Source: Spirochaetota bacterium (GTDB lineage Bacteria > Spirochaetota > UBA4802 > JAFGJZ01). From it: a stretch of 56,977 nt of DNA. Shown here piece by piece: positions 1 through 56,977 of the stretch. The stretch is from assembly GCA_027858855.1 (NCBI GenBank), contig JAQIBV010000053.1, positions 1 to 56,977 of the forward strand, written 5' to 3'. The notes below the pieces were generated by a model. It did no database searches. It saw only the letters and a list, made by a program, of their open reading frames with translations, and was not told where the DNA came from. A program made the translations under genes and the position numbers. Positions within the stretch are counted from its first letter, which is position 1; each line of letters opens with the position of its first letter.

Positions 1-110
1 AATTATCTTTGTTAAGCTTTGCGCTGTGCTTAAAGCGCAAAGACGGTTTCGGACGCTAGTCCGAAAATTATCATTGTTAAGCTTTGCGCTGTCCTTAAAA
101 CGTAAGAACT
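1..110. repeat. Fragment of dispersed hairpin repeat, two tandem units
   Basis: Two related units lie in direct orientation, about 1-45 and 66-105, both containing AAGCTTTGCGCTGT followed by CTTAAA. The first unit folds into a perfect 9-bp hairpin (CTTTGCGCT 17-25 with AGCGCAAAG 34-42). In the second unit the right arm has decayed. Between them is a perfect 8-bp hairpin, TTTCGGAC 47-54 with GTCCGAAA 59-66. The core TTTGCGCTGTCCTTAAA recurs on the opposite strand inside the repeat at 53792-54009, so this is probably a partial copy of that family. The rest of the leader before 189 shows nothing clear. Confidence 0.6.
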
Positions 111-188
111 TCCTACTAAAGAAAAAGGGTTGCTATACAACAATAGCAGTGTAATGATTAAACGATTTCCCGAAAACAAGGAGTCGGT

Positions 189-2159
189 ATGATAAAAATA
201 GCAAAAAAAGTGACAACTGTTGTTGTGCTTGTCCTGTTTTTCACTGCACTTGCTGCATCAGATTGGCCGGTATATAAGGGTAACATCTATTTTACCGGGA
301 ATAATGATGAAATTGTTGTGCCGAACGGAAACTTGAAGTGGCTGTATCAGGCGGAAGACCGTGTCTTTAATCCGATTGTTTCTGATGGATTTATATATTT
401 CATTGATCAGAAAGCAAACCTCTATTGTCTGAATGAGAATAGTGGCAAGATAGTCTGGAAAATCAGTGTGAGGGATATCTCTGCGCAATTTCGCACCTTG
501 TCCAAATCCGCCGGAAAAATTAAGTATCCACTTATTAAAGGCGATTATATCTATTTAACTGATCCGGTTGCTGTTTACTGTTTGGATAAGAAAACCGGGC
601 GTGTAATTTGGGCTCGAACAGCCTATAATTTGAAAGATTCAGCTGCAATGGATGTTAAAAAGGGTGATTTGACGGCAAGAGTTCCGAATGCAATGATAGA
701 TGGTATATATAGTGATCCGGTTTTATCGGGAAATGAGATATTTTATGGAACGCGCAAGGTGTTTGTCTCACGGGATAATCGAAGTGGTAATGAAAAATGG
801 AAGAACAGTTCGATAAAGAGTTTCTCTGGATTTCCTACTTTTTATGATGATGGAATAATAGTACAGTCGATGGATTATCAAACAATGGAGTACAAGGTTG
901 TTTTGCTTGAGGGAAAGACTGGAAAAACCATCTGGGAAAAGAGACTCCCTCAACCATTTAAAATCTTTCCACCGGTAGTATACAAAAGAAGAGTTTACAT
1001 CCCAGTTTCAAAGACACTTTATTGTCTTGATCTTGATAATGGTAAGAAGTTGTGGAAAAGGGAGTATGGAGGTATAATCTCTTCAATGCCTGGTTTTACA
1101 GATAGAGCTGTTATCTTTACTCTGGATAACAATAAGCTTGTAGTTACTAATCCCGATAATGGCGCCATAGAAAATACAATAGATGTTGCAGATAAGAGCT
1201 CTCCAGGATATGTTATGGTTCGGGATCAGTTCTATATTGCTTATAATGAAAAAGGTAGTGTTAATCGAGCATATGGAATAGTCCGTGCAATAAACTATAA
1301 TGATAAATCCGAGCTGTGGCGATTTAAAACTCCCTTCCCCGGAGCTGTTTCACAGCCAATAGCGTCGAACGGAATTCTGTTTTTACCAGCTGGTAACTAT
1401 CTTTACGCTATAGGAGCTGAAGCTTATCCGAGAGTGGTAAGTGGTGGCAGTAGTGTTTATGGGGCGGGTGGCGAACCTGATGAAGGTAAAAAATCGGACA
1501 GTTCCGAAGATTTTACCGGAACAACTGGGAAAGCGATTACTTCACCAGATGATCACTCCATGAAGTTTCGTGATTTTGAACTGGATGTTACCGGTAAAGA
1601 CGGTGGAAAGATACCGGCCTATGTTGATATTGAACAGAAAGATAGTAAGGGACGCCCATTATATAAGGATCGAAAGCCAGTAACGGGTGGTAAGGTAAAA
1701 ATTCCTGATGGAGATAATGTTCATGTTGTTGTCGGTGCTGATGGATATATACCTGAAGGTTTTGATGTTGGAAAGGGTGAAAAAAAGCGGAAGGTAGAAC
1801 TCGAAAAGATAGAGAGCGGTAAAACATATGTGGTTAAAGATGTTACGTTCGAGTATAATAAGGCCTATTTGCGCAAAAGTTCCTTGCCGATTCTTCATCG
1901 TCTTCTGGAGATAATGACTAAAAATCCGGGGCTAAAGCTGGAAATCAGAGGTCACACAGATAATGTTGGTGACAAGAACTATAACCAGAAGCTTTCAGAA
2001 CGTCGTGCAGATGCGGTTAACGAGTTTATGGTTAAAAACGGCATTAGTCCTGAGCGGCTGATGTCAAGGGGATTCGGTGAATCTGAGCCGATTGCACCTA
2101 ATAATACAGAAGAGGGGCGACAAAAAAATAGAAGAACAGAGTTTATTTTTACAGATTAG
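189..2159 (+). CDS. Secreted PQQ-type beta-propeller protein with OmpA C-terminal domain
   Basis: A 656-residue protein that probably sits in the periplasm and binds peptidoglycan. Residues 1-23 form a signal peptide (basic KIAKK start, hydrophobic core, cleavage near ALAAS). Residues about 25-405 carry repeated propeller blades with the YCLD/YCLN...G.W pattern of PQQ-like/BamB-like repeats. A Gly/Ser-rich linker (about 415-460) leads to a small beta-rich, PEGA-like region ending around 540. Residues about 550-656 are an OmpA_C domain with the GHTDNVG and LSERRA motifs, holding the Asp and Arg that contact diaminopimelate, and a terminal NRRTEF. AAGGAG lies just upstream of the ATG. A TPR gene follows on the same strand after 104 nt. 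The fusion of propeller and OmpA domain suggests a wall-anchored scaffold. The ligand of the propeller is unknown. Confidence 0.88.
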   Translation: MIKIAKKVTTVVVLVLFFTALAASDWPVYKGNIYFTGNNDEIVVPNGNLKWLYQAEDRVFNPIVSDGFIYFIDQKANLYCLNENSGKIVWKISVRDISAQFRTLSKSAGKIKYPLIKGDYIYLTDPVAVYCLDKKTGRVIWARTAYNLKDSAAMDVKKGDLTARVPNAMIDGIYSDPVLSGNEIFYGTRKVFVSRDNRSGNEKWKNSSIKSFSGFPTFYDDGIIVQSMDYQTMEYKVVLLEGKTGKTIWEKRLPQPFKIFPPVVYKRRVYIPVSKTLYCLDLDNGKKLWKREYGGIISSMPGFTDRAVIFTLDNNKLVVTNPDNGAIENTIDVADKSSPGYVMVRDQFYIAYNEKGSVNRAYGIVRAINYNDKSELWRFKTPFPGAVSQPIASNGILFLPAGNYLYAIGAEAYPRVVSGGSSVYGAGGEPDEGKKSDSSEDFTGTTGKAITSPDDHSMKFRDFELDVTGKDGGKIPAYVDIEQKDSKGRPLYKDRKPVTGGKVKIPDGDNVHVVVGADGYIPEGFDVGKGEKKRKVELEKIESGKTYVVKDVTFEYNKAYLRKSSLPILHRLLEIMTKNPGLKLEIRGHTDNVGDKNYNQKLSERRADAVNEFMVKNGISPERLMSRGFGESEPIAPNNTEEGRQKNRRTEFIFTD

Positions 2160-2263
2160 TTGATCTCTTTTTGTAATGATAATGTTAAAATATTTGACAG
2201 TCTATGCTGTTAAATCAGGATATAGTATGTCTTTTATAAATAACAGTTTAAACAGGTAGGATT

Positions 2264-2995
2264 ATGATAATAAAAAAGGCAATATTTTCAATAGTTTTTA
2301 TCGCTCTGACCACGGTTCCACTTCTTTCCGGTTATGATGAAGCGCTGGAGTTGTATAAGCGTGGTGAGTTTATGAAATCTATTCTTGCTGTTGCGGATGT
2401 TCTTTTGATAGAAAAGGATTCAGACCCAACTTCTGATAATTATCGGTTACGATTTTTAGCAGCACATTGTCATTGGAGGCTGGGTAATTACGACAAGGCG
2501 ATGATTCACTTTGTTAAAACTCGACAGATAAAACCAGAGAGCAATGATCCTCTGATAGATATGGCACTAATGAACCTGGAAGCTAATCGTAATGCACGTG
2601 CGGAAGAGTATGCGAGAGCTGTTTTAAGTAAAGAAGCCGACAATAGTACAGCGCTTTATGTAATGGGTGGCGTTGCTTTTTCACGTGGAAACTATGCCCA
2701 AGCGCAGGAGTATTATCAGAAAATCATTGCAGCTGAGGCGGAACATTATGCTGCCTATAACGCCCTGGGAAAAGTATTTATGGCTATGGGTAATTATGGT
2801 AATGCTGAAACAGCATTTGCTACAGCAGTTGCTTTGAACAGCGGTTCTGCGGAGATATATAATAATCTGGCAATATGCTATTTACGTATGGATAAGGCTG
2901 AATTGGCTAAAGAAAACATCGATAAAGCATTGTCGCTGGCTCCTAGAAACGGTTCAATAAAGCGAAATCAAACAATAATTGATGATGCACTGTAA
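2264..2995 (+). CDS. Secreted tetratricopeptide-repeat protein
   Basis: A 243-residue protein with an N-terminal signal peptide (about 1-22, ending near LLSG) followed by four to five TPR units. Typical TPR positions are visible: residues W, LG and Y in HWRLGNYDKA, then ARGNYAQA-like, MAMGNYGNA and LRMDKAELA helices ending with ALSLAPRNG. It is probably a periplasmic protein-protein scaffold. It lies 104 nt downstream of the propeller/OmpA gene in the same direction and is followed by a hairpin at 3011-3038, so the two may form one unit. No enzymatic motif is present and the partner cannot be deduced from sequence. Confidence 0.85.
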   Translation: MIIKKAIFSIVFIALTTVPLLSGYDEALELYKRGEFMKSILAVADVLLIEKDSDPTSDNYRLRFLAAHCHWRLGNYDKAMIHFVKTRQIKPESNDPLIDMALMNLEANRNARAEEYARAVLSKEADNSTALYVMGGVAFSRGNYAQAQEYYQKIIAAEAEHYAAYNALGKVFMAMGNYGNAETAFATAVALNSGSAEIYNNLAICYLRMDKAELAKENIDKALSLAPRNGSIKRNQTIIDDAL

Positions 2996-3010
2996 AACAT
3001 GTTCTGGTAT

Positions 3011-3038
3011 AGGGATAATCTTTAATAAGATTATCCCT
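3011..3038 (+). terminator. Hairpin after the TPR gene
   Basis: Perfect 10-bp inverted repeat, AGGGATAATC with GATTATCCCT and an 8-nt loop, 16 nt after the TPR stop codon. An outer AAACATG/CGTGTTT pair could extend it. There is no U-run directly after the stem, so it may be a weak or factor-assisted terminator. Confidence 0.5.
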
Positions 3039-3450
3039 GCCGTGTTTAAGAAAACTACTTTCTAAGAGATATCTTTTTGTATGGCCTTCTACTCTCCCTT
3101 TATATGTTAATAATTTCTTCATTTTAATAAATGATAGTTTCATAAACCAAATAATTCTAAATTTCTTATAATGCTACCATTAAGCATTTTTAGATAGAGT
3201 GTTAAAGGGTTTTTGAAGATCTTTCTGTAACTAATGAAAATTATGTAAAAAATTCCATCCTTATGGGCTAAAAATATCCAATTAATAAAAAAAACAATGG
3301 ATTTTACTGAAACAGTATTGTAGAATGTAAGAAAGGAATTTTTGTTAAATGCGCTGTTCTCGTATGTGATTTTCAAACAATACCGGTCGGAGTAAAGCAG
3401 GGCTTGTTGTGAGAAATTACCTTTAAATTTTAACGGAAAAGTAGTGAACG
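3039..3450. other. Intergenic gap before the cyclase gene
   Basis: An AT-rich 412-nt stretch. No coding pattern, tRNA or strong promoter could be supported. Short readings on the minus strand have no family resemblance and no ribosome-binding sites. It presumably carries the promoter of the following three-gene cluster. Confidence 0.5.
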
Positions 3451-5157
3451 ATGAAAAGAACAGTAAAAGGATTTCTTTTTAAAAGTGTAAACCGTACTCG
3501 TGTAGTACCTGTTCGGCTGAAGATAATAATTATTTTTATTCTCTTTATCGTTCTTTCCAACCTCAGCACAAACTTCATTAATATGATGTATAATCGTAAT
3601 CATCAGATGAAATTAATGAAGATTATTCTCGCTAAAGATCTGAAAGATCTTCATGTCTATTCAAATACCCGATACGAAATATTTACTTTTAACAATGATA
3701 AAGACGGAGCCCTTCATAATATAAAGAATAAGGCTCTTTATGAGATGAAAAACCGTAAAGCTGCATTTATTGCGGTGACTCCTGAAGGTGAAATTCTTCT
3801 TGATGCATCGCATGAAGGGCCTGTCTGGGAAAGCTTTGCCCCTGAAGCTCTGCAAAAAATGAAAGAGTCTATGGAAGACGAGGGACAGGGATTTCTTTCG
3901 GTAAAAAATGGTGACTACGATTATTTCGGAATCTACAAATATAATTCAAAGTGGGACGCTTTTCTTTTCCGTGCCGAGGAGTATGGTGAGTTTTACGAGG
4001 AGTCTTGGGCAACCATCGAAGTCATCTCAATAATCATACTTATCAGTACTGTTGTTTTGACAATTTTAGGTGTTTTTGTGATAGGATATATTCTTCGGTT
4101 TATCGGCGTAATTACTAATGCCATAATGGATATGGTTAAAAATCAGCAGTTAGAACTGATCCCTTTGAAAAATGCCCCGAATGATGATATCACCTACATG
4201 GGAATGGCTTTTAATTCACTTTCATCTACAATTGAAACGTTGCTACAGATTTTTAAAAGATTTACGAACAAGGATATAGCATATAAGGCCTATACTGAAA
4301 AAGTTGTGCGTCTTGAAGGAGCCCAAAAAGATCTTACGATCCTTTTTTCTGATATTAAAGGGTTTACTACGATTACAGAAACACTGGGAACTGATATTAT
4401 TAAGCTCATTAATATGCATTATGACCGTGCTATTCGTGAGATCATTCGGTATGACGGCACTATCGGTTCAATAATCGGAGATGCTATTCTTGCAATGTTT
4501 GGAACAATGGATGAGGTTGCAACTCAGAATAAGTCTTTATCAGCAATAGTTGCCGCTTATGAGTTACAGGCGATAGCTGAGTCATTACGTTTGGAAATGA
4601 CAAAAAAGAAAGAGGCCATTGTAAGGGTAAAAGGTGGATTAAGTCGTGAAGAGGAGCAGGTGTATAACGCCTTGATGATTGAAATTGGTGTTGGTTTAGA
4701 TGGCGGAGATGTATTTTATGGTAATATTGGTTCCTATGTGCGTATGACTAATACTGTTATCGGGGATAATGTTAATGCAGCTTCCCGTCTTGAGGGATTG
4801 ACTCGTATTTACAAGGTTCCTGTTATATGTTCAGAATATGTAAAAAAGGATGTGCAGGTAAACTCCCCGGATAGTGGGGTTACGTTTATTGAAATCGATA
4901 CCGTACAGGTGAAAGGTAAGACCGTTGGTAAAAAGATTTATTGGCCGATTCTTGATCAGTATATGACCGGGGCTCTTAAAAAAGATCTGAATCGATTCAC
5001 CAGGGCATTAAAATTATATTACACAGGGAAATGGGCTTCCGCACATCGCGAGTTTAAACAGATTAATTTACCAATAGCGCAGGAATTTATAAACAGGACA
5101 GCAGCTAAAACTGTTCCGAAAAATTGGAAAGGCATATGGGCAATGAAAAGCAAGTAA
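3451..5157 (+). CDS. Membrane adenylate/guanylate cyclase (class III) with HAMP domain
   Basis: A 568-residue integral membrane protein expected to make cyclic AMP from ATP in response to an external signal. Segments in order: short basic cytoplasmic N-terminus, transmembrane helix at about 23-45, extracytoplasmic sensor region to about 185, second helix about 188-214, HAMP region to about 270, and a class III catalytic domain about 290-490. Catalytic features seen are FSDIKGFT and IIGDAILAMFG (the two metal-binding Asp residues), then a GDNVNAASRLEG segment and VKGKTVG. A 75-residue tail follows. The start lacks a strong Shine-Dalgarno. The next gene overlaps its end. The cluster order resembles, from memory, TP0485-TP0484-TP0483 of Treponema pallidum. 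ATP specificity is not proven by the sequence. Confidence 0.92.
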   Translation: MKRTVKGFLFKSVNRTRVVPVRLKIIIIFILFIVLSNLSTNFINMMYNRNHQMKLMKIILAKDLKDLHVYSNTRYEIFTFNNDKDGALHNIKNKALYEMKNRKAAFIAVTPEGEILLDASHEGPVWESFAPEALQKMKESMEDEGQGFLSVKNGDYDYFGIYKYNSKWDAFLFRAEEYGEFYEESWATIEVISIIILISTVVLTILGVFVIGYILRFIGVITNAIMDMVKNQQLELIPLKNAPNDDITYMGMAFNSLSSTIETLLQIFKRFTNKDIAYKAYTEKVVRLEGAQKDLTILFSDIKGFTTITETLGTDIIKLINMHYDRAIREIIRYDGTIGSIIGDAILAMFGTMDEVATQNKSLSAIVAAYELQAIAESLRLEMTKKKEAIVRVKGGLSREEEQVYNALMIEIGVGLDGGDVFYGNIGSYVRMTNTVIGDNVNAASRLEGLTRIYKVPVICSEYVKKDVQVNSPDSGVTFIEIDTVQVKGKTVGKKIYWPILDQYMTGALKKDLNRFTRALKLYYTGKWASAHREFKQINLPIAQEFINRTAAKTVPKNWKGIWAMKSK

Positions 5158-6623
5158 ACAAGTCTCTGATTGAGAGGTCAAAGTCAGAATTTTTACCCGC
5201 CGAATTTCTGGATCCAGATTCGAGAGTTGTCAGTTATTCTCTTGAAGAGGAGTATGCAAAGACACAGCAAAACAGAAGTATTCGTCTCTATTTGGCAATA
5301 ATTGTTTTCTTTGCTGCAATTGTTACTGCTTCTGTTATCTGGGTTGTTATTTTGCAAAAACAGGGTGAAAACCTTGAAGTAGATATTAGCGATTTTAAAG
5401 ACATTAAAGCTTTGGATGTTATCAATCAGATTAAAGAGCTTGAGACCCGTTTGAATAAGCTTCGGTTTGAACTTGAGGAACTTGTTATGAAGCAGAATGA
5501 CGAGTTATCGCGGTTAAACAGAGAGTTGCGGTCACAGCGTGAAGCTCTCTTGTCTGTAGAAGAAGAAAAATCTCCGACAGAATCTATTGAACCAACCGAA
5601 GAGAGTATTTTTGATGATACTGTTTCCGAATCTCCGGCCGAAACTACTGAATCGACAGAGATGACAGAGGTGGCTGAGCCAGAGCCTACTACATCCGGCG
5701 ATGGTGAGTCTGTTGCAGCGAAGGATGATCTGGTTGCGGTTGATTCCCGTTTTCGTGGTAGAAGCTCGTCGATACGTAATAGTTACAGCTCTAGGATTGA
5801 AGCCAAAGAACGCGAGATTAAACTGGTAGAACAAGAGCTGGAAGAGCTGAAAAAACGGACAGGATCGGATGTTGAAACTGCTGGAGCTGTTCTTGGAGAG
5901 AAGGATGAGCTGTATAGTTTGCAGATGAATAAGGTGCGTATGGAGTATGAAGAGCGTATAGAAGAAATTAACCGTAAGCATCAGGAAGAACTGGATGAAC
6001 TGTTGATGCGTTATAACCCTATTTTCAGAGAAAAAAAGTTGCAGGCAATAATAGCCCGAAGAATAATCAAGTCCCGATTGCCGTCTGAGCTGTTAGCCGG
6101 AATCGAAAAAGATCTGATACAAGAGCGGGTAGTAACAATGAATCAAATTAATGAAATAAGGAGAGGTGTTTCAGGTGAGATAGGGCTTCTTAATCGTCTT
6201 CAGTCTGTTCCCTATTCAAATTCTGTGCCAAGATCATTACTCCATATTGAGTCTTTCTCAAAAAGATCTATTCAAAGTTACGATAAAATCATAGCTGAGA
6301 TGGTGTCGCGGGTACGGCGAAAAAATGCGATGATTTCGGCGTACAATTATGCATTTGTGTCTAAAACAAAACGTGATGGAGAAAACGGATTTGTTCTGGA
6401 CGGGCGAAACCCTGATCGGATTATTCTTTATATAGATGATATTTATGAGATTCGTGATGGTGATACCGCCTTTGTTTTCAGGAGTGATGAAAGTCAGATC
6501 GCCACTATTTCGATTCAGAAGAGTTCGGATCTGCATTATGGCAGGGTAGTAACTGCAACTGCCGGCGTTAGTATCCGTTCATTTGATAAAATAATGTTAA
6601 AAGTAATTCGGGAGAGAGAATGA
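5136..6623 (+). CDS. Single-pass membrane protein with two coiled coils
   Basis: A 495-residue protein of unknown function. The start is placed at ATG 5136 because GGAAAGG lies just upstream; an upstream TTG at 5124 lacks such a site. The gene begins inside the cyclase gene (22-nt overlap), which suggests translational coupling. It has a cytoplasmic N-terminus of about 40 residues, one transmembrane helix (about 39-62), a coiled coil (about 85-135), an acidic Pro/Ser/Thr/Glu-rich low-complexity stretch (about 140-185), a second long coiled coil (about 215-310), and a folded C-terminal part with alternating beta strands (about 400-495). Its stop overlaps the next ATG (ATGA). It may link the cyclase to the envelope; this is inference from gene order. 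Confidence 0.85.
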   Translation: MGNEKQVNKSLIERSKSEFLPAEFLDPDSRVVSYSLEEEYAKTQQNRSIRLYLAIIVFFAAIVTASVIWVVILQKQGENLEVDISDFKDIKALDVINQIKELETRLNKLRFELEELVMKQNDELSRLNRELRSQREALLSVEEEKSPTESIEPTEESIFDDTVSESPAETTESTEMTEVAEPEPTTSGDGESVAAKDDLVAVDSRFRGRSSSIRNSYSSRIEAKEREIKLVEQELEELKKRTGSDVETAGAVLGEKDELYSLQMNKVRMEYEERIEEINRKHQEELDELLMRYNPIFREKKLQAIIARRIIKSRLPSELLAGIEKDLIQERVVTMNQINEIRRGVSGEIGLLNRLQSVPYSNSVPRSLLHIESFSKRSIQSYDKIIAEMVSRVRRKNAMISAYNYAFVSKTKRDGENGFVLDGRNPDRIILYIDDIYEIRDGDTAFVFRSDESQIATISIQKSSDLHYGRVVTATAGVSIRSFDKIMLKVIRERE

Positions 6624-7492
6624 AAAAGGTATTGTTAGTGCTAATAGTTTTTATTTCTACTAATCTGTTCTCCTTCAACTGGGAATCCAAAGATTTCTCG
6701 GTACGCCGAAGTTCAACACGTGATCTTGCTCGTGTTACAGATTTATCGGGGCGTGTTTTTTATGTGAAAGGTGATTCGCATGTTAACAAGGCCCGTGCGA
6801 ATGAAATTGAAAAGCTGGTATTGCAGTTCTATAGTATGAAGTACATCGCTGTAGATAGGATAATTTTTAATGTTAAGGGTAGTGCAATACGCGTTTTAGT
6901 TGTACCGAAATCATTTATTTACAATAGTGTTGATTTTTTACCGTATGTTCCGGCCGGGCTTGTTTTTGATTACAATTCAGAGGTGCTCAATTACAATTTC
7001 CGTATTAAAAGCGGTGAAATTTTTATGAAATTAACCGGTGTTTATATTGATGAAGAGATGTTGTGCAAAAAGATCGAAGAGGCGCTGAAAGACCCTGGTT
7101 CATATGTTGCACGGCGGGATTCCGAATATCTTTTAAATAAACTCGATGATCTGGAAATTAAGGTTTTGCAACTTGAGGAACAGAACCGCAGGTTGTTGAA
7201 AAATTTTGATGATTATCGGAAAGTAACCAATTCATATATTAAAAATCTTCAAACTGAAGATCAACGCATTCGTGCAGCTGTAATGGCTTTTCAAAATGAC
7301 CGATTTTTCCCCGGAGATAAAGAGATTAAGCCCGAAATTGTAGAAGCGGTACTTATGTTGCGAAAAAAATATTCTTCTTTGTCAATAGATGATTTTATGG
7401 ATAAACTCGAAGAGGCAGAAATAGAGGCTTCTGAAAAAGAGGTTACCATCATTCTTATTGTTTTTTATAATGAATTTGAAAAAGAAGAATAA
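6620..7492 (+). CDS. Secreted protein with coiled-coil segment, third gene of cyclase cluster
   Basis: A 290-residue protein with a classic signal peptide (MKKVLLVLIVFISTNLFS) and a mature N-terminal domain rich in beta strands. A coiled coil follows at about 160-195 (LDDLEIKVLQLEEQNRRLL), then a helical C-terminus rich in Lys and Glu. The ATG overlaps the previous stop in an ATGA arrangement and is preceded by GGGAGAG, so the gene is translationally coupled. By position it matches the third gene of the treponemal cluster (TP0483, reported as fibronectin-binding), but I could not confirm homology by eye. Function is unassigned. Confidence 0.8.
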   Translation: MKKVLLVLIVFISTNLFSFNWESKDFSVRRSSTRDLARVTDLSGRVFYVKGDSHVNKARANEIEKLVLQFYSMKYIAVDRIIFNVKGSAIRVLVVPKSFIYNSVDFLPYVPAGLVFDYNSEVLNYNFRIKSGEIFMKLTGVYIDEEMLCKKIEEALKDPGSYVARRDSEYLLNKLDDLEIKVLQLEEQNRRLLKNFDDYRKVTNSYIKNLQTEDQRIRAAVMAFQNDRFFPGDKEIKPEIVEAVLMLRKKYSSLSIDDFMDKLEEAEIEASEKEVTIILIVFYNEFEKEE

Positions 7493-7763
7493 CAGTTTCT
7501 GTGAAATTTCAATCAGGGTCTCTCCAGGTTCCTCAAAAAACTGTTTGGAAAATGATTCAACCGGCGGGTTTAAGTTGCGATTGACTGCTCCTCCAGTTGA
7601 TGGTAAAGCCAATAAAGAGTGTATTCGGTTTTTCTCAAAAAAGTTCAAAATTGCGAAAAGCTCGATAGAAATTGTTAAGGGTAAAAGCTCACGGATGAAG
7701 GTTTTGAAGTTTGATGGTCTAAGCTATGATGAATTAACAGGTATGCTTCAGAACTTGATATAA
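7470..7763 (+). CDS. DUF167/UPF0235 (YggU-type) protein
   Basis: A 97-residue protein with the full DUF167 signature: ISIRVSPGSSKN near the start, LRLTAPPVDGKANKECI in the middle (the family hallmark), and SIEIVKGKSSRMKVL toward the end. The fold is a small alpha/beta domain of unknown biochemical role. The ATG at 7470 overlaps the end of the preceding gene by 23 nt; a TTG at 7458 would add four residues. No strong Shine-Dalgarno is present, so coupling to the upstream gene is likely. The length matches the family. Confidence 0.9.
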   Translation: MNLKKKNNSFCEISIRVSPGSSKNCLENDSTGGFKLRLTAPPVDGKANKECIRFFSKKFKIAKSSIEIVKGKSSRMKVLKFDGLSYDELTGMLQNLI

Positions 7764-7936
7764 AGATGCCGTTACAATTATTTTGCAGATTAATTCTTTT
7801 GTTGCTTCAGAAGATTTCATTTAGATATACTCTTATTGTTCAGCCCTCCCGTTTATAGCGATTTTCATATGTAATTACTTGACCTTGGTTCAGGTACTCT
7901 CTTATTTTGTGTAAAACAAATGGGTGGATAGAATAA

Positions 7937-8341
7937 TTGAAAAATAGAATTATTATCTGTTTAATTAAAATAGTCGTTATGTTTGCTTTACTAAATATAT
8001 ATGCCTGTTCTTCCCTTTCTTTAAAGAAAGAGACCTACAGCAACAATATACTTTATGTATATGTTAAGATTGAAGGAAGCAATGTTGCAGAAATGGATCA
8101 AGCGGAGCTTTTTGAAGAATTTGAAAAAAAAGCAGCTACCAGGGCTCTGGGACTAATGATAATTGTTTTGGAAGAAGAGATTCATGATAAAATTATACGG
8201 GAAAGAGTGATCGCTCGACTGCGATCTTTTGAAATGAAACCCGTCTTGCTTGATTATGCAGAGGGTGATTTCTATTCGGACGCATATTACAGGTTTGAAC
8301 TAAGTGATTTTCAGGAGGCAATTGATGGAACCAGGAGATAA
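7937..8341 (+). CDS. Small lipoprotein of unknown function
   Basis: A 134-residue protein starting with TTG. The N-terminus has basic residues, a hydrophobic stretch and a plausible spirochaetal lipobox, NIYAC, with Cys24 as the lipidation site. The mature part contains a long Glu/Lys-rich helix and no family I recognise. Its final codons overlap the start of the methyltransferase gene by 17 nt, and the Shine-Dalgarno AGGAGG of that gene lies inside it. The pair is therefore probably cotranscribed and coupled. The TTG start is chosen because the nearest ATG would remove the signal peptide. Confidence 0.72.
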   Translation: MKNRIIICLIKIVVMFALLNIYACSSLSLKKETYSNNILYVYVKIEGSNVAEMDQAELFEEFEKKAATRALGLMIIVLEEEIHDKIIRERVIARLRSFEMKPVLLDYAEGDFYSDAYYRFELSDFQEAIDGTRR

Positions 8342-9164
8342 CTTATCGTTAAAAGAAACAGAAGATGGTTCGTTTACTCTTTACATGCCTGAATTTTCTG
8401 AAAATACTCATACCATTCATGGGGCATATGGTGAAGCCATACATAAACATATTATTCCTTCCGGAATATCTGATATTGAGGGCGGATGTATTACTGTTCT
8501 GGATGTTGGGTTTGGGCTGGGTTACAATATTCTGGCTCTTCTTATGTCGGTTGATTTTTCTCTAATTGAGTCATTACAGATTCTTTCTTTTGAAAAAGAG
8601 AGGTCAATCGCTTCCAGTTTGCAAAAAATAGAATTTAATGATGAAAGAGATAAACCATATTCGTTGATAAAAAAGGCCTTCTATGAAGGCAGCGCTAAAG
8701 AAGATAAGGTTTCAATAGAACTCTGTTTTGGCGATGCTCGCAAAAACATTAAATTGTTAGAATTGTTATATGGAACAGTGGATGTAATTTTTCACGATCC
8801 TCATTCGCCTGGAAAAAACAGCGAGCTTTGGACAGTTAATTTTTTTAAAAATCTGTATCTATTACTGAAACCGGGTGGGATATTGACGACATATTCTTTT
8901 GCGCCACAAATTCGAATGGGACTTCTTGAAGCTGATTTTTCTGTTGCACCATTTATAAGTGATCAGTTTTCAAAAGAGGGAACCTGTGCCAAAAAGGGAT
9001 TACTGAATAATTGCTTTAGCTCGACAGAGATATCAGCACTAAAAAATGATTATCGTTCAGAGCCATATTATGATAATGAAGACCTATCGCTTTCCAGAGA
9101 AAAAATACGATTGAACAGAGTTGAATCAGTGAGACTGAAAAAGCAAAACAATAAAACTATATGA
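8325..9164 (+). CDS. mnmD: MnmC-type (MnmD-like) tRNA methyltransferase
   Basis: A 279-residue SAM-dependent methyltransferase related to the N-terminal half of MnmC, which methylates the 5-aminomethyl group on wobble U34 of tRNA. Seen in sequence: the early MPEFSENTHTIHGAYGEA segment typical of the family, the SAM-binding loop VLDVGFGLGYN, an acidic residue after the next strand (SFEKE), the catalytic-side motif FHDPHSPGKNSELWT, and KPGGILTTYSFAPQIR. No FAD-dependent oxidoreductase half is attached, so it is a stand-alone enzyme like Bacillus MnmD. ATG 8325 is chosen because AGGAGG lies 6 nt upstream. It overlaps the preceding lipoprotein gene and is convergent with the next gene. Confidence 0.85.
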   Translation: MEPGDNLSLKETEDGSFTLYMPEFSENTHTIHGAYGEAIHKHIIPSGISDIEGGCITVLDVGFGLGYNILALLMSVDFSLIESLQILSFEKERSIASSLQKIEFNDERDKPYSLIKKAFYEGSAKEDKVSIELCFGDARKNIKLLELLYGTVDVIFHDPHSPGKNSELWTVNFFKNLYLLLKPGGILTTYSFAPQIRMGLLEADFSVAPFISDQFSKEGTCAKKGLLNNCFSSTEISALKNDYRSEPYYDNEDLSLSREKIRLNRVESVRLKKQNNKTI

Positions 9165-9166
9165 CC

Positions 9167-9198
9167 AATCATTAATCAATAATTGTTAATTAATGATT
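9167..9198. terminator. Bidirectional hairpin between convergent genes
   Basis: Perfect 10-bp inverted repeat AATCATTAAT with ATTAATGATT, 12-nt loop, in the 32-nt gap between the methyltransferase gene and the minus-strand gene. It runs into the stop codon of the latter. It is A/T rich and has no clear U-tract. Confidence 0.42.
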
Positions 9199-11149
9199 AG
9201 AGGAAGTTCTCTAATTCGCTTATAATTGAACCTGTTTGATCCTTGTTTTTTTTATCCTCTTTATCTCCTTCATTCTCTTCGCTCTCTTGAACTTTCTCTT
9301 TAGTAATAGAATTGCCTGCATGAGAGGAGTTATCTTCTGATACCGGCTTTCTCTTTTCTGTTTCTGTTTCTGTTTCTGTTTCTGTTTGGGAGTCTTTCGA
9401 TTGCTGGTCTGTTGACTTCGTCTTTTCAGCTGAAGTTTCAGAAAGATCGTTTCCATATGATAAACGAAAGTTAAATGCGTGAGAAAAATCTATTACCTCG
9501 ACTAATGCCTGATAAATCTTTTTGCCTTTAAGTTTCTTATCCCCTTCAAGTTCATAATCCAGTTCGATATTCTCTTGTGGGTTGGAGACAATTTTCTGTT
9601 GTCCTTCCATGTCTTTAAATAATATATCAAAAAGTTCAATAATTGAATCAAAGTAGCCTTTTAAATCATTTCGAAGGTTTTTTGACTGCTTTTTTAATTC
9701 GTTTTCAAGTTCTGTAAGCCTTTTGCTATAGTGATAATATTGATTTTGAGATAATGGCTTATCTTCTTCGGTTTCATGATATATTTCAACACTGGTGAAA
9801 TAGTCCTTATACTGGTTGTCAATATGACGAATTCTGTTATATAGTTCTGATAGTTTCAGGCGGTAGTCTGTGTCGTGACGCCGGTCTGAGGGAACTGAAA
9901 CTTTAATTTTATTTGTAGTTAGAAGAATTGAGTATTCCTCGTCAAATTCTCGAAAAACAAGAAAAGAACGGATGATCGGATCATTCTTATATTCAGATAG
10001 TATATAGTTGCTTTTAATAAATTTTTTAGCGAGCTCTTTCAATTTTATTTGAGACATAAGCTTCAGGCCGCGTTTAACCTCTTCAGGTACCGTTGGAGCA
10101 CTCTTTTTCTTTATCTCTTCACGAGCCTGCTCCATCTCTTTATTGTGCTCAAGGTCTTTTTGCTCTTTTGTTTTTATGGCAAGTTCAGCCGATAGGCGGC
10201 TTGGACTATGAGGTTGTCGGGCGCCTGGTTTCATTTCAGGAGTTAGCTCAAGCATATGGTCAATAATTGATATATCATAAAGAGATATAATTCCTGAGTT
10301 GAAGAAACAGAAGAGCCAATAGAGGTTAGGGAAAAGTTTATTACAGATGGTGTTAATACTCTGTTTAACTTGACGACGCTTTGAAGATAAAGATTTCCCT
10401 TTTTTACTGAGAGATGTATGATAGCTTATTGCTTTATCATATGCGGAATAGAGGGTATCCTGAAAATTAATTATCAGGTAGATTCTCTTAAAGTATTCAG
10501 TTAGAGCATGAGCAATTTCAAAAGTTTTATAATCTTTTTCTCCAAATGCAATGTATTCATCAATAATATCAGAAGTAATTTCACGATCATAAATATTCGC
10601 ACCAAATTCAATTAATTCAAACAACAATGGTCGTTCACGGTCAAGTTTTTCGACAATTTTTTCTGAAATAACATGTCCACTTTGTTTAAATATTTCCAGA
10701 TAAACTAGTTGAAGATCAATTATTGCCGGTTTATATTCCTGATTGAATTTTTTTATAAAACTGGATTTAAGCTGCAATCCACTAAAATCAGTAACACCAT
10801 GTATCATTAAATTAAAACGGATACGTAAAAGGTTAATCACTTTAATGAGGGGATTTTGTGAAAAAGCATTTTCAGATGGTTGAGCCGAGGAGCCTGTTTG
10901 AGAAAACTGTTTTGCTCTGTCTTTCTTTTGAGAAGAAGAGCTTTTTTTTTGTGGTAAGTTTTTTTTTCGCAGCTCACTTTTTTCCAGAAATTCACGTTGT
11001 TTTTTGCGATCAAATGTTGAGTGTCTTTTAGGTTTAGGAGTATCTACCGTGCCACCGTGATTGACAAATTTTTGAAAAATCTGTTTTCGTTCTTTTTCAG
11101 AAAGTTCGTTGGTTCTTATATTGTCACGAGTGTTATCAAGATTAGACAT
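9197..11149 (-). CDS. Large cytoplasmic protein of unknown function
   Basis: A 650-residue soluble protein I do not recognise. The start is placed at ATG (11149), with AGGA a few bases upstream; a TTG two codons earlier has no better site. The N-terminus (about 1-105) is highly basic and Ser/Gln rich, with a conserved-looking FVNHGGTVDTPKPKRHSTF. The middle (about 110-330) is helical and may form a folded domain. A charged coiled-coil stretch lies around 330-360, then more helices to about 570. The last 80 residues are low-complexity and acidic, including a (Thr-Glu)n tract encoded by a TTTCTG repeat. No signal peptide or membrane helix is visible. A 49-bp hairpin element lies upstream at 11310-11358. 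Confidence 0.8.
   Translation of the reverse strand: MSNLDNTRDNIRTNELSEKERKQIFQKFVNHGGTVDTPKPKRHSTFDRKKQREFLEKSELRKKNLPQKKSSSSQKKDRAKQFSQTGSSAQPSENAFSQNPLIKVINLLRIRFNLMIHGVTDFSGLQLKSSFIKKFNQEYKPAIIDLQLVYLEIFKQSGHVISEKIVEKLDRERPLLFELIEFGANIYDREITSDIIDEYIAFGEKDYKTFEIAHALTEYFKRIYLIINFQDTLYSAYDKAISYHTSLSKKGKSLSSKRRQVKQSINTICNKLFPNLYWLFCFFNSGIISLYDISIIDHMLELTPEMKPGARQPHSPSRLSAELAIKTKEQKDLEHNKEMEQAREEIKKKSAPTVPEEVKRGLKLMSQIKLKELAKKFIKSNYILSEYKNDPIIRSFLVFREFDEEYSILLTTNKIKVSVPSDRRHDTDYRLKLSELYNRIRHIDNQYKDYFTSVEIYHETEEDKPLSQNQYYHYSKRLTELENELKKQSKNLRNDLKGYFDSIIELFDILFKDMEGQQKIVSNPQENIELDYELEGDKKLKGKKIYQALVEVIDFSHAFNFRLSYGNDLSETSAEKTKSTDQQSKDSQTETETETETEKRKPVSEDNSSHAGNSITKEKVQESEENEGDKEDKKNKDQTGSIISELENFL
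9355..9384. repeat. Hexanucleotide microsatellite TTTCTG x5 inside a gene
   Basis: Five perfect tandem copies of TTTCTG. Read on the minus strand they encode alternating Thr-Glu in the acidic tail of the 650-residue protein. Gain or loss of a unit would change length by two residues without shifting frame. Confidence 0.9.
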
Positions 11150-11593
11150 CTTCAATCCTGGAATAGTAAATTTAACATGTGTGCTTTTAAAAAATTATCA
11201 AAGTAAATTGTGCTTACAAGGTCTTTTAGTAAATGTTCTGGAAAAAATAGTTTAGTTTACAGAACGCTCAATAATTGAAATGGTCAATAACTAAATGAAT
11301 AAAGCTACAAAATCAATTGTCTTGTCACCGCTGGTGGCGGGGACAAGACAATTGATTTGAAATCAAATAATTGTCTGAATAAAAGCGATTATTGTCAATA
11401 TATTTTGCACCTGGTGAAAAGATATTTCAAAACAGTACGGATGGGTTTAAAGCTGCAAGCGTTAGGAAAAGTTCAAAAGTTAGTTGCTTATTGTCTTTTT
11501 GTTTAGCACTATTCAGTTGCTTTTGCAAGGTGATTTGAGGCAGGTGTTTGCTTCAAATAATTATTGGTGATTCTCCTGATGTTAAGAAAAACA
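11150..11593. other. Intergenic gap with a long near-perfect hairpin
   Basis: This 444-nt gap contains one strong feature: an inverted repeat at 11310-11358. A 17-bp perfect stem (11310-11326 with 11342-11358) is followed inward by one mismatch and CCGC/GCGG around the loop TGGTG. It lies about 240 nt after the outer-membrane-protein gene and 160 nt before the large gene, both on the minus strand, so it could be a terminator for the first or an attenuator for the second. No coding sequence is seen in the rest. Confidence 0.7.
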
Positions 11594-12061
11594 CTAAAAG
11601 CAATAACGAACTGATATCCCAAGTTTGTTACCCCACATTCTCTGTTCTTTTTCTGAGACGATGTTGTATACCGGGTGCCAGTCGAGAGAGAAGTTCATAG
11701 GGAGATCTTTAACAGAATACAGGATGCCGACAATTCCATCTGGACCAAACACGGTCGGGTCATCTTCTCCCCAAAGGCCAATATGTGCTCCACCACCAAA
11801 AAACAGGAAGAGATTTTCCGGAAAGAATTCAGGATGTATCTGATATTCATAAAGCGCTGAAAATTCAAATCCATTCCTGTTAAAAAGGATTAGTCCTTCC
11901 AGGTGGGAGGGGTCTGCGAAACGATAGCGGATTGTTGCTCCATAGTTTCCATCCTTGCCGGCTTCAAGACGTATTCCGGCTGAAAAGTCGGTCTCTTCTG
12001 ATAACAAAGAAAAGGATGAAAACATAATAATAAGGACGGATATTATTTTAGATATTTTCAT
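11594..12061 (-). CDS. Small outer-membrane beta-barrel-like protein
   Basis: A 155-residue protein with a signal peptide (MKISKIISVLIIMFSSFSLL, cleavage near SEE). The mature part consists of alternating amphipathic strands with Gly and aromatic residues (GATIRYRF, FEFSALYEYQI, FLFFGGGAHIGLWG) and ends in aromatic-terminated VRYCF, a pattern typical of small beta-barrels that insert into the outer membrane. ATG 12061 is used because GGGAG lies a few bases upstream; a TTG five codons earlier lacks one. No specific family or function is recognised. Transcription may end near the large hairpin at 11310-11358. Confidence 0.72.
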   Translation of the reverse strand: MKISKIISVLIIMFSSFSLLSEETDFSAGIRLEAGKDGNYGATIRYRFADPSHLEGLILFNRNGFEFSALYEYQIHPEFFPENLFLFFGGGAHIGLWGEDDPTVFGPDGIVGILYSVKDLPMNFSLDWHPVYNIVSEKEQRMWGNKLGISVRYCF

Positions 12062-12305
12062 TAAGATTTCTCCCAAGATTAATAATGATTAATAATCATT
12101 TGAATAAAGATTTGTAAAGATTAGTACTTCTAAAGCTTGTTATAGAAAACGATGTCTACGAAGTTCTTTTAGTTTTGAAGGGTTAAAGGAAAAAGCGCTT
12201 ATATAAACCGAGATTTAAGAAGTCTAAATTTACGTGAACTATTGTATCAGTGTCTTTTATCAAGCGCCTTTGTTTAACAGCAATTTTATAAAAGTGTTTT
12301 GGCTG

Positions 12306-12617
12306 TTAGCTTTCGTTATTATCCGCTTTACTCAATTCTTCGAGTTTGGCGCTTAATTCGTCAATTTTGGCTTTAAGTTCCTGAATTTCGGTTTTTGATG
12401 AGGATCCTAAGCTGCCAATTGTCTCAGAGACACGATCTTTTACTGTAGATAACTCATCCTTAAACTTTTTTTGAAACTCATCTTTACCCTGTTTCATGTC
12501 ATTCTTGATTTTTTCGTAATCGTCTTGATGCTTCTCTTTGAATGATTTTGACTTTTTTTCGACCTCTTCACCTGCTGAAAAGAAAAGAACACCGATATCC
12601 TTTAAGATATTGCTCAT
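12306..12617 (-). CDS. Small coiled-coil protein
   Basis: A 103-residue soluble protein, almost wholly helical and Lys/Glu rich. A short hydrophobic N-terminal patch (ILKDIGVLFFSAGEEV) resembles the start of phasin or apolipoprotein-like helices. Residues about 75-97 form a regular heptad coiled coil (IQELKAKIDELSAKLEEL). ATG 12617 has GAGGTAAT upstream, which decides the start. It may associate with membranes or inclusions, but this is inference. It is monocistronic as far as can be seen. Confidence 0.72.
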   Translation of the reverse strand: MSNILKDIGVLFFSAGEEVEKKSKSFKEKHQDDYEKIKNDMKQGKDEFQKKFKDELSTVKDRVSETIGSLGSSSKTEIQELKAKIDELSAKLEELSKADNNES

Positions 12618-12928
12618 AGCTATTACCTCGTGATTCAATTTATTAGTCATAATTATATTCGCATTTATTAATAAAGCAATAATAATATATCTTTATAAGA
12701 ATTTTATTAAAGCGAATATCTGAAAACCTCGGGTTTTGAAACTTGCAGAAACTCTGTTGCATGATTATTGTTGTGTATGGAGATTGTTCTTGACGAGATT
12801 GGAATTAGCTAAAAATATTCAGCTTATGATGTTTTGTTCTGATATAGCTATATTAGGATTATTTTGAACCTGATCCTGTTTCTTTAAGGTTGAAGTCTTT
12901 GGATTTAATAAATATCAGGTTTAACTGA
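12618..12928. other. Intergenic gap between divergent genes
   Basis: A 311-nt AT-rich stretch that must hold the promoters of the small coiled-coil gene (leftward) and the acetyltransferase gene (rightward). I could not fix either promoter with confidence, and no RNA gene or repeat is visible. Confidence 0.45.
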
Positions 12929-13423
12929 ATGAATCAGTGTAGGTTGAAATTCGGGGGATTTGTGGAAAAGAATTTAGTGTTTCTAAGTGCACAAATAGAG
13001 GATTTACCCGCTGTACTTGGTTTACAGAAGAGAGCTTTTGAAGAAAACGCACGTCGTCATAATGACTTTAATATTCAGCCTTTGACACAGACTCTTGAAG
13101 ATTTGAAAAAGGAGTTTAGGGATCATACGATTTTAATTGCAAAAAGTAATGACAGAGTTATAGCGAGTGTACGCGGTAAGATTTCCAAGAGGACTGTGTA
13201 TATACAAAAACTTATCGTTGACCCGGATTATCAGAATAGAGGAGTAGGTAAACAGATGTTCGTGGCTTTGGAAAGATCGTTTCCGGATGCGGATCGTTTT
13301 GAACTGTATACAGCTGTTGCCGATGAAAAGAATATTCATATATATAGCAATTTTGGATACATACCATTTCGAACAGAGGTAATTAGCGGGATAGAGTTTG
13401 TATTTATGGAAAAAATACTTTGA
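12929..13423 (+). CDS. GNAT-family N-acetyltransferase
   Basis: A 164-residue protein that should transfer an acetyl group from acetyl-CoA to an amine. The acetyl-CoA-binding motif A is clear: IVDPDYQNRGVGKQMF, with the NRGVGK pyrophosphate loop. It is preceded by the strand ASVRGKI and followed by YTAVADEKNIHIYSNFGY, typical of motif B and the C-terminal segment. The substrate cannot be read from the sequence. Start choice is ambiguous: ATG 12929 has AGGT nine bases upstream, while GTG 12962 has GGGGGA close by and would remove eleven residues. The lysyl-tRNA synthetase gene follows in the same direction. Confidence 0.85.
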   Translation: MNQCRLKFGGFVEKNLVFLSAQIEDLPAVLGLQKRAFEENARRHNDFNIQPLTQTLEDLKKEFRDHTILIAKSNDRVIASVRGKISKRTVYIQKLIVDPDYQNRGVGKQMFVALERSFPDADRFELYTAVADEKNIHIYSNFGYIPFRTEVISGIEFVFMEKIL

Positions 13424-13489
13424 CAGCAGGACAATACGATTTTGATAGTCTGATATTGAAGTTTCCTAATGATAATAAGGAGTAGTGCA

Positions 13490-14986
13490 ATGAGTGAGAA
13501 ACCAGGTGATATAAGAAGTCAGCGGATAGAGAAAATTGAAAAGATGAGGGAATCCGGAATTAATCCCTATCCTAATCGGTATGAGAGAAAAGACCGGATA
13601 GCAGATGTTGTAGCGGCTTTCGATGAAACTAAACCTGTAAAGGTTGCTGTCGCAGGAAGAATAAAGTCAAAACGAGTTATGGGAAAAGCTTCATTTGGAA
13701 ATGTTGAAGATTTTTCTGGTTCAATCCAGTTTTATGCTGCGCGGGATATAATGGGGGAAGAGGAGTATGCTTTGTATAAAACTCATGATCTTGGAGATCA
13801 TGTAGGAGTAGAAGGAGAAACTTTTCTGACGCAGAAGGGAGAGATTTCCATAAAGGTTAAGAAGCTGGTTCTTTTATCTAAGTGTATTCAACCACTCCCT
13901 GTTGTAAAAGAGAAGGATGGTCAGGTTTTTGATGAGTTTTCAGATACCGAGCTTAAATATCGTCATCGCTATGTTGACCTGATCGTTAACCAGAAAACAA
14001 GAAAAGATTTTCTGATGCGCAGCAAAATTGTGTCCGGAATACGTCGTTTTCTTGAAGAGAATGATTTTCTTGAAGTAGAGACTCCAATGATGCACTCCGT
14101 AGTCAGTGGTGCGGCGGCACGCCCTTTTGTTACCTATCATAATACACTTGATATGGAGCTCTTTTTACGAATTGCTCCTGAATTGTATCTGAAAAGGTTG
14201 ATAGTGGGTGGTTTTGAACGCGTGTTTGAAATGAACAGAAACTTCAGAAATGAGGGGATCGATACACGTCACAATCCGGAATTTACAATGGTCGAGATTT
14301 ATCAGGCTTATGCTGATTATAATGATATGATGGATTTAACCGAGCGACTTTTTACTACACTAGCGGAACAGTTTTTTGGAACTACAGATATCCCTTATCA
14401 GGGTGAAACTCTTAGCTTGAAAGGCCCATGGCGACGAGTACGTTTTGTTGATGCAATCAAAGAGGTAACGGGTATTGATTTCTCTGCAATTAAATCGCCA
14501 GCTGAAGCCGTTTCAGCTGCTAGGAAGATTGGTCTTGAAGTTGATGAATCGATGGGAATTTGGAAAATTGCTGATGAGGTTCTTGGTGAGCGGGTCGAAA
14601 AAACTTTTCAGAACCCTACATTTTTGACAGATTATCCAAAAGAGCTTTCACCTCTTTCGAAATCGTTTGAAGATAATCCCGATTATGTTGAGCGATTTGA
14701 GCTTTTTATTGCCGGCCGGGAAATGGCTAATGCATTTACAGAGTTAAATGATCCTTTCGATCAAAAGGAGCGGTTTGAAGGCCAATCTAAAATGAGGGAT
14801 GAGGGTGACGCCGAGGCCATGATGATTGATGATGACTATATCACTGCTTTGGAGTATGGATTACCTCCGACTGGTGGTTTGGGAATTGGAATTGATCGTC
14901 TTATTATGCTGTTCGTTGATACTGCTTCGATTAAGGATACCATTCTATTTCCTCTGTTGCGGCCTGACGGACAACAGGATATTTAA
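13490..14986 (+). CDS. lysS: Lysyl-tRNA synthetase, class II
   Basis: A 498-residue cytoplasmic enzyme that charges tRNA-Lys with lysine. An N-terminal OB-fold anticodon-binding domain (about 50-160) is followed by the class II catalytic core. Motif 2 is seen as [17 protein letters not shown] and motif 3 as [18 protein letters not shown]; motif 1 lies near [19 protein letters not shown]. The length is normal for the bacterial enzyme. ATG 13490 is chosen because AAGGAG precedes it by 7 nt; an upstream ATG at 13469 has none. An intrinsic terminator follows. Well-known spirochaetes such as Borrelia and Treponema use a class I LysRS, so the class II form is notable if the host is a spirochaete. 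Confidence 0.97.
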
Positions 14987-14998
14987 TAAAGATTTGAT

Positions 14999-15026
14999 AA
15001 AAAATAGCCCGTTGGGGCTATTTTTT
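14999..15026 (+). terminator. Intrinsic terminator of lysS
   Basis: A 12-bp stem (AAAAAATAGCCC with GGGCTATTTTTT) with loop GTTG, ending in six T residues, 13 nt after the lysS stop codon. It can work in both directions. Confidence 0.92.
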
Positions 15027-15100
15027 GCATAATGCTTGACAGGAATAACCCCCGTGAATTATTTGAAACCGCTATATGATTATTGCTGAAGAGGTTTTAA

Positions 15101-15241
15101 ATGATGATTCTGCTTATTGCTGTTGGAACGACTGTAGTTGGGGTCGGTATGGTCTATTATCTGTTTTCGGGTCGTCGTTCGTCTGTACAGAAAGATTCTG
15201 AAACATGGGAAAATCTCTGGATGAGCAGGCTTGATAGGTAA
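15101..15241 (+). CDS. 46-residue single-pass membrane peptide
   Basis: A short gene with good signs of translation: ATG with GAGG seven bases upstream, a hydrophobic N-terminal helix (about residues 2-23, MILLIAVGTTVVGVGMVYYL), then a positively charged SGRRSS segment (positive-inside, C-terminus in the cytoplasm) and a polar tail with two Trp residues (ETWENLWMSRLDR). It lies alone between two terminator-bounded genes. TTGACA at 15036 could be a -35 box, but no convincing -10 was found at the usual distance. No family is recognised. Confidence 0.6.
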   Translation: MMILLIAVGTTVVGVGMVYYLFSGRRSSVQKDSETWENLWMSRLDR

Positions 15242-15553
15242 TGACTTAACGGGAATCCATAAAAGTAAAGCCTTAATAAATGGGTTTTCTGCATCTGTTG
15301 CCTGCTGTCTATTATTTCAAGTAGGTTACTTAATGATTTTAAATATTTCAATCGGGTGTTAAATTCCATCTTCATAAAACACAATTACTTTCCGTATTTT
15401 GCTGCTCTTCTCCCCTTCTCTTTTATTCAAACTAACTGTTTTTTTCTTGATTTAATCGGTGCTCCGACATATTTTTTTAATTGTCTTTTGAGGGACTTAC
15501 CCGGTTTCAAGGTGTAATTCCTCGTTTTAAAACAACGTGAATGAGAGGTAACT
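15242..15553. other. Intergenic gap before the SPFH gene
   Basis: A 312-nt AT-rich stretch with no supported coding sequence, RNA gene or strong inverted repeat. It should contain the promoter for the SPFH gene at 15554. Confidence 0.45.
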
Positions 15554-16576
15554 ATGGGATTGTGGAATAAAGCAAAGGGGCAGTTGCGGTCTGTTATTGA
15601 ATGGAGTAGTCCTGCGGAAGATATGATTTTTTATCGGTGGAGTAGTGATGGAGATGAGATAAAGAATGCCTCCAAATTGATTGTTAATCCGGGTCAGGGA
15701 TGTATTTTTGTTTATGAGGGACGTGTTGAGGCCTTTTTTGAAGATGAAGGCATAATAGAGCTTAAAACAGAAAACGTACCGTTCTGGACAACAATAAGCA
15801 ACTTTATGCAAAAGTTTCAGAGCGAGCATAAGGTCGGTATCTATTTTTATAAAAAAACGCAGATTCTGAATCAAAAGTGGGGAACTCCAAGTATTATAAA
15901 ATATATGGATCCTCTGTATAATTTCGAGGTAGGCCTGCGTGCATATGGAAACTACTCTTTTCAGATCAATGATCCCGGCCACTTTTTTGTAAATGTTATT
16001 GGTGTTGGATCTGAGTATACAACAACACAGTTTCGTACTGTAATGAGTGCTAAAATCATCGAGCCGTTGACAGACTATTTCGCTGAGGCCGGATTTGGTT
16101 ATTCGGATATTGATAAAGAACGACAGGAAATATCTGCTGGAATAAGGGAGCGTCTTTTAAAGGAGTTTTCAGACCTGGGTTTTGATCTGATAGATTTCAA
16201 AATCGAAGGAACAAGTTTCGATGATTCCACAATGAAGCGAATTAATCGCATTGCCGATATGACTGCTGAAGCAGAAGCATTAAAACGTGTAGGCATGAAT
16301 TATTCTGATCAGCAGAAGCTCGAGGCTATGAAAATGGCTGCCCAGAACGAGGGTGGTGGTGCAGGTCTTGGTATGGGCATGGGAGCTGGTATGGGTATGG
16401 GACAGATGATGGCAGGTATGATGGGGTCACAGCAGACCCCACAGCAAGCGCCAGCAACAGCAGACCCGAATGATCCAATGGTGAAAATAAAAAAACTAAA
16501 AGAGATGTTTGAGCTAGAACTCATAACCAAAGAAGAATACGAAGCCAAGAAAAAAGAAATTCTAAGCAGTATTTGA
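15554..16576 (+). CDS. SPFH-domain protein with C-terminal SHOCT helix pair (YdjI-like)
   Basis: A 340-residue soluble or peripheral membrane protein of the SPFH/virion-core-protein-like group (Bacillus YdjI type), usually linked to membrane stress and phage-shock-like systems. Residues about 15-270 form the SPFH part: MIFYRWSSDGDEIKNASKLIVNPGQ at the start, QKFQSEHKVGIYF and later helical assembly segments. A Gly/Met-rich flexible linker (about 275-300, GLGMGMGAGMGMGQMM) follows. Residues about 310-340 form a SHOCT-type helix pair (KIKKLKEMFELELITKEEY). GAGAGGT precedes the ATG. The gene stands alone and has its own terminator, so its regulation is independent. Confidence 0.88.
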   Translation: MGLWNKAKGQLRSVIEWSSPAEDMIFYRWSSDGDEIKNASKLIVNPGQGCIFVYEGRVEAFFEDEGIIELKTENVPFWTTISNFMQKFQSEHKVGIYFYKKTQILNQKWGTPSIIKYMDPLYNFEVGLRAYGNYSFQINDPGHFFVNVIGVGSEYTTTQFRTVMSAKIIEPLTDYFAEAGFGYSDIDKERQEISAGIRERLLKEFSDLGFDLIDFKIEGTSFDDSTMKRINRIADMTAEAEALKRVGMNYSDQQKLEAMKMAAQNEGGGAGLGMGMGAGMGMGQMMAGMMGSQQTPQQAPATADPNDPMVKIKKLKEMFELELITKEEYEAKKKEILSSI

Positions 16577-16605
16577 GAAAAATTATAATAATAACCTAAA
16601 ACCAT

Positions 16606-16632
16606 AAAAACCGCCGAAAGGCGGTTTTTTTC
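16606..16632 (+). terminator. Intrinsic terminator of the SPFH gene
   Basis: A 10-bp stem, AAAAACCGCC with GGCGGTTTTT, loop GAAA (a stable tetraloop), continuing into a T-run. It lies 29 nt after the stop codon. Confidence 0.93.
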
Positions 16633-16731
16633 ATAAAATTCGATAAATATTGTTGTGCAAATAAACCTGTACAGATAATGGACTTGGCTTATATTAATGT
16701 GAACAATTTGCTATGTGCCAAGAGAGGTTTT

Positions 16732-18369
16732 ATGAAAAGTCAGTTTACTCCAAAACTATTTACATGTATTAAAGAGGGTATACCGCTAAAGCAGATCGGA
16801 TCTGATGTTCAATCGGGAATTCTTGTCGGAATTATTGCCCTGCCTCTTGCATTGGCTTTTGCTATTGCCAGTGGAGTATCGCCTGAACGTGGAATAATTA
16901 CTGCGATTATTGCAGGGTTCATTGTATCGTGTTTTGGTGGGAGCCGTGTTCAAATCGGTGGTCCAACCGGAGCTTTCATAGTCCTGATATTTTCCATAAA
17001 TAGCAATTATGGCTTAACTGGCCTATTGACTGCAACCATCATGGCCGGAATTATGCTTATTTTAATGGGATTGTTCAGGATGGGGGATCTTCTGAAGTAT
17101 ATCCCCTATAACCTTATTGTGGGATTTACTGGCGCTATATCTTTGATTATTTTCAGTACACAAATAAAGAACTTATTCGGTCTTTCAATAGATGATTTAC
17201 CTGTTAAATTTATAGGTCAATGGTCTTCTTATGCGAAAAATTTTACTACAGTAAATATATACGCAACTGGTGTTGGCTTCTCGTCAATCTTCATGATCGT
17301 TGCCGTTCGTAAAAAGGTGCCACGTGTTCCCGGTGCATTGATTGCTGTTCTGGTTTTTACATCTCTGGTCTGGTTTTTAGATTTGCCTGTTGAAACAATA
17401 GGATCTCGTTATGGAGCCATCAAAAGTGGAATATCGTTTTCAGGACTAACTGTTCCGTCGCTTGAGTTGGTAAAGACTCTATTCCTTCCTGCACTTAGTA
17501 TCGCTCTTTTAGGAGCTTTGGAATCACTGCTTTCTGCGGTAGTGGCTGATGGGATGATTGGAGGAAAGCATCGTTCAAACCTTGAATTAGTTGCTCAAGG
17601 TGGAGCTAATATTTTTAGTGCACTTTTTGGTGGAATACCGGCAACAGGAGCGATTGCCCGTACAGCTGCGAATATTAAAAATGGAGGCCGTACCCCGATT
17701 GCGGGAATTGTCCATTCAATAGTTTTACTGTTTATGCTTCTTTTTATGGCTCCTCTTGCTTTTTATATACCCTTAGCGGTACTTGCTGGGATCTTAGTAG
17801 TTGTGGCTTATGATATGAGTGATCTGCACGCTTTTAAAATGATATGTAAGACAAATGCATATGAAATTTCCGTGCTTTTTGTTACATTTTTCCTAACTCT
17901 GTTTTATGATTTGTCGATTGCTATTGTTATTAGCTTCATACTTGCAGTTGTTCTGTTTATGAAGAGAATGTCGTCTTCTTTGGATATTATTCCAATAATG
18001 GCAGTTAAAGAGGGCGAGATACTCTTTAGTTCAGAATTGGGCGTGATTGATGAACGAATAGCCCTGTTTGAGATGAATGGCCCGCTGTTTTTTGGTTCAG
18101 TTGCAGAACTGTTAAGCGTAGAGGAGTCACTGGGCTCTTTTCATACCGTAATAATATTGCGGATGCGCTATGTTCCAATTATTGATACAACTGGGCTAAT
18201 GCGGTTAAAATCTTTGAAGCAGCAGATTGAAAAAAATGGATGTTCGCTAATAATTAGTGGTGCTAATAAACAAATTCGGGAAAAGATTTTGAAGCAGGGT
18301 ATTGTTTCAAAGGGAAGAATTTTCGAATCTGTTGATAAAGCACTGGATAGGGCTAACACTCTTCTCTGA
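16732..18369 (+). CDS. SulP-family anion transporter with STAS domain
   Basis: A 545-residue inner-membrane carrier of the SulP/SLC26 family, which moves sulfate, bicarbonate or related anions. The membrane part (about 20-415) has 10-14 helices and the family signature in the second and third: GIIALPLALAFAIASGVSPE followed by GFIVSCFGGSRVQIGGPTGAF. A cytoplasmic STAS domain occupies about 430-535, with IILRMRYVPIIDTTGLMRLK as its central strand-helix. ATG 16732 is chosen because AGAGGT lies just upstream; an upstream ATG at 16678 has no site. The substrate (sulfate versus bicarbonate) cannot be told here. No partner gene is adjacent. Confidence 0.93.
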   Translation: MKSQFTPKLFTCIKEGIPLKQIGSDVQSGILVGIIALPLALAFAIASGVSPERGIITAIIAGFIVSCFGGSRVQIGGPTGAFIVLIFSINSNYGLTGLLTATIMAGIMLILMGLFRMGDLLKYIPYNLIVGFTGAISLIIFSTQIKNLFGLSIDDLPVKFIGQWSSYAKNFTTVNIYATGVGFSSIFMIVAVRKKVPRVPGALIAVLVFTSLVWFLDLPVETIGSRYGAIKSGISFSGLTVPSLELVKTLFLPALSIALLGALESLLSAVVADGMIGGKHRSNLELVAQGGANIFSALFGGIPATGAIARTAANIKNGGRTPIAGIVHSIVLLFMLLFMAPLAFYIPLAVLAGILVVVAYDMSDLHAFKMICKTNAYEISVLFVTFFLTLFYDLSIAIVISFILAVVLFMKRMSSSLDIIPIMAVKEGEILFSSELGVIDERIALFEMNGPLFFGSVAELLSVEESLGSFHTVIILRMRYVPIIDTTGLMRLKSLKQQIEKNGCSLIISGANKQIREKILKQGIVSKGRIFESVDKALDRANTLL

Positions 18370-18593
18370 ATATATCGTGGTCCTGAAGCTGGGTTTGGTT
18401 TTCGGCTAATAATGTATCAAGATGTTTAACGTTGTTGGCCGATAATTATAACAGGCTTCTTTGGTGTTGTCTTCCCGGTATGGCAGGTTTTTCCTTTGCA
18501 TTTGATTGGGTGCTGAAACAGTGAGTTGATCTGTAAAATATGTCTAAAAATGGAAACTGATTTAAAAATGATGCAGTCCTAACAGGTGTGTTA

Positions 18594-21038
18594 ATGAAAC
18601 AAAATGATCGTGACAAAGATACTCCTGTCTTTAAAAATATGATTCACGGGATCAGCTTTTTTCTTTTCTTCGTTATATTTTTTATTATGTTTTCCCATAT
18701 TTATAATGTCTCTTCTGCGCCTGTTGGTTGGTCGGAAAAAATTACTGTTACAGGCCGGAAAACAGAGGTGTACAGTTATCATAGTGCTCTGAATGGTGTA
18801 CTTGCGGGTGTTGTCTTTTACGGTGCCGTTAATGAGGTTGAGGGCATATATGTCTCGGTCTCCTTTGATGGTGGTAAAAGTTTTTTTGACTCTAAACTGG
18901 TTTCAGCTGTTTCGCGAAAAGATGAAAGCCAGGTTATTAATCCCCGAATCAGTATCTCTCAAAAAGGCTCTATAACTGTTGTTTGGCAGGATTTCCTTTC
19001 AGATGACCCTTCGTATCGGATTTTCTTTTCTCAAACTACAGATCGCGGTTTATCGTGGACAAACCCTCAGATGATTTCACTTCAGGGTGAAATGCAGGTT
19101 TTACCTCTTCCTATTTATGATGATCGATCCCGGCTACATCTAATTTATCACGCTTTAGAGGGGCAGCAGTTTGCAGTCTATCATTCTGTTAAAGGCGATG
19201 AAGGGTTCGGTGATTCAATAAGAATTTCTCTTAAGGATGCCGATATTCGAGGTGCTTTTTTCCCGGCTGTTGTAGTTAATAATGAAAGCATTTATGTAGT
19301 ATGGCAGGGAAAAGACAATACACAAAGACTGGGGGACGATCTCTATTTTACCTATTCTGATAATAACGGAAAAGAGTGGAGTGATTCACGGCGTATAACT
19401 TTTAACGAATCTGATGATAATGCTCCTTCCATGACGCTTCTTGATACAGTCTTGTATGTGGCCTATCTGAACAATGAGGACACTAACTGGAAAGTTAACC
19501 TGATTCAAGGGCTGAACCGGGGTTTACTTTGGGAGGAAAATGCGGTTGTAGTTTACGATACAAATATTAACTGTTTTGCTCCCGTTGTATACAGGGCTTC
19601 AAAAAACAAGTGTGGTATTTTATGGCATATAAGCAGTGATAACAGCAGTGCGGTTTTTTCTTCACTGTATGACTCTATTGAAAGAGTTTTCTCTCCGGCT
19701 GTCGAATTAGTCTCAGGGGGAAACGATATATCGGGTAATGCGACTGCTTTAATGGATAATAATCAGACTACTGTATTGTGGCAGAAAAATGATGCAGTAA
19801 CAGGAATAAAGAGTGATATTTATGTTGCTCCTCCGAAGGTTGAGTCGTTGACACATCCCTTTGGTAAATGGTCTCAATTCGAAACTGCGGAATTGCGCTG
19901 GGCTCCGGTTGAAGATGCTTCTGGAATAGAGGGATACGCAGTGATTGTAAATCGCGAGCCCAATTTTGATCCGACGGTTGTAAATCTTGATGCTACGGGG
20001 ATGCAAAACAGTGTGCCTTTTCTTCCAGATGGAATTTCCTATTTCCATATTCGTGCTGTAGATAAGGCCGGAAACTATAGTCGTACTCTGCATTTTCCCT
20101 TACTGGTCAGCAAGAGCCCTCTTTCTGTACCGCAGATTAAATCTGCTACTCATATAGAGGGAGAGGGATCAGAGAACAGAAATGCCCGTTTTGATTGGAA
20201 GATGGAGGATGAGGTTCGAATTAAGGGCTACTATTACTCCTTGACGAAGGAGCGTGCTCTGGAGCCGAAAACGTTTATAACTGAAAAAGAGCTGGAATTT
20301 AAAGACTTATCAGATGGACGCTATTTTTTGACTGTGCGGGGTGTGGACAAGGCTGGTAACCCTGGGCGGATTGCTACCTATGAGCTTGTAATTGGTGATA
20401 GTGAAAAACTTATGCCGGAAGAATATGAAAAAATAGCACTGTCCATCCAAAAAAGTGGAGAGAGTGAGGCAAAGACTGATTCTGAGACGACGCGTTCAGG
20501 CGAAGATTTTGCATATGAACCCGAGTTTGAAGAACAGTTTATTTCATTAAGAGTGGCTGCGTCTGGTTCTTCAGAACAGAAAACTATTATAGCGGAATTT
20601 GTTTCTCCCGATAAACATGCTTTTGTACCAGAGATGTTCTATTATTCTGTTTTCAGTGATGAAGAGATTATTAGTCAGGGATACAATGAGGATGGAGTCA
20701 TACGGTTTAAGCAGACGCAACCCGGCAAATATCGTGTTAAGGTGCAGGCTGAGTATGTCTATGGTAATGATCCGGATCAGCTTAAAAGGAAAAGCAATGA
20801 AGAAGTTATCTCCTTAATAATTGACAAGCCCCTTGTGCCCGATTTTGATCCTCTTGATAATTTTTATACTGTATTAACTGACTATTTTACTGATAACTGG
20901 AAGGTTAACTCGCTCTTTCTATTGACTCTTTTTTCGTCTCTCATCTCGTCGATGGTGCTTTTTCGGTTGTATTATGTCTCAAGAGAAGCCCTTTCGCGAT
21001 TAATACGAAGAATAATCTTGATCTTTCAGGCGTCTTGA
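18594..21038 (+). CDS. Membrane-anchored Asp-box beta-propeller protein
   Basis: An 814-residue protein held in the membrane at both ends: a helix at about 18-40 and another at about 775-800 (FLLTLFSSLISSMVLF). The large extracytoplasmic part begins with a BNR/sialidase-like propeller (about 45-400). Degenerate Asp boxes are visible, such as SFDGGKSFF, TTDRGLSW and SDNNGKEW. Two fibronectin-III-like modules follow (about 410-510 and 510-605), each ending with IRAVDKAGNY or VRGVDKAGNP. A charged linker and one more beta-rich module precede the C-terminal helix. No sialidase catalytic triad could be recognised, so an enzymatic role is doubtful. Start ATG 18594 has AGGTG upstream. It probably shares an operon with the next secreted protein. 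Confidence 0.8.
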   Translation: MKQNDRDKDTPVFKNMIHGISFFLFFVIFFIMFSHIYNVSSAPVGWSEKITVTGRKTEVYSYHSALNGVLAGVVFYGAVNEVEGIYVSVSFDGGKSFFDSKLVSAVSRKDESQVINPRISISQKGSITVVWQDFLSDDPSYRIFFSQTTDRGLSWTNPQMISLQGEMQVLPLPIYDDRSRLHLIYHALEGQQFAVYHSVKGDEGFGDSIRISLKDADIRGAFFPAVVVNNESIYVVWQGKDNTQRLGDDLYFTYSDNNGKEWSDSRRITFNESDDNAPSMTLLDTVLYVAYLNNEDTNWKVNLIQGLNRGLLWEENAVVVYDTNINCFAPVVYRASKNKCGILWHISSDNSSAVFSSLYDSIERVFSPAVELVSGGNDISGNATALMDNNQTTVLWQKNDAVTGIKSDIYVAPPKVESLTHPFGKWSQFETAELRWAPVEDASGIEGYAVIVNREPNFDPTVVNLDATGMQNSVPFLPDGISYFHIRAVDKAGNYSRTLHFPLLVSKSPLSVPQIKSATHIEGEGSENRNARFDWKMEDEVRIKGYYYSLTKERALEPKTFITEKELEFKDLSDGRYFLTVRGVDKAGNPGRIATYELVIGDSEKLMPEEYEKIALSIQKSGESEAKTDSETTRSGEDFAYEPEFEEQFISLRVAASGSSEQKTIIAEFVSPDKHAFVPEMFYYSVFSDEEIISQGYNEDGVIRFKQTQPGKYRVKVQAEYVYGNDPDQLKRKSNEEVISLIIDKPLVPDFDPLDNFYTVLTDYFTDNWKVNSLFLLTLFSSLISSMVLFRLYYVSREALSRLIRRIILIFQAS

Positions 21039-21106
21039 TATATATTAAAAAGGTGTTATGACTTAATAGTAATAAGGCGGTATATAACGCCATAGTGGAG
21101 TTTGTT

Positions 21107-21811
21107 ATGAAGAAGACAAAAGAATTTATTTTAAGAATTTCCCTGTTTGTATTTCTTTTTTGCACTGCGATTCTTTATGCACAGGATTACGGTGTATCGG
21201 ATTACATCTTAAACCCAATGACTGTTGACCGTCTTCAATTTATGCCGGTTACACGCGATTTTAGAAATTACTTTATTCTACAGTCAATAAATGATACAAC
21301 GAATATTATTATAGGTGACTTTGTTGGTGCCGAAAAGAAGATTGTTCTAATTATTGATGAGAATTCAGATAATACTATTGATGCGGTACATGAGTGGTAT
21401 CCTGATACAAAAAAAAGGATAAGCCCAAGAAAACCGACAACTACACTTTTTACCGACCTGGAAAGCATGAAGCGTGATATTATTTCGGGTAAGGTTTTCG
21501 AAGAAAACTATGCCTATAAAATGCGTTCACTGGCAAGTCTTGAAGAAAAGCTTGAGCAGGGGAGCGACCGCTTTAAGTACCGTCATGGCTTTACTGTTAA
21601 ACTGTATGACCCTGATCGCCCGAATACGATAATGAGTGATTATTTCTTTGGCAGAAAAGGTGGGCGTTATGATCTGATTTTTAAAACTGAGTATTATCGA
21701 TTATATCACACCATAATTCGACCTCGGGTATACTACTCCGTATATTGCTCTAACTCGAAGGATCCGATCGTTAAAGAGACTGTTGAGAAGCTTGTAAAAT
21801 ATGTTGAGTAA
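21107..21811 (+). CDS. Secreted protein of unknown function
   Basis: A 234-residue protein with a signal peptide (residues about 1-24, ending near LYAQ). The mature protein is rich in Asp, Arg and Tyr and shows no family I recognise. ATG 21107 is preceded by GGAG at six bases, which decides between it and a GTG four codons earlier. It follows the large propeller gene after 68 nt in the same direction and is followed by a good terminator, so the two probably form one transcript and may act together at the cell surface. Confidence 0.75.
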   Translation: MKKTKEFILRISLFVFLFCTAILYAQDYGVSDYILNPMTVDRLQFMPVTRDFRNYFILQSINDTTNIIIGDFVGAEKKIVLIIDENSDNTIDAVHEWYPDTKKRISPRKPTTTLFTDLESMKRDIISGKVFEENYAYKMRSLASLEEKLEQGSDRFKYRHGFTVKLYDPDRPNTIMSDYFFGRKGGRYDLIFKTEYYRLYHTIIRPRVYYSVYCSNSKDPIVKETVEKLVKYVE

Positions 21812-21869
21812 ACTTTATTAATAATCAAAATTATTTTTTAACTAAAATATCTAACATTTTGAATTTAAG

Positions 21870-21915
21870 AAAAGCTCATCTGTCTCCGTTTTTTGTGGAG
21901 GTGGGTGAGCTTTTT
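21870..21915 (+). terminator. Terminator after the secreted-protein gene
   Basis: Long stem AAAAGCTCATC with GGGTGAGCTTTTT and an inner TCTCC/GGAGG pair, ending in five T residues. Confidence 0.85.
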
Positions 21916-22095
21916 AATGATTAATTGTTCTTGTATGACTGTCTATTAGTTAAATTACGGTGTTGTGTAATCGAGCTAAACAGTCACGTTTTCGAAAATG
22001 AGAAGTATGAAGAGAACATGTATTAAGTACTTTATAGAGTAAAAGCTGATTGTCTTAATGGAGTTTTTTAGGAAGGGCTTTTGTAAATGAACATC

Positions 22096-22126
22096 AAACA
22101 GGGACGCTTCTTCAAGGTCCCTGTTT
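22096..22126 (-). terminator. Hairpin after the minus-strand membrane gene
   Basis: Perfect 10-bp inverted repeat AAACAGGGAC with GTCCCTGTTT and an 11-nt loop, 20 nt beyond the stop of the minus-strand membrane protein. A short U-run follows on the transcript. Confidence 0.7.
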
Positions 22127-22146
22127 ATTAAAGAGAGATTGGCAGT

Positions 22147-22749
22147 TTACTTGCCTTCTCTCTGTTTTAGTGTCTCTACCATTTCGCTAAATACTTTATA
22201 GAAGTCCTTTAGAAAGTCCTTATCACGAAGCGGTCGTAGATGGTCGGGAAATTTTCCGTTGATAATTGATTTCATGTACATTGTCATTACATACACAGGT
22301 CCGGCTATCCGGTGGGTCTGACGAAGAAGAATAAAGAATAGAATTACACCTTGAATAAATATTATTGCGACTATTACCCAAATAAGGCCCTGATTAATTT
22401 TGATCATTCGTCTTAATTCTTTCATATTTTGATCATGATCCTGGGCGAGTTTAAGAGAGATTTTCTGGGCGTTCTCTATTGCTGTCAGATTGGATTCAGT
22501 TGTTTCAGAGACTCCGTCTGAATCTTCTGATTCTTCGAAATTTTCAGATATCGCAACAGGAAGAGATAGTACTTGTACTATGTTGTCTTCAATTTCGATA
22601 ATATTAGAAATCTTTTTATTCTGTTTAAGTGCATATATGCCAACTATACATACAAGGATGGATACAATAATAATCTTGATACCCAAAAGAGCGAAAACAG
22701 TCCGTAATTGAAACTTTTTGTCTATTAAAATCTTTTTCCGTTTTGACAT
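22147..22749 (-). CDS. Two-helix membrane protein with HAMP-like tail
   Basis: A 200-residue protein with two transmembrane helices (about 18-41 and 121-143) flanking a short extracytoplasmic region rich in Ser, Glu and Asp. The cytoplasmic C-terminus (about 145-198) begins with THRIAGPVYVMTMYMKSI and ends with a helix containing FYKVFSEMVETL. This RIAGP...RPLRDKD pattern is HAMP-like and is known from small proteins that look like signal-transducing receptors without an output domain. It could be a free-standing sensor or a regulatory subunit. A GGGG stretch lies upstream of the ATG. It is convergent with the preceding gene and divergent from the DUF4139 gene. Confidence 0.78.
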   Translation of the reverse strand: MSKRKKILIDKKFQLRTVFALLGIKIIIVSILVCIVGIYALKQNKKISNIIEIEDNIVQVLSLPVAISENFEESEDSDGVSETTESNLTAIENAQKISLKLAQDHDQNMKELRRMIKINQGLIWVIVAIIFIQGVILFFILLRQTHRIAGPVYVMTMYMKSIINGKFPDHLRPLRDKDFLKDFYKVFSEMVETLKQREGK

Positions 22750-23083
22750 AACAACCCCGCTACGATTAGAAATAATGTATGATTATAATATCGTACATAT
22801 GTTTGGCTTAAAAGTCAATATTTTTTCATTAAGTAGCGGTTTGATGCATTTTTCGAAAAGCCGACTTATAAGTTATTTGCAACAGTTCTATTGGTTTTGA
22901 AATCTATATGTAAAATTATGTTTTCCGTTGTATTTATAGTATATTAGTTTCTGTTTTGGGTATTCTAAATATCTGAGTTAACATTACGGCAAGTGCTAAA
23001 TGGCTGATCTATTAATATACAGCTGATTTTTATAGAAGTTAACAAATCTTGAATTTTAGTGCTGTATCATTCGGGAGGAAAGA
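22750..23083. other. Divergent promoter region
   Basis: A 334-nt gap between divergent genes. It is very AT rich, and no operator-like palindrome or RNA structure stands out. The DUF4139 gene has GGGAGGAAAG directly before its ATG. Confidence 0.45.
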
Positions 23084-24865
23084 ATGAGAAATAGAAGAGT
23101 AATGATGTTTTTATTTGTTGTAATGATTCAGTTATTAGAAGCTTCGCCTTCTCCTGTAGAATCAAAAATTGAAAGTGTAAAACTTTTTCAAAATCGTGCC
23201 GAGATTGAGCGATTTACCGAAGTGGAACTTGTAAAAGGTAATAACCGAATTGAGGTAGGATTTTTGCCTCCTGACCTTTATGACTGGTCTTTGAAGGCAG
23301 GAATATCTGATGAAGTACGTATTTTATCGGTAGAGGTGGAAAAATTTGCTCTTTCGACTCGACGCCGTATTGAAATTGAGAAGATAGAAAAGATTCTTTC
23401 AGATCTGCAGGATCGTGACCGAGTTCAGCTTGATGTATTAATGACTGTTAAATCACAGTTAACTTTTTTGGACGGATTAAGCTCTTTGTCAGCCGAGAGT
23501 GCACGGCAAGAGGTTATTAAAGGAGCACCAAATAGTCAAGCCTGGTCGCGTACTCTTGATTTTATTGCTATGAAACGGGTTAAGCTTTACGCACAAAAGA
23601 GAGCTGTTGAAAAAAAGAGGGAGTCGCTAGGTAAAGAGATCCGTAAGTGGGAGTATGAGTTGTCGAAAATTGGAGGCAGTGGCTACTTTACTGCATATCA
23701 AAGTCTGAATAAATCGGCTTACGAAAATATGTCGGGAATGAAAGTTCAGCAATTTGCGGATATGACAGATATTTATGATAAGCGTAGAAAATATCTTGAA
23801 ACACCAATTTCTGATACGGATTATGAAAAACGGGCAATTATCGAAATTTACTCACCTCGAAAGATGAAAAGCCGGTTGAGCCTGAAGTATCTTGTACCCG
23901 GAACCGCCTGGAACATGGAATATGATGTCAGAGCCGATAGTAAAACCCATGCCCTCGAAATTTCGGTTTATGCTAATCTTTATCAAAAGAGCGGCGAAAA
24001 CTGGAAAAACATTAAGCTTGCAGTTTCAACCGGTGTACCCGCCAGTTCTATTTCAATTCCGGAATTTTACCCCTGGTTTCTTGATGTTATTACAAGTAAA
24101 AAGTCAGATGAATCAACAGAGGTTTTAAAAAGGTCATTTGCACCGAAAGCTGAAATGATGGCTGCTGATGCCGCTATTGCTGCTGAAGCGACTGCACCTG
24201 TTGTAAGAAAAAGTGGCGTTTATATGACAATTGATTTTCCTTCAAGACTGTCAGTTAATTCTTCAACCAAGTATCAGAAAAAATTTATCAGAAAGTATAC
24301 ACTTGTTCCCGTTGATGATAGGACCTTTCACTATGAAACTTTTCCAGCTCGTTCTGAGCAGACATATATTAAAACAAAAATAATGAACAGTACTGAAATA
24401 CCATGGTTAAGAGGATCTGCGCAGGTGTTTTTAGACAATGAGTTTATGGGACGTATGACATTGCCCTATATCCCCGTGGGAGAAGAGCAGGAGATTGTTC
24501 TGGGGACTGTTCCCGAAATTGTTTCGCAGAAACGGTTAATTAAGCGTTATGAAAAAAAGACAGGTCTTTTTGGGGGAAAGAGGACAATAGAATATCATTA
24601 TATAATTACATTGAATAATCGGACTTCTGAGCGAAGGGATATGGTTTTGCTTGATGCGTTCCCGGTTTCCCGAAACAGGGAGGTCCGAATTGAAATTAGT
24701 GAATTGTCGTTACCCTTTTCAATTGTTGAGACAGAAAGTGAGAAGATGCTTTTTGAACAGGGACTACGTAAATGGACTTTTACACTGGGTGCCCGTGAAA
24801 AGAGAGAGATCAGCTATAAAATAAATGTCAGTTTTGGAAAGGATGTAGATGTTACCGGGCTTTAA
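23084..24865 (+). CDS. DUF4139/DUF4140 (mucoidy inhibitor MuiA-like) secreted protein
   Basis: A 593-residue secreted protein. A signal peptide covers about 1-20. The DUF4140 domain follows (about 25-110): IESVKLFQNRAEIERF and the strand pair ending with NRIEVGFLPPDLYDWSLK. A helical region (about 115-225) precedes the large beta-rich DUF4139 domain (about 250-590), which includes LKYLVPGTAWNMEYDVRAD and the closing WTFTLGAREKREISYKINV. The family is common in bacteria but its biochemical function is unknown; the name comes from a link to mucoid exopolysaccharide phenotypes. A strong Shine-Dalgarno (GGGAGGAAAG) precedes the ATG. The gene appears monocistronic. Confidence 0.88.
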   Translation: MRNRRVMMFLFVVMIQLLEASPSPVESKIESVKLFQNRAEIERFTEVELVKGNNRIEVGFLPPDLYDWSLKAGISDEVRILSVEVEKFALSTRRRIEIEKIEKILSDLQDRDRVQLDVLMTVKSQLTFLDGLSSLSAESARQEVIKGAPNSQAWSRTLDFIAMKRVKLYAQKRAVEKKRESLGKEIRKWEYELSKIGGSGYFTAYQSLNKSAYENMSGMKVQQFADMTDIYDKRRKYLETPISDTDYEKRAIIEIYSPRKMKSRLSLKYLVPGTAWNMEYDVRADSKTHALEISVYANLYQKSGENWKNIKLAVSTGVPASSISIPEFYPWFLDVITSKKSDESTEVLKRSFAPKAEMMAADAAIAAEATAPVVRKSGVYMTIDFPSRLSVNSSTKYQKKFIRKYTLVPVDDRTFHYETFPARSEQTYIKTKIMNSTEIPWLRGSAQVFLDNEFMGRMTLPYIPVGEEQEIVLGTVPEIVSQKRLIKRYEKKTGLFGGKRTIEYHYIITLNNRTSERRDMVLLDAFPVSRNREVRIEISELSLPFSIVETESEKMLFEQGLRKWTFTLGAREKREISYKINVSFGKDVDVTGL

Positions 24866-25098
24866 GGCACAGAGGGCTATTGTATGTCTGTGTATAAAAA
24901 AGTGTAGACTTTACATCTAATTGCAGAGATGGTTATGGAGGATCTTTTCAAAAAGGTGCATTTATGAAACCCTCACTCAATTCGGGTTAAGGTGATAAGC
25001 TTTTCAATGAAATTTGTTATTGTAAGAACCATGCAAAAAAGAGTCTAAAGCAGATGACGGGCAGCAGGGTGTCGGTCGGCTTCGTATCGGAGGAATAG

Positions 25099-25974
25099 AT
25101 GAAAATTACAACAGAAGCTAAAGTCGGGATGATGATTACCTTCAGCTTTACACTGTTTATTGTAATTGTAGCGCTTTTAGCTCAGTTTAATATTAATCGA
25201 AGCGGTTATCATTTAAGACTTTATTTTTCGTTTTTGAATGATCTTAAAACCGGCGCTGCTGTAAAGATTGGTGGGGGTATTCAGATTGGTCAGGTGGTAG
25301 AAATAAATCAGTCACAGGATAAAACTGTGGTAAAGATCTGGATTGATAATGAGTATAAACTATCGAAATCGACATCGTTTGCAATTTTCACTACCGGAGT
25401 AATTGGTGAGAAGTATGTGAATGTTATTGTTCCTGCTGTTACAGATAATTCTGGTTATCTTCAGGATGGAGATATAAAATATGGAATTGATCCGGCCTCC
25501 TTTGATCGAATGATGCAGACCTTTCAAAGTTTTTTACAGGATAGGGACGGTGGAGAGATTCTTGCGGATATTTTTATGAATTCGAGTAAGTTCGTAGAAA
25601 ACATGAATGAAATTGTTGAAGATAATAAGTATGATGTTAAGTCATCCGTGGTTATGGCTAAATCTACAATTGAGAATCTGAATGTACAAACCCGGGAATT
25701 GATGTACAATGTTAACAAACTGGCAAAAAACATGTCTGATATTTCAACTGATAATAAGGCAGATATTGATTCTACACTGAAAAATTTATCTCAAACAACT
25801 ACCTCTTTAAACAAACTGGTATACCGGCTTGAGAATGGGCGGGGAACCATAGGTCGTCTGATGTATGATGAAGAAATATATAACAACTTGAGGGATGCCT
25901 CCATATATGCCCGTGATTTGTTTTATGATTTGAAACAGGATCCCTCAAAATTGTTTTTTAAATCCAGCAGGTAG
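25099..25974 (+). CDS. MlaD/MCE-family lipid-transport protein
   Basis: A 291-residue protein anchored by one N-terminal helix (about 10-28) with a periplasmic MCE domain (about 38-115). The hallmark is LKTGAAVKIGGGIQIGQVVEI, then FAIFTTGVIGEKYVNVIVP. A long helical tail follows (about 130-285) with repeated Asn/Thr-rich helices and LENGRGTIGRLMYDEEIYNNL, the usual MCE C-terminal element. MCE proteins form hexamers that carry phospholipids between membranes with an MlaEF-type ABC transporter. No such transporter genes are adjacent. GGAGGAATAG precedes the ATG. radA starts only five nucleotides after its stop, so the two are cotranscribed. Confidence 0.93.
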   Translation: MKITTEAKVGMMITFSFTLFIVIVALLAQFNINRSGYHLRLYFSFLNDLKTGAAVKIGGGIQIGQVVEINQSQDKTVVKIWIDNEYKLSKSTSFAIFTTGVIGEKYVNVIVPAVTDNSGYLQDGDIKYGIDPASFDRMMQTFQSFLQDRDGGEILADIFMNSSKFVENMNEIVEDNKYDVKSSVVMAKSTIENLNVQTRELMYNVNKLAKNMSDISTDNKADIDSTLKNLSQTTTSLNKLVYRLENGRGTIGRLMYDEEIYNNLRDASIYARDLFYDLKQDPSKLFFKSSR

Positions 25975-25979
25975 CTTCA

Positions 25980-27308
25980 TTGGCTAAAAAAAAGAATATA
26001 TATGTTTGTGTATCGTGCGGTGCTGAAAGTGGTGCATGGTCAGGAAAATGTTTGCAGTGTGGTGAGTGGAACTCGATTGTTGAGGCCGAGAAACATGCTC
26101 CTAAAAAAGAGAGTGTAGTTAGGGCGGTTTCTCTTTCTGATGTTAGCTGTGATGATATTGTTCGGCTTCAGTCAGGATACAGTGAGTTTGATCTTGCCTG
26201 TGGTGGTGGTATAGTGAAGGGCGCAGTAACCCTGATTGGTGGAGAACCGGGTATTGGTAAATCGACACTATCATTGCAGATCGCAGATTCATTTAAAACT
26301 CTTTATGTATCGGGTGAAGAGTCGCCTGTTCAGATACGTCAAAGAGCAGAGCGACTTAATATTAAGAAGGACAATATTCTTATAACGACAACAACCTGTG
26401 TAGAGAATATAGAGGAGTTAGTGGAAAAGCACAATCCTGAATGTGTTTTTGTTGATTCGATACAAACTGTGAACTCTTCAATGATTGCAGGGCCGGCCGG
26501 ATCGATTGCCCAATTGCGAGAGTCTGCGTTAAAGTTAACAGCGGTTGCCAAGAACAGAAATATCCCGCTGTTTTTGATTGGTCATATTACAAAAGAGGGT
26601 TCTATTGCCGGGCCAAAGGTTCTTGAGCATGTAGTTGATACAGTGCTATATTTTGAGGGTGACTTTAATAAAGAGTATAGGATTCTTCGTTCGTTTAAAA
26701 ACAGGTTCGGCTCTGTGAATGAGATCGGTTTGTTTACTATGACAGATAAGGGTTTAGAAGAGGTTAAAGATAAAAACAGTGTGTTCTTTAATAGTGACTG
26801 TTTTGGTGCACCCGGAATCGCTGTTGGTTCTGCTATAGAGGGAAGCCGTTCAATCCTGTTTGAAGTACAGTCCCTTGTTTCGTATTCATCTTTCTCAAAT
26901 CCGCGTCGTACAGCTGATGGTCTGGATTTTAATCGTTTAGTGATTATCGCCGCTGCGTTGGAGCGATATGCAGACTTAAAACTTTCAAATTTTGATGTGT
27001 TTATAAATCTGGCCGGCGGTTTTTCGATAAATGAAACAGCCAGTGACCTCGCTGTTGCCCTGTCTATAGCTTCTGGTTATAAAAATACAGCTCTTCCCGA
27101 TAAAACGGGGTATCTTGGAGAAATATCTTTGGCCGGCGAAATACGTCCTGTTTCACAGTTTGAAAGACGCCTTACAGAGTTTGAGCGAAATAATTTTACT
27201 GCGGTTTTTGTTCCTCTAAAAAATGTGAAGGATAAAGGCAGTTTGAAAACATCTATAAAATTGATTCCTGTGAAAAGTATTCAGGAGGCATTGGCTAAAG
27301 CCTTTTAA
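25980..27308 (+). CDS. radA: DNA repair protein RadA
   Basis: A 442-residue RecA-like branch-migration ATPase that acts in recombinational repair. In order: an N-terminal four-Cys zinc ribbon (CVSCG...CLQCGEW, about 10-29), the RecA-type ATPase core with Walker A GGEPGIGKS, Walker B ending in CVFVDSIQT, the RadA-specific KNRFG motif (SFKNRFGSVNEIGLF), and a C-terminal Lon-protease-like domain (about 270-440) with GGFSINETASDLAVALSIAS. The length is normal. The start is TTG, five nucleotides after the MlaD-like stop. Confidence 0.96.
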   Translation: MAKKKNIYVCVSCGAESGAWSGKCLQCGEWNSIVEAEKHAPKKESVVRAVSLSDVSCDDIVRLQSGYSEFDLACGGGIVKGAVTLIGGEPGIGKSTLSLQIADSFKTLYVSGEESPVQIRQRAERLNIKKDNILITTTTCVENIEELVEKHNPECVFVDSIQTVNSSMIAGPAGSIAQLRESALKLTAVAKNRNIPLFLIGHITKEGSIAGPKVLEHVVDTVLYFEGDFNKEYRILRSFKNRFGSVNEIGLFTMTDKGLEEVKDKNSVFFNSDCFGAPGIAVGSAIEGSRSILFEVQSLVSYSSFSNPRRTADGLDFNRLVIIAAALERYADLKLSNFDVFINLAGGFSINETASDLAVALSIASGYKNTALPDKTGYLGEISLAGEIRPVSQFERRLTEFERNNFTAVFVPLKNVKDKGSLKTSIKLIPVKSIQEALAKAF

Positions 27309-27354
27309 CCCTATAGCTTATTTTTAGTTTAGAGAAGGCATTTGGAGGGTTCGT

Positions 27355-27834
27355 ATGAACATAAAATTTGTTATGTTAATTGTGCTGACCGGATTAGAGC
27401 TTCTGCTTATTAACGCTTCGTGTGAAATTGATCATTCAGAACAACCTATAGAGAATACTGACTTTGAAGGAAGGTTATGGCGTATAGTGAGGTATGAGTA
27501 TATAGATGACTCTGTAATTAATTATCCCGTATTAGAGGGTGGCATTAAGATATTTCATTATCATTATTACAATTACGGTATTTTTAGCCAGTACGAATCT
27601 TTTCACTTCGAAGATGGTCCTTCTTTAAACTACTACAATCCCCGCCTCTACACAGAATATGAAAAAATAGATGATAGTTATAACTTTTCGAATGGCGAAA
27701 AGTGGAATTGTGTTGTCACTAATGAACAAGCTGTTTGTGTCTGTTCGGATGTGCCCGAGATTACAGTTCGGAGAATTATTTATGAAGCCACCGATTTAAA
27801 AACTTCAGATTTTTCAATCATGGAATATAGATAG
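27355..27834 (+). CDS. Putative lipoprotein of unknown function
   Basis: A 159-residue protein with a hydrophobic N-terminus and Cys23 in the context LINASC, a loose lipobox that would be acceptable in spirochaetes but not by the strict rule. The mature part is acidic and rich in Tyr and contains two further Cys pairs toward the C-terminus. No family is recognised. GGAGGG lies eight bases before the ATG. It is 46 nt after radA and ends 5 nt before the convergent nitroreductase gene, with no visible terminator in between. Confidence 0.68.
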   Translation: MNIKFVMLIVLTGLELLLINASCEIDHSEQPIENTDFEGRLWRIVRYEYIDDSVINYPVLEGGIKIFHYHYYNYGIFSQYESFHFEDGPSLNYYNPRLYTEYEKIDDSYNFSNGEKWNCVVTNEQAVCVCSDVPEITVRRIIYEATDLKTSDFSIMEYR

Positions 27835-27839
27835 AATAC

Positions 27840-28349
27840 TTACCATTTTTCGAAATGAATTTTTTCTAACTTGTATCGGTCGTCAGTTGTTTTCTCTTCT
27901 GACTTATAACCGACTGCTATCATTCCAACCGTAATTAAGTTTTTGGGAATACTCAACAATTCTGCAATGGGCTCAGATCGTGAGCTTATTGGATACATGC
28001 TTAACCACACGGCTCCCAGACCTATTCCATGTGCAGCCAGCAACATGTTTTCTATTGCTGCTGAACAGTCTTCTATTAAAAAGCCTTCTTCGTTTTGATC
28101 ATTTTTATCTCCACAGACTACAATACAACAACCGGCACTTGGAACCATCTTTGCATATGGATGTATTTGGGAAATATCTTCGAGAGTTTTGCTGTTTTTA
28201 ACAATAACGAAGTGCCATGGCTGAAAGTTTTTTGCAGAAGGAGCATAAAATCCTGCTTTCAATATGGTTTTCAAATCATCATCGTTTAAAACTTCGCCTG
28301 TAAACTTGCGTATACTTCTTCTTGTCAATATGGCTTCTAATATATCCAT
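27840..28349 (-). CDS. Nitroreductase-family FMN oxidoreductase
   Basis: A 169-residue flavoprotein of the short nitroreductase family. FMN-binding features are seen: LTRRSIRKFTG at the N-terminus, APSAKNFQPWHFVIV, and GLGAVWLSMYP in the C-terminal third. These enzymes reduce nitro-compounds, quinones or related substrates with NAD(P)H; the natural substrate here is unknown. ATG 28349 has AGAGGAT upstream and starts at the usual MDILEAI position. A longer reading would run back into the preceding gene and lacks a site. It is 61 nt downstream of the REC-GAF-PAS gene, so cotranscription is possible. Confidence 0.9.
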   Translation of the reverse strand: MDILEAILTRRSIRKFTGEVLNDDDLKTILKAGFYAPSAKNFQPWHFVIVKNSKTLEDISQIHPYAKMVPSAGCCIVVCGDKNDQNEEGFLIEDCSAAIENMLLAAHGIGLGAVWLSMYPISSRSEPIAELLSIPKNLITVGMIAVGYKSEEKTTDDRYKLEKIHFEKW

Positions 28350-28410
28350 GGGAATCCTCTTTTTAATAGCTATATAATTATATTGTTTATAGCAAGAAAT
28401 CACATAAGTG

Positions 28411-29775
28411 TCAACCAAGTTTTAAATGCGAAATATTCCGTGTGCAGAAAAGAATCTGTTTTGGTTCACCTCTTGCATCATTGAGTGGTATTCCTGATGA
28501 GTGCAGCATGATATGTGTGCCATCAGCTTTGAGGAATCTGTATTTCACGTCGAGTCTGAACTGGTCGTTAGTAAAACCGGAAAAGACCTGTCTTACGGAT
28601 TCAAGATCATCGGGATGTATGAATTCAGCTATGTTTTTTCCGATAAGATGCTCAAGGTTGTAGATTTCTGCATTGCGTGAAGAACCGAGTAGAATATTAC
28701 CTTCAAGATCGAAAAGAGTTAAAATGTCATACCTGCTGTCAAAAAGGTTCATTAATTGATGACGATGGCCCTCTTCATTTTTTCGTAGAACTTCTTCAAT
28801 TGAATACAGGTCATCGACCTGCTCTATCGTATTGATAGAGTGCTGTTTAAGATACTCGAACTGACGGATATTGTTTATGACTTGTGTTGCCTGATCGGCA
28901 AACCCCTGAAGAAGTGATATGTCCTCTTTGTCGAAAAGATCTGTATCGGTAGTGGATGAAAGGATTAAGATGCCGATTACCTTGTTTTCGAAATTGATCG
29001 GAAGAAAAAGGCTCGAGACAAGGTTTCTTAAACCGATTATCTCTTTTTCTGCATGAGTCAGAATAGTTTTTGCTGAATTACGCATGAATACATGTTTTCT
29101 GCTTGTTACAGCTTTTTTTATATGTGGGTGGTCATCTAAAGCGGCTTCTTTAAGTGATTGCGGATAATCCTCTATAATAACCGGATTTGCCGCTACAAGA
29201 AGCAGTTTGTCATTATTAATAAGATAAACCGAACCGGAGTTGGCATGCGTTGCTTCAAGAGCGCCGTCTACAATGAACTGCATAAGCGGGGCCATTTCGA
29301 ACATGCCTGTCATTTTTTGACATATTCTTAAAAAAACATTGAGTTTGCGATTGGTATCAACAAGGGTTGAATTGATCTTTTTTATGTCAGTTTTAAGCTT
29401 AAAAAGCTTAAAGGCCATTTTAATAGAAGCATCCAGCACAATAAAGCCTGAATTTTTATCAACATAGCCATAAGAGGTGACCTTTTCGATTTTTTTAACG
29501 AAATCGGATTCGGTATGAGAAGAAAGAAAAATCACAGGAATATCAATGATCTGAAGTATCTTCCGGGTTGTTGTAATACCGTCCATGCCCCGACCCAGGT
29601 CAATATCCATCAAAATAAGATCGACACAGACTCTATTTTCAATGATTAGTTGTAGGGCTTCCTCTCCATTAAAAGCATGCTTTACGCAGACCCCCTTCTT
29701 TTCTAACAGAAGTTTTTCGGCCATGGCAATGATGACCTCATCTTCGACAAGGAGTATCGTTTTTTTATCATCCAT
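28411..29775 (-). CDS. Response-regulator protein with GAF and PAS domains, no output domain
   Basis: A 454-residue cytoplasmic signalling protein. Residues 5-120 form a receiver domain with the acidic pair in VEDE, the phospho-acceptor Asp in LILMDIDLG (about residue 58), Ser/Thr in FLSSHTE and Lys in YVDKNSG. A GAF domain occupies about 160-310 and a PAS domain about 345-450, ending with ILFCTRNISHLKLG. No histidine-kinase, GGDEF, EAL or DNA-binding domain follows, and the reading frame ends at the end of the PAC motif. It may act by protein contact or be a truncated hybrid kinase. AGGATA lies upstream of the ATG. Confidence 0.85.
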   Translation of the reverse strand: MDDKKTILLVEDEVIIAMAEKLLLEKKGVCVKHAFNGEEALQLIIENRVCVDLILMDIDLGRGMDGITTTRKILQIIDIPVIFLSSHTESDFVKKIEKVTSYGYVDKNSGFIVLDASIKMAFKLFKLKTDIKKINSTLVDTNRKLNVFLRICQKMTGMFEMAPLMQFIVDGALEATHANSGSVYLINNDKLLLVAANPVIIEDYPQSLKEAALDDHPHIKKAVTSRKHVFMRNSAKTILTHAEKEIIGLRNLVSSLFLPINFENKVIGILILSSTTDTDLFDKEDISLLQGFADQATQVINNIRQFEYLKQHSINTIEQVDDLYSIEEVLRKNEEGHRHQLMNLFDSRYDILTLFDLEGNILLGSSRNAEIYNLEHLIGKNIAEFIHPDDLESVRQVFSGFTNDQFRLDVKYRFLKADGTHIMLHSSGIPLNDARGEPKQILFCTRNISHLKLG

Positions 29776-30459
29776 GATATAAAATATCCTATCTAAAAGA
29801 GTTAATTGTATGGGTAATCATTTTACCGATTGTAAAATGAAAGATGTTACATTAATGAAGATTAATAAAAAGAATTTCTAAATCGTATAACTTTAATATC
29901 AACAGCCTTGTGATTAATCAAGAAAAATTCATGCTGATTTGGAAAAACTTCAATGAGGGCTCTTCCCACAAATAAAACTTCATAAAGACAATTATTAATA
30001 AATTAAAACATCTGTTATAATGATAATGAGTCTCATAAGATGGTTTTTGTGAAAGCGGATTGATTAGTCGAGGATAAGAATCTGCTTACCGGCAGTTTAG
30101 ATAAAATGATGTAAAAGTTATACTGAAACATGATTTATGACTAAGAGACCCTTTTGTAAAAAAAACAGGATTAATTAATGGACCAGAAGAGCACCTTAAT
30201 GATTGAATTAATGAGATCAAAAATTCGTCGACGAGTAGATCATGTATTCAGATAGAGGAAATCCTTAAAAAAGCGGAAATAATCAAGTGTGTTGAATTTT
30301 AATAAGAGGTGACGGGTGTTTGACAAAAGTTATTAGTAACTTTTGCTTTCTACTGTGCTACTATTTATAGGGTAGCTCTCTAAGTGGGATCTACCCTATA
30401 ATACAACACGATCAATAATAGTTATTTTTCAATTAATTGGAAAGCATCCTGATCTGCAA
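29776..30459. other. Long intergenic gap with two hairpins
   Basis: Within 684 nt there are two clear inverted repeats: CAAAAGTTA 30324-30332 with TAACTTTTG 30337-30345 (loop TTAG), and TATAGGGTAG 30366-30375 with CTACCCTATA 30391-30400. The second lies beyond the stop of the broken lipoprotein gene and may be its terminator. A possible 25-codon reading (30179-30256, MDQKSTLMIELMRSKIRR) has a weak upstream site and no recognisable family; I do not call it a gene. Confidence 0.5.
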
Positions 30460-30744
30460 TTAGTTGAAAGAATTCTTTTTTACAACCTTGTATGTTTTGT
30501 TAGCCATAAAATTATGAGTAATTATTCCTTTGACGTTACGCATAAGAATAGAGTTAGTTTGCTGAACGCTGATTGTATGAGTACCTGCCGGTATAATATA
30601 AGTCCTGGAAAACATACCAGATGGTTGTCTGGAGGGAGCTTTCCTATCGATATTGTACATTGTAAAACTGTTAGACATTGTTATTGTTGAGTTTGGTTGA
30701 CCTTCGACAACGTTTATTTTAGCTGTTGCGCACGAAACTAATAA
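30460..30744 (-). pseudogene. Lipoprotein gene remnant with broken signal peptide
   Basis: The intact 3' part encodes about 72 residues from an internal ATG (30678), including YIIPAGTHTISVQQ and FMANKTYKVV, a beta-sandwich pattern seen in small lipoproteins. The same frame continues upstream through KINVVEGQPNSTIT to a lipobox-like LLVSC at about 30730-30744, but a TAA codon lies directly before it and no start codon is available in frame. An adjacent frame reads KRSINRY just upstream, so a one-base change probably broke the signal peptide. It could still be expressed as a short protein from the internal ATG. Confidence 0.5.
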
Positions 30745-30961
30745 CGATTAATAGAGCGTTTTAAATTATTGGCTCATATCAATGACCGCTAATGCTTATT
30801 TATCCTTATTCTGAAACAACTCTTGTACAAACAGTCAAATTCTGTAAAAATGAAGTGGCTGATCTGCAAACATATAGGCGTCCATAGATGTTATTCCGGT
30901 TAATACAGATGCAATTGTATTTTTTGAATAATAAAGAAGAATAAGTATGTGAGTATTTAAG

Positions 30962-31531
30962 TTACAATCTGAAAATAACACCTACCGTCATCGGAACCAG
31001 AGTCGAGCCATGACCATCTTCTCTTTTATCAAACAGATTAAAATAGAGATATCTGACACTGGTTGTAATATAAATATTATCATAAAGCTCATAACAGAAA
31101 GATAGCTGCGGACCGGCAGCTAATCCGTAACTAATATAATCGTGATCCAACACATTCATGTAAGATAAGTTAAAACCAAGACGCAATACAATTAACCCTT
31201 GCGCGAAAGAATTATCGCTCCAGAAGTTTATGCCAACAGGAGCAATGTGGACAGTCTCATCTCTATACGAAATATTGAGATACCCGCTTTCAATACCTAT
31301 ACCCAATCTATTGGTACTATTGTAGTACAAACCAGCGAGTGCAATCGGACCGTCATCATAATCCATCCTGACATCAGATGAATCACTAAATCTGCCAACA
31401 AGATACTGGTCCTTTGTATGTAAATATCCTCCCGAAACAGAAGCATTAATTCTGCGTCTTGTAGCCGATGGCATGGCGTAAATTGATGAAACTGTAATAA
31501 CAGCCAAAATGATAATCAGAGATTTAGTCAT
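30962..31531 (-). CDS. Outer-membrane beta-barrel-like protein
   Basis: A 189-residue protein with a signal peptide (about 1-19, ending near IYAMP). The mature part is made of alternating amphipathic strands with Gly and Tyr (GGYLHTKDQYLVGRF, LAGLYYNSTNRLGIGIESGY, YLYFNLF) and ends in VGVIFRL, consistent with an eight-stranded outer-membrane barrel. It follows the 199-residue lipoprotein gene by one base on the same strand, so it is the last gene of a three-gene operon (32886 to 30962). The second, duplicated pair of lipoprotein genes lacks such a third gene. Confidence 0.72.
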   Translation of the reverse strand: MTKSLIIILAVITVSSIYAMPSATRRRINASVSGGYLHTKDQYLVGRFSDSSDVRMDYDDGPIALAGLYYNSTNRLGIGIESGYLNISYRDETVHIAPVGINFWSDNSFAQGLIVLRLGFNLSYMNVLDHDYISYGLAAGPQLSFCYELYDNIYITTSVRYLYFNLFDKREDGHGSTLVPMTVGVIFRL

Positions 31532-31532
31532 G

Positions 31533-32132
31533 TTATTTAACCATTTTCATTTTTTCTGCAATTTCCTTAACTGCAAAAGTCGCCCCCTGCTTAAGAGCTT
31601 CGTCATGGGTACGTGCGGCGCCCCAACCAATATATGCACCTGTAAACCAGTGTACATCATATTTGCCACGCCCTACCTCTCGACCAGTTTTAACATCAAG
31701 CATCTGCCCAATAATTCTAAACTCATGCGCAGAACCTTTATATAAATTCGAGACGGGTATCCAAACAACATAAACAAAGTCACTCTGAACAGAGCGCGCA
31801 TATTTCAAAACCTTTTCTTTATCAGTGAGCCTATAGTCTTCTCTGATTTTAAAAAAAGACGAAGTAAACGGTCCTTTTATTTTAATTGGGTAATGTTTAT
31901 TATTTCTTTTTAACAATTTTTGAGGTATCACGGAAAATCTGGTTTTTCTCTGAAACTCTTGCGTCAATAACTCTGCAAAATCAGTTGTGCTGTCATCAAA
32001 CATTCCGGTAACAACTACAAGTTTTGTATTCGGAGCCGGTAAAACATTAGTTTTTACACTGTAATAAGTGGGGATGCACGATGTTTGCAAAAATAGCACC
32101 ATCGTTAATATTATAACAGCTATTTTCTTCAT
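31533..32132 (-). CDS. Lipoprotein B, copy 1 of a duplicated pair
   Basis: A 199-residue lipoprotein: signal peptide with lipobox LQTSC (Cys19). The mature part shows an alpha/beta pattern, VVVTGMFDDSTTDFAELLTQ then TRFSVIPQKLLKR, and ends with AARTHDEALKQGATFAV. The pattern resembles LpoB/CsgG-type periplasmic lipoproteins that sense or anchor envelope assemblies, but that is only a general likeness. Its closest relative is the gene at 33063, with about half the residues identical over the full length. It lies one base downstream of lipoprotein A and one base upstream of the barrel gene. Confidence 0.82.
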   Translation of the reverse strand: MKKIAVIILTMVLFLQTSCIPTYYSVKTNVLPAPNTKLVVVTGMFDDSTTDFAELLTQEFQRKTRFSVIPQKLLKRNNKHYPIKIKGPFTSSFFKIREDYRLTDKEKVLKYARSVQSDFVYVVWIPVSNLYKGSAHEFRIIGQMLDVKTGREVGRGKYDVHWFTGAYIGWGAARTHDEALKQGATFAVKEIAEKMKMVK

Positions 32133-32133
32133 T

Positions 32134-32886
32134 TTAGATCCTCCCGCTTTTTTTCGAAATTCTTATGATTTCTTCTCCAATTGTTTCCCCACATCTTTCA
32201 AAAAAAAATGCCATTCTTTGATCTGATGATTTAAACCATCTGGTAAAATTTAGACGCGATAGATAACTCCTGCTCTTCTTTTGGCTGTATTCGTTTATTG
32301 AATATCCTACAATTTTCGCTTTTGGGTACTCAATAAGTCGCCCACAAACCTTAACCAAATAGTCAATATTATAAGCACTACCATTTGCCTTATAATCTGC
32401 TGTATAAACAAGATCTCCTGACCATACAAGAAACACATATTTTGAATTAAACTTTTTATTAACAGCATTAATCTGACCAATATCCTGTTTAGATAAATAG
32501 TAAGCTTTAGATTTGTTTTTTTTCAAATCGGGTACTTTAAGTTCGCTAAGTATATGTCTGTAGTCTGGTATATTTATTTCGACTTGATCAAAAGATACAA
32601 CATCAAAGGATGATTTTTTCTTCAAATACTCACTTACCGCGGCCGCGAGTAGTAGATCCTGCTCTCGCAAAGATCCGGGCAATACAACTATACTATCAGG
32701 ATTTAACTTGTAGCTCTGATCTACCAGATCAAAATCCCTGTAATGTCTTGAGGTACAGGAAAAAGAGAGCATCGAAAAAAGTGAGACCAGCAGCATAAAA
32801 AAGCACAGCCGGATTATTGAGTTGTGACTTTTATTTGATAAATGTTTGAGACATGTAAGTGATGAGGCAGAGTTATTATCGTTCAT
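32134..32886 (-). CDS. Lipoprotein A, copy 1 of a duplicated pair
   Basis: A 250-residue lipoprotein with a long N-terminal region before the hydrophobic stretch and lipobox LSFSC. The mature part contains HYRDFDLVDQSYKL, VVLPGSLREQDLLLAAAV and SSFDVVSFDQVEINIP, then a more variable C-terminal half with YVFLVWSGDL. The paralogue at 33672-34427 is almost identical over one 60-residue stretch and much less similar elsewhere. ATG 32886 has GGAGGG upstream; a TTG four codons earlier is less likely. First gene of the operon A-B-barrel. Confidence 0.82.
   Translation of the reverse strand: MNDNNSASSLTCLKHLSNKSHNSIIRLCFFMLLVSLFSMLSFSCTSRHYRDFDLVDQSYKLNPDSIVVLPGSLREQDLLLAAAVSEYLKKKSSFDVVSFDQVEINIPDYRHILSELKVPDLKKNKSKAYYLSKQDIGQINAVNKKFNSKYVFLVWSGDLVYTADYKANGSAYNIDYLVKVCGRLIEYPKAKIVGYSINEYSQKKSRSYLSRLNFTRWFKSSDQRMAFFFERCGETIGEEIIRISKKSGRI
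32567..32747. repeat. Near-identical tract shared with 34105-34285
   Basis: This 181-nt tract inside lipoprotein A copy 1 matches the tract at 34105-34285 with four substitutions, while flanking parts of the two genes differ strongly. It contains the unusual GC-rich GCGGCCGC in both copies. A sharp boundary on both sides suggests recent gene conversion between the tandem copies. Confidence 0.9.
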
Positions 32887-33062
32887 TAAGCCCTCCAATA
32901 ATTGTAAAAAAACAAGATGGTCGTTAGAATGGCAAGCTTACTAATCTGAGTATCTTCCATAAAATTACAATTGAGAATATTTTATATTATATTGCACTAA
33001 TTCAAGTGGTTAAAGTTTTGCATCAAATATTTTTAGTTAAGAAGTTTTTGCGAGCAACTTTT

Positions 33063-33668
33063 CTATTTTGCTACTTTCATTTTTTCTGCTATTTCCCTTA
33101 CGGCAAACCCGGCCCCCTGCTTAAGAGCCTCTTCATGTGTTCTGGCAGCGCCCGATCCAATATAGGTTCCCGTAAACCAGTACATCGAGTACTTGCCATT
33201 ACCGATCTCTTCTCCGGTTCTTACATCAAACATCTGCCCAATAACGGAACATTCTCCAATAGAGCCGCCTGCAGCGTAAACAACAGGTACCCACACAACA
33301 TAAACATAATCAGCCTTTACAGAACGAGCGTACATAAGAACTGACTCTTTGTCCGTAAGAGTATAGTCATCTTCTATTTCATAAAATGAAGAGCTAAAAG
33401 GACCTTTTATTCTGATTGGATAATATTTATTACTTCTTTTCAAGGATTTTTGAGGTATCATTGAAAATTTAGTTTTTTTCTCAAACTCCTGTGTTAATAA
33501 TTCTGCAAAATTAGTGGTACTTTTGTCAAACATACCTGCGATTACTACAACTTTAGTTTGTTGATTGGGATAAATATTTTTTTTAGCATGATAATAAGTA
33601 TTCACACATGATGTTTGAAATAATACCTGAACCAGTAATATTAATTTATATATTCTTTGATTATTCAT
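33063..33668 (-). CDS. Lipoprotein B, copy 2 of a duplicated pair
   Basis: A 201-residue lipoprotein with lipobox FQTSC. Motifs match copy 1 in order: VVVIAGMFDKSTTNFAELLT, FSMIPQKSLKRSNKYYPIRI, then AARTHEEALKQGAGFAVREI at the end. Function is unknown. The start is uncertain: ATG 33668 has GGAG ten bases upstream, and a TTG one codon earlier has the same site at seven bases. It directly follows lipoprotein A copy 2, and no barrel gene follows before copy 1 begins. Confidence 0.82.
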   Translation of the reverse strand: MNNQRIYKLILLVQVLFQTSCVNTYYHAKKNIYPNQQTKVVVIAGMFDKSTTNFAELLTQEFEKKTKFSMIPQKSLKRSNKYYPIRIKGPFSSSFYEIEDDYTLTDKESVLMYARSVKADYVYVVWVPVVYAAGGSIGECSVIGQMFDVRTGEEIGNGKYSMYWFTGTYIGSGAARTHEEALKQGAGFAVREIAEKMKVAK

Positions 33669-33671
33669 CAA

Positions 33672-34427
33672 TTAAATTCTCCCGGATTGATTTGATACTC
33701 TTACGATTTCTTCACCGATGATTAATCCAGATTTTTTTAATAAATCTACCACTTTTTCATTATCTGATCTAAACCATTTTGTTATATTTAGAAAAGAGAG
33801 AAACCCTTTACTTTCACTTGCTGAATAGCTATTAAAAGTATAGCCAACAACTTTTGAATTAGGATATTCAATTAATTGACTAAATATTTTTACATTAAAA
33901 TCAACATTTGAAGATGCTGTATACATACTTCTTGCCAAAACATTAACAAGGTCACCAGACCATACAAGAAACACATACTTTGCTTTAAACTTTATATTAA
34001 TAGCATTGACCTGACCAATATCATGTTTAGACAAATAATGAACTGTAGATTTATTTTTTTTTAAATTATTAACTTTTAAATCCCCAACTATATGCCTGTA
34101 ATTAGGTATATTTATTTCGACTTGATCAAAAGATACGACATCAAAGGATGAATTTTTCTTCAAATACTCACTTACCGCGGCCGCGAGTAGCAGATCCTGC
34201 TCTCGCAAAGATCCGGGCAATACAACTATACTATCAGGATTTAACTTGTAGTTCTGATCTACCAGATCAAAATCCCTGTAATGTCGTGATGTGCAAGAAA
34301 ATGATAAAATAGAAAAAATTGAGATTAAGAGTATAAAAATATGGAACCTGGTTTTTGATTTAAGACTTTTGAATGATAAGAATTCTTGTGATAAACCGAA
34401 TGATGAAGCTGGATAATTATTATTCAC
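33672..34427 (-). CDS. Lipoprotein A, copy 2 of a duplicated pair
   Basis: A 251-residue lipoprotein, paralogous to the gene at 32134. It has lipobox LSFSC and the same central block (HYRDFDLVDQNYKL, VVLPGSLREQDLLLAAAV). The start is placed at GTG 34427 because GGAAGGCTTA precedes it exactly as GGAGGGCTTA precedes the ATG of copy 1. The C-terminal third has diverged (SSNVDFNVKIFSQLIEY) apart from the shared FLVWSGDL. It forms an overlapping or abutting pair with lipoprotein B copy 2. Confidence 0.82.
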   Translation of the reverse strand: MNNNYPASSFGLSQEFLSFKSLKSKTRFHIFILLISIFSILSFSCTSRHYRDFDLVDQNYKLNPDSIVVLPGSLREQDLLLAAAVSEYLKKNSSFDVVSFDQVEINIPNYRHIVGDLKVNNLKKNKSTVHYLSKHDIGQVNAINIKFKAKYVFLVWSGDLVNVLARSMYTASSNVDFNVKIFSQLIEYPNSKVVGYTFNSYSASESKGFLSFLNITKWFRSDNEKVVDLLKKSGLIIGEEIVRVSNQSGRI

Positions 34428-34780
34428 TAAGCCTTCCTTGTAATAGATATGCCTGATAAGCGTCAGAATCGTCAACTAAAGTCTATTCTAATAAAAAAAG
34501 TATAATAAATGAAGATAAATGCATTATTTAACGCATACACATTCTATTGGTTAAAGTTTACTACTTATTATTTATCGTCAAGCTTTTTCCATAATTTGCT
34601 TGTAGGTTTATATGTTAGCGGCACCTGTTAAAAAAAGGCATCCGCTTTTTTAACAGGTGCCGCTAACATTTATTATTAAAATTAGCTGAATATCGATTAG
34701 AAAATCTTTTATTTTGTGTACTACAATACTCCTTTTGCTATGGTTGCCTAAGTAAAGAGTATGGTTCAACTGAACCCTGA
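34428..34780. other. Intergenic gap with a 24-bp perfect hairpin
   Basis: This 353-nt gap holds one of the longest perfect inverted repeats in the window: 34612-34635 pairs with 34646-34669 over 24 bp, loop AGGCATCCGC. The stem includes GCGGCACCTGTT and an A6/T6 part near the loop. It lies between the stop of the SAP-domain gene (leftward) and the start of lipoprotein A copy 2, 110 nt beyond the stop, so it is not a typical terminator placement. Confidence 0.75.
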
Positions 34781-35359
34781 TTATTGCTTTAGTACAATCA
34801 GATCCTTCTCTTCGTATTTGTTGTGTCCGGGTAATGATTTTTTATATTTCCAGCATTTTATCGCATCTTCTCTTTTTGCATTGGGATTTCCTTTGAAAAA
34901 ATCCCGTGTATACTGATTGTATTGAAACTGTGAAGAAATTTCAGTTTTCCTCCCTAGTTTTTTTTCGTTATAAATTTTTTTCCATTCGGATATTGCTTTT
35001 CTGTATGGTTTTCCCGGATTAGCCTTCATCCAGTTCATGAACGGAACATTAAACTTAAAATGATCACCAATTTGAGACTTAAAGAAAGCCCGATGGTTCT
35101 CATCATTCCTGTAATACCTGGTGATTAACGAATCAAGGCTCAGTAAAGTGTTATCTGTATCAGGCTTATCATGACGTTTTTTTTGAGGTTCGGCAATTTC
35201 CCCTGTTTTCAGGTATTTGAAAATTCGTTGAGTCAGCTCATCTTTACTACCGCTGCCGGGTAGACTATTTTCTTTGCAGAAACTAAAAAGCTCTTCTTTG
35301 AGCCAGTAGTAATTAAGGAACTCTTCGGGGTTGATTTTTAAATTAAGTTCCGGTCTCAT
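34781..35359 (-). CDS. SAP-like/DUF6434 domain protein
   Basis: A 192-residue basic cytoplasmic protein. The N-terminus (about 1-50) resembles a SAP-type DNA-binding helix-extended loop-helix (KEELFSFCKENSLPGSGSKD, then ELTQRIFKYLKTG). Residues about 95-140 carry the DUF6434 pattern FFKSQIGDHFKFNVPFMNWM followed by GKPYRKAISEWKKI. The C-terminal part has a similar FFKGNPNAKREDAIKCWKY segment. These proteins are short, widespread and of unknown function; DNA binding is inferred. A structured inverted repeat at 35461-35536 lies about 100 nt upstream of the ATG. Confidence 0.75.
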   Translation of the reverse strand: MRPELNLKINPEEFLNYYWLKEELFSFCKENSLPGSGSKDELTQRIFKYLKTGEIAEPQKKRHDKPDTDNTLLSLDSLITRYYRNDENHRAFFKSQIGDHFKFNVPFMNWMKANPGKPYRKAISEWKKIYNEKKLGRKTEISSQFQYNQYTRDFFKGNPNAKREDAIKCWKYKKSLPGHNKYEEKDLIVLKQ

Positions 35360-35460
35360 AGATGTACTCCAATAATTGAAAAATGGATTTTAACGGCTGC
35401 GTATTGAAATTTTTGATTTTTTTGCCGCCGTCAATTAATAAATAGTATAGAATAATTAAT

Positions 35461-35536
35461 GGTGTAACCTTCTCTTTATGCGATATTGTTTATTATATGG
35501 GTAAATCCCACTTCGTAAATCGCCGAAGGTTGCACC
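35461..35536. other. Nested stem structure, possible structured RNA
   Basis: Three nested pairings can form: GGTGTAACCTTC (35461-35472) with GAAGGTTGCACC (35525-35536, one wobble), GCGAT (35480-35484) with ATCGC (35519-35523), and TGGG (35498-35501) with CCCA (35507-35510). The nested arrangement is more elaborate than a simple terminator and could be a leader of the minus-strand SAP gene or a small RNA. Confidence 0.35.
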
Positions 35537-35860
35537 GTATATATTATCTTACATTGTATTTTAGCTGATTAAAGTATAGCAACCATAAAAGAACAAATAA
35601 TTACGACGATGTTTAGCGGCCTCATTGTCACTCTTCCTTTATTGTTGGGTGGTGAGAGGTTTACAAAAGATCCAATTAGAAAAAGGTAAATACAAGCCAG
35701 ACCCTGATCTTTGGCAATGCTGTTTTCTGTAAGATATCTATTTGATATCTTACTGAAAACAGCAATCTGTTTTTACAATGCGGGAATCTACCACACTAGA
35801 TTCCCGCATTGAGGTACATATTTTGAATATTGGGTATCTCTAATAATTACCTTTTTAATA

Positions 35861-36048
35861 AGGTTGCATGTGCGAGCAGCAAGAGTTCTCTTGCGACCAG
35901 CACAGGTTGCATGTGCGAGCAGCAAGAGTTCTCTTGCGACCAGCACAGGAACTTGCCCTTGCAGGTTGTTCTTATAAGCACTTAAACAGTGTTACCTTCA
36001 GAAATTCAGAAGTTTAGTCAAATTTCTTTGGGAACTTTCGAAGTTCCC
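35861..36048 (+). repeat. Dispersed repeat, copy A, with a 43-bp tandem duplication
   Basis: Begins with a perfect 43-bp direct duplication (35861-35903 and 35904-35946) whose unit contains the hairpin GCAAGAG-TT-CTCTTGC. It continues through GGAACTTGC, TTATAAGCACTTAAAC and AAATTTCTTTGG to the palindrome GGGAACTT-TCG-AAGTTCCC (36030-36048). Each of these blocks recurs in the same order on the opposite strand at 53792-54009, which shows a true repeat family and not chance hairpins. Confidence 0.85.
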
Positions 36049-36067
36049 AATTGATTCATTAATGAAG

Positions 36068-36193
36068 TATTCAAATGATCAATTTTTAGTTATCACAATT
36101 TTATACGAAACAGTTTTGGTATCCCAGCTATCGACATCAATCCAATATTCAGTATTTTCGACCATTGTGTAGGTTATTTGCTCTGATTCGGTG
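36068..36193 (-). pseudogene. C-terminal fragment of a secreted beta-sandwich domain
   Basis: The minus strand reads about 40 codons without interruption from ~36193 to a TGA at 36068: GFSEKIGTESEQITYTM then VENTEYWIDVDSWDTKTV, and YKIVITKN at the end. It has the look of the last strands of a secreted carbohydrate-binding or prepeptidase-type domain. A stop lies directly upstream in frame, at the junction with the plus-strand DUF1593 pseudogene, so the rest of the gene has been lost. Confidence 0.45.
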
Positions 36194-38338
36194 CCAATTT
36201 TTTCAGAAAAACCTAATTATGATGGAACTTCAAGTGTTCTGACTGAAGAAATTCAGATGTTTACATTTTCAGCTGTAAACGCAAAGTTTATACGTTATGT
36301 TGGTCATGGAAACAGCAGTAATTCTTATAACAGTATCCGTGAGATTGAGTTTTATTCAATGTCGAATGATGGTGATTCTGACGAAAATAGCGATGATAGT
36401 AATGATGATAACAGCGATGATCAAATCGAAATTGATGATGGCGATTCCAACGATCAATCCGATAATACTGACGAAACGCTTAAACTTATAGATATTTCCG
36501 ATATAAGCTGTACAAGCTATAGAAACTGGAATTTAGCTAAGTATGCGATAGATGGTAATCTTGGATAAATATGGTCGTCTTATGGTGATAATGAAGCTCT
36601 CACTATAATCCTCAGTGCCCAGGAAACTGTTAGCAGTGTGGACATTGCCTTTTACAGAGGAAATACTCGAAAAACTCATTTCGAAATACATAGTTCTCTT
36701 GATGGTGTTAATTACACTATTGTTTATAATGGTGAATCATCAGGTTTAACTGAAGACTTTGAATCGTTTACTCTTTCGACTTCTCAGGCTAAATATATTC
36801 GTTATGTTGGTCATGGAAACAGCTCAAATATGTACAACAGCATAAAAGAGATTAATCTTTATTCAGGCAATTCTTCAAATGAAGATCCAATTGAAGATCC
36901 AATTGAAGATCCAATCGAAATTGCGATTGAGTATCCGTCCTTAACAGATAAACCTAAAATTGTAATTATGGCGGATATTATGCCTAAAGCTCCAGAAGGA
37001 GTAGAGGACAAAAATGAGGTTGATGATCGCCAATCTTTTATCCGACTTTTAGTTTATTCTAACGAATTTGAAATTGCTGGTCTTATTGGTGCCAATAGTC
37101 GTTATGGAGCCAAAAGAGGTGATTCCAAAGCTTTTTATGATGCGATCAATCTTTATGAAGATATTAAACCAAACCTTGATAAGCATGCTAAAGGTTATCC
37201 TTCAGCAGATCAATTGCGTAGTGTTGTGTATGAGGGGCAACGAACTTATGTTGGTATGGCCGGGGTTGGCGAAGGCATGGATACGGCTGGCTCGCGTCAT
37301 ATTATGTCGCTCCTTGAAGACCAAGATGAAAAACCTATATGGTTTCTCGGCTGGGGTGGCATGAATACACTGACTCAGGTGCTTTGGACAATAGATAAAA
37401 AACAGAAAGAGGGAACACTTTCAGATCACGAAGTTGCTTGTATGATAGGTAAAGTGCGAATAGTGGATGTTGTTGCCCAAGATAATAGCTGTGCACAAAT
37501 TGATGATCTGTTTCCGTCAATATTCTATGTACGTGCAACACATCAATATTTTGGTTTTTCAGAATGGAGAAGTAACTTCAGGCCACACTATGCAGATTCT
37601 CAGAAGGGTAATCTTGATGTAGCCGACTACAATTGGTTTTTGGAAAATGCCAGAGATAGTTCAAAATTCGGTGCCTTTGGAGCATCGTATCCGAATAGAA
37701 AATATCTGTTTGAGGGAGACACTCCATCATTTTTGTACCTGTTTCAAAACGGTCTCAGTGACCCTATGAAGCCGCATTATGGTTCATGGGGCGGAAGATT
37801 TTCGCGCGATAAGGAGTACTCCAAAGGTGGAGAGCATAACGGTCAATATGATGGAGTAGGCTATGTTTATACAGACGAACATGAATCTGTTAAGGATAGC
37901 TTTAACGGAGTTAACGACGTATATGCTTGTTTATGGCGTTGGAGAGAGGACTATCAAAATGATTTTGCTGCCCGTATGCTATGGACAATATCAGACAGTT
38001 ATGACAAAGCCAATCATAGTCCGGTGGTAAAAATTGATAACGATGATACTAAGAACATTATTCATCTTCAAGCAAACAGAAGCGAAACCGTATATCTTGA
38101 CGCTTCCGCGACTTTTGATCCGGATAATGACACTCTTTACTATTCATGGTGGAACTATGCCGAGCCGGGAACATACAACAGCACAATAAGCATTCAAAAT
38201 AGCTTAGAACAAAAGGCCAGTATTACTGTTCCTTCAAATGCAAAAAGTGGAGATACTATTCATATTGTTTTAACAGTACGTGATAATGGAACTCCGATAC
38301 TTACTTCTTACAGAAGAGTTGTAATAACAGTTAAATAA
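36191..38338 (+). pseudogene. DUF1593 (Sde0182-like) cellulose-binding protein, truncated and interrupted
   Basis: The reading frame encodes, in order: the second half of a discoidin (F5/8 C) domain (RYVGHGNSSNSYNSIREIEF), an Asp/Asn/Ser linker, a complete second discoidin domain (RYVGHGNSSNMYNSIKEINL), an EDPI repeat linker, a DUF1593 nucleoside-hydrolase-like domain starting KPKIVIMADIMPKAPEGVED, and a C-terminal immunoglobulin-like domain with DASATFDPDNDTLYYSWW. A TAA at 36566-36568 interrupts the second discoidin domain after AIDGNLG, and the frame resumes directly with IWSSYGD. The 5' end is missing: no signal peptide, and the first discoidin domain begins midway. An internal ATG at 36638 could express the 566-residue 3' part, but without secretion. 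Confidence 0.85.
36881..36916 (+). repeat. 12-bp tandem repeat x3 (EDPI linker)
   Basis: GAAGATCCAATT occurs three times in tandem (last copy ends ATC), giving the Glu-Asp-Pro-Ile linker between the discoidin and DUF1593 domains. Confidence 0.9.
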
Positions 38339-38371
38339 GCTGTTCAGTTGTTTTTCATTTTAATTATTAAA

Positions 38372-38400
38372 GAGCCGTGAGCGATTTTTGCTCACGGTTC
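38372..38400. terminator. Bidirectional terminator between convergent genes
   Basis: An 11-bp stem GAGCCGTGAGC with GCTCACGGTTC (one wobble), loop GATTTTT, in the 69-nt gap between the DUF1593 pseudogene and the WapI-like gene. A short T-run follows rightward. Confidence 0.78.
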
Positions 38401-38407
38401 CCTATTT

Positions 38408-38860
38408 TTAACTGTATTCTCCCCTTACCGGATATTTATTAATCGCAGATTTTACATTTAATGCGATAGTCGCAAGTTCAGCTTTAGTACACTTGAGTTC
38501 TATTTTGTATGAATCCTCAAAAGCCATTCCCGGCGGCAAAAACTCTGCTTCTAAAACTACAGTGATTAGGTGTGAATCATTAAAGCGTTTATATTTAAAC
38601 CAAACGCAGGTCTCACGAAAACGGAGATCTTTATGCTCAGGATTTTTGCCTTCCGCAAGAGTTTCAAACCAGTCTGCCATTTCTGTAAGCTCGAATGTTA
38701 AGAACGCGGAATCATTTTTATTCCATTGTTGTTTTCCGTCGTTGGCATGAAGGTGCGCGTTTAGCCAGTCACAGTCATAATAGCCCTCTGTAATTTCTGG
38801 GTACTGATAACCATTAATAGAAATCTCAATTAACTTGTCGTCATCTTTAAATGTAATCAT
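38408..38860 (-). CDS. WapI-type immunity protein, probable
   Basis: A 150-residue acidic cytoplasmic protein. The pattern ISINGYQYPEITEGYYDCDWL near the start, then FLTFELTEMADWFETL and a C-terminal Asn-rich helix, resembles WapI-family immunity proteins that neutralise contact-dependent rRNA/tRNA toxins. ATG 38860 has GGAGTG upstream; a TTG four codons earlier is less likely. No WapA/Rhs-type toxin gene lies in this window, so it is an orphan immunity gene or a relative with another role. Confidence 0.6.
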   Translation of the reverse strand: MITFKDDDKLIEISINGYQYPEITEGYYDCDWLNAHLHANDGKQQWNKNDSAFLTFELTEMADWFETLAEGKNPEHKDLRFRETCVWFKYKRFNDSHLITVVLEAEFLPPGMAFEDSYKIELKCTKAELATIALNVKSAINKYPVRGEYS

Positions 38861-38911
38861 ATCACACTCCAAATTAAATTTTTACTCAACCCTTAATGCC
38901 AACAATACATC

Positions 38912-38961
38912 CTTATATCGCCAGGCCTGGCTTATCGATTACCGGGACCCGATGATATAAG
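38912..38961. other. Palindrome inside a larger inverted repeat
   Basis: CTTATATC (38912-38919) and GATATAAG (38954-38961) enclose a perfect 12-bp palindrome GCCAGGCCTGGC (38920-38931). It lies directly after the stop of the minus-strand DUF4352 gene and could act as a terminator or a protein-binding site. Confidence 0.5.
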
Positions 38962-38967
38962 TATTAT

Positions 38968-39483
38968 TTATGGAATAAGGATTTCAATGTTCTTATCAGC
39001 TTTAATTATCATTTTCCAGCCTTTTTGTTCCCAGATATCCGTTGATACCTCAAAAACTGCGGCATCTTTTTGACCAATACCAGGATTAAGATCACTCGCT
39101 ATTTTAGTTTCGAGCTTCATTTGAGTCGAATAACTTGCTGATGCCCCGATTGCTTCATCATATGCCGCGTTATTAGGGTCAATAATCTTTATATCTGGTA
39201 AACTAAAAGAGTTGATTGGCTGATCCGTTATGTTTTTGTAATTAAAATCAATAATCACAAAAACAGCTCCTTCTGCCGCACTTTCTTCAATAAAATCTGA
39301 GCCTACTTTACTCTTTGATTTTACTGCTGTAACCGTTACCTCAAATTTTTCTGTAGCTATTTTTTCATTAAGCTTGGCCTGGATTTGAGGTTCGTTGCTT
39401 TCACTGCAGGCCAACCCTACCAATACAAATAATATTAGTATTGGTAAAACCGCAATAACTGATTTAAAATTTTTTGACTTCAT
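38968..39483 (-). CDS. DUF4352 lipoprotein
   Basis: A 171-residue lipoprotein: hydrophobic N-terminus with lipobox VGLAC (Cys26). The mature part is an immunoglobulin-like DUF4352 domain: EKFEVTVTAVKSKSKVG, then GAVFVIIDFNYKNITDQPIN and the final EKGWKMIIKADKN-like strand. Such domains are extracytoplasmic and sometimes bind metal or partner proteins; the role is unknown. AAGGAG precedes the ATG. Its start overlaps the end of the DUF2085 gene by 20 nt, so the two are translationally coupled. Confidence 0.85.
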   Translation of the reverse strand: MKSKNFKSVIAVLPILILFVLVGLACSESNEPQIQAKLNEKIATEKFEVTVTAVKSKSKVGSDFIEESAAEGAVFVIIDFNYKNITDQPINSFSLPDIKIIDPNNAAYDEAIGASASYSTQMKLETKIASDLNPGIGQKDAAVFEVSTDIWEQKGWKMIIKADKNIEILIP

Positions 39484-39823
39484 TTTGATTCTCCTTTGAT
39501 AAAATATTTTTTATTGATTTGATAATTACAAAACCAGATAAAATACCAATAGCCGAACCGGTAACCAGTCGAACTATATTGGTATCAAATATTGTTATAA
39601 ATGTTATAATGTTGATAATAAGTACACAGAAGAGTATCAGATACAGAAAACTAAAGGAAACATTTACTTTAACAAGTGGGCTTAAAATCAACGTAACAAA
39701 AACCCCAAGATAGATGCCTGTACATCGCGCGCAGAGTACAAACTGAACGTCACCCCAAAAGAATGATCTTTCGGGGTTTTGATGACATATAGCACTTAAC
39801 AAGCTGAACAATTTATCGTACAT
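39464..39823 (-). CDS. DUF2085 membrane protein
   Basis: A 119-residue inner-membrane protein with three to four helices. It has the family signature in order: ICHQNPERSFFWG, then FVLCARCTGIYLGVF, the Cys residues suggesting metal or thiol chemistry. The family is of unknown function. The second ATG (39823) is preferred because GGAG lies eight bases upstream; the first ATG at 39829 is too close to it. It overlaps the following DUF4352 lipoprotein gene. Confidence 0.85.
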   Translation of the reverse strand: MYDKLFSLLSAICHQNPERSFFWGDVQFVLCARCTGIYLGVFVTLILSPLVKVNVSFSFLYLILFCVLIINIITFITIFDTNIVRLVTGSAIGILSGFVIIKSIKNILSKENQNEVKKF

Positions 39824-39941
39824 AATCATTTCTCCAATTTAGGATGTTATTAAACAACTCTGTTCTTTTTGAGAAATGCAATCAGGGCTAACAAACTTGC
39901 TGCCTTTTAAATCAACTATACAAGCATTATGCCAAAACAGT

Positions 39942-39980
39942 TTTATCCAAGATAGCGATTGAGCCTCTATCTTAGATAAA
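39942..39980 (-). terminator. Hairpin after the 237-residue unknown gene
   Basis: A 14-bp stem TTTATCCAAGATAG with CTATCTTAGATAAA (one mismatch), loop of 11 nt, 36 nt beyond the stop of the minus-strand gene at 40017. A/T-rich flanks can extend it. Confidence 0.5.
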
Positions 39981-40016
39981 ATTTGGTTTTTTTAAAAAAA
40001 ACTCTAACATAAGATT

Positions 40017-40730
40017 TTAGTGAATAAATGGTTCGGGATCTTCTTGTACTTTTTCAAGCACATGCAGGGATTTAATAATATTGTCCAAAGGCTGCCCCTT
40101 CACGGAAAGAGTCGCGTGGCCATTATCGATACTTTTATCCTGGTATCCTTCGCCCAGTGCCGGGGTTCCTGTAATATCATAAACCTTACGATTTTCTTCA
40201 ATGTCATCATAGACTTCCCTCAAAATATAATAACGGATTCTCCCTAATGTGGGCACTATGCCCTCATACGCGTTCTGCCACTTGCTTATAAGCTTTTTTA
40301 TCAGCTCGGCTTTTTCAAGTTCCGATAAATAGTTAAAGTTTTCGGGTAAAATTATCCGTCTTAGCCGTCCGAAACCCATTATCGCGTACGCAAAAATAGG
40401 AGAGGGTATTTCTCTTTCAGTTTTAACATAAAGGTAAGGAATAAAGCTTTGTCTCTCCTTTGCTTGTCTGCGCAAAACTTCTTCTTCGATTGCTTGTTGA
40501 ATCTCTTCTCGTGTTTTGTCGGCCATCTTCTTTATTTCAGATCTGTCTGTTTCTACTCCTTTGTGCAGATTATTAATCAGAAACGAGTTTGACATATCTC
40601 CTTCCATAAAAGCCTTAAATCTTCTGGTTCCTTTACTTAGATTGGTGTACCCGATCCTTCCGAGTACAACCGATTTCTTTAATTTTTTTTCTCGCATTAA
40701 ATCACAGATGTATTTTTGTAATGTGTACAT
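40017..40730 (-). CDS. Protein of unknown function, 237 residues
   Basis: A soluble basic protein I do not recognise. The N-terminal third (KKSVVLGRIGYTNLSKGTRR) looks like a helical DNA-binding or plasmid/phage-type segment. A long charged helix follows (about 75-95, KKMADKTREEIQQAIEEE). The C-terminal half has mixed alpha/beta content with LGRIRYYILREVYDDIEEN and a Gly-rich loop (DITGTPALGEG). ATG 40730 is chosen because GGAGGAG lies just upstream; a TTG five codons earlier overlaps that site. It is not part of an evident operon. Confidence 0.65.
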   Translation of the reverse strand: MYTLQKYICDLMREKKLKKSVVLGRIGYTNLSKGTRRFKAFMEGDMSNSFLINNLHKGVETDRSEIKKMADKTREEIQQAIEEEVLRRQAKERQSFIPYLYVKTEREIPSPIFAYAIMGFGRLRRIILPENFNYLSELEKAELIKKLISKWQNAYEGIVPTLGRIRYYILREVYDDIEENRKVYDITGTPALGEGYQDKSIDNGHATLSVKGQPLDNIIKSLHVLEKVQEDPEPFIH

Positions 40731-40912
40731 ATACTCCTCCCCCAATTATGATTTTTATCTGACGTAAATGTCTTTGCAAACAAGGCCATAAATACAAGGT
40801 ACAAGATGGTTAATGGAGAAGGTAGCGACTGAAAGTATATGTTGAAGGAATTGTTCGAATTTCTAAATCAAAATCATATATGCTGAATTCGGCTGAATTC
40901 AATGTAGAAGCG

Positions 40913-40937
40913 CAACCGGTTGAAAAAAATATTGACA
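40913..40937 (+). promoter_or_regulatory. Possible operator and -35 box of the xylanase gene
   Basis: CAACCGGTTG (40913-40922) is a perfect 10-bp palindrome with a central CG, as expected for LacI-family operators. TTGACA (40932-40937) follows ten bases later. No good -10 was found at 17 nt, so the promoter call is weak. Confidence 0.3.
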
Positions 40938-41038
40938 AAATCTGCTAACTTAATGAATGATTTCTATAGAGTTAAGAAAATTTTCCGCACAAATTACCAT
41001 TTCTCAAAAATCAAACAATCTTTTTCCCGGAGGATCTT

Positions 41039-42790
41039 ATGTTTAGACTTAAAAACGACAAAAAATGTTTGCCCAAACATCCAATACTGTTTCAAAGTTT
41101 TTGGCAAGCGTTACTATTCCTTATTTCTATCAATATGCTCTTAACACTTTTTTCCTGTGACCCGCTCAAAAAGTATGATGCGGAAATTGAAACAGACATT
41201 ACTCCCATCAAGGAGGTCTTTAAAGATGATTTTATTGTCGGTGCAGCCATCGAACCTAATCAATTAGAAGGAGCCGAAGGGGCGTTGCTCAGATATCATT
41301 TTAGCGGGTTGACTGCTGAAAACGCGATGAAGTTTAAAACGATACACCCAAAACGAAAAGTCTGGTCTTTTGACAAGGCTGACAAAATTGTTGAATTTGC
41401 CAGAAAATATGACATGAAAGTCCGTGGACACGCTTTTGTTTGGCACCACCCTGCAGAGCATGCTCACTGGGCTTTCCTGAATATGGATGGTTCAAAAAAA
41501 TCACGGGAAGAGACCCTCGAAATTCTTGAAGAACATATTACGACACTTATGGATCGCTATAAAGATGATGTTTACTGCTGGGATGTTGTAAATGAAGCCA
41601 TCGATGAATACGAGAAAGACGGTATGCGCAAAACAGAATGGTACCGCCGTATTGGACCAGACTATGTAGCTGAGGCTTTCAAAATAGCGCACAAGGCAGA
41701 CCCAAAAATCAAGCTATTTTATAATGATTATGAAAATTACAAACCCAATAAAAGAAAACTGATTAAGAAATTTATAAAAGATATGCTTGATGACGGAGTA
41801 CCAATTCATGGTATCGGTATGCAGCTGCATATAAGCAATGGCTTTCCTTCGATGGACATGATAGAAGAGGCTATAATTGATTACCGGGATCTTGGATTGG
41901 AGATTCACATTACTGAACTTGATATTTCCATGTATGCTCACGAATATGACAAGATAGATGGCACACCATCAGAGGCGCATATCGTGCATCAAGCTTATAG
42001 ATACAAGCAATTGATGGAACTTTTTCGCAAATATAAGGATGTTGTTACGAATGTTACATTGTGGGGCTATCATAATGGACATACCTGGTTGACGGGAGCT
42101 CCCTATAATCGCCCTGATTGGCCGTTTCCTTTTAATGACGACTATAAGTCTAATTTGTCTTATAAGGGAATCACTTTGCAGGAGCTACCTCCATTTCAGG
42201 AAGTAATAGAAATTCATGAACCCAAAGTATATGAAGCGTCAATGGGTACTGTTAAAATTGATGCGAATATAGATGCCGCATGGAAAAAGGCTCCAACAGG
42301 TGTAACCGATGTTATCACTACCGGAGAGAATGTTTCTAAAGCGAAGGTAAGAACTCTTTGGGACAAGAAAAATCTTTATTTTTTGCTTGAAGTTGAGGAT
42401 GATGATATGAGTGTGAATGCTGGTGAAGCTTATATGAACGACTCTGTTGAAGTCTTTATTGATGAAAACAACGCAAAAACTCCGTCTTATGAAGAGGGAA
42501 ATGATTTTCAATTGCGTGTAGACTACGAGAACAAGGTTTCTGTTGGCGGATACGCCGATAAAGGGATGATAAGATCCGCGGCTAAAAAAACTGCTAACGG
42601 TTATATTATAGAAATCGCTTTTGCTTTACAGTCAATTGAAGGGAAAGATGGCGCTGTACTGGGCTGCGATTTTCAGGTCAATAATAATGACGGAACCGGC
42701 TCTCGTGTTGCCATAGCAAAATGGAATGATTTTACTAACGAATCATGGAGAAGCACAGCCGGCTGGGGTACTCTTAAACTTGTTAAATAG
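41039..42790 (+). CDS. GH10 endo-1,4-beta-xylanase lipoprotein with CBM9
   Basis: A 583-residue exported enzyme expected to cleave xylan. The N-terminal hydrophobic segment ends in a lipobox-like LLTLFSC (Cys40), so it is probably lipid-anchored. GH10 domain about 60-385: substrate-site HAFVWHH, acid/base Glu186 in WDVVNEAID, nucleophile Glu293 in HITELDI, and LWGYHNGHTWL near the end. A family 9 carbohydrate-binding module covers about 400-583 (RTLWDKKNLYFLLEVEDDD, NDSVEVFIDE, closing with WRSTAGWGTLKLV). CGGAGGATCTT precedes the ATG. It probably acts at the cell surface, feeding xylo-oligosaccharides to the cell. Confidence 0.95.
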   Translation: MFRLKNDKKCLPKHPILFQSFWQALLFLISINMLLTLFSCDPLKKYDAEIETDITPIKEVFKDDFIVGAAIEPNQLEGAEGALLRYHFSGLTAENAMKFKTIHPKRKVWSFDKADKIVEFARKYDMKVRGHAFVWHHPAEHAHWAFLNMDGSKKSREETLEILEEHITTLMDRYKDDVYCWDVVNEAIDEYEKDGMRKTEWYRRIGPDYVAEAFKIAHKADPKIKLFYNDYENYKPNKRKLIKKFIKDMLDDGVPIHGIGMQLHISNGFPSMDMIEEAIIDYRDLGLEIHITELDISMYAHEYDKIDGTPSEAHIVHQAYRYKQLMELFRKYKDVVTNVTLWGYHNGHTWLTGAPYNRPDWPFPFNDDYKSNLSYKGITLQELPPFQEVIEIHEPKVYEASMGTVKIDANIDAAWKKAPTGVTDVITTGENVSKAKVRTLWDKKNLYFLLEVEDDDMSVNAGEAYMNDSVEVFIDENNAKTPSYEEGNDFQLRVDYENKVSVGGYADKGMIRSAAKKTANGYIIEIAFALQSIEGKDGAVLGCDFQVNNNDGTGSRVAIAKWNDFTNESWRSTAGWGTLKLVK

Positions 42791-42821
42791 TTTTTAGCAA
42801 ACATACAGTCATAACAATAGC

Positions 42822-42854
42822 ATAAAGCCGCTTCCAACGTGGAGGCGGCTTTAT
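42822..42854 (+). terminator. Terminator of the xylanase gene
   Basis: A 10-bp stem ATAAAGCCGC with GCGGCTTTAT, extended inward by TTCC/GGAG pairing, 32 nt after the stop codon. The following T-run is short. Confidence 0.7.
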
Positions 42855-43062
42855 TGCATTTAGATAAATCTAGGTCAGTAAGGATTATTAAATGACCTAA
42901 TAAAATATGATTAAAACTCATACACATTTTCTTTCAAAATGAGTGTAAACGAGCTCTACGTGAAAAACCATCATTTAAAGCACGCACATAAACTGTAATA
43001 CTTTCTGAACTTTTAAAATTTATAAAAGTTCTTTGGTGATTTATCGAATTATCTTATAGTAT

Positions 43063-44066
43063 TTAGTGATCAAAACTTTTAATCGGTACTCTAAGTATTC
43101 CTCGTCCGTTATAGGGGTTTTCCCGATTTTTATTTGGTGCCACAAGTTCAGTTATATAAAGGATCTCATCATCATCTTCTATACGAATACGACAGGATGA
43201 AGCTTGTCCAAACCCCGATATATTATAACGAATTAATGTGTCATTAGAAGGATCGTACATTTTTAAAGTGTGATTGATTGGATCGGTCATCCATATCCTT
43301 TTTTCGAATCTAAACACAGATCATCGAAGGCTTCTTTCATTTTAGTTTTTTGATACACAACATTAATACTAGCATCAGCGCCATTCTGTTGAGAAGTTAT
43401 AAACCCGATGTTTTCAAGGGTGTTGCTATAATAGAGTCTTTTTTGAGAAGAATTATATATTAGCCCGTTAGCAAGACCAATATCTTCTGTATAAGGCTGA
43501 GGCTTTAATAACTCCCCATTATGATCGATAAGGAAGTACATGATTCTGCCGCTTGGGAAAATAAAACTAAAATTACTTGTAGCAAAATAGCCATATCCGT
43601 CATCGTCAAAAGCCAAACCGTTCATTGCAGGATATTCAGGGGTAACAGCTTCTACCCTGTTAAGGTCCGATGATATTCTTGCAATAAATCCTCCCGTTTC
43701 AATCCAGTATTTCTCAGTTTGCTCTTTGGATATTGCAACATAGAGTTGACCGTTACTAGCTTGATCAATTCCGAGAGCATGACCGCCTACTTGTGCAGAT
43801 TTTATAATAGATAAGTCCAGTCCGGATGGTCCGTCTAAAAGAAAAATGTTCCCTTCAAGACTTGTTACATACACACGATTAGAAGTTTTATCAAGATAGA
43901 TATTTTCACAGGCAGGCATACCCTCGTAAAAACGTGCCCCTTCGAGATCTTCCATTTTTAGTTGAAACTCTTGAACTGCTTTGACTTTTCCAGTACTGAT
44001 AAAATGCCAACATGATGTGTTTGACAACAATATTAGCAACACCAATAATAATCTTTTTCTTTTCAT
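43063..44066 (-). pseudogene. SMP-30/NHL-like beta-propeller lipoprotein, frameshifted
   Basis: Encodes a lipoprotein (signal peptide with LLSNTSC) and a six-bladed SMP-30/gluconolactonase-like propeller: YLDKTSNRVYVTSLEGNIFL, GLAFDDDGYGYFATSNF, NGLIYNSSQKRLYYSN and others. The frame ends after CLDSKKGYG at 43287, while the next frame continues immediately with RIWMTDPINHTLKMYDPSN and runs to 43063. The shift is at a run of six A residues (antisense T6 around 43299-43304); one more A would restore CLDSKKRIWMTDP. So it is either a one-base deletion or a homopolymer sequencing error. It follows the Crp-like regulator gene by about 50 nt on the same strand. Confidence 0.75.
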
Positions 44067-44114
44067 GCACAAGTCTCCCTCTGTAAGATATGTAATTATA
44101 ACATACCTTCTGTA

Positions 44115-44717
44115 TCACGCATTAACCTGTGTTTCTTTTTGATTTTTTCTTCTAATTCTGCTCAAAGAAACAGGCGATATACCCAGATATGACGCTATAT
44201 GATGAAGCTTTAAACGCTTTTCAAGATGCGAAAATCGATCCTGAAAATCCTGATATCGGATAATTGCGTTATCGAGAACCAGTGAAGACTCACGTTTCTC
44301 TTTTTCGAGTAATGCCTGTAAAAGAAAATTTCGAGACAATAGTCTGGCTGATTCTGAAAGATTTTCAAGTTCGTTTAAAATTTTGATGGGGAACTCGGCT
44401 ACTTGTGAATCTTCTAACGCTTCAATAGTAAAGCGCGATTCTGTACCTGTTGATACAGAAGCAAATGAGGGAATAAAGCTGTTTTCATCGGCGAACCATG
44501 CGGTATAGTCTTTACCCTCACAATCACAAAAATAGTAGCGAAATAGCCCGGTTGCCACATACGCAAATTTATCGCTTATTTCACCGGCTCTTAAATAATA
44601 ACCGGTACGAGATACGCTGCGTATGCGAGTATGACTGCGTAAATAATCAAGATACTGTTTTTCAAATGAAGCCAAGGAACAAAAAAAGTCGATCATCTTG
44701 TCTATCGGATCACTCAT
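44115..44717 (-). CDS. Crp/Fnr-family transcriptional regulator
   Basis: A 200-residue regulator: N-terminal cyclic-nucleotide-binding-like beta-roll (about 15-125, with YYLRAGEISDKFAYVATGLF and TAWFADENSFIPSF) and a C-terminal helix-turn-helix (about 175-197, HHIASYLGISPVSLSRIRR). It belongs to the small Crp-like group common in Bacteroidetes and spirochaetes; no clear cAMP-binding residues are visible, so the effector is unknown. ATG 44717 has GAGAGGG upstream. It lies just upstream of the frameshifted SMP-30-like lipoprotein gene and probably shares its transcript. Confidence 0.86.
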   Translation of the reverse strand: MSDPIDKMIDFFCSLASFEKQYLDYLRSHTRIRSVSRTGYYLRAGEISDKFAYVATGLFRYYFCDCEGKDYTAWFADENSFIPSFASVSTGTESRFTIEALEDSQVAEFPIKILNELENLSESARLLSRNFLLQALLEKEKRESSLVLDNAIIRYQDFQDRFSHLEKRLKLHHIASYLGISPVSLSRIRRKNQKETQVNA

Positions 44718-44821
44718 TATCCCTCTCATTTAGTGGTTTAAAATATGTAGAATAAATCTTAATCAGAAATAATCATCATTATCAATTATCAATTATATAT
44801 CTGAATACATGCAACATAAAT

Positions 44822-45412
44822 TTATAACCAGCTTTCCCATGAGTCTTGGAAAATAACGGGTATGCCATAATTTTTGCATACCCGAATCGTATGACCGGTA
44901 CCACCCGATTCGGGTTCATCGGGATCGACATAAAATAGAGCAGCCACTGGTTTATTAAACTTGTCTGTTCCCAAAACCTTCATGGTGTCTCGTATCAGAT
45001 ATTTACTTTTGGCCGCTAAAGTTTTGTTTTTGTTGCGATTGCGAATCATACTCTCATTTTTTGGTGTCGCTATTATTGTCTGGTAAATTGCCTTTTCCTC
45101 TTGGAATGTCGAGAGGTCTTCTGGATACAGATATTGAGCAGATGCTATCATTGCTTTTTTACGATGCCCTACATACGGAGCCACGATCTGAATTCTGGAG
45201 GGATCCACTTTTTTAATGCCCTCGATAAATGCAGAATCCGAACCTTCGGCATTGCCTGATCTGAAGATTATGGACGGATACTTTTGAGCCAGCATTTCTG
45301 TTAACAGTTCCGCTTTATGTATATATATCTCCGGGATATTGCGTTTGCCTTCAAAGAGCACAACCGGCGCATCATGGCTTTCTATTAAACCCGCGAATTC
45401 TTTTAATATCAT
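44822..45412 (-). CDS. SLOG-like (YspA/DprA-fold) nucleotide-binding protein
   Basis: A 196-residue cytoplasmic protein with a Rossmann-like pattern: VVLFEGKRNIPE on the first strand, then IIFRSGNAEGSDSAFIEGI, which matches the SG.A.G.D loop of the SLOG superfamily (DUF2493/YspA, DprA, LOG), then IVAPYVGHRKKAM, and near the C-terminus SGGTGHTIRVCKNYGIPVIF, another SLOG-type turn. SLOG proteins bind nucleotides or nucleotide-derived ligands and occur in defence and stress systems. It lies 85 nt downstream of the tandem-AAA+ gene on the same strand, with a 10-bp hairpin between, and is probably part of that operon. No catalytic role is evident. Confidence 0.72.
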   Translation of the reverse strand: MILKEFAGLIESHDAPVVLFEGKRNIPEIYIHKAELLTEMLAQKYPSIIFRSGNAEGSDSAFIEGIKKVDPSRIQIVAPYVGHRKKAMIASAQYLYPEDLSTFQEEKAIYQTIIATPKNESMIRNRNKNKTLAAKSKYLIRDTMKVLGTDKFNKPVAALFYVDPDEPESGGTGHTIRVCKNYGIPVIFQDSWESWL

Positions 45413-45464
45413 ATTAAACTCTCATTATATCTTTACTGTTTTATATTAATCACAGATTGTGGCT

Positions 45465-45489
45465 CAGGTATCCCTAAACGGGATACCTG
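45465..45489 (-). other. Intercistronic hairpin between AAA+ and SLOG-like genes
   Basis: Perfect 10-bp stem CAGGTATCCC with GGGATACCTG, loop TAAAC, 8 nt beyond the AAA+ stop. Without a U-tract it may slow or modulate transcription into the SLOG-like gene, or protect the mRNA end. Confidence 0.5.
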
Positions 45490-45497
45490 TTGGCTCT

Positions 45498-47729
45498 TTA
45501 TGCGAAACCGACTTGTTTCTCTTTTTTGTTGTCACGGTGATTGGACTCCTGCGCCAGGCGACCAATAATCTCGGCCGAAGTAATATCTTTTTTTGCCACA
45601 AACTTATAGGCATTTGCAACTGCTCTATAGTCTCCCAGGGTTAACTCGCTAATTGTCATAAGTTTATCAAGATCCCTCTTTTTGGGGAGACCTGTTAGTT
45701 TTGAGAAATAGTCTTTATAAACAGGTAAATACTGATCTGTTTTTAAAGCATTAAATTGTACTTTAAAGTTAAACCGTCGTATCGCGGCGGAGTCAAGTAG
45801 AGATTTCATGTTTGTAGCACAGATTAATATTCCTTTAAAATTTTCCATCTGAGATAAAAGTTCGTTTGTTTGACTCAACTCCCAAGACCTTGAGTTTGTT
45901 GATCGTTCTTTATAGAATGTATCGGCTTCATCGATAAAGAGTATTTGACTGCTTTTTTCGGCTTCACGAAATGCTCTATTTATAAACATCTCGGTTTCCC
46001 CTACATAAGGGCTAAGTAAATCAGAGGCTCGCTTTAAACATATTTTAAGTTTAAGTTGTGACGCAAGATATTTGACAAACTCTGTTTTACCAGTCCCTGG
46101 AATGCCATATAGAAGAATATTTGCATTGTACTCTTTATCAGATTTTGTTCGCATAAAGTTTGCAATTTGTGAAAGCGGCTCGACAAGATCATCAGCAGGA
46201 AGTGATGTATTATTATAATCAACATTATACTCCGCTGCAATATTAAAGAGACGCTCCTTTTTATGAGGTCTTCCTGTTATTAGCTGCTCGTGCTGTTCAA
46301 GAATATTTTCGATTATAGTCAAAACGTTTTTTTTCTTTTTAATGTTTTCTTTGATTATTGAAGAGGCGGCTTCACATGCGGAAGCGATACCTGCAGCATT
46401 TACTTCATACTCGTTAGAATAGTTCTCAATTTTTTCACTATCTATAATGGACGCGAGTGGTCCACGGCCAACTATGTTTTTCCAGATTTTTTTTCTTTCT
46501 GCCGAGCCAAAGCCCTCAAAAAGCAGGCTAAACGAGAAACGACGTAGATGTGATTCTTCGACATTTTGTGTATGGTTTGTTATCCAGATCATTTTTACAT
46601 GTGAACGATCAAGCAGATCGTTTATCCAGCCCTTATCTTGGTGGGGGGTTCTAAAAAACCCCATAGAATTGATCAAATAATCGGCCTCATCAACAATGAG
46701 TACATCATTTTCGGTAACAATATTGATTGCAGCTTCAAGAGCGATTTGTCGACTGCCGCGACCTGATGAAGATTTTCTTGTAGTTACGAAAACCGGTCGT
46801 TTTTTTACGCTTCGCACAAGCGATCGCGCGTATTCTGTTTTGCCGGTTCCCGCGCGACCATGAAGAAGAATATTTGCCGGACCGCTGCAATTAAGTATAT
46901 CTTTGATTATTTCAGAATATTCTTTTTTTGTTGTAAATGATCTTAGTGAAAGCGGCTTCTTTCGATCAATATGAATATAAGAATTCATTATCGAATCCAC
47001 AGCCTCTAAACCGGATGCAAATTGCAGCACACTTTCATCGACATCTACTCCAAGAGAATTTCGGCTACGGCTGCACTGGGATAAAACGCCACTTTTTAAA
47101 AGATTATTTTTAGAGTTCATCAAATAGCTGATTTCTGCCTGATCGAGCCCGGTAATTTGAGAGGCTGTTTTAATACTGCTGCGACGACTGTTACCCAAAG
47201 AGGCGATTGAATTTTCAAAATCATACTCGTCAAGCTCTATGGCAATACAATATTTTAGCAGTTCTATCTCATTTTTCTGCAGTGAAAAAACCGATGCTAA
47301 CCCCTCTTCACGCCTTATAGCCGCTGCTCTATCAGATGAAGACATCTTCAGCTCCTCTTCCAGAATATCTAAAAGAAATGATCGAATAAAGGTGGTGACT
47401 TTTTTTCGACCACAGGTGGGAATAGTACGCATTAAACTGCTCCAATTTAGACTTCTTGTATAAACATCATCCAATTCCCTCAGTATATCCTCTGAGAGAT
47501 AACCTCTTGGGCTTACCTTTTCCCAATACTCAAATTCTGATACAAATTCATTTTTAAATTCTCTTATAAGTAAACATCTGCGTTTTTCTGATCTAAAAAA
47601 AGATTCAAAAATATAGTCAATAATCTGATCTGTAATAAGATTTTGCTGAAACATATGCTTATAATAACTTACCGTAATATGGTGCACAGAAAGTCCACAG
47701 TGTTGAGCCGAAAAATGGTTATGTTGCAT
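45498..47729 (-). CDS. Tandem AAA+ ATPase, divergent from a WYL regulator
   Basis: A 743-residue cytoplasmic ATPase. Residues 1-250 are a helical N-terminal region of no recognised family. AAA+ module 1 (about 255-440): Walker A GRAGTGKT (291-298), Walker B DVLIVDEAD, sensor 1 ITNHTQN and HLRRFSF. AAA+ module 2 (about 510-735): Walker A GIPGTGKT (542-549), Walker B ILFIDEAD (596-603), the YVGETE substrate-loop type motif and sensor/arginine region AIRRFNF. The second module resembles the COG0464 (SpoVK/CbbX-like) group. Both sites look active. A GGAGG precedes the ATG. It is head to head with a WYL-domain regulator and followed by a SLOG-like gene, suggesting a stress or defence operon. Confidence 0.85.
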   Translation of the reverse strand: MQHNHFSAQHCGLSVHHITVSYYKHMFQQNLITDQIIDYIFESFFRSEKRRCLLIREFKNEFVSEFEYWEKVSPRGYLSEDILRELDDVYTRSLNWSSLMRTIPTCGRKKVTTFIRSFLLDILEEELKMSSSDRAAAIRREEGLASVFSLQKNEIELLKYCIAIELDEYDFENSIASLGNSRRSSIKTASQITGLDQAEISYLMNSKNNLLKSGVLSQCSRSRNSLGVDVDESVLQFASGLEAVDSIMNSYIHIDRKKPLSLRSFTTKKEYSEIIKDILNCSGPANILLHGRAGTGKTEYARSLVRSVKKRPVFVTTRKSSSGRGSRQIALEAAINIVTENDVLIVDEADYLINSMGFFRTPHQDKGWINDLLDRSHVKMIWITNHTQNVEESHLRRFSFSLLFEGFGSAERKKIWKNIVGRGPLASIIDSEKIENYSNEYEVNAAGIASACEAASSIIKENIKKKKNVLTIIENILEQHEQLITGRPHKKERLFNIAAEYNVDYNNTSLPADDLVEPLSQIANFMRTKSDKEYNANILLYGIPGTGKTEFVKYLASQLKLKICLKRASDLLSPYVGETEMFINRAFREAEKSSQILFIDEADTFYKERSTNSRSWELSQTNELLSQMENFKGILICATNMKSLLDSAAIRRFNFKVQFNALKTDQYLPVYKDYFSKLTGLPKKRDLDKLMTISELTLGDYRAVANAYKFVAKKDITSAEIIGRLAQESNHRDNKKEKQVGFA

Positions 47730-47758
47730 AGCATACCTCCAATATTGTATGTTACCAA

Positions 47759-47789
47759 GATACTGTATCGGGTAGTTGCGAGATATCGC
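47759..47789. promoter_or_regulatory. Palindromes in the AAA+/WYL divergent region
   Basis: GATAC-T-GTATC (47759-47769) and GCGA-GATA-TCGC (47778-47789) lie close together, 30-60 nt upstream of the AAA+ start. They could be binding sites for the adjacent WYL regulator. Confidence 0.35.
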
Positions 47790-47883
47790 CTGAGAATCTA
47801 CCTTGTAAAAAAAATCCGCTTTTTGAGTATTTTTATGAAAAAAACGGCAAGAAAACTACATATTGATTAAATACTCTTTTTGC

Positions 47884-47912
47884 TTGACCAATGTTACTTC
47901 ATATTTTAATAT
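47884..47912 (+). promoter_or_regulatory. Sigma-70-type promoter of the WYL gene
   Basis: TTGACC (47884-47889) and TAATAT (47907-47912) are separated by 17 nt, 30 nt before the WYL start codon. Confidence 0.55.
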
Positions 47913-47942
47913 TTTATATGATTACGACAAGCGGAGGAGCTC

Positions 47943-48857
47943 ATGTCAGACAAACAGATACTCGGCGAAACAACTCAGATAGACATTTTGCGCAGATATC
48001 TGCATGTTATCGCTCTGCTGCAAAACAGGGATGACAAATGGAACAATGGCACTCTGGCTGAAACTTTGTCTGAAGACCCAAATGGCAAATCTTTACTTTC
48101 CGATAGCCATATCAAACACTGTACCGAAGAGTATATAGAAAAAGAGTTGGGGCTTACTCTGACAAGACGCAAGGGAGCGCGTAGTTTTACCTTTGAGAAA
48201 CCTATTGAGAAAGATTTATTGTTAAAGTTGATTAATATCTACTCCATATTTGTTATTGAGGATATACAAAAGGACATTGCGCTACAATCTCTTGTCGAAA
48301 AGTATCCGGAGCAGTGCCTTTGGCTTTTGGGTAGGTTATTCTTTGCAAAAATACAGAATAATATTGTTGAATTTACATATACAAATAATAAAGGAATAAA
48401 GCAACAGGTTACTTGCCACCCCTACCATATCATATTTAAAAACAACAACCTGTACCTTGTCGCTCTTCGTGAATATGACGGAGTGGTATGCCTTTATATA
48501 GTTAACCGTATAAACGATCTTAAGGTAAAGGATAAAAAATTTATAGAAGAGATACCAGATTCGGCAAGCTATTTTAAAAACTCTATCAGCTCGTATATTT
48601 CAAATAGGCCTCCTGTAAGGGTTATCCTTAAGTTTAAAAAAGAGCTGCGTAATAATATAAATGATATTCTTGCGGGGATAGACGCCGAAATTGAAGATAA
48701 AGATGACCACTGTATCGCGGAATGTCTGCTTAACGATACCATGTATCTGTGCAAACAGCTCTTTTTATATGGAGGCGGAGTCGAAATTATTAAACCGGAC
48801 TCTATTAGAAACGAGATGACTGCAATGCTTAAGAAAAGTCTTAGTGTTTATCAGTAA
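47943..48857 (+). CDS. WYL-domain transcriptional regulator
   Basis: A 304-residue regulator. The N-terminal ~75 residues (ILRRYLHVIALLQN...) form a winged-helix-like DNA-binding domain. A linker leads to the WYL domain (about 135-215): NIVEFTYTNNKGIKQQVTCH then PYHIIFKNNNLYLVALREYD and VNRINDLKV, matching the WYL fold that binds small nucleic-acid ligands; here the third aromatic position is part of LYLVAL. A C-terminal extension follows (about 220-304). WYL proteins control CRISPR and many defence loci. It is divergent from the tandem AAA+ gene and has a good promoter (47884-47912), consistent with a local regulator. Confidence 0.88.
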   Translation: MSDKQILGETTQIDILRRYLHVIALLQNRDDKWNNGTLAETLSEDPNGKSLLSDSHIKHCTEEYIEKELGLTLTRRKGARSFTFEKPIEKDLLLKLINIYSIFVIEDIQKDIALQSLVEKYPEQCLWLLGRLFFAKIQNNIVEFTYTNNKGIKQQVTCHPYHIIFKNNNLYLVALREYDGVVCLYIVNRINDLKVKDKKFIEEIPDSASYFKNSISSYISNRPPVRVILKFKKELRNNINDILAGIDAEIEDKDDHCIAECLLNDTMYLCKQLFLYGGGVEIIKPDSIRNEMTAMLKKSLSVYQ

Positions 48858-49084
48858 TTTGTTACCAGTTTGCCAACCAAGATCCGGCACTGCGTACCAC
48901 AGCTCCCGATGGATAAGTTTCCTCTTTTCTGAGATCTTTTACAAGCATCTACTCCGAAAATGTAACTAAAATCAGCAATTTTTCGAATTATCTGCTGTTT
49001 TATTGTACGGATTTATGAGTACGGTCGATTTACCTCCATTTTTCTGCTATTCTCACCTTAATTGCATTTTCATCGGGGGTTATT

Positions 49085-50011
49085 ATGTATTACAAGTATC
49101 TGTGTTTGGTATTTAAAAACAGCACGGCTCATAAACTATTCGTCATCTTTATCATCTGTTTTTTTTATCTGGTATCATGTTCTCCATCGATTCCCGAATC
49201 AACAATTTACATAAAAGGTTCAAAATATTATGCTGGTGACGGTATAAACCACGCGCAATATGAAATTGAAATCGATGATTTTTACATGTTAGACCACGAA
49301 GTGACAAATTTGGAATTTGCAGAAGTTATGAATCTTGCATTGAGTAAGAACATGATTTATGTAAACGAAGAGCAGAAAAGCATTTTGCTAAACAAGGATT
49401 CACAGTGGAATTTAATTGAACTGTATAAAGAGGGCTGTCAGATAAAACTGGATAACAATCAGTTTTCAGTTTCAGAGGGCATGGAAGATTATCCAGTAAT
49501 TTTTGTCTCATGGTACGGTGCGGTAGCGTACTGTAATTTTCTTGGTCTAATAGAGGGGCGAAACGCTCTGTACGATCTTGAAGATTGGGTCTACGACGAA
49601 AACGCGACAGGGGGCTATCGTTTGCCTACAAATGAGGAGTGGGAATATGCGGCAACTGAACGTGGAAAATCAGGAAAACTTTTCTCAGGCGCGGCTGATC
49701 CGGAAGAGAGCGCTTGGTATAAAACCAACAGCAAGGGGGCTACTCATCCGGTAAAACAGCTGGAACCGAACGAATTGGGACTGTACGATATGAGCGGTAA
49801 TATCTGGGAATTTTGTACCGAAAAAATGGGAGATTTTCGAGGTCAGATACAATCACCGGAATTAAGATTAAATACGTCATATCGTCTGATGCGGGGAGGA
49901 AGTTACCTGTCCGAAGACATGAATCTGTATAAGTTCGTTCAGATTATTGATTATCCAAATTATCTTAAAGGATCCAAAGAAACAGGCTTTCGTACGGTGT
50001 TTATTAAATGA
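49085..50011 (+). CDS. Lipoprotein with formylglycine-generating-enzyme-like (FGE) domain
   Basis: A 308-residue lipoprotein: hydrophobic N-terminus and lipobox YLVSC. The mature part (about 45-308) is an FGE-sulfatase/SUMF1 domain: YMLDHEVTNLEFAEVM, PVIFVSWYGAVAYCNFLG, GGYRLPTNEEWEYAATERG, LGLYDMSGNIWEFCTE, LMRGGSYLSE, and GFRTVFIK at the end. In this family such proteins either modify sulfatases or are non-catalytic C-type lectin-like binding domains. The key Cys pair of true FGEs is not evident, so a binding or structural role is more likely. GGGGGTT precedes the ATG. It is monocistronic. Confidence 0.88.
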   Translation: MYYKYLCLVFKNSTAHKLFVIFIICFFYLVSCSPSIPESTIYIKGSKYYAGDGINHAQYEIEIDDFYMLDHEVTNLEFAEVMNLALSKNMIYVNEEQKSILLNKDSQWNLIELYKEGCQIKLDNNQFSVSEGMEDYPVIFVSWYGAVAYCNFLGLIEGRNALYDLEDWVYDENATGGYRLPTNEEWEYAATERGKSGKLFSGAADPEESAWYKTNSKGATHPVKQLEPNELGLYDMSGNIWEFCTEKMGDFRGQIQSPELRLNTSYRLMRGGSYLSEDMNLYKFVQIIDYPNYLKGSKETGFRTVFIK

Positions 50012-50242
50012 AGAATGAAAAGTTAATAATTTTATCCCTTTATTAAAAATTTTTGGTAATTTTCGAATATCGCTATCATGTAATTTTCTTTACTTTTTAA
50101 GATTCATTATATACTTTAAGCCATGTTACTTGAGTTTGTGTAAGATATTGCCATAATAATAAATTAAAGATCTTGCGAAAAAAATTCTTTAATATAAGTG
50201 CTGATTATTTGTGCATAATTTAAAATAACAGGAATTAAAATT

Positions 50243-50446
50243 ATGCACACACTCCACGACATTGAAAGTATCTCTTTAAAGCTTTCCATCAACCAAAGAG
50301 GGCTTCTTGCAAATCACCTTTTTCAAAGCATCCAACAGGAAGACCTGAACGATATTGACAAAGCATGGCTCGAAGAAGCAGAAAAAGATATTATGAATTT
50401 ATTAACAACCATTATATTGGTATTACTCACAAAAACTATCCTATGA
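50243..50446 (+). pseudogene. Addiction-module antitoxin fragment, frameshifted
   Basis: The first ~50 codons look like a TIGR02574-type addiction-module protein: SISLKLSINQRGLLANHLFQ then DIDKAWLEEAEKDI. After that the expected GE...P..EV tail is replaced by a hydrophobic run ending at 50446. A following different-frame reading (EFINNHYIGITHKNYP) does not look like the missing part. The gene is best seen as a 3'-truncated antitoxin with no adjacent toxin left. Confidence 0.55.
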
Positions 50447-50500
50447 AATAAACTCAGAATTTGGATGGAAATAAAGTTGTTTTATTAAAGACTGTCAAAT

Positions 50501-50676
50501 ATCTTTAATGTAACAACGGACTATCTGCTTTTTGAAGAAAACAACCAAAAGGCTTTGGCGATAACAAGAATAAAGAACTTTTAGAATTCTTTAACCAAAT
50601 CGAAGAAATTGACTGAAAGGGTAAAAACACTTTACTAGAAATAATGAAAGTTGGTATCATTAAAAACAAAATGTAA
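50501..50676 (+). pseudogene. C-terminal remnant of a XRE-type repressor
   Basis: The frame starting near 50501 reads IFNVTTDYLLFEENNQK, the typical end of a XRE helix-turn-helix repressor (..VSTDYLLF..). The adjacent frame then reads GFGDNKNKELLEFFNQIEEID, a TGA, and KGKNTLLEIMKVGIIKNKM, matching the usual C-terminal helix of such repressors. So the N-terminal DNA-binding part is lost, and there is at least one frameshift and one stop. Confidence 0.55.
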
Positions 50677-50696
50677 ACGGCGGTAAAAGTGTCATA

Positions 50697-50933
50697 ATGC
50701 CAAATGTACTTAAATTCAATGGATATCGTTTGTTCTTTTACTCAAACGAAAACGATGAACCAATTCACATTCATATCCAAAAAGCAGAGAATTACGCGAA
50801 GTTATGGGTTAAACCAATAGCAATAGCATATAATCATGGTTTCACTAACAAGGAAATCTGAGAAATCAATGAAGCTATTTTTTCAAATCAACGTGTTATT
50901 GAGGAGAAATGGAATGAGTACTTTACAGAATAA
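50697..50933 (+). pseudogene. DUF4160 toxin-like gene, interrupted by TGA
   Basis: Encodes MPNVLKFNGYRLFFYSNEND, then EPIHIHIQKAENYAKLWVKP, the hallmark start of DUF4160 proteins. A TGA at 50859-50861 (codon 55) interrupts GFTNKEI before EINEAIFSNQRVIEEKWNEY, after which the frame stays open to a TAA at 50931. The stop is one base from CGA (Arg). DUF4160 usually pairs with a DUF2442 partner, which overlaps the end here. Confidence 0.8.
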
Positions 50934-51162
50934 AAAGTTTTCACAAACAGCAAATACTGTCTCGCTTACATCTGAGGAACTAATTGTTTTTCTTGATGAT
51001 GGAAGAAAAGTATCGGTACCCCTGTATTATTTCCCAAAACTGGAAAATGCCCCAGAAGAACAGCGAAATAACTTCGAACTTATATGCTGAGGAGCCGGCA
51101 TCCACTGGGAAGATCTGGATGAGGATATCTCTGTTGCTGGACTCCTTGGTTTGCCGGATTAA
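50914..51162 (+). pseudogene. DUF2442 antitoxin-like gene, interrupted by TGA
   Basis: Starts at ATG 50914 with GAGGAG upstream, overlapping the DUF4160 gene by 20 nt. It reads ELIVFLDDGRKVSVPLYYFP then KLENAPEEQRNNFELIC, a TGA at 51088-51090, and in the same frame GAGIHWEDLDEDISVAGLL to TAA at 51160. The GIHW.DLDEDIS.. motif is the end of the family. The stop is one base from GGA (Gly), the residue commonly present there. So the operon DUF4160-DUF2442 is complete in layout but broken in both genes. Confidence 0.8.
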
Positions 51163-51238
51163 AATAATAACAATACATCAACAAGCCCCGCCACACGGTA
51201 TATGCCAACATTGTTGTACCCCTTAGAATCAAAAAAAC

Positions 51239-51279
51239 TTGACGGATTACATGTATAAACAGTAATGTTTACGTAAACA
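51239..51279 (+). promoter_or_regulatory. Promoter and LacI-type operator of the GH12 gene
   Basis: TTGACG (51239-51244) is a fair -35 box. A perfect 14-bp palindrome with central CG, TGTTTACGTAAACA (51266-51279), lies where the -10/+1 region would be, 20 nt before the start codon. It is the form expected for a LacI-family operator that represses when bound. Confidence 0.5.
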
Positions 51280-51298
51280 CTATGAAGGAGAAAAATCA

Positions 51299-52168
51299 AT
51301 GAAAAGGACGCGAATAATTTTTGCAATCGGACTAATATTTTCCGCAATTATCTATTTTAGCTGTATTGCAGACGATGCTAAGTCTGTTACAGCTCCAGGA
51401 ACCTCATTAAAAGGCGTTGAGACATTATGTGACGACTGGGCTGTTATTACTGACGGTATATACAAGTACGAGAACAACACCTGGGGTGTTAATGATAGTA
51501 TTACATATCAGCAGTGCCTAATCACAAACAAAAAGACAAAAAAACGGGGCTGGACATGGACTTTTAGTGGAAAGGCACCAAACTGGGTCTATTCATACCC
51601 GGAAATAATCGTTGGCTGGAAACCCTGGGGGCAATCAGTATCAACGCACAAAGATTACCCGGTGAAACTTTCGGATATAAAAAAACTTGAAATACGTTAT
51701 GATGTTGATTTAACGGCAACCGGTAGCTATAATCTTGCTCCGGAAATATGGCTGATAAGAGATAAACCCGCATCAATTCCCATGCAGAAACCGGAAACAC
51801 TTATTTCTACCGAAATCATGTTCTGGATGGATTACTCAAGTGATGCCCGTCCAGCCGGTTCAAAAGTAGGCAGTTTTAAGTTTGACGGCAAGGAATATGA
51901 TCTTTGGGTCAAGGCGGGTCATAACAATTCAGGTGATACGGTCTCGTGGCAGATATATTCGCTTGTAAGTAAAGAGAAACAGCTTAAGGGCACTATTGAT
52001 GTAATTGGTTTGATTGAAGCTTTGCGCAAAGAGGGACATAAAATTGACATGAGCGAGTATGTCTCTTCGGTAGAATTTGGAAATGAGACTATCGGCCCAA
52101 AGGTTACCAGTAAAGCTACTGGCACAACATGGATTAATAATTACGAAGTAGAGTTAATAAAAAAATAG
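51299..52168 (+). CDS. GH12 endo-beta-glucanase lipoprotein
   Basis: A 289-residue exported enzyme, probably an endoglucanase or xyloglucanase. A signal segment ends in lipobox IYFSC (Cys22). The GH12 jelly-roll occupies about 40-289: GWTWTFSGKAPNWVYSYPEI then ISTEIMFWMDY with the nucleophile Glu172, and SSVEFGNETIG near the end with the likely acid/base Glu263. AAGGAG precedes the ATG. The 14-bp palindrome upstream suggests repression by a LacI-type regulator; the gene at 54408 is a candidate. A large hairpin follows. Confidence 0.88.
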   Translation: MKRTRIIFAIGLIFSAIIYFSCIADDAKSVTAPGTSLKGVETLCDDWAVITDGIYKYENNTWGVNDSITYQQCLITNKKTKKRGWTWTFSGKAPNWVYSYPEIIVGWKPWGQSVSTHKDYPVKLSDIKKLEIRYDVDLTATGSYNLAPEIWLIRDKPASIPMQKPETLISTEIMFWMDYSSDARPAGSKVGSFKFDGKEYDLWVKAGHNNSGDTVSWQIYSLVSKEKQLKGTIDVIGLIEALRKEGHKIDMSEYVSSVEFGNETIGPKVTSKATGTTWINNYEVELIKK

Positions 52169-52515
52169 CAGTAGGAAACTTACCATCAAGCTTTCCCCCG
52201 CCTATGGCGGGGGAAAGCCAATTCCAATACAATCTTTAAGTGTTGCAATCAATATAAATAATTAAGTTACAATATTTATATGTTTTAGTAATAATAAAAA
52301 GTATAATATTAAATTGTGGTGGTCAACCAAAACAAAATGTGAATACTCTAAAAACATGATATTGCAACATTCATAGCAAAATCAAATTTGTTTTATGGCT
52401 TAAGCATTGCTCACATGGTTATATGATGGTTAAATAGTGGACTTCGAAAAATTTCCATATTTGAAAAGGCAGCACTGATTAAATTACTATACATTATTAA
52501 AATGGAGAATATATA
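52169..52515. other. Intergenic gap with a 13-bp perfect hairpin
   Basis: Shortly after the GH12 stop, GCTTTCCCCCGCC (52190-52202) pairs perfectly with GGCGGGGGAAAGC (52206-52218), with a three-base loop TAT. It probably ends GH12 transcription although it lacks a U-tract. The remaining ~300 nt are AT rich; no promoter or operator could be fixed, though GGAG stands just before the GH5 start. Confidence 0.7.
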
Positions 52516-53598
52516 ATGGACATAAACACACAGTTAAAAGGAGTGAACCTGGGGGGCTGGTTCAGCCAAATTGACGCAATAGAAGAGAAAGACCCGGAAC
52601 ATTTTCCCGGAATAGACGAACATATTAAAGCTTTTATCGGGCAAGAGGATATTGAATACATAAAAAACAGCGGATACAATCATGTCCGGGTACCTATAGA
52701 CTTTCAGATCCTTTTTGATGAAAACGGCAATGTAAAATTTAATGAACGTCTTTTATATCTTGAAAAGATGATAAAAATGATACTCGAAAAAGATCTATTA
52801 ATTATGCTGGATCTTCACGAATGTCCAGGGCATGATTTTAGTGAAGGAAGTGAAAGTGTACAACGACTTTTTATCGAAAAAGAGCCATTGGAAGCCACGT
52901 TTAAAATATGGAAACAACTTGCCGAAATATTCTCTTTTGATAAACGAATTTATTTTGAGATTCTTAACGAGCCTGTGGCCGAAGATAATTTGGTTTGGGA
53001 TAAACTTAAGGATCAATTGATTACAGAGGTGAGAAGCTATGCCCCTGATCAAACACTGATTATCGGGTCAAACAGGTGGAGTAATGCTTCGACATTTGAA
53101 GACTTCACTCCAATTAAAGGTGACGGAAATATTATCTATAACTGCCACTTCTATAATCCGCTAATTTTCACCCATCAGTTTGCCTCATGGATAAATAACC
53201 CTGAGTGCCATATAAAAAGAGAATACCCCGGAACATACACGCCACAGGGTGAAGTCTTTGGACAGGTGAGTGAAGAAGATTATGGTCTATGGAACAGAGA
53301 CCGGCTCAAAGAGACTCTCAAACCGGTTCTCGAATGGAGAGCTAAATATAATTTTCCGGTCATTTGTAATGAGTTTGGCGTCTTCCATCAGGCACCACGA
53401 CAATCTCAGTTAAATTTTCTGAAAGATATTATATCCATTTTGGAAGAAGTGGGAATTGGATGGACTTATTGGAATTACAAAAATCTTGATTTCGGAATTG
53501 TTTCTAACGGCGAACAACTCCATGCCAACCTTCCTCAGTTTCAGAATCCTCAAAGACGTGATAGAGAACTTGCTGAATCCTTGACGGGTGTTATATAA
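52516..53598 (+). CDS. GH5-family cytoplasmic beta-glycosidase
   Basis: A 360-residue enzyme without a signal peptide, so it should act inside the cell on imported oligosaccharides. GH5 features in order: LKGVNLGGWF, HVRVPIDFQ, LLIMLDLHECPG, acid/base Glu152 in FEILNEPV, YNCHFYNPLIFTHQ, nucleophile Glu286 in VICNEFGVF, and WTYWNYKNLDFGI. The length is typical. The absence of export contrasts with the GH10 and GH12 lipoproteins nearby, and together they suggest extracellular breakdown followed by intracellular processing of glucan or xyloglucan fragments. GGAG lies nine bases before the ATG. Confidence 0.92.
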   Translation: MDINTQLKGVNLGGWFSQIDAIEEKDPEHFPGIDEHIKAFIGQEDIEYIKNSGYNHVRVPIDFQILFDENGNVKFNERLLYLEKMIKMILEKDLLIMLDLHECPGHDFSEGSESVQRLFIEKEPLEATFKIWKQLAEIFSFDKRIYFEILNEPVAEDNLVWDKLKDQLITEVRSYAPDQTLIIGSNRWSNASTFEDFTPIKGDGNIIYNCHFYNPLIFTHQFASWINNPECHIKREYPGTYTPQGEVFGQVSEEDYGLWNRDRLKETLKPVLEWRAKYNFPVICNEFGVFHQAPRQSQLNFLKDIISILEEVGIGWTYWNYKNLDFGIVSNGEQLHANLPQFQNPQRRDRELAESLTGVI

Positions 53599-53791
53599 GT
53601 TTTGGTACATAAGAAGCTCTCGGTAGTGAGGGCTTTGTTTTACTTTGTGTTCGAGTCAAATATTTCGTTAATTTTGAGAAATAGCCAAATGAATTGCAGT
53701 ACGATGTCATTAGTTATACGCGTTCTTATAAATTAATTAGATTTGGTGATTAATTCACCATGTCGATAGTAGATTTTGAAATTTCATAACA

Positions 53792-54009
53792 GGGAACTTC
53801 GAAAAATTACCAAAGAATTTTGAAAAATTTCTAAATTCCAAAAGGAACATCGTTTAAGTGCTTATATGAGGATAATTTTTCTCGCAGGGCTCGAAAAAAC
53901 GCTAAAATATTTGCGCTTTAAGGACAGCGCAAAATTTTAGCTTATAAGAATTTTTCGCAAGTTCCTTTGCTGGTCGCAAGATGACTCTTGCTGCTCGCAC
54001 ATGCAGCCT
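53792..54009 (-). repeat. Dispersed repeat, copy B, inverted relative to copy A
   Basis: Read on the minus strand it carries the same blocks as 35861-36048 in the same order: GCATGTGCGAGCAGCAAGAG, CTTGCGACCAGC, GGAACTTGC, ATAAGCACTTAAAC, CTTTGG and TTCGAAGTTCCC. Relative to copy A it has one 43-bp unit in place of two and an extra internal segment with a 16-bp hairpin (GCTAAAATATTTGCGCT 53901-53917 with AGCGCAAAATTTTAGC 53926-53941), the same core that occurs at 1-110. Confidence 0.85.
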
Positions 54010-54407
54010 AGTTGAAAAGTTAATTATTAGAGGTGCTCAACAATTATTGGGAAAGTAACATATTATTTGGAAATAATAATTTTTGAAACTTCTGCATATT
54101 GAGTTAACTTTCCCATTACTCCGGGTTTAAGAAGATGCATTTTCACGATTATTGTCCTTGATCTTTATATCTAATCCCCCTTTAGCTCCGTTATTAAGAG
54201 ATTTATTGAGATCGTACATTCGCTTATTTTTCATCATCACAAATAGAGTATTTTGAGTTCAAGCTATAATGTAATTTTAAATTAAGAATGATTTATGAAA
54301 GCATTATTAAAATACTGTTTGATTCATGTACGTATAACAGTGCACTATGGTCAGAAATTATTCTAACTCAAACTTATCTGTAATAAAATAACTTAAGCGG
54401 TGCAAAA
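54010..54407. other. Intergenic gap before the LacI-type regulator gene
   Basis: A 398-nt AT-rich stretch. No supported gene or strong inverted repeat is seen. TGTACGTATA around 54326 weakly resembles an autoregulatory operator but is not a good palindrome. Confidence 0.4.
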
Positions 54408-55427
54408 ATGACGACTCAAAAAGATGTTGCGAAAAAGGCCGGGGTATCATTTATAACTGTATCTCGCGTAATTAACAATAAAGGTAACGTTAAACAAAAA
54501 ACACGAGAACGTGTACTGAGAGTAATAAAAGAATTAAACTATTATCCGAATACGTTGGCGCAAGGGCTTAACGCAAACAAATCAAACACAATATCAATAC
54601 TTCCATCATTGAGAGACCAGGCCATGATGGAAGAAATATCATTTTACCGACGCATTATTGCAGGAGTCGAACGTTACTGTTGTGAAAATGAAATAGACAT
54701 ACTGCTTTCTACTTTTCGAGGCCGTCCCGACAATATTGATTGCCTTCGTCATTACTATCTTCGAAAATCTGATGGACTTATTATGATAGGTGTTTCCCCG
54801 ACCGAGTTGCTGGAAAAAATTGAGAGAGACAAGATTCCCTGCAGTTTTATTGGAGAAACAGGTTGTCCGGAAAGAGCAAACTTTTTGCAATCAGATAATA
54901 GATGGGGAAGTAGGCAGATTACCGAATATTTGATAAAAAACGGCCATACAAAAATCGCATATATTTTTGCCGAAAACCCTTCAACAGACATTATTGACAG
55001 ATATGAAAGTTTTACAGAAGTAATGAAAGAAAATAACCTTGATTTCCCTGATAGTTATCTTTTTTACGGTGACTTCATGGAAAATGGTGGCCGGGAGGCT
55101 ATACGAAAAATTGCATCTATGAGGGAGAGGCCAACGGCCATTGTTAGTGCTACAGACCGTATGGCACTTGGAGTTTTTGATGAGGCAAAAAATGTTGGTC
55201 TTTCTATTCCGGAAGATATTTCTCTTGTTGGATTTGATGGACATGAGTTTTGCGAATTTATGACTCCACAGATTGCAACTGTTATCCAGGATCTGGAAGG
55301 TATGGGATATATGGCAGCAAAACTGATATCCGAACAAATCGATAATTCTGATAAACAGGGTGAATCACATATATTTCCCGTTGTTTTTGAACCACGTGGA
55401 ACTATAAGAAACATCAGGGAAGATTAA
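54408..55427 (+). CDS. LacI/GalR-family transcriptional regulator
   Basis: A 339-residue repressor: N-terminal LacI helix-turn-helix (TQKDVAKKAGVSFITVSRVI, about 2-22) with the hinge helix following (about 45-58, PNTLAQGLNANKSN), and a periplasmic-binding-like effector domain (about 60-335) with IPCSFIGETG, ITEYLIKNGHTKIAYIF, AIVSATDRMALGVFDEAKNV and ISLVGFDGHEF. It probably senses a sugar and regulates nearby carbohydrate genes; the AEC transporter follows by 12 nt in the same direction. The ATG lacks a strong Shine-Dalgarno. Candidate target: the palindrome at 51266. Confidence 0.93.
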   Translation: MTTQKDVAKKAGVSFITVSRVINNKGNVKQKTRERVLRVIKELNYYPNTLAQGLNANKSNTISILPSLRDQAMMEEISFYRRIIAGVERYCCENEIDILLSTFRGRPDNIDCLRHYYLRKSDGLIMIGVSPTELLEKIERDKIPCSFIGETGCPERANFLQSDNRWGSRQITEYLIKNGHTKIAYIFAENPSTDIIDRYESFTEVMKENNLDFPDSYLFYGDFMENGGREAIRKIASMRERPTAIVSATDRMALGVFDEAKNVGLSIPEDISLVGFDGHEFCEFMTPQIATVIQDLEGMGYMAAKLISEQIDNSDKQGESHIFPVVFEPRGTIRNIRED

Positions 55428-55439
55428 AAAAGGACATAT

Positions 55440-56384
55440 ATGACAGGTACAATCATATCCCAGCTTCTACCGGTTTTTATTATACTTGGTATTGGAGCCA
55501 TTTTGCGACGCTTCTCGTTGATAAGTGGTGAAAGCGTTGACGGTCTGAAAAATATTATCATTAAAGTATCGCTTCCGGCTGTTCTCTATCTTGCCTTTGC
55601 CACAATTCAGCTCAATTTTGATTTTGTTATTCTTGGTATAATTATTTTTTGCTTATGTATTTTGCTGTATGGCCTCGGTATTATTTTCGCTCCCTATTCA
55701 GGGCCATACAGAGATTTTCTCAAGTTTGTCTCTACAGGTTTTGAGTTTGGCATGTTGGGGGCTGTCTTTTTCGGCGCGGCATTCGGAATGGAGAACATGG
55801 GGTATATCGCTGTTATTGCGATCGGACATGAGATATTTATCTGGTTTGTCTACTTTTCATTTATCAAGAATCATAATCATGCAGATTCTTCAATAAAAGA
55901 TACTGTAACAGGTTTTCTTACATCACCTGTTATCATCGGAATACTTTCAGGTATCTTTATGAACATAACGGGGCTGCATTTAGAAATTATTGCTAATCCG
56001 GTTGGTGAAGGCATTATCAAGACAATGAACTACCTGATCGGACTGACTGTTCCGCTGATTCTTTTAGTCATCGGCTATGGTCTACGCATTCACCTTGAAA
56101 ATATCAAAAGTGCGGTGTTGTTTTCTTTCTGCCGCCTTGCTGTTGTAACTGCTATTGCAGTTGCTATAGATATTATTTTATTCCGGGGTATTCTTCAGCT
56201 TCCAAAGCTTTATAGTGCAGCGTTATATATTTTTATGCTGTTACCTCCACCCTTTATTCTGCCGCTCTTTTTAAATAGCGGTACAAAAGAGAGGGATCTG
56301 ATTAATAATACTCTTATAGTATATACAGTTTTGAGCATATGCGCTTTTACCACATATTATATATTCTATACCGTTACGGCTTAG
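55440..56384 (+). CDS. AEC-family transporter (auxin efflux carrier-like)
   Basis: A 314-residue inner-membrane carrier with eight to ten helices, beginning IISQLLPVFIILGIGAILRR and continuing with KNIIIKVSLPAVLYLAF, the conserved start of the AEC family. The central loop and second helix bundle include ITGLHLEIIANPVGEGIIKT and IGLTVPLILLVIGYGLRI. Bacterial members export or import small organic acids and similar anions; the substrate is unknown. The gene lies 12 nt after the LacI-type regulator, so it is probably in the same operon and controlled by it. AAGGA precedes the ATG. Confidence 0.92.
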   Translation: MTGTIISQLLPVFIILGIGAILRRFSLISGESVDGLKNIIIKVSLPAVLYLAFATIQLNFDFVILGIIIFCLCILLYGLGIIFAPYSGPYRDFLKFVSTGFEFGMLGAVFFGAAFGMENMGYIAVIAIGHEIFIWFVYFSFIKNHNHADSSIKDTVTGFLTSPVIIGILSGIFMNITGLHLEIIANPVGEGIIKTMNYLIGLTVPLILLVIGYGLRIHLENIKSAVLFSFCRLAVVTAIAVAIDIILFRGILQLPKLYSAALYIFMLLPPPFILPLFLNSGTKERDLINNTLIVYTVLSICAFTTYYIFYTVTA

Positions 56385-56758
56385 TATTGACTGATTTGAT
56401 TTATGGGGACGGAGGTGTTACTGGATAATCAGGGACGGTGGTGTTTTAAGGTAGTGATTTGTATTTGTATTAGGTTACGACGGTATTCCCGAATCAGAAT
56501 TCAATCAGAATTAGTAATTGGGGACGATGTCAGAGGAGTGGGTCGATAATCGGTAAGAGTGGAGTTATTTTATCAAGATTTGTATTAGGAACTGATGATT
56601 TCGTTGGATTTTTATTAATTTAGATTAAGGAATTCAGGCTTCAAAAATATTTATTAGAGGACACTATAAATAAATCTATCTATAAAGATTCGAATAAAGA
56701 AGATTAATGAAATAAACGATAAGTGTTTTAGAAATCGCTCAATTGTCACCCATGCTGT
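56385..56758. other. Intergenic gap with GGGGACGG motifs
   Basis: Contains three related strings: GGGGACGGAGGTG (56405-56417), AGGGACGGTGGTG (56431-56443) and GGGGACGATGT (56520-56530). Their repetition is unusual for the otherwise AT-rich region. Such strings are often seen near REP-associated IS200-like transposase genes, but no transposase is visible here. Confidence 0.4.
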
Positions 56759-56977
56759 TTAGGTATTACTGAGAACCGTTATAGTTGTTTCAACCACAGG
56801 CTCAGGCTTCTTTGGGCGACCAGGCTTGCCAGGATAAAAGCCAATTGCAGCGTCCACCTGCATTGCCTTTTCAGAATCAAACTCTGCTATATAATCTTTA
56901 TACATTTTAAGTAGTTTTTGATCAGATAAATCGATAATGCTAATGATTGTAGTAACCAGATCAGATCTTGCTTTTGC
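56759..56977 (-). CDS. C-terminal part of an unknown protein, cut by the window edge
   Basis: The minus strand is open for 73 codons from the window end to a TAA at 56759. It reads SIIDLSDQKLLKMYKDYIAE then FDSEKAMQVDAAIGFYPGKP and GRPKKPEPVVETT. The GRPKK element is AT-hook-like and suggests DNA binding, but the N-terminal part lies outside the window. Whether it is a transposase or regulator cannot be told. Confidence 0.5.
   Translation of the reverse strand, partial: AKARSDLVTTIISIIDLSDQKLLKMYKDYIAEFDSEKAMQVDAAIGFYPGKPGRPKKPEPVVETTITVLSNT

Follow-up and report, generated by a model that had tools for sequence, protein, structure and literature searches.

Several described systems come close to the locus analysed here. 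The anti-phage system IetAS combines an AAA+ ATPase, IetA, with an S8 protease, IetS. The WYL regulators BrxR and CapW accompany whole BREX or CBASS operons, and three reports (PMC9122601, PMC9122588, PMC9122589) describe WYL proteins as regulators of defence islands. A response of mycobacterial WYL factors to ssDNA or genotoxic stress is described in two further reports (PMC11804915, PMC10693628). Candidate defence operons of the PDC-M27/Zac type encode PLD and helicase proteins, AAA+ ATPases with a winged-helix domain (WHD, PF22977) are associated with eCIS, and DprA-like SLOG proteins occur in phages (phrog_768).

The window (the whole stretch of 56,977 nucleotides that was analysed) is one entire contig of a 3.35-Mb spirochaete genome. 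An earlier note on this DNA had proposed a candidate defence cassette of three parts, and all three genes were confirmed as intact open reading frames: a SLOG-like (DprA-like) protein of 196 aa (44822-45412, minus strand), a tandem AAA+ ATPase of 743 aa with two AAA modules (45498-47729, minus strand) and a WYL-WCX regulator of 304 aa (47943-48857, plus strand). The regulator and the ATPase gene lie head to head, as had been claimed, with a spacing of 213 bp, and the ATPase and SLOG-like genes are co-directional with a gap of 85 bp. The segment had also been called repeat-bounded, which did not hold: the sole longer direct repeat (at least 22 nt) within 38-54 kb sits inside the AAA+ gene, where it represents the two Walker-A coding stretches (46081-46124 and 46834-46877, 75% identical), and the segment is syntenic in a sister species. 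A recent mobile insertion flanked by repeats was ruled out by this repeat scan together with the synteny.

The ATPase matched Pfam AAA with an E-value of 2.5e-36 in two stretches, which make up its two AAA modules. Walker A of the first module reads GRAGTGKT (residues 291-298; 46836-46859, minus strand) and that of the second GIPGTGKT (residues 542-549; 46083-46106, minus strand), and the key residues of both were invariant in a 16-sequence alignment. The first Walker pair comprises G291/G294/G296/K297/T298 and D347/E348, the second G542/G545/G547/K548 and D600/E601; both pairs are complete and invariant across the homologues, in agreement with the two intact Walker pairs claimed before. The N-terminus had been said to match nothing, and this has to be corrected. 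A helical region of about residues 130-235 (47025-47342, minus strand) may be a divergent winged-helix domain, as PF22977 was matched below cut-off by the window protein (about residues 139-248, E 0.1) and by the N-terminus of one homologue (E 0.0011, also under the curated score), and a profile comparison with the N-termini of eCIS-associated ATPases gave a weak match (hhalign P 0.0014, probability 18%). The resemblance to the eCIS ATPases is a weak N-terminal one; the Nostoc protein matches WHD strongly (E 2e-63), and the protein of the window does not. An AlphaFold model computed from the single sequence, without an alignment, was unusable (pLDDT 34). No specific NCBIfam family was found over cut-off for the ATPase, PADLOC held no dedicated model for it, and no AAA-WYL or Zac system with a name of its own emerged from the literature searched. 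The protein is without a name in the defence and protein-family libraries searched, and its nearest named relative is IetA.

The regulator scored over the Pfam cut-offs for WYL (1.1e-9) and WCX (2.5e-7), and its similarity to solved WYL proteins was low (best E 0.04). From the alignment, its N-terminus looks helix-turn-helix-like. With BrxR/CapW it shares the WYL and WCX domains, an apparently HTH-like N-terminus and adjacent genes that are possibly under its control. Unlike them, it accompanies a single family of ATPases and not an entire BREX or CBASS operon, and no operator was found. Palindromes upstream of the AAA+ start had been put forward as sites of control by the WYL protein. In the divergent promoter region between the two genes (47730-47942) we counted three inverted repeats with 6-nt arms against 2.1 in shuffled sequences (p 0.32), and the longest arm was no better than chance (p 0.74). 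Operator palindromes were accordingly dismissed for this region, and the one striking palindrome lies instead 3' of the AAA+ gene, at 45465-45489.

To place the pair among other genomes, homologues of the ATPase were collected, and they were patchily present, in 52 of 393 spirochaete genomes. A WYL gene (PF13280) stood no more than 3 kb away at 21 of 54 spirochaete loci, against 0.28 expected from the WYL gene numbers and genome sizes. Pairwise distances of the ATPase and WYL proteins co-varied across 23 alignable pairs (Mantel r 0.83, p 1e-4), a co-divergence to which the common ancestry of the hosts may contribute in part. Roughly 60% of the spirochaete AAA+ loci had no WYL gene within 3 kb, several of them on contigs that end early. 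Outside the spirochaetes, the two genes were adjacent or one to two genes apart on plasmids of Desulfosarcina, Rhodoferax, Thiodictyon, Sphaerotilus, Pantoea, Diaphorobacter, Sphingobium and Leisingera, and an ATPase followed by a WYL gene was found on a phage-labelled, unverified faecal contig (MT835507.1, 11175-26470). Over most of its length the window ATPase is homologous to this family. As judged from the loci compared, AAA+ and WYL are a two-gene module that recurs in spirochaetes, in plasmids of proteobacteria and on a single contig labelled as phage, and the link between them drawn in the earlier note is well supported.

A further feature of the family was revealed at the C-terminus of the ATPase. 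After a linker of variable length, the tripeptide (I/V/L)GF occurred within the last few residues of 56 of 65 homologues by a pattern slightly looser than the tripeptide itself (two proteins have TGF and one IGL), or of 57 when one more protein (L094) was added by eye. The window protein carries it as VGFA (45501-45512, minus strand), and the ATPase of the phage-labelled relative ends in PIGFIH. Neither of the two IetA proteins examined has such a tail, nor do the ATPases of the eCIS type that were compared. It was also missing from a spirochaete ATPase clade (L095, L096, L098 and L099) that has no nearby WYL gene and has cation efflux and panB genes downstream; this clade may have acquired another role. 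Among the ATPases examined, the GF tail is, on sequence comparison, specific to the WYL-linked family. Since a tripeptide is conserved on what would be a flexible tail, we suggest it as a candidate docking peptide. Docking of the ClpX type uses IGF loops, and we take the likeness to the GF tail as a lead only.

The SLOG-like protein had no Pfam match. A comparison with phrog_768, annotated as DprA-like, gave an E-value of 2.7e-15, and three distant homologues matched likewise, which supports the SLOG assignment. The window protein and the phage proteins have a SLOG-type core in common over most of the length; identities were 25-31% among the matches listed, and the window protein is bacterial and belongs to a small subfamily. 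Phage records matching it with at least 80% coverage numbered 119 at a lax E-value limit of 1. Its structural model showed predicted alternating strands and helices at low confidence (pLDDT 47) and found no PDB match at E 0.001; a PDB profile search and scans of viral contigs with this protein gave nothing useful.

Evidence on the relation of the three genes came from the sister species, whose contig JAFGRW010000096.1 is syntenic with the window from 38.1 to 55.4 kb. The AAA+ gene is deleted there (45434-47737), such that window positions 45433 and 47738 correspond to the neighbouring positions 7980 and 7973 of the sister locus, L007. The sister WYL gene is a pseudogene that has lost 755 bp (48029-48783; window 48028 and 48784 correspond to L007 7675 and 7671) and its reading frame ends in stops. 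Between the WYL remnant and an FGE-sulfatase-type gene, the sister carries an AAA_14/DUF4143 ATPase gene (L007:6462-7595, plus strand). The sister SLOG gene is intact and 84% identical, with a dN/dS of 0.094 that also includes the time before the loss of AAA+ and WYL; this agrees with its neighbours, which range from 0.04 to 0.14. As a remnant of WYL and the scar of the AAA+ deletion lie beside SLOG, the three genes stood together before the two species separated, and as SLOG is intact after the loss of the other two genes, it did not depend on them for its retention.

In the window, a perfect 10-bp hairpin or palindrome, CAGGTATCCC-N5-GGGATACCTG, lies just past the AAA+ stop codon (45465-45489) and is the only copy in the genome. 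An 88-nt stretch containing it folds at -21.8 kcal/mol (z -4.6), with no clear T-run on the coding strand. It could be a terminator, a processing site or an operator, and the ATPase transcript may be terminated or processed there, ahead of SLOG.

The genes beside the pair were variable. DUF2779, a member of the RNase H-like superfamily with a presumed 3'-5' exonuclease activity (PMC3985635), was found next to AAA+ or a short way off at no fewer than six loci. In one spirochaete genome (G009, contigs C58 and C7), the AAA+-WYL pair and a nearby DUF2779 gene share a contig, and a SLOG homologue lies on a different one. PDC-M27/Zac-type or related operons adjoin the pair in four places: Rhodoferax (PDC-M27A, E 1.9e-182; PDC-M27B, E 1.3e-242), Desulfosarcina and Pantoea (related PLD and SNF2 genes) and a spirochaete (L108; ZacC, E 2.2e-281). 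The Thiodictyon locus encodes a TmtA-like protein (E 2.3e-70), another locus (L091) a GmrSD-type protein (Orf5/HEC-06), and in Sphaerotilus BREX-2 genes lie upstream and Sir2 downstream. The neighbours run against the defence library were picked by size or position, not at random, and several had no match; as individual cases, the matches make a defence link of the pair suggestive. No nuclease-type or defence effector was found adjacent to the pair in the genome of the window, and none of the window's AAA+, WYL, SLOG and CRP-like proteins matched a PADLOC model of the PDC-M27/Zac type.

These data bear differently on the possible explanations of the locus. In a true three-gene system, the WYL protein would control an AAA+/SLOG operon, SLOG would read a nucleotide signal and AAA+ would be the effector. 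Co-directional genes only 85 bp apart, an arrangement that predates the split of two species and the presence of SLOG proteins in defence and conflict systems all fit such a system. Against it, no SLOG gene was found at the 64 other AAA+ loci, the window standing alone among 65, and SLOG homologues elsewhere had other neighbours, namely IS-type transposases (G049), unknown genes (G009) and metallophosphoesterases (a Microscilla plasmid), with neither AAA+ nor WYL beside them. The strong hairpin past the AAA+ stop also speaks against such a system, and the sister has kept SLOG under a dN/dS of 0.09 without the other two genes. We therefore consider the three-gene system unlikely, and SLOG as a core partner of the pair was ruled out by the neighbourhood data and the sister-species deletion; the gene probably encodes a nucleotide- or ssDNA-binding protein that is independent of the pair and not an obligatory component. 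Metallophosphoesterase as a common SLOG partner was rejected too, as no homologues occurred at other SLOG loci. Two of the four spirochaete genomes with SLOG (G000 and G009) also have AAA+, a sample too small to judge. By the earlier note's own standard, its proposal would be contradicted if the AAA+ homologues of most genomes had no WYL or SLOG gene beside them; this was the finding for SLOG and not clearly so for WYL, which lay within 3 kb at 39% of loci in a set with many truncated contigs. What stands of the proposed defence cassette is the WYL-AAA+ link and a suggestive defence context, and its three-part composition does not.

A divergent system of the IetA type, with a protease as the partner of the ATPase, was considered because in both PADLOC and NCBIfam the second AAA module is matched best by IetA/IteA (PADLOC E 1.5e-40), and the GF-ending tail recalls docking of the ClpX type. 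With 123 bits against the NCBIfam IteA equivalog cut-off of 510, the window ATPase is not IetA, and membership in IetAS was ruled out. The flanking genes given to Pfam included no S8 protease (a subtilase-like gene near locus L057 was the only protease-type exception seen), and both IetA proteins that were examined have about half the length and no tail. The likeness is that of the second AAA module; the window ATPase differs in its tandem AAA modules, long helical N-terminus, (I/V/L)GF tail and WYL partner in place of an S8 protease, and we hold an IetA-type system to be very improbable. A stress or maintenance module, in which WYL would sense DNA damage as in PafBC or SiwR and induce an ATPase that remodels protein-DNA complexes, was considered as well. 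It agrees with the mycobacterial WYL factors, which in the reports cited above answer ssDNA or genotoxic stress, and the DUF2779 partners, as presumed exonucleases, could serve repair. Many AAA+ loci lie among ordinary genes, and in several genomes the next gene is of this kind (cation efflux and panB, SelO, flagellar genes), which leaves room for a role in housekeeping or stress. The patchy presence, the carriage on plasmids and a phage contig, the clean loss in the sister and the adjacency to BREX, PDC-M27, ZacC, TmtA-like and GmrSD genes fit defence better, and the stress module appears to us a rather doubtful explanation.

We favour, with a probability of about 0.6, a defence-associated remodelling ATPase under WYL control whose partners are interchangeable, a function that we infer from comparison of sequences and gene neighbourhoods. 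The regulation, oligomeric state, docking and defence role of such a pair would be as follows. The WYL protein would keep expression from the divergent promoter low and, on sensing a nucleic acid or nucleotide that signals infection or damage, allow induction. The ATPase would then assemble into a two-tier ring, grip its target with the helical N-terminal domain, dock a partner through the flexible C-terminal (I/V/L)GF tail and remodel or activate a nearby effector, such as an exonuclease or a PLD/helicase complex. A bolder form of this proposal, which we put forward tentatively and think improbable, is that AAA+-WYL acts as a portable immune chaperone, in which a single regulated double-ring ATPase would plug via its GF tail into many unrelated nuclease-type effectors. 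If that were true, one sensor-motor pair would be joined to a different weapon from one bacterium to the next.

The comparison defines an unnamed and widespread regulator-motor pair and offers two handles on it, namely the conserved tail and the natural deletion mutant in the sister species. If the pair serves several effectors, this would explain the recurrence of WYL and AAA+ genes in defence islands.
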